IMG/VR virus record: IMGVR_UViG_3300011114_000369
Location: 1 to 23,444 of that record
Origin: a virus
Reading direction: 5' to 3' (one strand)
DNA: 23,444 nt
This document shows positions 1-23,444 of this stretch, piece after piece (position 1 is the stretch's first letter; the number at the start of each line of letters is the position of its first letter). A model generated the notes under the pieces. The model was given only the letters and a program-made list of their open reading frames with translations, searched no databases and was not told the DNA's origin. The translations under genes and the position numbers were made by a program.

Positions 1-381
1 CTGCCAAACAAAAAAGAAATTCAGTTTTCTGCAAAGAAATTTATAACTGAAGTTTTAGAAGCTGGAGATACTGATAAATTTGAGTTACTTGCACAAGCTA
101 AAAGAATGTTAGAAGCACTGGATGTAATTACAACAGAGTTACTAAAAGTTATTCCTTTAGAAAACTTTGAAGCATATGGATTAAAAGGAACTTACCGAAG
201 CGGTGGAGATACAATTAACTATTCAGATGATCCAATTTACACGCAGTTAAAAGCTGATTTAGATGCAAGGGCAGAATTATTAAAACTTGCTCTTAAACAG
301 GACATAATCGACGTATATGGCAATGATGTTCCTAAAGTTTCAACAACACCAAGAAAATCAAGTTTGGCTATATCATTTTAA
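1..381 (+). CDS. Hypothetical phage protein, 5'-truncated by window edge
   Basis: The reading frame is open from base 1 to a TAA at 379-381, so the visible 126 residues are the C-terminal part of a gene that begins before the window. An internal ATG at 106 is unlikely to be the true start, because the upstream in-frame residues (for example KKEIQFSAKKFITEVLEAGD) look like normal coding sequence. The visible part is mostly helical and charged, ends in SSLAISF, and has no motif I recognise. It lies directly upstream of the candidate SSB gene and overlaps that gene's promoter, since the -33 TTTG is at 363-366. Position suggests a replication or recombination accessory role. Function is unknown. 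Confidence 0.7.
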   Translation: MPNKKEIQFSAKKFITEVLEAGDTDKFELLAQAKRMLEALDVITTELLKVIPLENFEAYGLKGTYRSGGDTINYSDDPIYTQLKADLDARAELLKLALKQDIIDVYGNDVPKVSTTPRKSSLAISF

Positions 382-394
382 TTAACTATATTTG
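363..394 (+). promoter_or_regulatory. Bacteroidota-type promoter for the SSB-like gene
   Basis: TTTG at 363-366, a 20 bp spacer, and TATATTTG at 387-394 match the known Bacteroidota vegetative consensus (-33 TTTG, -7 TAnnTTTG). Transcription would start near 398-401, giving a leader of about 60 nt before the ATG at 462. The 12-mer TATATTTGTAAA (387-398) recurs exactly in the primase promoter at 1396-1407. The -33 element lies inside the end of the preceding gene. Confidence 0.65.
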
Positions 395-410
395 TAAAAT
401 AATATTAATC

Positions 411-461
411 GATGCAAGGTTTGGGCATCTTAATTTCAAACCATAAATAAAAATAAATATT
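411..461 (+). promoter_or_regulatory. Candidate H-type pseudoknot plus A/U-rich leader of SSB-like mRNA
   Basis: GATGC (411-415) pairs with GCATC (425-429), and GGTTTG (418-423) pairs with CAAACC (437-442). The two stems interlock: loop 1 is AA (416-417), 1 nt (424) sits at the junction, and loop 3 is 7 nt (430-436). These loop sizes suit a compact H-type pseudoknot with stems of 5 and 6 bp. From 443 to the ATG at 462 the leader is almost only A and U and can form no stem. T4 gene 32 mRNA has the same layout (pseudoknot, then unstructured A/U-rich operator), where the SSB represses its own translation. The pairing is seen in the sequence; autoregulation is inferred. Confidence 0.5.
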
Positions 462-1148
462 ATGAGTACTTCAAACCGCAGACAAGCGTTTGCACAACCA
501 CAAAGCAATCCAGCAACTAAATTTATTGACTGGAAATCAAACGACAAATGTTTTTCTTATTACGACAAAGAGCAGCAGAAAAACATTTCAATTCCTTTAC
601 CTTTTAAATTCTTAGTGCTAGATGAGTTGCACACAATTAAAGGATGGAACGATGCGACAAGCAGCGCTATTTATTCTAACGAGGTTAAATTCATTTCTAA
701 GGAAGTCATGACGGTTAAACCTTTTAAAGGTAATGAAATTGCAAAAGGACTTTACAAAGATATTAAAGATAAAATTGTTGCAGCAGGAGGCCACTATACT
801 AAAAGCATTTACATAATGCTCGAAGATGGATCACTTGCAAACATCCAACTAAAAGGTAGCGCAGTACAAAAATGGGGCGATTTTACACAAAAAACCCGCA
901 ACAGATTACCAGATGAATGGGTGCAAGTTAAAACAGCCTTAGAAGGCAAAAAAGGAGCTGTTAAATTTCATACTCCAGAGTTTACTTTTTTACAATCATT
1001 ATCTGAAAGCGAAATGGATTTGGCAGATGAAGCTTTTAATATATTAGAATCTTATTTAAAAGCCTATTTAATAAAAGCCGATGCAATAGTTGAAGATATT
1101 TCTGTAGATTCAAGTTTTGATAATATAGATGACGATTTAGAGTTTTAA
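462..1148 (+). CDS. Putative phage single-stranded DNA-binding protein
   Basis: 228 aa. The N-terminal tail is short, Gln/Asn-rich and flexible (1-18). A mixed alpha/beta core runs from about 20 to 190 (for example residues around KFLVLDELHTIKGW and SIYIMLEDGSLANIQL). The C-terminus is strongly acidic and ends DDDLEF. Acidic tails ending in an aromatic residue typify SSBs (bacterial DDDIPF; T7 gp2.5 and T4 gp32 also have acidic tails) and recruit replication partners. It lies just before the primase-helicase, has its own promoter, an elaborate leader and a terminator, and so would be a strongly expressed single-gene unit, as expected for an SSB. I cannot identify an OB fold with certainty from the residues. 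The call rests on tail, size, context and loose resemblance to phage SSB-like proteins. Confidence 0.5.
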   Translation: MSTSNRRQAFAQPQSNPATKFIDWKSNDKCFSYYDKEQQKNISIPLPFKFLVLDELHTIKGWNDATSSAIYSNEVKFISKEVMTVKPFKGNEIAKGLYKDIKDKIVAAGGHYTKSIYIMLEDGSLANIQLKGSAVQKWGDFTQKTRNRLPDEWVQVKTALEGKKGAVKFHTPEFTFLQSLSESEMDLADEAFNILESYLKAYLIKADAIVEDISVDSSFDNIDDDLEF

Positions 1149-1172
1149 TAATTGTTTTATTTTGTTTGGTTG

Positions 1173-1202
1173 AAAACCCTGCTGTAATAGTGGGGTTTTT
1201 TT
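1173..1202 (+). terminator. Intrinsic terminator after the SSB-like gene
   Basis: AAAACCCT (1173-1180) pairs with GGGGTTTT (1192-1199), 8 bp with one G-U pair and an 11 nt loop, followed by a run of T to 1202. It sits 24 bp after the stop codon and closes the SSB transcription unit. Confidence 0.8.
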
Positions 1203-1205
1203 ATT

Positions 1206-1225
1206 TTCAATACTAAAGTATTGAA
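1206..1225. repeat. Perfect palindrome with 9 bp arms, candidate operator
   Basis: TTCAATACT (1206-1214) is repeated inverted as AGTATTGAA (1217-1225) around a 2 bp AA centre. The tight dyad lies in noncoding DNA between the SSB terminator and the repeat cluster. It could bind a dimeric repressor or initiator, or form a small hairpin. No protein can be assigned to it from the sequence. Confidence 0.45.
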
Positions 1226-1249
1226 TTTAAATGACCTTTTTTTATTTTA

Positions 1250-1351
1250 AAAGTGCGAAGTTTAAGGTGTTTATATATACCCTTTATAAAACAAATATTT
1301 ATTTTTATAGGGGGGTGTCAAAAATAAAAACAACTTCGCACTTTCGCACTT
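1250..1351. repeat. Inverted and tandem repeat cluster, candidate replication origin
   Basis: The 8-mer TTCGCACT occurs twice head-to-tail (1335-1342 and 1343-1350) and once inverted (AGTGCGAA, 1252-1259). The outer copies form a 13 bp perfect inverted repeat: AAAGTGCGAAGTT at 1250-1262 and its complement at 1332-1344. Inside lies a second, nested dyad: ACCC 1279-1282 with GGGT 1313-1316, and TATAAA-like 1285-1290 with 1304-1309. There is also a G6 run at 1310-1315, rare in such AT-rich DNA. Iteron-like repeats, strong AT-richness, absence of a reading frame and position just upstream of the primase-helicase suggest an origin or initiator-binding site. A regulatory operator cluster is the alternative. 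Confidence 0.45.
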
Positions 1352-1372
1352 ATAAAATTTTTTTGTTTTTTA

Positions 1373-1403
1373 TTTGTATATTAAAATAATAGTTTTATAT
1401 TTG
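1373..1403 (+). promoter_or_regulatory. Bacteroidota-type promoter for the primase operon
   Basis: TTTG (1373-1376), a 19 bp spacer and TATATTTG (1396-1403) match the host-type promoter consensus. Transcription would start near 1407-1411, so the RNA would begin just before the GTGGTA strand of the structured leader. Confidence 0.65.
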
Positions 1404-1414
1404 TAAAGAATTGG

Positions 1415-1492
1415 AGTGGTAGCCAAAAATTAACTTATTACAGAACCTCAATACCACGCAACTACCACTGCTGGTATTGGGGTTTATTTTTT
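1415..1492 (+). promoter_or_regulatory. Structured leader with terminator-like hairpin before the primase (candidate attenuator)
   Basis: A 13 bp stem pairs 1444-1456 with 1472-1484 (one G-U pair, 15 nt loop) and is followed by TTTATTTTTT, a good intrinsic terminator ending 5 bp before the primase ATG. Upstream, AGTGGTAG (1415-1422) is fully complementary to CTACCACT (1462-1469) inside the loop. GTGGTA (1416-1421) can also pair with TACCAC (1452-1457) in the left arm of the stem. So two TGGTA strands compete for two TACCA strands, allowing alternative folds with the terminator formed or blocked. The pairings are seen; attenuation is inferred. Confidence 0.5.
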
Positions 1493-1497
1493 AAACT

Positions 1498-3855
1498 ATG
1501 AAAGATATACAAATCTCAGTTTTTAAGGAACTATTAAAGTCGCAGGATGTGCCTTATATTATTCCAATTTGGAAATGCTTTGAAAGAATTAAACAAGGTA
1601 AGTCTAAAGATTTAGTTCAACTTGTTAGAAATGCAGAAACAAAAGAAATAGCTGATAAGCTAAAGCAAAAATTACCATGTATAGTATTTGGTGGTGAATT
1701 TAAAGAACGTAACAAAGATGGATTAATAAACCATTCTGGATTAATGGTTGTAGATTTTGATAAATACCCAAGCGATGAGGTTATGTTTGATCACTTGCAC
1801 GAACTCAAAAAAAATAAATACTTTGTTTCTTTGTTCATTTCACCAAGTGGTAAAGGTTTAAAAGGAGTTGTAAGTATTCCTAAAAGTAATAAAATAGAAC
1901 ACGAAAAATATTTTAAAGCTTTTAATAATCATTATCAATATGATTATTTTGATAAATCCAATTGCAATGTTGATCGAGTTTGTTTTGAATCTTATGATCC
2001 AGATATTTATATTAATTATAATGCTGAGGTTTACGAACCTATTTTAATTGATGAAGGTTACCAAGTTAAAGATAAAGTTCCATTAATACCAATTAATGAT
2101 GAACAAGTTATTATTGATAAAATAATGAAATTTAATTGGAGTAAGGATTTTATTGAGGGCGAAAGGAATAGTTTTATATTTGATTTATCTGGTGCTTTTT
2201 GTGAATATGGAATAAGCGAAAATACTGCAATAGGTTATATCCAAAATAATGTAGTGATTGGTGATTTTTCAGATACTGAATTAAAAAATACTATTAAGTC
2301 ATCATATAAACGTAGGTCATTTAATTCTAAATATTTTGAAAATTACCAACAAATAGAAAGAATAAAAACAGATTTAAAAAAAGGTAAAAAAGAAGTACTA
2401 CAAAAGTACAACATTGAGGAGGATGTTTATAACGAAATAAAGGAAGTATCCGAAGCCGAAGACTTTTGGTTTATAAACGATAAAAATAAAATTTCTGTAA
2501 ATCCACTAAAATATAAATTCTTTTTAGAAAGAAATGGATTTAAAAAACATTTTCCAAATGAAAGTGACAAACCACAATTTGTATTTATACAATCAAATAA
2601 GGTTAAATTAACATCAACCTCAAAAATAAAAGATTTTGTTTTAAATTTTTTAATGGATCGTAAAGAGTTAGATGTTTGGAATTATTGCGCTAATTATCAA
2701 AACTTATTTAGCGAGCAGTTTTTATTGATGCTAGAGAGTATTGATTTGATAATGTTAAATGATGACCGTAAAACCTCTTATTTAGCTTTTAAGAATGGTA
2801 TTTTAGAAATTACTAAAGATGAAATTAAATTAATTGATTACATTGATGTAGATGGTTATATTTGGGAAAGCCATATTCTGGAGCGTGAATATATACCACT
2901 AGAAAATTTTGAAAATGATTATCAAAAATTCATTTATAACATATCAAATAAAGAACCATTTCCAATTGAAATAACTATAGGTTATTTATTAAGTACTTAT
3001 AAGAATAGAAGTAATAATAAGGCGGTTATTTTAAATGATGAAATAATAAGCGAAAACCCAGAAGGTGGAACTGGAAAAGGTTTATTTGTTCAAGGACTTT
3101 CACAAATAAGAAACACAAGTATTATTGATGGTAAGCAATTTGATAGTAAAAAATCATTTGCATATCAAACGGTATCTTTAGATACTAAAATATTAGTATT
3201 TGATGACGTAAAAAAACATTTTGATTTTGAGGACAAATTTAGTTTAGTAACGGAAGGAATGACTTTGGAGCGCAAAAATAAAGACGCTATTAAATTAAAT
3301 GTACATGATTCTCCTAAAATTGTAATGTCTACAAATTACGCTATAAAAGGAGAAGGAAACTCACACAATAGAAGAAGGCACGAAATAGAAATAGCGCAGT
3401 ATTACGGAAGTGATTTAACACCAGATAAAGAGTTTGGAAAACAGCTATTTGATGAATGGGATTTGCAGCACTTTAATTGCTTTGATAATTATATGGTGAA
3501 TTGTTTACAGATGTATTTGAAAACTGGTTTAGTTACTCAAAACGCTAAAAATATAAAATTACGTAAATTTATAGCAGAAACAAATATGGATTTTTACGAA
3601 TGGATTTTAGATACAGAAAATTTTCCTTTAAATTTAAGAAATGATAAAAGCCAGTATTTTAACTCATTTATAAATGATAATAAAGATTTTGATAAATTAT
3701 TAAAACGTAATAAATTTAACATTTGGGTTAATAAATACGCTACATTTAAAGGATGTAATTTTGAACAAGGTAATTCAAATGGTTCTAAATGGTTTGGAAT
3801 ATTTGAAAAAGGAATAGTAGTTGAGCAGGATGAAAATAATGATATAGCTTTTTAA
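1498..3855 (+). CDS. Primase-polymerase/SF3 helicase fusion (VirE-N type)
   Basis: 785 aa. Residues about 20-180 resemble the VirE N-terminal (BT4734-like) domain, an archaeo-eukaryotic primase relative. The metal-binding DFD is at 86-88 after a hydrophobic strand, followed by a SPSGKGLKG loop (115-123) and VDRVCF (158-163). Residues about 210-275 look like a PriCT-type helical module. The C-terminal half is an SF3/D5-like helicase: Walker A GGTGKG (523-528), Walker B ILVFDD (565-570), sensor motif KIVMSTNY (607-614) and an arginine patch NRRRHEIE (624-631). The protein should unwind DNA and lay down primers at the phage fork. It ends in an acidic QDENNDIAF tail resembling SSB tails. It starts the replication operon and is followed after 1 bp by the SF2 helicase. 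Confidence 0.88.
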   Translation: MKDIQISVFKELLKSQDVPYIIPIWKCFERIKQGKSKDLVQLVRNAETKEIADKLKQKLPCIVFGGEFKERNKDGLINHSGLMVVDFDKYPSDEVMFDHLHELKKNKYFVSLFISPSGKGLKGVVSIPKSNKIEHEKYFKAFNNHYQYDYFDKSNCNVDRVCFESYDPDIYINYNAEVYEPILIDEGYQVKDKVPLIPINDEQVIIDKIMKFNWSKDFIEGERNSFIFDLSGAFCEYGISENTAIGYIQNNVVIGDFSDTELKNTIKSSYKRRSFNSKYFENYQQIERIKTDLKKGKKEVLQKYNIEEDVYNEIKEVSEAEDFWFINDKNKISVNPLKYKFFLERNGFKKHFPNESDKPQFVFIQSNKVKLTSTSKIKDFVLNFLMDRKELDVWNYCANYQNLFSEQFLLMLESIDLIMLNDDRKTSYLAFKNGILEITKDEIKLIDYIDVDGYIWESHILEREYIPLENFENDYQKFIYNISNKEPFPIEITIGYLLSTYKNRSNNKAVILNDEIISENPEGGTGKGLFVQGLSQIRNTSIIDGKQFDSKKSFAYQTVSLDTKILVFDDVKKHFDFEDKFSLVTEGMTLERKNKDAIKLNVHDSPKIVMSTNYAIKGEGNSHNRRRHEIEIAQYYGSDLTPDKEFGKQLFDEWDLQHFNCFDNYMVNCLQMYLKTGLVTQNAKNIKLRKFIAETNMDFYEWILDTENFPLNLRNDKSQYFNSFINDNKDFDKLLKRNKFNIWVNKYATFKGCNFEQGNSNGSKWFGIFEKGIVVEQDENNDIAF

Positions 3856-3856
3856 T

Positions 3857-5101
3857 ATGAAGCAACTAAGAGAGTACCAGATAAGAATTTCAAACAATGC
3901 TGCTGAAATACTACAATTAAAAAAGCTAGTATGTTTGTTTATGGAGGTAAGAACAGGAAAATCTTTGACAGCTTTAGAAACTTGTAAAAAAGTAGGAGCT
4001 AAAAGAGTTTTATTTATAACCAAAATAAAAGCGTTTAGCTCTATTTTAGACGATTACAACGACTTTAATTATAAATTTGAGTTAACTGTTATCAATCGAG
4101 AATCTTTACATAAAATAGAAGGCAATAATTTTGATGTTATTATAATAGATGAAGTTCACGGTTATACATCCTATCCAAAGCCGAGTAAATTCCACAAGGA
4201 TATTAAGTCAAGGTTTGGTAATATACCTATGATTATGTTATCGGGTACACCAACACCGGAGAGTTACTCGCAATATTACCATATATTTAACCTATCGAAT
4301 CACTCACCATTTAAACACGCAAATTTTTATAAATGGGCGAATGATTTTGTTGATATTAAATTGAAGTATTTAGGTTACGCGCAAGTTAAAGATTATAGCA
4401 ACGCAAGAAAAAAAGACTTTTGGCATCACATAAGATACTACATTTTAACTTTTACGCAAGCCGAAGCTGGTTTCACTACTTCGGTTAATGAAATGGTGTT
4501 GGAGTGCGAAATGAAACCTATTACTTATAAAATTATTGATAAACTTAAAAAGGATTTAGTAGTAACTTCTGCAACTACTGGTAAACAAATAATAGCAGAT
4601 ACTGGAGTAAAGCTCCAACAGAAAATACACCAATTAAGTAGTGGAACGGTTAAATTTGAGGATGGATTAATACAAGTAATTGATGACAGCAAAGCACAAT
4701 TTATAAAAGATAAGTTTGAAGGGGTTAAGATAGCTATATTTTATAATTTTATTGCAGAGTTGGAAATGCTTAAGACAGTATTTGGCAATATATTAACCAC
4801 AGACTTAGAGGAATTCAATACAACAAATAAAAATATTGCTTTGCAAATAGTTTCGGGCAGGGAAGGAATAAGCCTTAAAGCTGCGGATCATTTAGTATTT
4901 TTTAATATTGCATTTTCTGCTGTTAGTTACTTCCAAGCAAAAGACCGACTTACTACAATGGAACGTAAAGAAAATACTATTTTTTGGATATTCTCTAAGG
5001 GTGGAATTGAAGAAAAAATATATAAATCAGTACAAAATAAAAAAGATTATACATTAAGTTGTTTTAGAAAAGATTTTAATGTAAATTTGAAAAATAATTA
5101 A
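3857..5101 (+). CDS. SF2 helicase (DEVH box, SNF2-like)
   Basis: 414 aa. Motifs in order: LREYQ (4-8), a Q-motif-like start; a variant Walker A EVRTGKS (30-36); DEVH (98-101); SGTPT (129-133). In the C-terminal lobe come GREGISLKAAD (motif V) and QAKDRLTTMER, which replaces the usual QxxGRxxR of motif VI. A compact phage version of SNF2/DEAD-like translocases, acting on DNA with ATP hydrolysis. It starts 1 bp after the primase stop (TAATATG), so it is translated with the primase. Such helicases often sit beside a VRR-NUC nuclease in phages, as here (5566-5826), which points to a role in replication or recombination. The missing first arginine of motif VI is worth noting. Confidence 0.85.
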   Translation: MKQLREYQIRISNNAAEILQLKKLVCLFMEVRTGKSLTALETCKKVGAKRVLFITKIKAFSSILDDYNDFNYKFELTVINRESLHKIEGNNFDVIIIDEVHGYTSYPKPSKFHKDIKSRFGNIPMIMLSGTPTPESYSQYYHIFNLSNHSPFKHANFYKWANDFVDIKLKYLGYAQVKDYSNARKKDFWHHIRYYILTFTQAEAGFTTSVNEMVLECEMKPITYKIIDKLKKDLVVTSATTGKQIIADTGVKLQQKIHQLSSGTVKFEDGLIQVIDDSKAQFIKDKFEGVKIAIFYNFIAELEMLKTVFGNILTTDLEEFNTTNKNIALQIVSGREGISLKAADHLVFFNIAFSAVSYFQAKDRLTTMERKENTIFWIFSKGGIEEKIYKSVQNKKDYTLSCFRKDFNVNLKNN

Positions 5102-5113
5102 AATTTAAAAAAT

Positions 5114-5572
5114 ATGGAAAATTTAACATTACAATCAATTAGGTATAAAAAAGAAAAAAGAGAAAAATTAAATAATTTTTTATTAGAAGTAAAAAAAGAA
5201 ATGATTTTAAATAATGTTTATTATAAAAAAACAAAATTTGGATGTTATACAGATTCTATATTTAGTTATTATTATAAAAATCATACTACACTTTTTGAAT
5301 TTAATTTTATATGTGATGATACATTATTAGATAAATTAACAGTAAAAGAATTGTTAGAATTGAAAGATATAACTTTTTTTGAATCTACTATTTATGATCA
5401 AACTAATTCAGACTTATTATTAAGTAAAAAAGTTTATAGTTTAGATAATGAAAATGGAATTGATTTATATAAAGAATTATCAAAAGATTTAACTGAGGAT
5501 GAATTAATTGATGGAGTTTATATTGCAGATGGCGTTTATCTTAATTCAGATGGTACTTATACAGAATGTTAG
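5114..5572 (+). CDS. Hypothetical protein
   Basis: 152 aa, lysine-rich and basic at the N-terminus (1-45) and strongly acidic at the C-terminus (110-152). No motif, signal peptide or membrane segment is recognised. The start ATG follows an A/T-only leader 12 bp after the helicase stop. The gene overlaps the VRR-NUC start by 7 bp, so the three are likely one operon. It is notably AT-rich even for this genome. Function unknown. Confidence 0.7.
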   Translation: MENLTLQSIRYKKEKREKLNNFLLEVKKEMILNNVYYKKTKFGCYTDSIFSYYYKNHTTLFEFNFICDDTLLDKLTVKELLELKDITFFESTIYDQTNSDLLLSKKVYSLDNENGIDLYKELSKDLTEDELIDGVYIADGVYLNSDGTYTEC

Positions 5573-5826
5573 AACAACAGATCCAAAAGCGAATAACAAC
5601 CAAACTAGAACAAGAAGGCTACTTTGTACTTAAAATTATAAAGGCAAATAAAAATGGCTATCCAGATTTAATTGCAGTTAAAAATAATATTACTACATTT
5701 GTAGAAGTCAAAAGACCAACAGGTAGATTATCCGAATTGCAAAAAGTTAGAATACAAGAGTTAAAGAGTAAAGGAATTAACGTTAAAATTTGGCAGGACT
5801 ATGATACAGATTTCAAAGAACATTAA
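5566..5826 (+). CDS. VRR-NUC domain nuclease
   Basis: 86 aa, the typical length of a stand-alone phage VRR-NUC protein of the PD-(D/E)xK superfamily. The core is visible: N-terminal helix (1-18), GYPDLIAV with the metal-binding Asp at 34, FVEVKRPTGRLSELQ with the ExK pair at 47 and 49, and a following Gln typical of this family. These nucleases cut DNA junctions or flaps and often pair with SF2 helicases, as with the gene at 3857. The start overlaps the previous gene by 7 bp, and the end overlaps the next by 26 bp. Confidence 0.88.
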   Translation: MLEQQIQKRITTKLEQEGYFVLKIIKANKNGYPDLIAVKNNITTFVEVKRPTGRLSELQKVRIQELKSKGINVKIWQDYDTDFKEH

Positions 5827-6034
5827 ATTAGATTTAACATTTGAAGAGCAAACAAGCCCAAACGGAAGACCTATTCGTTTATCTGGTATTGCAAAGAATT
5901 TACAAGTAGCTGAAAAATATATTGAAAAATCATTTAAAAATCATTGGATTTATACATTTAAATATTTGGATGTTTACAACGAATTTGTTAGTTTTGAATT
6001 TGATTATTATAATAAATTTATTTGTAAATTATGA
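5801..6034 (+). CDS. Small hypothetical protein
   Basis: 77 aa, rich in aromatic residues (many Phe and Tyr in the second half). No recognised motif. The start overlaps the nuclease gene by 26 bp. The end forms an ATGA overlap with the next gene, indicating translational coupling. Function unknown. Confidence 0.65.
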   Translation: MIQISKNIKLDLTFEEQTSPNGRPIRLSGIAKNLQVAEKYIEKSFKNHWIYTFKYLDVYNEFVSFEFDYYNKFICKL

Positions 6035-6243
6035 CAAAAGAAGAATCAAGTATTTATTATAAAAATCGTAGATTAATATTAAAGCACCAAAAAGAATTAA
6101 ATCAAAGTAAGATCCATATTAAAAAAACTTTAACAGTTGAGGAAATTATTAATACCTTGCGTAAAGATTTAAAACACGAACTTTGGAACAAACAAATAAA
6201 TAAATGGTGCGAGGATGACTGGATAAAATTTAATTTAATTTAA
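6031..6243 (+). CDS. Small basic hypothetical protein
   Basis: 70 aa, very lysine-rich and probably all helical, with a Trp-rich end (LWNKQINKWCEDDW). ATGA overlap with the preceding gene and a 1 bp gap to the next. No family recognised. The charge would permit nucleic-acid contact, but nothing specific supports it. Confidence 0.65.
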   Translation: MTKEESSIYYKNRRLILKHQKELNQSKIHIKKTLTVEEIINTLRKDLKHELWNKQINKWCEDDWIKFNLI

Positions 6244-6244
6244 T

Positions 6245-6565
6245 ATGGCAGATATATCAATGTGTACAAATCAATTTTGCAAATCTAAAGATTATTGTTA
6301 TAGATTTACTGCAACACCGAGTAAATTTAGACAAGCATATGAAGATTTTACTTGTGAGGATGATGAAATAAATTGCTCATACTTTTGGGCAAATGGTATT
6401 GACTCTATCAAATGTAAATTAGGCGGAGTTAAACGTGATGGCGAAATATGCAATTTAGATTACTGTACTTATCCTAAATGCATACAAGATAAATATTGTC
6501 CTAAATGTCATCAAACAAATGGAGTTCATAAAATGGGATGCGAAACAAGAAAAATAATAATATGA
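6245..6565 (+). CDS. Cys-rich putative zinc-binding protein
   Basis: 106 aa with 12 cysteines (7, 12, 18, 37, 44, 57, 69, 74, 79, 85, 88, 99). The N-terminal block (1-50) has the CxxxxC...C pattern around MCTNQFC that I associate with small accessory proteins of Bacteroidota phages. The C-terminus CPKCHQTNGVHKMGC (85-99) looks like a zinc knuckle or ribbon with histidines at 89 and 95. Two metal sites are plausible. No catalytic motif is seen. The next gene starts with an ATGA overlap at 6562. Function unknown. Confidence 0.7.
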   Translation: MADISMCTNQFCKSKDYCYRFTATPSKFRQAYEDFTCEDDEINCSYFWANGIDSIKCKLGGVKRDGEICNLDYCTYPKCIQDKYCPKCHQTNGVHKMGCETRKIII

Positions 6566-6738
6566 CACCAAAAGAAAAAGCAAAAGAGTTAGTTCGCAAA
6601 TATTGGGATTTAGGAGGGATTGATATTCCAAAAGCTCAAAAATGTGCATTAATAGCAGTTGATGAAATATTAGAACATTGTTATGAAGTGATGAAACCAT
6701 TTTGGCAAGAAGTTAAACAAGAAATACAAAAATTATGA
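6562..6738 (+). CDS. Small helical hypothetical protein
   Basis: 58 aa starting MTPKEKAKELV. A longer start at 6538 (66 aa) is possible, but it would overlap the previous gene by 28 bp and add only MRNKKNNN. The ATG at 6562 gives the ATGA overlap that most neighbours show, so I prefer it. Predicted two helices, with a central ALIAVDEILEH helix. A common type of small protein in flavobacterial prophages with no known role. Ends with another ATGA overlap at 6735. Confidence 0.65.
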   Translation: MTPKEKAKELVRKYWDLGGIDIPKAQKCALIAVDEILEHCYEVMKPFWQEVKQEIQKL

Positions 6739-7064
6739 GTGGAGGACATTGGGAATATATACAGTATAGATTTACTGATATAGCTGAAGACATAGATAAG
6801 CTAGTTGAACAAAACGGAAAACTTAAATCTGAAGAAGAATTAAAAGAAAATAGTTGGCATGATGATGATTGGTATAATAAATATCCTGAAGATAGATATT
6901 ACTATGAATATCCTAAAGAAGCTATTGAAGAATTTAAAAAAGCTGCCGATGCTATTAGACTAGCTCAAGTCTATATACAAAGAATGGATTGGTTACTATC
7001 AGGAGATGATGGAGAAGAATCGTTCTTAAAAAGATTAGAAGAAGAACTTAACGAATTAAAATAA
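6735..7064 (+). CDS. Hypothetical protein starting MSGGH
   Basis: 109 aa, acidic, with clustered Trp/Tyr (WHDDDWYNKYPEDRYYYEYP, 41-60) and a long C-terminal helix (63-109). The opening MSGGHWEYIQYRFTDIAEDI resembles a small uncharacterised family found in many phages. Coupled to the preceding gene by ATGA. Function unknown. Confidence 0.7.
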   Translation: MSGGHWEYIQYRFTDIAEDIDKLVEQNGKLKSEEELKENSWHDDDWYNKYPEDRYYYEYPKEAIEEFKKAADAIRLAQVYIQRMDWLLSGDDGEESFLKRLEEELNELK

Positions 7065-7068
7065 AAAT

Positions 7069-7359
7069 ATGGCAATAGGTAAAGAATTAAGTCCGATATT
7101 AGAAGAAATTGAAAATACATTATTAGATAATATAGCATTAAAACCTGAATATACAAAAGAAGGATTTAGAGCAGCAATATTTATATTTCAATCAGCAATT
7201 TCTGATAAAATGTTTGAATTACAAACAAAAGAAAAGATGTCTAATAAAGATAGCGAATTAATGGCTAAAAACTTAGGAGAAGAATTAAGGAATCTTATTG
7301 GTAGATTTACAGGAATAGACACACATAAATTATTTTCAGATGAAGGTGCAAAGGTTTAG
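7069..7359 (+). CDS. Hypothetical helical protein
   Basis: 96 aa, mostly alpha-helical by residue pattern, with no recognised motif. The start follows 4 bp after the previous stop with an AAAAAT leader. Overlaps the next small gene (7340) by 20 bp. Function unknown. Confidence 0.65.
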   Translation: MAIGKELSPILEEIENTLLDNIALKPEYTKEGFRAAIFIFQSAISDKMFELQTKEKMSNKDSELMAKNLGEELRNLIGRFTGIDTHKLFSDEGAKV

Positions 7360-7459
7360 TAATATAGTAAGAATTAAAAGAGTAATGAAATTCTATTATA
7401 ATCGTGGTGTAAACTCTGAAAGAATAAATAATTTATATCGTAAAATACTAAATGGATAG
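7340..7459 (+). CDS. Very small basic protein (39 aa)
   Basis: An ATG at 7340 opens a 39-codon frame, MKVQRFSNIV to RKILNG, ending at TAG 7457-7459. It is strongly basic (about ten Arg/Lys). It fills the gap between the 96-aa gene and the next small frame, overlapping both (20 bp and 8 bp), which is the usual packing here. No family recognised. It could be noncoding, but without it this stretch would be an unusual gap. Confidence 0.45.
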   Translation: MKVQRFSNIVRIKRVMKFYYNRGVNSERINNLYRKILNG

Positions 7460-7631
7460 TATTGAATCAATGATTTGTATTGTTCAACTTTATATTTTTT
7501 ACACTAAGAATGTTGAAGTAAATATAAAAGTAAATACCTTTGAAGAAATAAAAAAATTAAAACAAGCTCACATAATTGCAAAGGAATATTTAACATTTTA
7601 TAATATGCAAATCATTGAAAGAAATTTGTAA
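7452..7631 (+). CDS. Small hypothetical protein (59 aa)
   Basis: The ATG at 7452 opens a 59-codon frame, MDSIESMICIVQLYIFYTKN to MQIIERNL, with TAA at 7629-7631. The N-terminal half is hydrophobic, the C-terminal half an amphipathic helix. It overlaps the previous small frame by 8 bp and the sigma-like gene by 17 bp. Translation running into that overlap could help initiation at the TTG of the sigma-like gene. Function unknown. Confidence 0.5.
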   Translation: MDSIESMICIVQLYIFYTKNVEVNIKVNTFEEIKKLKQAHIIAKEYLTFYNMQIIERNL

Positions 7632-8136
7632 ACAACATAATCGCTGGATAAATATAGTTAAGCAATTTGGAATTACAGATTTTGCAGAGGATGTTGTGCA
7701 AGAAGCATATTTAAAATGCCTTGAAAAAGAAACAGTAAACGAAGCTTATTTTTATTTAACCTTGCGTAGTTTATCAATGGATCTTCACCGTAAACAAAAA
7801 CAGATTATAAAAGTTTCTATTGATGAAATTTTAGATAAATATGAAATGTCACAGAATTATCAAAATAAAACTGATGACAAAGAAATAATAAAAGAAATTG
7901 ATAATATATATTGGAATAATTGTATAAAGATTTTAAGTAATGAAATAACTTTAAGTAATGAAGTTTTAGAAATTGTAAATAATTTTCATTGGTTTGATAA
8001 AGAAGTATTTTATTTATATTATGATAATAAAATTTCAATGCGTAAAATAGCAGAAGAAACTAAAATAAGTTTAAGCACTATATTTAAAACAATTAAAGAA
8101 TGTAATTTAAAAATAAAAAAAGAATGGCAAAAGTAA
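7615..8136 (+). CDS. Sigma-70-like transcription factor
   Basis: 173 aa from a TTG start. The frame is closed by a TAA at 7591 and has no ATG before residue 55, so TTG is the best start. Residues 5-62 resemble sigma region 2: AEDVVQEAYLKC (24-35), then YFYLTLRSLSMDLHRKQ. Residues about 125-172 resemble the region 4 helix-turn-helix (DKEVFYLYYDNKISMRKIAEETKISLSTIFKTIKE). The linker is acidic and Asn-rich. Size and domain order match ECF-type sigma factors. Genes of this kind are often found just before the terminase in Bacteroidota phages. It may direct host RNA polymerase to the ACGTTATATA late motif. A DNA-packaging helper using its HTH is the alternative. It overlaps the next gene by 13 bp. 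Confidence 0.72.
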   Translation: MKEICKQHNRWINIVKQFGITDFAEDVVQEAYLKCLEKETVNEAYFYLTLRSLSMDLHRKQKQIIKVSIDEILDKYEMSQNYQNKTDDKEIIKEIDNIYWNNCIKILSNEITLSNEVLEIVNNFHWFDKEVFYLYYDNKISMRKIAEETKISLSTIFKTIKECNLKIKKEWQK

Positions 8137-8522
8137 GAACAAAAAAATCAATTGGATTAGGTGATACATTAGAAAGAATCACAGAAGCAACAGGAATTAA
8201 AGCAGTAGTAGAAAAAGTAAGCGAGTTAACAGGATGGGATTGTGGATGCGATGCACGTAAAGAAACATTAAATCGTTTATTTCCATACGTTAAACCAAAC
8301 TGTCTAACAGAAAATAACTATAACTATTTAGTAAATTTGTTTAGTAAAAAAGTAATTAATGAACTTACAATTAATCAACAGTATGAGTTAAGTGATATTT
8401 ATTTACAAGTATTTGGAACTAAATTAGAACATAGTAATTGTGCATCCTGCTGGAGAGATAGAGTTAATGAATTAAGAAAAGTTTACGATACACATTTAGA
8501 AGATGCCAATACCAAAGCCTAA
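8124..8522 (+). CDS. Conserved pre-terminase hypothetical protein
   Basis: 132 aa. The N-terminus GLGDTLERITEATGIKAVVEKV (11-32) followed by WDCGCDARKETLNRLFPY (38-55) is a pattern I recognise from unannotated genes near the terminase in Bacteroidota phages. Cysteines at 40, 42, 106 and 109 (CxC and CxxC) could form one zinc site. Overlaps both neighbours (13 and 20 bp). No enzyme motif is seen. Function unknown; the constant position suggests a link to packaging or late gene control. Confidence 0.65.
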   Translation: MAKVRTKKSIGLGDTLERITEATGIKAVVEKVSELTGWDCGCDARKETLNRLFPYVKPNCLTENNYNYLVNLFSKKVINELTINQQYELSDIYLQVFGTKLEHSNCASCWRDRVNELRKVYDTHLEDANTKA

Positions 8523-8934
8523 AGCAAACGAACCTAAAAAGGAATTCTTACAGCGATGTATGTCTAACCCTGTAATGGTAGCAGAATATTCAAAAGATAA
8601 ACGCACTGCTATTTGCACAACTGCTTTTGAAACTAAATTAAATACTAACCAAAAGATTAGTTTTGATTACGATGGTACTTTGTCAACTAAAAAGGGTACT
8701 TTACTTGCTAAAGATTTAATTAAAAATAATACTTTGTATATTATATCAGCTCGTAGTTCAAAAACAGGAATGATTGATAAGGCGAGAGAGATTGGAATTC
8801 CATTTAATCACATTTATGCTACAGGTTCAAACGAGGCTAAAATAGAGAAGATAAAAGCGTTAAAGATACAAACTCATTATGATAATAATAACGATGTTGT
8901 AAACGCATTAGGAAGTGTAGGAAAGCGTATATAA
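8503..8934 (+). CDS. HAD-like protein with N-terminal phage 'FLxRCM' segment
   Basis: 143 aa. Residues 1-42 (PKKEFLQRCMSNPVM ... KDKRTAICTTAF) match a short segment more often seen on phage head proteins (portal or protease neighbours), of unknown role. Residues 50-140 look like a minimal HAD fold: FDYDGTL (54-60) with nucleophile Asp55 and Asp57, ISARS (81-85) as motif II, lysines around 113-119, and THYDNNND (124-131) as a motif IV candidate. No cap domain is visible. It could dephosphorylate a nucleotide or polynucleotide end, but the substrate is unknown. A 26 bp gap separates it from the small terminase. Confidence 0.65.
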   Translation: MPIPKPKANEPKKEFLQRCMSNPVMVAEYSKDKRTAICTTAFETKLNTNQKISFDYDGTLSTKKGTLLAKDLIKNNTLYIISARSSKTGMIDKAREIGIPFNHIYATGSNEAKIEKIKALKIQTHYDNNNDVVNALGSVGKRI

Positions 8935-8960
8935 TTATTGTTTAAACAAAACTAAAAACA

Positions 8961-9245
8961 ATGGCAGGTAAAGGTGGAGCAATTCCGGGTAATGGTAGAA
9001 AATCAAAAGCAGATGAAGAGAAAGTAAATACATTATTTGCTAATGCTTTAAAAACTTTTTATAAAGTAGATACTGAGTATGAAGCTAAAGAAAAATTAGT
9101 ACATACTTTATTGGAAAGTCAAAGAGGACAAATATTTGTTAGTGAACATTTATTTGGTAAGCCTAAAGAAACGGTTGAAACAACGCACAACATAAATAAC
9201 TTCGATATTAAAGAACTATTTACTATTGATAAAGATAAACAATAA
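8961..9245 (+). CDS. terS: Terminase small subunit (putative)
   Basis: 94 aa. The opening GNGRKSKADEEKVN (11-24) and the ending LFGKPKETVETTHN (125 bp before the stop) are typical of small terminase-like proteins of Bacteroidota phages. The middle is helical. It should bind the packaging site on the concatemer and load the large subunit. Position supports this: the large terminase starts 20 bp before its stop. It is shorter than most small terminases (about 130-180 aa), so a classical HTH may be reduced. Confidence 0.7.
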   Translation: MAGKGGAIPGNGRKSKADEEKVNTLFANALKTFYKVDTEYEAKEKLVHTLLESQRGQIFVSEHLFGKPKETVETTHNINNFDIKELFTIDKDKQ

Positions 9246-10434
9246 ATACAATCTACTTGGTTCTGATAGTAGATACTTTATAATTTCGGGAGGCAGGGGT
9301 TCAGGAAAATCTTATTCTGTGAACTCCTTTTTGCTTTTGCTTACTTACGAAGTAGGACACATAATATTGTTTACACGTTATACATTAACCTCTGCTCACA
9401 TATCTATTATTCCCGAATTTATAGATAAGATTGAAACAGCTGATTTACACAACGATTTTCATATTACTAAGGATGAAATTGTAAACTTAAAAACAGGTTC
9501 CAAGATTATCTTTAGAGGTATTAAAACAAGTTCTGGAACTCAAACTGCAAACTTAAAATCTATAGCCAATGTTACTACTTGGGTCCTGGATGAAGCTGAA
9601 GAGTTAGTCGATGAAGATATATTTGATAAGATTGATTTATCAATTAGGCACCAGACAAAACAAAATAGAGTTATTTTAATTCTTAATCCAACGACTAAAG
9701 AACATTTTATTTATAATAAATTCTTTCAGTCTAAAGGAATTGATGCAGGAAGTAATGTAATAAATGGAGATACTTCGTACATACATACAACTTATTTAGA
9801 TAATAAAGAAAATTTATCTGAATCATTTATAAATCAAATAGAGTTAACTAAACAAAACAATATAAAAAAGTTTGAACACGTTATACTTGGTGGTTGGTTA
9901 GATAAAGCAGAAGGAGTTGTATTTACTAACTGGAGTTTTGGTTCTTTTAATCCTGACAATCTACAAACTTCTTTCGGACAAGATTTTGGATTTAGTATTG
10001 ATCCGACTACACTTATAGAAGTTGCAATAGATAAAAACAAAAAGAAAATCTATTTACTTGAGCATCTTTATAAACCTAAACTAACTACTTCTGAAATATC
10101 ACAAATCAATAAACGAGTTTGCGGTGATAGATTAATTATAGCAGATAGTGCTGAACCAAGATTAATTGCAGAGATGCAAAACAACGGCTGTAATATTAAA
10201 GCAACAGAAAAAGGAGCTGGATCAATTAGTGCAGGAATAGCATTGATGCAAGATTATGAATTAATAGTTGAACCTTCTTCAATTAATATCGCTAAAGAGT
10301 TAAATAATTACATATATTCAGATAAAAAAAGTGGTTTAGTAATAGATAATTTTAATCACGCAATAGATGCAATAAGGTATAATGTTTTCTTTAACTTATC
10401 AAATCCAAACAAAGGAAGCTACTTTATTTATTGA
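9226..10434 (+). CDS. terL: Terminase large subunit
   Basis: 402 aa, PBSX/Terminase_3-like. ATPase: Walker A GGRGSGKS (22-29), Walker B VLDEAE (120-125), coupling region ILNPT (152-156). RNase H-type nuclease: Asp253 in GQDFGFSIDPT, Asp307 in IADSAEPR, Asp381 in HAIDAIRY. All expected acidic residues are present. It packages DNA into the prohead and cuts it. The start is TTG at 9226: the frame is closed by TAA at 9193 and contains no ATG before Walker A. The start overlaps the small subunit gene. Unusually, no portal gene follows; a tail-chaperone gene does. Confidence 0.95.
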   Translation: MIKINNKYNLLGSDSRYFIISGGRGSGKSYSVNSFLLLLTYEVGHIILFTRYTLTSAHISIIPEFIDKIETADLHNDFHITKDEIVNLKTGSKIIFRGIKTSSGTQTANLKSIANVTTWVLDEAEELVDEDIFDKIDLSIRHQTKQNRVILILNPTTKEHFIYNKFFQSKGIDAGSNVINGDTSYIHTTYLDNKENLSESFINQIELTKQNNIKKFEHVILGGWLDKAEGVVFTNWSFGSFNPDNLQTSFGQDFGFSIDPTTLIEVAIDKNKKKIYLLEHLYKPKLTTSEISQINKRVCGDRLIIADSAEPRLIAEMQNNGCNIKATEKGAGSISAGIALMQDYELIVEPSSINIAKELNNYIYSDKKSGLVIDNFNHAIDAIRYNVFFNLSNPNKGSYFIY

Positions 10435-10440
10435 TGCAAT

Positions 10441-10470
10441 ACAAAAAACAATTAAATACGTTATATAATT
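10441..10470 (+). promoter_or_regulatory. Late-promoter-like motif, copy 1 (ACGTTATATA)
   Basis: ACGTTATATA at 10458-10467, 3 nt (att), then ATG at 10471. ACAAAA lies at 10441-10446, 17 nt upstream of the 10-mer's first base. The same 10-mer with the same 3 nt spacing precedes the ATGs at 17735 and 20683. It lies in the 36 bp gap after the large terminase. Confidence 0.65.
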
Positions 10471-11157
10471 ATGAAAATTAAAATATCAATTCCTACTTCT
10501 TTAAATGAAATTACTTTGGAGCAATACCAAAGATTTATTTCTATAGCAGAAAAGAACGAGGACAACAATTTTCTGCAGTTAAAAATGCTGGAGATATTCT
10601 GCGGTGTTTCTTTAGAGATAGCCTCTAATATGTCCTTAAAAGATGTAAACGAAATAACTGCAAGTATTAATGAAATGTTTGCTAAAGAATATAAATTACA
10701 AACTATTTTTAAATTAGCAGATACTAACTTTGGATTTATTCCAAACTTAGACGAAATATCTTTAGGTGAGTTTACTGATTTAGATAATTACTTTGGTAAA
10801 ATGGATAAGTTGCATAATGCAATGGCAGTTTTATATAGACCTATAATTGATAAGTTTAGAGATAAATATAGCATACAAGATTACAACGGTAGTATAACCT
10901 ATTGCGATGTAATGAAGTCGATGCCAATGGATGTAGTTTTTGGAGCAATGGTTTTTTTTTACAATTTAAGCAACGAATTACTAATCAGTTCAATGAATTA
11001 TTTGGAGCAGAATCCACAGGTGAAAGCTTTAATCGACAAGCACAATTCGGAGCTAAGTGGGGATGGTATTCATCTTTCTATGCTCTCGCTCAAGCTGATG
11101 TTAGAAGATTTGATGAAATTTCAAAACTTCAACTTATTACAGCACTCACGTTCCTAA
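10471..11157 (+). CDS. Tail assembly chaperone, zero-frame product (gpG-like)
   Basis: 228 aa. It begins IKISIPTSLNEITLEQYQRF and contains a GFIPNLDEISLGEFTDLDNY segment, a pattern I know from a conserved Bacteroidota phage family. It is the first gene after the terminase and ends in a region overlapped by a second, -1 frame. A G-T9 run (10951-10960) places a T_TTT_TTT slippery heptamer at 10953-10959. This is the hallmark of tail assembly chaperones (lambda G/GT), which coat the tape measure and recruit tube subunits. Residues 1-163 are shared, and 164-228 are unique to this form. Preceded by the ACGTTATATA motif. Confidence 0.75.
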   Translation: MKIKISIPTSLNEITLEQYQRFISIAEKNEDNNFLQLKMLEIFCGVSLEIASNMSLKDVNEITASINEMFAKEYKLQTIFKLADTNFGFIPNLDEISLGEFTDLDNYFGKMDKLHNAMAVLYRPIIDKFRDKYSIQDYNGSITYCDVMKSMPMDVVFGAMVFFYNLSNELLISSMNYLEQNPQVKALIDKHNSELSGDGIHLSMLSLKLMLEDLMKFQNFNLLQHSRS

Positions 11158-11213
11158 CATTTGAAAAGGAAAAAATAGAAATAGAACAATCAATGCTCAA
11201 AAAAAATGAATAA
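10471..11213 (+). CDS. Tail assembly chaperone, -1 frameshift product (gpGT-like)
   Basis: Predicted join 10471-10959 with 10959-11213. After TTT (10957-10959) the ribosome slips back one base and reads TTA CAA TTT. The product has 163 shared residues plus 84 new ones, 247 aa. The extension contains FGAKWGWYSSFYALAQADVR and RFDEISKLQLITALTFLTFE, a clear folded helical domain rich in Trp and Phe, unlike random frame shadow. Its own ATG at 10902 would give a 103-aa protein, but the first 19 codons of that lie behind the slip site and look non-natural. The extension overlaps the next gene by 8 bp. I see no strong stem-loop after the slip site. Confidence 0.7.
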
Positions 11214-11667
11214 TTACTACAAGATTACAGAGGATATTAGAGATGAACTTTTAAGAGATGCTATTATAAATAACGTTTCACAAGGAGATATATTTAATAT
11301 TGATATAAGCAAAACAACTATATTCCCTTTAGCTCACATAGTAGTTAATACTGCTGTACAATCTGAATCTGGGAACACAAATATTTTTAACGTTTCAGTT
11401 TTATTTATGGATGTTTGTGATATTTCAAAAGCAAATCCTTACGATTTATTTTTTGACAATGATAACGAGCAGGATATATTTAATTCTCAATTTGAGTTAG
11501 CAAATAGGTTTTTAACTTCTTTACGTAGAGGTAATTTATACGATAAAAATTATAGACTAAATGGAACTGCAAACTTTGAAGCATTTAGTGATAGGTTTGA
11601 AAATAAAATTGTAGGCTGGACTTTAACTTTTGGAATTGAAAGTAATAACGATATGACAATTTGTTAA
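11206..11667 (+). CDS. Putative tail terminator/completion protein
   Basis: 153 aa. Pattern: N-terminal helix (6-22), strands FPLAHIVVNTAV and NIFNVSVLFMDVCD, a helix QDIFNSQFELANRFLTSL, then strands to VGWTLTFGIES. This alpha-beta-beta-helix-beta order and size match gpU-like tail terminators, which cap the tail tube. The assignment is by secondary-structure reading and by position beside a gp10-like neck gene, not by a signature motif. ATG overlaps the chaperone extension by 8 bp; the next gene starts immediately after the stop. Confidence 0.42.
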   Translation: MNNYYKITEDIRDELLRDAIINNVSQGDIFNIDISKTTIFPLAHIVVNTAVQSESGNTNIFNVSVLFMDVCDISKANPYDLFFDNDNEQDIFNSQFELANRFLTSLRRGNLYDKNYRLNGTANFEAFSDRFENKIVGWTLTFGIESNNDMTIC

Positions 11668-12207
11668 ATGGTTAATTTAGAACATACACAAAAAACACTT
11701 GAAAAATTTAGAGATTATGTGATCCAACAATCACGTAGTAACTTAACTAAAAGTGATAAGAACGTTTCTAAGAAGCTATATAATGAAATTAAAGGTAATG
11801 TTAAGGTAAGTCAAAATAGTTTTCAATTAGGTTTTGAAATGCCAATTTACGGACAATTTCAAGATAAAGGAGTAAAAGGTAAATTTTCAAGTTTTAAAGC
11901 TCCTAATAGTCCATTTAAGTTTGGAACAGGAACAGGATTGAAAGGTGGATTAACAAGAGGAATTGAGAAATGGGTTCAAGCAAAACGTTTTCAATTTAAA
12001 GATAAAAAGACAGGTAAATTTATGAGTTATAAAAATACTGCTTTTTTAATTAGTCGTAGTATTTATATAACAGGAATAAGACCAAGTTTATTTTTTACTA
12101 AACCATTTGAAGCAGGTTATAAAAAATACATTGATGAAGATTTAATAAAACAATTTGCATTGGATGTTGAAGATTTAATGCAATACACACTAAAAGATAT
12201 AAAATAA
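11668..12207 (+). CDS. Putative neck/tail-completion protein (HK97 gp10-like)
   Basis: 179 aa, basic. The segment MPIYGQFQDKGVKGKFSSF (64-82), followed by a Gly/Lys-rich loop and then AFLISRSIYITGIRPSLFFTKPFEAGYKKY, resembles the HK97 gp10/tail-completion family: a conserved 'Y-x-x-F/Y-x-D/E-x-G' near the middle and a 'G-I-x-P-x-x-F-F' near the end. Such proteins join head and tail. Starts directly after the previous stop and ends in a TAATG overlap with the next gene. Confidence 0.5.
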   Translation: MVNLEHTQKTLEKFRDYVIQQSRSNLTKSDKNVSKKLYNEIKGNVKVSQNSFQLGFEMPIYGQFQDKGVKGKFSSFKAPNSPFKFGTGTGLKGGLTRGIEKWVQAKRFQFKDKKTGKFMSYKNTAFLISRSIYITGIRPSLFFTKPFEAGYKKYIDEDLIKQFALDVEDLMQYTLKDIK

Positions 12208-13286
12208 TGGAAAGATTTAACGCAAGAAGTCCGTATATAATAGAAGTTGATGGAGATAATGCACAAGTAGCAACAAGATTAGTTTTAAATATCTATTCTC
12301 AATTAGGATATTTATTAAAAACTTATACTATTGATAAAAAAAGATTTTCAGCAACACAAAGTACAAACTTTTATAATATAAGTCCTTATGCTTATGATTT
12401 ATTAAATACTATTGATGAAAATAATTTTGCAGTTGTAATAGAATGGAATTCATATTATACAACTGATGGAACTAATTATATTTCTTATGGTAATCATATA
12501 TTAGTTGCTACAAGTGGTTATTCAGATTATAATAATCCAAACTATTTGCAAATTGCAAACTTTATTCCATTATTAAAAGAAGTTTCTTATACTTTAAATT
12601 ATGATAGAACTTTAACATATCCTACTGCAGATTTTGCTTTTGATTTTATAGGAAATAGTGATGCATATTATTATAAAATTTCTAATGGAAGTACTTTTTA
12701 TACTGAAAATATTCCAAATAATGGTTCTTATAATTTTTTTAGAATACCATTAACTATTAGTGGAAGTGCATATTCAGAAAAAAATGTATTTAATATTTTT
12801 AGAGTTGATGAAGGTGAACCTGTTAAGATTTTTCAATTAAATTTAGTAAATCTTTGTGAGTCAAAATATAATCCTATAAAATTAGATTTTATAAATAGAT
12901 TAGGAGGTAAGCAATCAATGTATTTCTTTAAAAATTCAACTCAATCTATAGAAGTTAAAAGTTCAGAATATAACACTAATACTTTTGATGGTGGTTATCC
13001 AATATACAACGGGTTTTTAGGTCAAAAAAGAATTTACAATAAAAATGGAACTAAAACTATTAAATGTAATTCTGGTTGGATTAATGAAGTAGAAAATGAA
13101 AACATACAAGATATAATGTTATCCGAAAACTTACTTTTAACATACGATGAAGAAGGAACTACATTAACTAAAGCAGTTACTTTAAAAAGTAGTTCTCAAC
13201 TATTTAAAACGCATTTAAACGAGAAAGTAATTAATTACGAGTTAGAGTTTGAGATAGCAAGTGCATTAATAAACAACGTAGTATAA
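12207..13286 (+). CDS. Structural protein, probable tail tip/baseplate component
   Basis: 359 aa, rich in beta strands, Tyr, Asn and Ser. The C-terminal half (about 210-350) contains KLDFINRLGGKQSMYFFKNS, then YNKNGTKTIKCNSGWINEVENENIQDIMLSENLLL and a final strand-rich segment. I recognise this as a conserved but unassigned Bacteroidota phage structural protein. Coupled by TAATG overlaps to both neighbours, just before the 761-aa protein with which it probably assembles. The N-terminus could carry a fibronectin- or Ig-like sandwich. No enzyme motif. Confidence 0.55.
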   Translation: MERFNARSPYIIEVDGDNAQVATRLVLNIYSQLGYLLKTYTIDKKRFSATQSTNFYNISPYAYDLLNTIDENNFAVVIEWNSYYTTDGTNYISYGNHILVATSGYSDYNNPNYLQIANFIPLLKEVSYTLNYDRTLTYPTADFAFDFIGNSDAYYYKISNGSTFYTENIPNNGSYNFFRIPLTISGSAYSEKNVFNIFRVDEGEPVKIFQLNLVNLCESKYNPIKLDFINRLGGKQSMYFFKNSTQSIEVKSSEYNTNTFDGGYPIYNGFLGQKRIYNKNGTKTIKCNSGWINEVENENIQDIMLSENLLLTYDEEGTTLTKAVTLKSSSQLFKTHLNEKVINYELEFEIASALINNVV

Positions 13287-15571
13287 TGACAAGCGTAGAA
13301 ATTTATATAAAAATAGGAACAGAGTTTAAAAGAATTGATTTATTTAAAGATGAAAAAATATCTCTTACTTCTTCTGTGCAAAATATTAATGATTTATCTA
13401 AAGTATTTACAGACTATACTCAATCATTTACTATTCCTGCTTCAAAGAATAATAATTTAATATTTAATTATTGGAATGAAAGCGGTATAAATGATGGATT
13501 TGATCAACGTATAAGATACGATGCAATAATAGAATTAAATACTATTCCGTTTAAAAAAGGACAGATACAGATTGAAAAATGTAACGAGAAAAATAATAGA
13601 ATTGAAAGCTATTCTATAACATTTTACGGAAAGGTTAAACAGTTAAAAGATTTATTTAAAGAGGATAAATTAACTAACTTAGATTATACTTCAATAACTC
13701 ACGCTTATAACGCTACAGAAGTTATAAATAGAATTGATAACACTACTAATGATAGTGTTTATTATCCTATTGTAGGTAACCAACATAAATATAGCTTTGA
13801 TGATGGTGGAGCAAATGATATTACAATTGGTGGTAGTTTAGCAAAATCTGTTGAATTTGATGATTTATTTCCTGCTATTCCTGTAAGTAAAGTATTTGAA
13901 TTTATAGAAAATAAATATAATATAACTTTTACAAGTAGTTTATTTGATACTTCTTATTGGACAGAACTTTATTTGTATTGTAAGAATATTGAAAAATTTA
14001 CTAACTATAGTAATGCAGTTGTAATTGATTGGAATAGTGTTAATAATACTTTTCCAGAATTAAATTTAACTACAAATAAATATTATTTAAAATGGACTTT
14101 TGCAGATAACACTACTAATGTTAGATACCAAAAAACAATAGTAGAAATTACTCCAACAAATGTAAATATTAAGTATAAATTAATAATGCGAATTTATGAC
14201 AATCCAGCTTTTGCAAATGGATCTATTTATAAAATATTTGATAATTTAATTGGTGTAAATTCATTATTAGTATTAGACACATTAAAAGAAGATAGCACTT
14301 TTGCAAATTATACTTTTGAAATACAAAGTGAAGAGTCAATGACTTTTGATGCAGAGATGTATAATATTAAATATGATAATACTTTGACTTATAATCAAGT
14401 TAGAATAGGTTATTCTGCAACAATGAATACGATAAGCAATGTTAATATTGGTGCAGTAGTTCCTGATATAAAAGTTGTAGATTTTTTTAATGGAATTATT
14501 AAATTATTTAATCTTACAATTATTGCTACTTCTGAAACTTCATTTAATCTTGAACCTTTAGAATTTTTCTATTCTTATGGTAAATATATTGATATTAATA
14601 ACTATGTTATTAATGATAGTGTAGATTTAGAACGTACTAAACTATTTAAAAAACTAACATTTACACACGAAAAATCTGAAAATGTAATAAACAATTTTTT
14701 TAGAAATACTTTTAATCGTGGTTTTGATTATGGTGATTTAATATATCAAGATGATCTTTCAAATGAAAGTGCAACTTATGAAATTAAAACTCCTTTTGAA
14801 GATGTAATGTGGGAAAAAACTACAGCATATGATTTTATAACTACAAGTTTAATAGATAAAGATTTAAAACCATATAAACCTAAGCCTGTGCTTATGTATA
14901 AAAATGGCTTAACAACATTAACAGCTGCTTTTAAAGTATATAATGGAAGTGGTTATACAAGCGTTTTAGATTATCAAAGATTTTCAAACGAATTATTTAT
15001 TAATAATGATATAGCAAGTTTAAACTTTACTGCAGAAAATTCAACATGGATAAACTCACAAACAGCAAATAACTCTTTATTTCAACTTTGGTATAAAAAC
15101 TATATATCGGCACTTTATGATATTCGTTGCCGAATTATAAAACTAAAAGCTATTATTCCTATTCCAATGTTATCAGATATTAAGTTAAATGACAAGCTAA
15201 TTTATAAAGATAAAAAATATATTATAAACACTTTTACAACTGATTTAACTACAGGAGAAGTTGATTTAGAATTGATAAGTGATTTTAGAGAATTACCATT
15301 AGTAGGCACTGGAAGGTTTGCTTTAAAATCTATTTTTAATATTGACAATACAGCACAAGATTTAGAAGTAACTATTTTAAAATTAAATGCTGGATATTAT
15401 GATGTTGAATATATGCCTACAAGTTATCTTTCTTCAAACAATTATATAGATGGAACATTTATAGTTCCAATAGATGCAAACACTACAGGAGATATTGCAT
15501 TTAAACAAATAGAAGTAACTTATCATAATCCAGATATAAAACAATACATAAATATTATTCAAGATGCTTAA
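13286..15571 (+). CDS. Large structural protein, probable tail hub/tip protein
   Basis: 761 aa. The opening DLFKDEKISLTSSVQNINDLSKVFTDYTQSFTIPASKNNN is typical of a conserved Bacteroidota phage tail protein. Composition is strongly beta and aromatic, with no transmembrane segment or catalytic motif. The middle, around PDIKVVDFFNGIIKLFNLTIIAT, resembles the hub fold of baseplate proteins. The last 80 residues (after about 680) read as a separate beta-sandwich ending QYINIIQDA, similar to the end of BACON-like domains, so host-surface or glycan contact is possible. TAATG overlap with the preceding gene. It lies upstream of the tape measure rather than downstream, opposite to most siphophages. 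Confidence 0.58.
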   Translation: MTSVEIYIKIGTEFKRIDLFKDEKISLTSSVQNINDLSKVFTDYTQSFTIPASKNNNLIFNYWNESGINDGFDQRIRYDAIIELNTIPFKKGQIQIEKCNEKNNRIESYSITFYGKVKQLKDLFKEDKLTNLDYTSITHAYNATEVINRIDNTTNDSVYYPIVGNQHKYSFDDGGANDITIGGSLAKSVEFDDLFPAIPVSKVFEFIENKYNITFTSSLFDTSYWTELYLYCKNIEKFTNYSNAVVIDWNSVNNTFPELNLTTNKYYLKWTFADNTTNVRYQKTIVEITPTNVNIKYKLIMRIYDNPAFANGSIYKIFDNLIGVNSLLVLDTLKEDSTFANYTFEIQSEESMTFDAEMYNIKYDNTLTYNQVRIGYSATMNTISNVNIGAVVPDIKVVDFFNGIIKLFNLTIIATSETSFNLEPLEFFYSYGKYIDINNYVINDSVDLERTKLFKKLTFTHEKSENVINNFFRNTFNRGFDYGDLIYQDDLSNESATYEIKTPFEDVMWEKTTAYDFITTSLIDKDLKPYKPKPVLMYKNGLTTLTAAFKVYNGSGYTSVLDYQRFSNELFINNDIASLNFTAENSTWINSQTANNSLFQLWYKNYISALYDIRCRIIKLKAIIPIPMLSDIKLNDKLIYKDKKYIINTFTTDLTTGEVDLELISDFRELPLVGTGRFALKSIFNIDNTAQDLEVTILKLNAGYYDVEYMPTSYLSSNNYIDGTFIVPIDANTTGDIAFKQIEVTYHNPDIKQYINIIQDA

Positions 15572-15716
15572 AAATATATTACAACTATTACAGTTACACG
15601 ATCATTATGGAATTTCTGAAAATATAGAAATTGCTAAAGGTAAAAATGAATTACCGACAACATTTAAAAAAGCTAAAACTCAACTTAAAAGAAATATAAA
15701 ATGGAGAACAAGGTAG
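15564..15716 (+). CDS. Small hypothetical protein between tail-tip and tape-measure genes
   Basis: An ATG at 15564 opens a 50-codon frame, MLKNILQLLQ to NIKWRTR, ending at TAG 15714-15716. It is basic in its C-terminal half and overlaps the preceding gene by 8 bp and the tape measure by 16 bp. It bridges a gap of about 130 bp that would otherwise be noncoding in a tightly packed region. No family recognised. Confidence 0.5.
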   Translation: MLKNILQLLQLHDHYGISENIEIAKGKNELPTTFKKAKTQLKRNIKWRTR

Positions 15717-17677
15717 TTAATATTGAAGTTAAACACAATTTAGATCAAACAACTGTATCTACAAATAAATTAGCTACTGGTTTAAAAGGTGCTTCAAATG
15801 CAACTACTGAATTAAGTGGTAAATCTGATGGATTGTCTAAACTACAAAGTGGTATTGATGCAGTAGGTGGAGCAGTTGGAGGTTTAAATCCTGCTTTTGG
15901 ACAAGCTATAAAAGGTTCAAATGGATTAATTTTAAAAATGTATGAATTAATAGCTAATCCAGTTGGAGCTGTTTTAGCTGCTATAGTAGTAACTTTAAAA
16001 TTTTTATACGAAGCATTTCAAAGTTCAGTTGCTGGTGGAAAAGAATTAAAAGCTGCATTTGCTGCAGTTTCTGCTATTGGTACACAAGTAAAAGATGCTG
16101 TTTTTGGTTTAGGTAGAGCATTAATTGATGTGGCTTCTGCTGCTTATAAGTTTATAACTTTAGATTTTAAAGGTGCAGCTGCTGATATGAAAAAAGCAAA
16201 TAAAGAAGCATCTGAATCATATAAACAATTAGGTAATGCAGTTGATGGAACTACTGCTAAAATAGCTTACAATTTAGAAAAGCAACAACAAGCAAATGAT
16301 AAAGCAAGAAAATTGCAAGCAGTTGTGCAATCTGAAACAAATAAATTATTAGTTCAATCACGTGAAATTTTAACAGATGAAACTGCTTCAATTAAAGATA
16401 AAAAGAAAGCATTAGAAGAAGTAACAAAAGCTGAAAAAGCTTCAAGTGCTGAAAAAGTTAGAATTGCAGCTGAAGATTTAAAAATAGCACAAGAAAAAGC
16501 TAAAATGTTAGGTGGCGAAGCTGAAAAAAAATCTAAACAAGAATTAAGAGATTTAACAGTTGCTTTAAATGAGGCTGAAACTGAAAATGCTATGACAGGC
16601 ATTAAGTTGAATAAGCAAAGAAAAATGCTTTTAAGACAAGAAACAGCAGATGCAAAAGAAGCAGCAGATGCACAAAAAGAAATATTAAAAACAAAATCAG
16701 AATCAGAAAAAACAGCATTAAAAGAAAAACAAGATAAGCAAAAAGCATCATTTGAATTAGAGAAATCTTTAGTTGAAGACCAATTAAAAAATACTAAAAT
16801 TTCTATTGATGAAAAAAGAAATATTGTTTTAAATGATAATAAACTTTCAAAAGCGGATAGGCAAAAGTTTTTAATTGATTTACAAAATCAAGAAATATTA
16901 GCAGAAGAAAATCATAATAAAGCTATTGCTGATTTAAATAAAAGATATGACGATGAAAAATTAAATCGTTTAGCAGATACAGCAGTAAAAAAAGAACAAC
17001 TTGACTATGATAAAAGACTTGCAGAAATAAATTCTATTGCACAAACTGAACTTGAAAAGCAAACTTTAATTGAAAAATTAGATGGTGAACATAAAGTTAG
17101 ATTAGCCGCAGCAACTAAAACAGATGCAGAAAAAAAATTAGCAGATGCAAAATTAATAGCAGATGCAGAATTAAAAATACAAGAATTAAAACAAGAAGGA
17201 CAAAGAGTTTTATTAGGTAAAAGTGCCGAAGTATTAGGAGCGTTTTCTGATATGTTAGGTAAAGAAACTGCAGAGGGAAAAACTTTAGCAATAGCACAAG
17301 CAACTATAAATGCTTACTTAGGCATATCCGAAGTTTGGAAAGCAAAAAACGTTTATCCCGAACCATTTGGCACTGGTATTAAAATAGCTTCTACAGTAGT
17401 AATGGCTGCATCTGCATTTAAAACAGTTAAGGATATTGCTGCTGTTCAAGTTCCTGGCGGTGGAGGTGGTGGTGGTTCTACTCCATCAATGGGAGGTGGT
17501 GCTTCTGCTCCTGCTGCACCTCAATTTAACGTAGTAGGTAATAGTGGAGTTAATCAAGTTGCAAACGTATTAAATAATCAAGGTATGCCACCAATTAAAA
17601 CTTATGTAACTGCAGGAGAAGTTACAACGCAACAAGGACTTAATAGAAATATAGTTTCTAACGCTACATTAGGCTAA
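15701..17677 (+). CDS. Tail tape measure protein
   Basis: 658 aa. Gly/Ala-rich N-terminus. A hydrophobic stretch, NPVGAVLAAIVVTLKFLY (86-103), could insert in a membrane or act in DNA ejection. Residues about 190-500 are a long Lys/Glu/Ala-rich coiled coil. Then come a compact segment (about 505-580), a Gly run (586-592) and a conserved-looking end (PQFNVVGNSG ... RNIVSNATLG) typical of Bacteroidota tape measures. At the usual 0.15 nm per residue the tail would be about 100 nm long. Preceded by tail-tip genes and followed by the head cluster. Highest Ala content of the window along with the scaffold gene. Confidence 0.85.
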   Translation: MENKVVNIEVKHNLDQTTVSTNKLATGLKGASNATTELSGKSDGLSKLQSGIDAVGGAVGGLNPAFGQAIKGSNGLILKMYELIANPVGAVLAAIVVTLKFLYEAFQSSVAGGKELKAAFAAVSAIGTQVKDAVFGLGRALIDVASAAYKFITLDFKGAAADMKKANKEASESYKQLGNAVDGTTAKIAYNLEKQQQANDKARKLQAVVQSETNKLLVQSREILTDETASIKDKKKALEEVTKAEKASSAEKVRIAAEDLKIAQEKAKMLGGEAEKKSKQELRDLTVALNEAETENAMTGIKLNKQRKMLLRQETADAKEAADAQKEILKTKSESEKTALKEKQDKQKASFELEKSLVEDQLKNTKISIDEKRNIVLNDNKLSKADRQKFLIDLQNQEILAEENHNKAIADLNKRYDDEKLNRLADTAVKKEQLDYDKRLAEINSIAQTELEKQTLIEKLDGEHKVRLAAATKTDAEKKLADAKLIADAELKIQELKQEGQRVLLGKSAEVLGAFSDMLGKETAEGKTLAIAQATINAYLGISEVWKAKNVYPEPFGTGIKIASTVVMAASAFKTVKDIAAVQVPGGGGGGGSTPSMGGGASAPAAPQFNVVGNSGVNQVANVLNNQGMPPIKTYVTAGEVTTQQGLNRNIVSNATLG

Positions 17678-17705
17678 AAATCAATTAGTTAAGTCCTATT
17701 TAGAA

Positions 17706-17734
17706 ACAAAACAAATAAATAACGTTATATAGAT
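17706..17734 (+). promoter_or_regulatory. Late-promoter-like motif, copy 2 (ACGTTATATA)
   Basis: ACGTTATATA at 17722-17731, 3 nt (gat), then ATG at 17735. ACAAAA at 17706-17711, 16 nt upstream of the 10-mer. It lies in the 57 bp gap between the tape measure and the first head gene. No terminator hairpin of note is seen in this gap. Confidence 0.65.
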
Positions 17735-18301
17735 ATGCAAATTTACGAATTAGTACTAAACAAAGAAACAGATGGAGTTGATGCAATAAGCGTTGTAGAT
17801 AGACCTGCTACAGAAGAAAACTTTATTGCATTAAAAGAACAACACGAAGTTAAACTTGCAGAGGTTGACACAGATAAAAGAATTTTAATGGGTGCTGCAT
17901 TAGTTCCTGATAAAATGATTTATCGTAAAAATGGTAAAGAAGAGTTTAACGTATTCTTTTCTAAGGATACAATTAAACAAGCAAGTGAGTTATTTTTAAT
18001 AAATGGCAATCAAAATAATGCAACGTTAATGCACGACAAAACTATAAGTGATATGTCTGTAGTTGAATCTTGGATTATTGATGATGCAGTTAATGATAAG
18101 TCTGTAAAATATGGTTTTAGTTTACCAATAGGAACTTGGATGATTTCAATGAAAGTTAATAACGAGGATATTTGGCAAAAAGTAAAAGCAGGAGAAATTA
18201 AAGGATTTTCTATTGAAGGCTATTTTGCTGATAAAGTACAAATGACTTCTAATAACAAAAAAATAATTGAACAACTAAAAGAATTATTAAATGGGAACTA
18301 A
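17735..18301 (+). CDS. Prohead protease (XkdF-like, S78-type)
   Basis: 188 aa. Candidate catalytic His100 in ATLMHDKT and Ser159 in GFSIEGYF, with conserved Glu111 in VVESWIID, match the XkdF/S78_2 herpes-like serine protease fold. The opening YELVLNKETDGVDAISVVDRPA (about 4-25) is the characteristic start of this family. It should cleave scaffold and capsid during head maturation. It is followed by a small Cys protein, scaffold and capsid, the classical order. Opened by the second ACGTTATATA motif. Confidence 0.85.
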   Translation: MQIYELVLNKETDGVDAISVVDRPATEENFIALKEQHEVKLAEVDTDKRILMGAALVPDKMIYRKNGKEEFNVFFSKDTIKQASELFLINGNQNNATLMHDKTISDMSVVESWIIDDAVNDKSVKYGFSLPIGTWMISMKVNNEDIWQKVKAGEIKGFSIEGYFADKVQMTSNNKKIIEQLKELLNGN

Positions 18302-18467
18302 AATAACAAGTCCTAAAGGCGGTAAAAGAGGATGCCTTTGTAAAGATGGAACTTATAAAAAAGAATGTTGCACAGGTGAATTAGATGCACAAGGGATTGG
18401 ATCATTAGTTGAACAAACTATAAACGTAGTTGTTAATACTAATATTGAAAGAGTAATTACTAATTAA
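18291..18467 (+). CDS. Small Cys protein of the head cluster (58 aa)
   Basis: The ATG at 18291, overlapping the protease by 11 bp, opens a 58-codon frame: TSPKGGKRGCLCKDGTY (6-22), then ECC (25-27) and DAQGIGSLVEQTINVV. Cysteines at 15, 17, 26 and 27 form a tight cluster that could bind zinc. I recognise the GGKRGCLCKDGTY pattern from other Bacteroidota phages in the same position between protease and scaffold, so the gene is real though its role is unknown. Confidence 0.72.
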   Translation: MGTKITSPKGGKRGCLCKDGTYKKECCTGELDAQGIGSLVEQTINVVVNTNIERVITN

Positions 18468-18473
18468 TTAAAT

Positions 18474-18998
18474 ATGTACAAAAATGTCCTTAACAACGTG
18501 AAGCATTTACTTTCTATGGAAGTTAAGCTTGCACAACAAACGCTAATGGATGGTGTTACTACCATTGAAGCGGAAGAGTTTGCTCCTGATTATTCAGTTG
18601 GTATAGTAACTCCAGATGGTGTTATTCCAATGCCAGTTGGTGAATATACTACAGCAAACGGAGAAGTTATTGTAGTTGAAACAGAAGGAATAATTGCTTC
18701 TATAGCTCCAGCAATGGAAGAAGCACCAGCTCCAGAAGTTCCTACAGAAGCAGCAGCTACAGCTAAAAAAGTAGTTGAAACTGTATCTAAAGAAACTTTC
18801 TTTGCTATGGTTGAAAAAACTACAGAATTACAAGCAGAGGTTGAAAGATTGAAAGTTGAATTAGCAAGTAATGCACCTGCAGCAGCTCCAATTTCTCACA
18901 ATCCAGAAAATGTAGTTGAAAAACAAAATTTTCAAATTGGAGCAAAAAGAGAAAGAACTACTGAAGATGTTGTTTTCGCAAAATTATTTAAAAAATAA
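18474..18998 (+). CDS. Putative head scaffolding protein
   Basis: 174 aa. Residues 18-80 (KLAQQTLMDGVTTIEAEEFAP, then GIVTPDGVIPMPVGEYT) form a small beta-rich domain. A Pro/Ala/Glu linker (82-100) follows, then a coiled coil (about 105-132, ETVSKETFFAMVEKTTELQAEVERLKVEL), another Ala/Pro linker, and a basic end (KRERTTEDVVFAKLFKK). Coiled coil plus basic tail between protease and major capsid is the pattern of scaffolds, whose C-terminal end binds the coat. An alternative is a minor capsid or decoration protein based on the N-terminal domain. Confidence 0.6.
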   Translation: MYKNVLNNVKHLLSMEVKLAQQTLMDGVTTIEAEEFAPDYSVGIVTPDGVIPMPVGEYTTANGEVIVVETEGIIASIAPAMEEAPAPEVPTEAAATAKKVVETVSKETFFAMVEKTTELQAEVERLKVELASNAPAAAPISHNPENVVEKQNFQIGAKRERTTEDVVFAKLFKK

Positions 18999-19026
18999 AT
19001 TAACTAACTAAAAAAAATTAAAAAAA

Positions 19027-19989
19027 ATGGCTACAACGCTTTCATTAACAACAACTTATGCAGGTGAATTCGCTTCCAAATATGTGGCGGCTGCATTACT
19101 TTCTTCTCCAACTATCGAAAACGGTGGTATTGAAGTATTACCAAACGTAAAATACAAACAAGTTTTACAAAAAATTGCTACTGATGGTTTATTAAAAGAT
19201 GCTACTTGTGATTTTACTTCAACTTCTACAGTTACTTTAACTGAAAGAGTTTTGACTGTAAAAGATTTACAAGTAAATTTAGAATTATGTAAAAAAACTT
19301 TCCACACAACTTGGCAAGGTATTGAGCAAGGATATTCATCTTTTGATGTATTACCTCCATCTTTTCAAGAATACTTAATTGGATATGTAGCTTCTAAAGT
19401 TGCCGCACAAAATGAGGTTTCAATTTGGAATGGTGCTACAGGTACAAGTGGACAATTTGATGGTTTAGTAACTAAAATTGCTTTAGATGCTGGTTTACCA
19501 ACTGCACAAGAAATTGCTGCTACTTCTACTAATATTACTGCTGCTTCAACAGTAATTACTGAATTAGGTAAAATAGTTGATGCAATTCCTGCTACACTTT
19601 ATGGTAAAGAAGATTTGTATTTATATGTTTCACAAGCAACTGCTCGTGCTTATGTTCGTGCTTTAGGTGGATTTGGAGCTTCTGGATTAGGTGCTAATGG
19701 TACTAATACAATGGGTACACAATGGTATAACAATGGAAGTTTAACTTTTGATGGAGTTAAAATATTTGTTGCTAATGGATTAAATGCAACTCAAGCAGTA
19801 GCAACTACAAAATCTAACTTGTTTTTTGGACTTTCTTTAAACTCTGATATGCAAGAAGTAAGAATTATAGATATGGCAGAAACTGACGGATCAAACAATG
19901 TAAGAATTGTTATGAGAATGGCTGCAGGTGTTCAATATGGAGCAATCGAGGATATTGTAACTTACGGAATTACAAACTCTGCTAACTAA
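19027..19989 (+). CDS. Major capsid protein
   Basis: 320 aa, Ala/Thr/Gly-rich with few charges, following protease and scaffold. The segment TWQGIEQGYSSFDVLPPSFQEYLIGYVASKVAAQNEVSIWNG includes the long spine-like helix expected of an HK97 fold. RAYVRALGGFGASG and the ending RMAAGVQYGAIEDIVTYGI fit the A-domain and P-domain strands. The A-only leader (19012-19027) suits high expression in Bacteroidota. A strong terminator follows at 20006-20040, consistent with the most abundant transcript of the region. Confidence 0.85.
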   Translation: MATTLSLTTTYAGEFASKYVAAALLSSPTIENGGIEVLPNVKYKQVLQKIATDGLLKDATCDFTSTSTVTLTERVLTVKDLQVNLELCKKTFHTTWQGIEQGYSSFDVLPPSFQEYLIGYVASKVAAQNEVSIWNGATGTSGQFDGLVTKIALDAGLPTAQEIAATSTNITAASTVITELGKIVDAIPATLYGKEDLYLYVSQATARAYVRALGGFGASGLGANGTNTMGTQWYNNGSLTFDGVKIFVANGLNATQAVATTKSNLFFGLSLNSDMQEVRIIDMAETDGSNNVRIVMRMAAGVQYGAIEDIVTYGITNSAN

Positions 19990-20005
19990 TAGCAAAAATA
20001 ATTAA

Positions 20006-20040
20006 AAAAAAGGTGGTGCAATAAACGCCACCTTTTTTAT
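20006..20040 (+). terminator. Intrinsic terminator after the major capsid gene
   Basis: GGTGGTG (20012-20018) pairs with CGCCACC (20026-20032), loop 7 nt, one G-U pair. The stem extends by A6/T6 (20006-20011 with 20033-20038). The T run makes it a strong rho-independent terminator. The A tract allows weak function in the other direction. Confidence 0.9.
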
Positions 20041-20064
20041 TATTAATCATTAAAAAAATATACT

Positions 20065-20595
20065 ATGGCTTGTGATATTTCATTAGGAAGAATTGAACCT
20101 TGTAAAGACTCGGTAAGCGGTCTTAAGAATTGTTATTTTGTGAACTTTGGTAAAATTACTGGAGTTACTTATAATGCGACAAATACAGATGTAATTGATG
20201 CAGTAACAGGAACTTCTTTAAATGCTTACAAATACGAATTGAAAGGAACAAATAGTTTAGACCAAACTATTACTTCTTCAAGAGAAAACGGAACTACTTT
20301 TTTTGAGCAAAGTTTAAAACTAAACTTAAAAAAATTAACTGCTGTAGATCATAAACAAATTAAACTTTTAGCTTATGGACGACCACAAGTAATTGTTGAA
20401 ATGAATAATGGAAATTTATTTCTTTGCGGTTTAGAGTATGGAATGGAATTAACTACAGGTTCTATAACTTCAGGTACTAATTTAGGTGATGCTTCTGGTT
20501 ACGTTTTAGAGTTTAAAGGAATGGAAAAAGTACCTGCTAACTTTATTGGAGTATCTTTAGCTACTGCAGGATTTACAGTTGTATCTGGTTCATAA
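20065..20595 (+). CDS. Probable major tail tube protein
   Basis: 176 aa. It begins MACDISLGRIEPCKDSVSGLKNCYFVNFG and includes SSRENGTTFFEQSLKLNLKKL and LLAYGRPQVIVEMNNG. This is a conserved structural family of Bacteroidota phages with the beta-barrel-like strand pattern and size of siphophage tail tube subunits. It lies between two strong terminators (20006 and 20616), so its mRNA level can be set apart from its neighbours, as expected for a protein made in hundreds of copies. A promoter is not obvious in 20041-20064. It may depend on read-through from the capsid gene. Confidence 0.62.
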   Translation: MACDISLGRIEPCKDSVSGLKNCYFVNFGKITGVTYNATNTDVIDAVTGTSLNAYKYELKGTNSLDQTITSSRENGTTFFEQSLKLNLKKLTAVDHKQIKLLAYGRPQVIVEMNNGNLFLCGLEYGMELTTGSITSGTNLGDASGYVLEFKGMEKVPANFIGVSLATAGFTVVSGS

Positions 20596-20615
20596 TTGTT
20601 TTTTCATATTGTTTT

Positions 20616-20645
20616 AAAACCTCACTTTAATAGTGGGGTTTTTTT
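20616..20645 (+). terminator. Intrinsic terminator after the tail tube gene
   Basis: AAAACCTCACT (20616-20626) pairs with AGTGGGGTTTT (20632-20642), 11 bp with one T-G pair and a 5 nt loop, ending in a T run (20639-20645). It resembles the terminator at 1173 (AAAACCC...GGGGTTTT). Confidence 0.9.
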
Positions 20646-20652
20646 ATTAAAA

Positions 20653-20682
20653 ACAAAATCATAACATTTACGTTATATAAGT
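20653..20682 (+). promoter_or_regulatory. Late-promoter-like motif, copy 3 (ACGTTATATA)
   Basis: ACGTTATATA at 20670-20679, 3 nt (agt), then ATG at 20683. ACAAAA at 20653-20658, 17 nt upstream of the 10-mer. It directly follows a strong terminator, so the portal block needs a new promoter here, which strengthens the promoter reading. Confidence 0.7.
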
Positions 20683-21027
20683 ATGATAATTTTAAAAGAT
20701 TACACATTTACGCAAAATTTTAAGTTTATGCCACGAAGTACAAATATAGCTTCAATGGTATTTACTGATGAATTAACAAACACTGCAACAACAATAAATA
20801 ATCCTACTTTAGTAACAGAGTTGTATTATGTTAAATTTGCATCTAATAGAACTTTTAGTTTTTTAATTGATGGACACACTTATATATTGAATTGTTTTGA
20901 CTCAAATGGAGTTCCTTTGTTTAGAGATAAGATTATGTGTACAAATCAAGTTATAAAAGATTATACAATTAATAATGGTGATTACGTAGCAAACACTACA
21001 ACCAACGAATATGTAATTTATGAGTAA
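20683..21027 (+). CDS. Conserved hypothetical structural protein before portal
   Basis: 114 aa, beta-rich: strands around FKFMPRSTNIASMVFTDE, LYYVKFASNRTFSFLIDGHTYILNCF and LFRDKIMCTNQVIKDYTINNG. This small family is familiar upstream of portal genes in Bacteroidota phages, without known function. Opened by the third ACGTTATATA motif. Overlaps the portal gene by 8 bp, so the two are likely translated together. A head or connector accessory role is a guess from position only. Confidence 0.62.
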   Translation: MIILKDYTFTQNFKFMPRSTNIASMVFTDELTNTATTINNPTLVTELYYVKFASNRTFSFLIDGHTYILNCFDSNGVPLFRDKIMCTNQVIKDYTINNGDYVANTTTNEYVIYE

Positions 21028-22789
21028 TATACACTTTATACAATTAGCAGATTACCAAGCACCCAAAATAAGCGAAAATAAGCGTGATGAATGGGTTGAC
21101 TTTGGAGAGAATAACGATTATTATCAATTCTTAATTGACAGATATAACGGAAGCACAACAAACAATGCAGTAATTAATAACATTACTAAATTAATTTATG
21201 GTAAAGGATTGACTGCTAACGATGCTAATAAAAAGCCGAATGAGTATGCACAAATGAAAATGTTATTTTCTAAAGATACTTTACGTAAAATAACAAAGGA
21301 TTTAAAGTTATTAGGTGAGTTTAATTTGCAATTAATTTATAACGATAAAAAAGATAAAATAGTTAGAGTTGAGCATTTACCTACTAATTTAGTTCGTTCT
21401 GAAAAATGCAACAAAGATGGATTAGTTGAAGCTATTTATTATTGTGATAACTGGCAAGATACAAAGAAATTTCAACCTAAAAGAATACCTTTATTTGGTT
21501 ACGGAACTAAAGGCGATAAATTAGAAGTTTTAAGAGTAGGTAATTACACAATAGGGCAAAAGTATTATAGTAACATAGATTGGATTGGAGCTACAAGTTA
21601 TGCTACTCTTGAGCAGGAAATTAGTGATTATCTTATAAATGATGTTCAACGTGGTTTTAGTTCGAGAGCTATAATAAATTTTAATAATGGTGTACCTACA
21701 GAGGAGCAACAACAAATAATATCTTCAAAAGTTAAAAAACAATATACAGGAAGTAAAGGAGATCCTGTTATAATTGCTTTTAATTCAGATGAAACTAAAA
21801 AAACAACTATTGATTCAGTTCCTTTAGATAATGCTCCAGAACTTTATAAATATTTGTCAGATGAATGTTTAGCTAAAATTATGTTGGCACACAATGTTAC
21901 AAGTCCTTTACTTTTTGGAATTGCAACAACTACAGGATTTTCTGCAAATGCGGATGAATTAAAAAATAGTTATATTTTGTTTGAGAATATGGTTATTAGA
22001 CCATTTCAAGAATTAATATGTGATGCTTTAGATAAAGTACTTGCGTTTAACGAAATTAGTTTAGATTTAAAATTCATGCAATTACAGCCTTTAGATGTTG
22101 ATGGTGAATTAACTAAGACAGTTGATGCAAAAACGCAAATGAGTTCGCATACTTGTTTAAATAAAGATTTAACAGATGCAGAAGGAAATAATATATTAGA
22201 ATTATTGCAAGGTGAAAGCGTAACGGATGAATGGGAACTTGTAGATAAAAGAGAATATTCAGATACTAATAATTCTATTGATGAATGGGCAAATTCTAAA
22301 ATTAAAAGTAAAGAAAATTTATTACAAAAGTTTGCTGGAGTTATAAAATCAGCACCAAGTGCAAAAAGTTCATTAGATAAAGGTAGTTATAAAGTACGTT
22401 ATGAATATGCTGCTCGATATAACAAACCTAATTCAAGAGATTTTTGTAAACAAATGATGAGAAGAACTGAAAATGGAGTTGTATATCGTAAAGAAGATAT
22501 TGATCAAGCAAGTTTTCAAGGTGTAAATATTGAATTTGGACATCAAGGTCAGAATTATTCGCTTTTCAGATTTAAAGGCGGTGTCAATTGTTCCCATTAT
22601 TTTAATGAAAACCTTTACAGATTAAAAACTAAAACAGATGGAACACCATATATTGACAAAGCACTTAGCTCAAGCGAAGAAGTTAGTTCAATAGCTGGTT
22701 ACAATCCAAATCCAAGCGGATGGGATCAAGCACAAATAGCACCAATAGATATGCCAAATAGAGGACATCACCCAAATTACAAACAATAA
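21020..22789 (+). CDS. Portal protein with C-terminal Cys-containing extra domain
   Basis: 589 aa. Residues 1-360 match siphophage portals of Bacteroidota: NNAVINNITKLIYGKGL (48-64), a helical LGEFNLQLIYND segment, EHLPTNLVRSEKC, and LLFGIATTTGFSANADELKNSYILFENMVIRPFQELI (wing to stem/crown). Residues about 365-455 form a linker. Residues 456-540 are a further domain, RYEYAARYNKPNSRDFCKQMM ... FGHQGQNYSLFRFKGGVNCSHYF, with Cys476, Cys524 and His526. This recalls the Mu gpF/SPP1 gp7 minor head protein pattern, which would make this a portal-minor head fusion. Forms the dodecameric DNA channel. Ends in a TAATG overlap with the connector gene. Confidence 0.82.
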   Translation: MSNIHFIQLADYQAPKISENKRDEWVDFGENNDYYQFLIDRYNGSTTNNAVINNITKLIYGKGLTANDANKKPNEYAQMKMLFSKDTLRKITKDLKLLGEFNLQLIYNDKKDKIVRVEHLPTNLVRSEKCNKDGLVEAIYYCDNWQDTKKFQPKRIPLFGYGTKGDKLEVLRVGNYTIGQKYYSNIDWIGATSYATLEQEISDYLINDVQRGFSSRAIINFNNGVPTEEQQQIISSKVKKQYTGSKGDPVIIAFNSDETKKTTIDSVPLDNAPELYKYLSDECLAKIMLAHNVTSPLLFGIATTTGFSANADELKNSYILFENMVIRPFQELICDALDKVLAFNEISLDLKFMQLQPLDVDGELTKTVDAKTQMSSHTCLNKDLTDAEGNNILELLQGESVTDEWELVDKREYSDTNNSIDEWANSKIKSKENLLQKFAGVIKSAPSAKSSLDKGSYKVRYEYAARYNKPNSRDFCKQMMRRTENGVVYRKEDIDQASFQGVNIEFGHQGQNYSLFRFKGGVNCSHYFNENLYRLKTKTDGTPYIDKALSSSEEVSSIAGYNPNPSGWDQAQIAPIDMPNRGHHPNYKQ

Positions 22790-23289
22790 TGGCAAAGGCA
22801 CTTTTTATTACAAGAGATGATATAGTAAAATTTACCGCTTTAAATGGTAATATTGACACAGATAAATTTATTCAATATATTGCTATTGCTCAAGATATTC
22901 ATTTACAGAATTATTTAGGTAGCAAACTATTTAAAAAGTTTAACGATGGTATTGTAGCAAATAACTTAACGCAAACTTATAAAGACCTTTTAAGCGACTA
23001 TATTAAACCAATGTTAATACATTGGTCAATGGTTGAGTTTTTGCCTTTTAGTGCTTATACAATAGCTAACAAAGGAATTTTTAAACATACTTCTGAAAAT
23101 GCTAATGCAGTTGATAAATCAGAGATTGATTATTTAGTAGAAAAAGAAAGAAGTGTTGCAAATCATTATACTACAAGATTTATTGATTATATGAGTTTTA
23201 ATCAGTCTAAATTTCCAGAATACAATCTAAATAGTAATGGGGATATGTTTCCGGATTCAGACGCAAATTTTACAGGATGGGTTTTGTAG
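22789..23289 (+). CDS. Head-tail connector-like protein
   Basis: 166 aa. It begins LFITRDDIVKFTALNGNIDTDKFIQYIAIAQDIHLQNYLGSKLFKKF, then YKDLLSDYIKPMLIHWSMVEFLPFSAY. This is an all-helical adaptor pattern typical of gp6/gp15-like connectors, and I recall it as resembling the DUF6712 family. These proteins form a ring under the portal. Coupled to the portal by TAATG. Confidence 0.65.
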   Translation: MAKALFITRDDIVKFTALNGNIDTDKFIQYIAIAQDIHLQNYLGSKLFKKFNDGIVANNLTQTYKDLLSDYIKPMLIHWSMVEFLPFSAYTIANKGIFKHTSENANAVDKSEIDYLVEKERSVANHYTTRFIDYMSFNQSKFPEYNLNSNGDMFPDSDANFTGWVL

Positions 23290-23399
23290 TTAGAAAAATG
23301 TATTTAGTTTCTCACGCAGAGAACGAAAAAAAGTTAAAGAAATTTTTAATAAAATTAGAAAAAAATAAACCATTTAAAATAAATAATAATGGCAAATAG
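23277..23399 (+). CDS. Very small basic protein (40 aa)
   Basis: An ATG at 23277, inside the end of the connector gene (13 bp overlap), opens a 40-codon frame MGFVVRKMYLVSHAEN to FKINNNGK with TAG at 23397-23399. Lys-rich and helical. It overlaps the next start by 11 bp. A later ATG at 23298 would give 33 aa. No family recognised. It fills an otherwise empty 100 bp. Confidence 0.5.
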   Translation: MGFVVRKMYLVSHAENEKKLKKFLIKLEKNKPFKINNNGK

Positions 23400-23444
23400 C
23401 ATTGACTGGGGAGAAGGAGCAGCAAATAATAATATAGGCTGGGG
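23389..23444 (+). CDS. Start of structural protein (MANSIDWG type), truncated by window end
   Basis: ATG at 23389 after an AATAATA leader. The 18 complete codons read MANSIDWGEGAANNNIGW, and the frame is open at the window edge. The repeated I-(D/G)-W-G motif is familiar from small proteins near head-tail connectors in Bacteroidota phages. Function unknown. Confidence 0.6.
   Translation, partial: MANSIDWGEGAANNNIGW

Follow-up and report, generated by a model that had tools for sequence, protein, structure and literature searches.

The window (the entire 23,444-nucleotide stretch analyzed here, from an incomplete virus contig) contains three copies of a bipartite promoter-like element at the heads of operons. 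These sites are probably late promoters of the extracytoplasmic function (ECF) type that are read by a phage ECF-like sigma factor and give rise to leaderless or near-leaderless mRNAs, a reading to which we assign a probability of about 0.77 from the sequence analyses described below. The bipartite element, its conservation, its position at operon heads, the presence of a sigma factor gene in most relatives that have enough flanking sequence, and a fixed geometry relative to the start codon are all found in the DNA itself.

In the proposed mechanism, the sigma factor would be expressed from the last part of the early/middle block, and host core RNA polymerase carrying it probably recognizes the three sites, each of which has an AAC(AAA) −35 box, a 15–17-nt spacer, a −10 box of the form CGTTATATA, and a T(−1)A(+1) initiator. 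The predicted transcription start is the A of each ATG, such that the tail-block, prohead-protease/capsid, and pre-portal/portal mRNAs would start with 5′-AUG and be translated as leaderless messages. The structural genes downstream of these promoters suggest that they are used late in infection.

Bipartite elements at three operon heads

The + strand of the window contains three exact copies of the decamer ACGTTATATA, each ending 3 nt before an ATG (Table 1), and no other exact copy of the decamer; a reversed-pattern control gave 0 matches. This arrangement is exactly as stated in the original prediction, and the upstream ACAAAA box that it placed at 16–17 nt was found as ACAAA(A), starting 17, 16, and 17 nt upstream of copies 1, 2, and 3, respectively. 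When one mismatch is allowed, the window has 6 matches to the decamer compared with 3.5 expected from shuffled sequences, which is not an excess, so the weight of the case lies on the exactness of the copies, their identical spacing to the ATG, and their conservation. An in-frame stop codon is located 5–7 codons 5′ of each of the three ATGs with no ATG, GTG, or TTG in between, and these ATGs are therefore the first possible starts of their reading frames.

The genes behind the sites were named in the original prediction as a tail chaperone, a prohead protease, and a pre-portal gene. The second name is supported by a Pfam match of the 17735 protein to the XkdF-type proteases, and the third by position, as the 20683 gene, whose product had no family match, precedes a portal-like gene at 21020. 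The 10471 protein matches phrog_32199 (function unknown) and, weakly, phrog_166 (tail protein), so that a chaperone function is unproven. The strong terminator said to precede one copy is present as a terminator-like hairpin directly before copy 3.

Table 1. Positions of the proposed late promoters, the genes behind them, and the candidate sigma factor gene in the window
Feature	Position	Strand	Basis
Phage ECF-like sigma factor (sigma2 + sigma4), starts with TTG, putatively reads the late promoters	7615..8136	+	Profile, fold, homologs
−35 box, late promoter 1, TACAAA (TAC-N16-CGTT)	10440..10445	+	Sequence; kept in relatives
−10 box, late promoter 1, ACGTTATATA; C of CGTT at 10459	10458..10467	+	Sequence; relatives
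Predicted transcription start 1, A of ATG, T at −1	10471	+	Y11R12 initiator analysis
Tail-block opening gene (phrog_32199; originally predicted as tail chaperone)	10471..11157	+	Family match
−35 box, late promoter 2, GAAACAAAA (AAC-N15-CGTT)	17705..17710	+	Sequence; kept in relatives
−10 box, late promoter 2, ACGTTATATA; C of CGTT at 17723	17722..17731	+	Sequence; relatives
Predicted transcription start 2, A of ATG	17735	+	Initiator analysis
XkdF-like prohead protease, opens head block	17735..18301	+	PF14550, E = 2.6e-18
Terminator-like hairpin and T tail, just 5′ of promoter 3	20616..20642	+	Sequence
−35 box, late promoter 3, AACAAA (AAC-N16-CGTT)	20652..20657	+	Sequence; kept in relatives
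−10 box, late promoter 3, ACGTTATATA; C of CGTT at 20671	20670..20679	+	Sequence; relatives
Predicted transcription start 3, A of ATG	20683	+	Initiator analysis
Small gene before portal-like gene	20683..21027	+	Position

As had been claimed, the boxes do not resemble the host TAnnTTTG/TTTG pattern: the TAnnTTTG motif of the Bacteroidota primary sigma factor is absent from the 90 nt upstream of the three ATGs, and a sigma-70 consensus scan of the window gave no excess over shuffled sequences. The sites instead have the AAC −35 box and CGT(T/C)-type −10 box, ∼15–18 nt apart, of ECF promoters (the spacer is N15/16 in most relatives as well as in the window, and N16/17 in the cultured phages P12024S and P12024L), and we have replaced the −7 and −30 assignment of the original prediction with an ECF-type −35 (AAC) and −10 (CGTT) pair. 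Promoters with such boxes include those of Corynebacterium glutamicum SigH/SigE (GGAAC-N16–18-CGTT, PMC10012870), those of EcfG (AAC/CGTT, PMC8103513), and ECF promoters of Flavobacterium psychrophilum, which have a CGT −10 box (PMC9723704).

Conservation of the element in uncultured and cultured phages

Relatives of the window were sampled from IMG/VR by means of the protease, which gave 24 of them, and others were added with the terminase and the 10471 protein. In every close relative, down to ∼77% protein identity, the box precedes the same three genes. The one-mismatch search proposed with the original prediction gave nothing above expectation in the window itself, and it is in relatives that motif and ATG are found to have been kept together. 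A clade at 45–68% identity has CGTTTATA as its box and the same 12-nt distance from the C of CG to the ATG. The combined consensus is [A/T]ACaAAA-N15/16-CGTT(A)TATA. The ATG is at CG+12 in 37/42 and 32/36 unique sites of these two groups (the remainder are mostly at +13), although sites related by descent are not independent trials and p values calculated from such counts are overstated. The box is still found before the next gene in three loci with terminases that are only 32–36% identical.

Variants of the element were also found. One locus (L024) has AGTTATATA with the ATG at 14, a series of loci (L095–L108) has [A/G]GTTATA(A) boxes, and others (L112, L114, L120–L132, and L021) have a CG-less AT-rich box followed by an A-rich stretch of ∼10 nt before the ATG. 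Because of the latter clades, the near-leaderless state applies to most lineages and not to all. In three relatives, a fourth copy of the promoter heads the operon leading to the sigma factor gene, suggesting that the sigma factor may act in positive feedback on its own synthesis. The corresponding place in the window contains two small genes (6538–6738 and 6735–7064), and the promoter is absent there.

To place these sites in a wider context, IMG/VR was scanned for ACGTTATATA-N3-ATGA; all figures from these scans are lower bounds. At least 136 sites were found, and 117 of the 136 listed open an ORF of at least 70 aa, compared with 45/121 for a control with N6 spacing and 43/119 for the reversed decamer (among the matches listed). 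More than one site was present in at least 14 loci for the N3 pattern, in one locus for N6, and in none for the reversed decamer, again among the matches listed. Among the listed ORFs of at least 50 aa behind N3 sites, 100 of 120 encode homologs of the three window proteins. Based on the N3 matches, the class extends well beyond close relatives.

The same element was found in the cultured Nonlabens phages P12024S and P12024L. P12024S has seven AAC-N16/17-CGTTA sites before annotated CDSs (positions 167, 3019, 5400, 21269, 23949, 25189, and 26790), with a CG-to-ATG distance of 12 nt at six sites and 11 nt at one, and the same seven sites are present in P12024L. In a Markov simulation of P12024S, matches to a loose form of the pattern occurred at a mean of 1.1 per genome, and at 0.01 per genome when an ATG at +12 was required. 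The seven promoters are mutually non-homologous and precede unrelated genes, showing that the lock to the ATG is not the product of one site's shared ancestry. Riemerella phage RAP44 has a terminase that is 48% identical and has neither the sigma factor nor locked sites, so possession of a related terminase is not enough to predict the system.

Proposed sigma factor and transcription start

The best candidate for a protein that reads these promoters is the 172-aa product of the 7615–8136 gene, which lies between the early genes and the terminase gene and went unmentioned in the original prediction. Its best curated model is TIGR02937 (sigma70-ECF; E = 2.5e-9), with a score of 37.0 bits that is below the curated cut-off of 42.9; sigma-70 family thresholds were likewise not reached. 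A profile built from 25 homologs of this protein had ECF SigW as its best match in the PDB (E = 3.6e-5). An AF2 model (pLDDT 79.5, pTM 0.38) has two confident helical domains in an uncertain arrangement, and when it was used as a Foldseek query, the top matches were ECF sigma factors, only one of them below E = 0.001. Region 4 of sigmaE is known to read GGAAC, and region 4 of the model aligns with the sigmaE–DNA complex 2h27 at a TM-score of 0.79. The predicted fold is thus ECF-like, apparently with only the sigma2 and sigma4 domains, and the protein is likely a phage ECF-like sigma factor that reads the late promoters.

Among 65 loci with at least 5 kb of sequence upstream of the 10471 homolog, 51 have a sigma factor homolog within 8 kb upstream of that gene, in five more a homolog lies farther off, at the upstream extremity of the locus, and in nine no homolog was found in the upstream sequence. 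A tblastn search of cultured phage records with the window sigma factor and a distant one gave no match, and P12024S gp33 is tied to the family only by an iterated profile search and its position.

The proposed link between the sigma factor and the promoters draws on this co-occurrence and on the geometry of the promoter family, and a host ECF sigma factor could read the same boxes. Such a host factor, for example one of the flavobacterial CGT-box class, could use the same starts and leave the phage protein another role, and this possibility is made concrete by the flavobacterial ECF promoters with a CGT −10 box and by the seven ECF sigma factors of F. psychrophilum (PMC9723704). We nevertheless consider it unlikely, as the sigma factor gene is kept in most box-bearing phages, between the early genes and the terminase gene, and the sigma operon itself has the same promoter in some relatives. 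We therefore favor the phage protein as the reader.

To locate the transcription start, sites were numbered with the C of CGTT as 0. Among 288 unique sites, the ATG is at CG+12 in 185 and at +13 in 82. When the ATG is at +12, base 11 is a pyrimidine in 185/185 sites (T in 183). When the ATG has moved (94 sites: 82 at +13, two at +14, and ten at +15), base 11 is still a pyrimidine in 71/94, compared with 12, 21, 24, and 4 of 94 for bases 12, 10, 9, and 8, respectively. Y11R12 is present in 10/10 of the +15 sites (for example, ACGTTATATAGAT followed by AGT-ATG), and a one-base shift seems to have occurred in a few +13 sites (AAAT-ATG). Because the pyrimidine stays at base 11 when the ATG moves, it tracks the −10 box and not the start codon. 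The base at −1 is T in 102/104 real sites compared with 14/28 and 14/40 in controls (IMG/VR, among the matches listed), and in 45/56 compared with 378/1179 within the set of relatives.

Because transcription usually initiates at a Y(−1)R(+1) step, we infer that +1 is base 12, the A of each ATG in the window. This position agrees with the geometry of ECF promoters, in which a GGAAC with its C at −31, a spacer of N17–18, and cGTT place the C of CGTT at −12/−13 (PMC10012870), that is, a start ∼12–13 nt past this C. At most of the sites examined, the −10 box lies at the fixed distance of ∼10–12 nt before the start codon that is characteristic of leaderless genes. The late mRNAs of the window are predicted to be leaderless, with a leader of 1–3 nt in some relatives. 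The predicted class of phage-specific late promoters with leaderless or near-leaderless mRNAs is favored by the conserved bipartite box, its restriction to operon heads, the locked ATG, and the fixed initiator; the near-leaderless state would not extend to the CG-less clades, with their predicted leader of ∼10 nt.

At the sites examined, inferred leaders were 0–3 nt or ∼9–13 nt long and none was 4–8 nt long; this gap is only a lead, because part of the sample was picked by spacing. In Lactococcus, no leaders were found within 4–14 nt (PMC10986495).

These are ECF promoters in a second alternative as well, in which transcription would start further downstream or at scattered positions, with the true start codon being internal or the transcripts having leaders after a shift. 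Two in-frame ATGs are present in some copies among the relatives (CGTTATATGAGTATG), as this alternative would allow. It is quite unlikely, since conservation of the proteins behind the sites extends to residue 1, no earlier start is available between the ATG and the stop codon just 5′ of it, the YR initiator is fixed at CG+11/+12, and the ECF geometry gives a start at ∼12–13 nt past the C.

It is also very unlikely that the decamer is a translation-initiation signal that replaces the Shine-Dalgarno sequence and that transcription starts at a more distant upstream position. Shine-Dalgarno pairing is uncommon in Bacteroidota, in which A-rich starts are preferred; this would fit such a signal, as would the fixed distance to the ATG. 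The absence of Shine-Dalgarno sequences has been noted (PMC9723704). However, a second box, co-conserved with the decamer, lies 16–17 nt further 5′ at a promoter-like spacing, and the decamer is carried only by genes at operon heads, one of them right after a terminator. We rejected this alternative because the distance to the ATG varies by lineage, whereas the initiator stays at CG+11/+12 with the −10 box. Finally, chance or shared ancestry without function has a negligible probability: a G+C content of 28% makes AT-rich decamers common in the window, and the one-mismatch decamer is not enriched, but the seven non-homologous P12024S copies and the control scans refute this explanation.

Implications and relation to known systems

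There are known precedents for leaderless mRNAs, for phage sigma factors, and for ECF promoters. Our search of the open-licence literature turned up no phage late regulon with promoter and start codon merged in every operon. It appears somewhat more probable than its opposite that widespread Bacteroidota phages express their whole late program from an ECF-type phage sigma factor, with every late polycistronic mRNA starting at the AUG or at most 3 nt from it. If so, late translation would move to the leaderless pathway, possibly giving late messages an advantage on ribosomes altered by infection. The element would also provide a readable late-gene signal for a large, mostly uncultured group of marine and freshwater Bacteroidota viruses, by which late operons and promoters could be called from sequence, and it would connect a phage sigma factor with the regulon that it probably controls. 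The major structural operons are predicted to be expressed without leaders in hosts with rare leaderless mRNAs, a prediction that is directly testable in the cultured phages P12024S and P12024L, and lineages with leaders of 1–3 nt or ∼10 nt would form a natural series for the analysis of leaderless translation without Shine-Dalgarno pairing.

The proposed promoters share an AAC box, a spacing of 15–17 nt, a CGTT box, and a start ∼12 nt past the C with ECF (group 4) promoters, such as those of C. glutamicum SigH/SigE, EcfG, and the flavobacterial SM6 CGT-box class. Single ECF promoters with leaders of 0–1 nt are known (clgR P1 and cg3344, PMC10012870). The elements described here differ in being phage-borne, in lacking a GG before the AAC, in their extended AT-rich −10 boxes (CGTTATATA, CGTTTATA, or CGTTAATA), and in the lock of the start codon to the promoter at essentially every site.

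Phage late sigma factors include T4 gp55 and SPO1 gp28 and gp33/34. As in those systems, the phage would redirect host RNA polymerase to phage-specific late promoters, but the sigma factor proposed here is small and ECF-like, has two domains, and would use an AAC/CGTT promoter. Leaders are present on the late mRNAs of T4 and SPO1.

A fixed distance from box to start codon, implying that the mRNA starts at the AUG, is shared with the leaderless genes of Actinobacteria and Deinococcus, in which a TA-like −10 box lies ∼10–12 nt before the start codon (PMC3160421), and with lambda cI. Those genes have TANNNT boxes of the housekeeping sigma factor that are scattered genome-wide, whereas the sites described here would form the regulon of an alternative sigma factor. 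In Bacteroidota, leaderless mRNAs make up 5.5% in F. psychrophilum (PMC9723704), and leaders under 10 nt make up ∼3.7% in Bacteroides thetaiotaomicron (PMC7366714). The late promoters of the jumbo phage AR9 (AACA-N6-TA/G) likewise have a short phage-specific consensus, and transcription from them starts at a fixed purine, but AR9 uses a phage multisubunit RNA polymerase and has 5′ UTRs of 26–491 nt (PMC5312081), unlike the 5′-AUG transcripts predicted here.

The operon of the sigma gene

In three relatives (L029, L030, and L034), a fourth copy of the proposed late promoter lies before the homolog of the window's 7069 gene, in the operon that leads to the sigma gene. Unlike these relatives, the window lacks this copy at 6538-7064, where two small genes occupy its place. 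The TTG start of the window's ECF-like sigma ORF falls within the 3' end of the preceding ORF, and this overlap is also present in L029 and L030; its conservation suggests that the sigma ORF is translationally coupled to the upstream ORF.

Features of the window and of one relative
Genome	Positions	Feature
Window	6538-7064	two small genes
Window	7452-7631	ORF preceding the sigma ORF
Window	7615-8136 (+)	sigma ORF, TTG start at 7615
Window	10471-11157	tail-block gene
Window	10902-11213	overlapping ORF, TTG start
L030	11378-12664	ParB/methyltransferase-like gene

Tail, packaging, and capsid genes

The 3' part of the tail-block gene is overlapped in another frame by an ORF that may encode the second portion of a tail assembly chaperone made by frameshifting.

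The large terminases of L005, L014, L020, and L030 have just 32-36% identity to that of the window, despite adjoining genes with up to 99% identity. Together with the ParB/methyltransferase-like gene of L030, this divergence suggests gene replacement in the packaging module.

The terminase of OQ791282 (Shigella phage Henu10) groups among Riemerella phage terminases, with equal identity to the query (48.3%), and its Shigella host label may be wrong. A relative of the window's capsid protein (50% identity) is encoded in a Woesearchaeota MAG chromosome (L144, CP070803), probably on a mis-assembled or mis-binned phage piece.

Start codons and predicted leaders

Upstream of the XkdF-like protease gene in L006, L007, L010, and L015-L019, another in-frame ATG lies within CGTTATATGAGTATG, at CG+6 (counted from the C of CGTT as 0). 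This ATG is upstream of the predicted transcription start (CG+12), so it would never be transcribed if that start is correct. The sister clades (L112, L114, L120-L132, and L021) retain an upstream box of the ACAA type, and they have an AT-rich, CG-less downstream box and an A-rich leader of ∼10 nt.

Among the sites examined, which were sampled partly by spacing, inferred leaders were 0-3 or about 9-13 nt long, and none was 4-8 nt. This gap resembles that of Lactococcus, where leaders of 4-14 nt are reported to be absent (PMC10986495).
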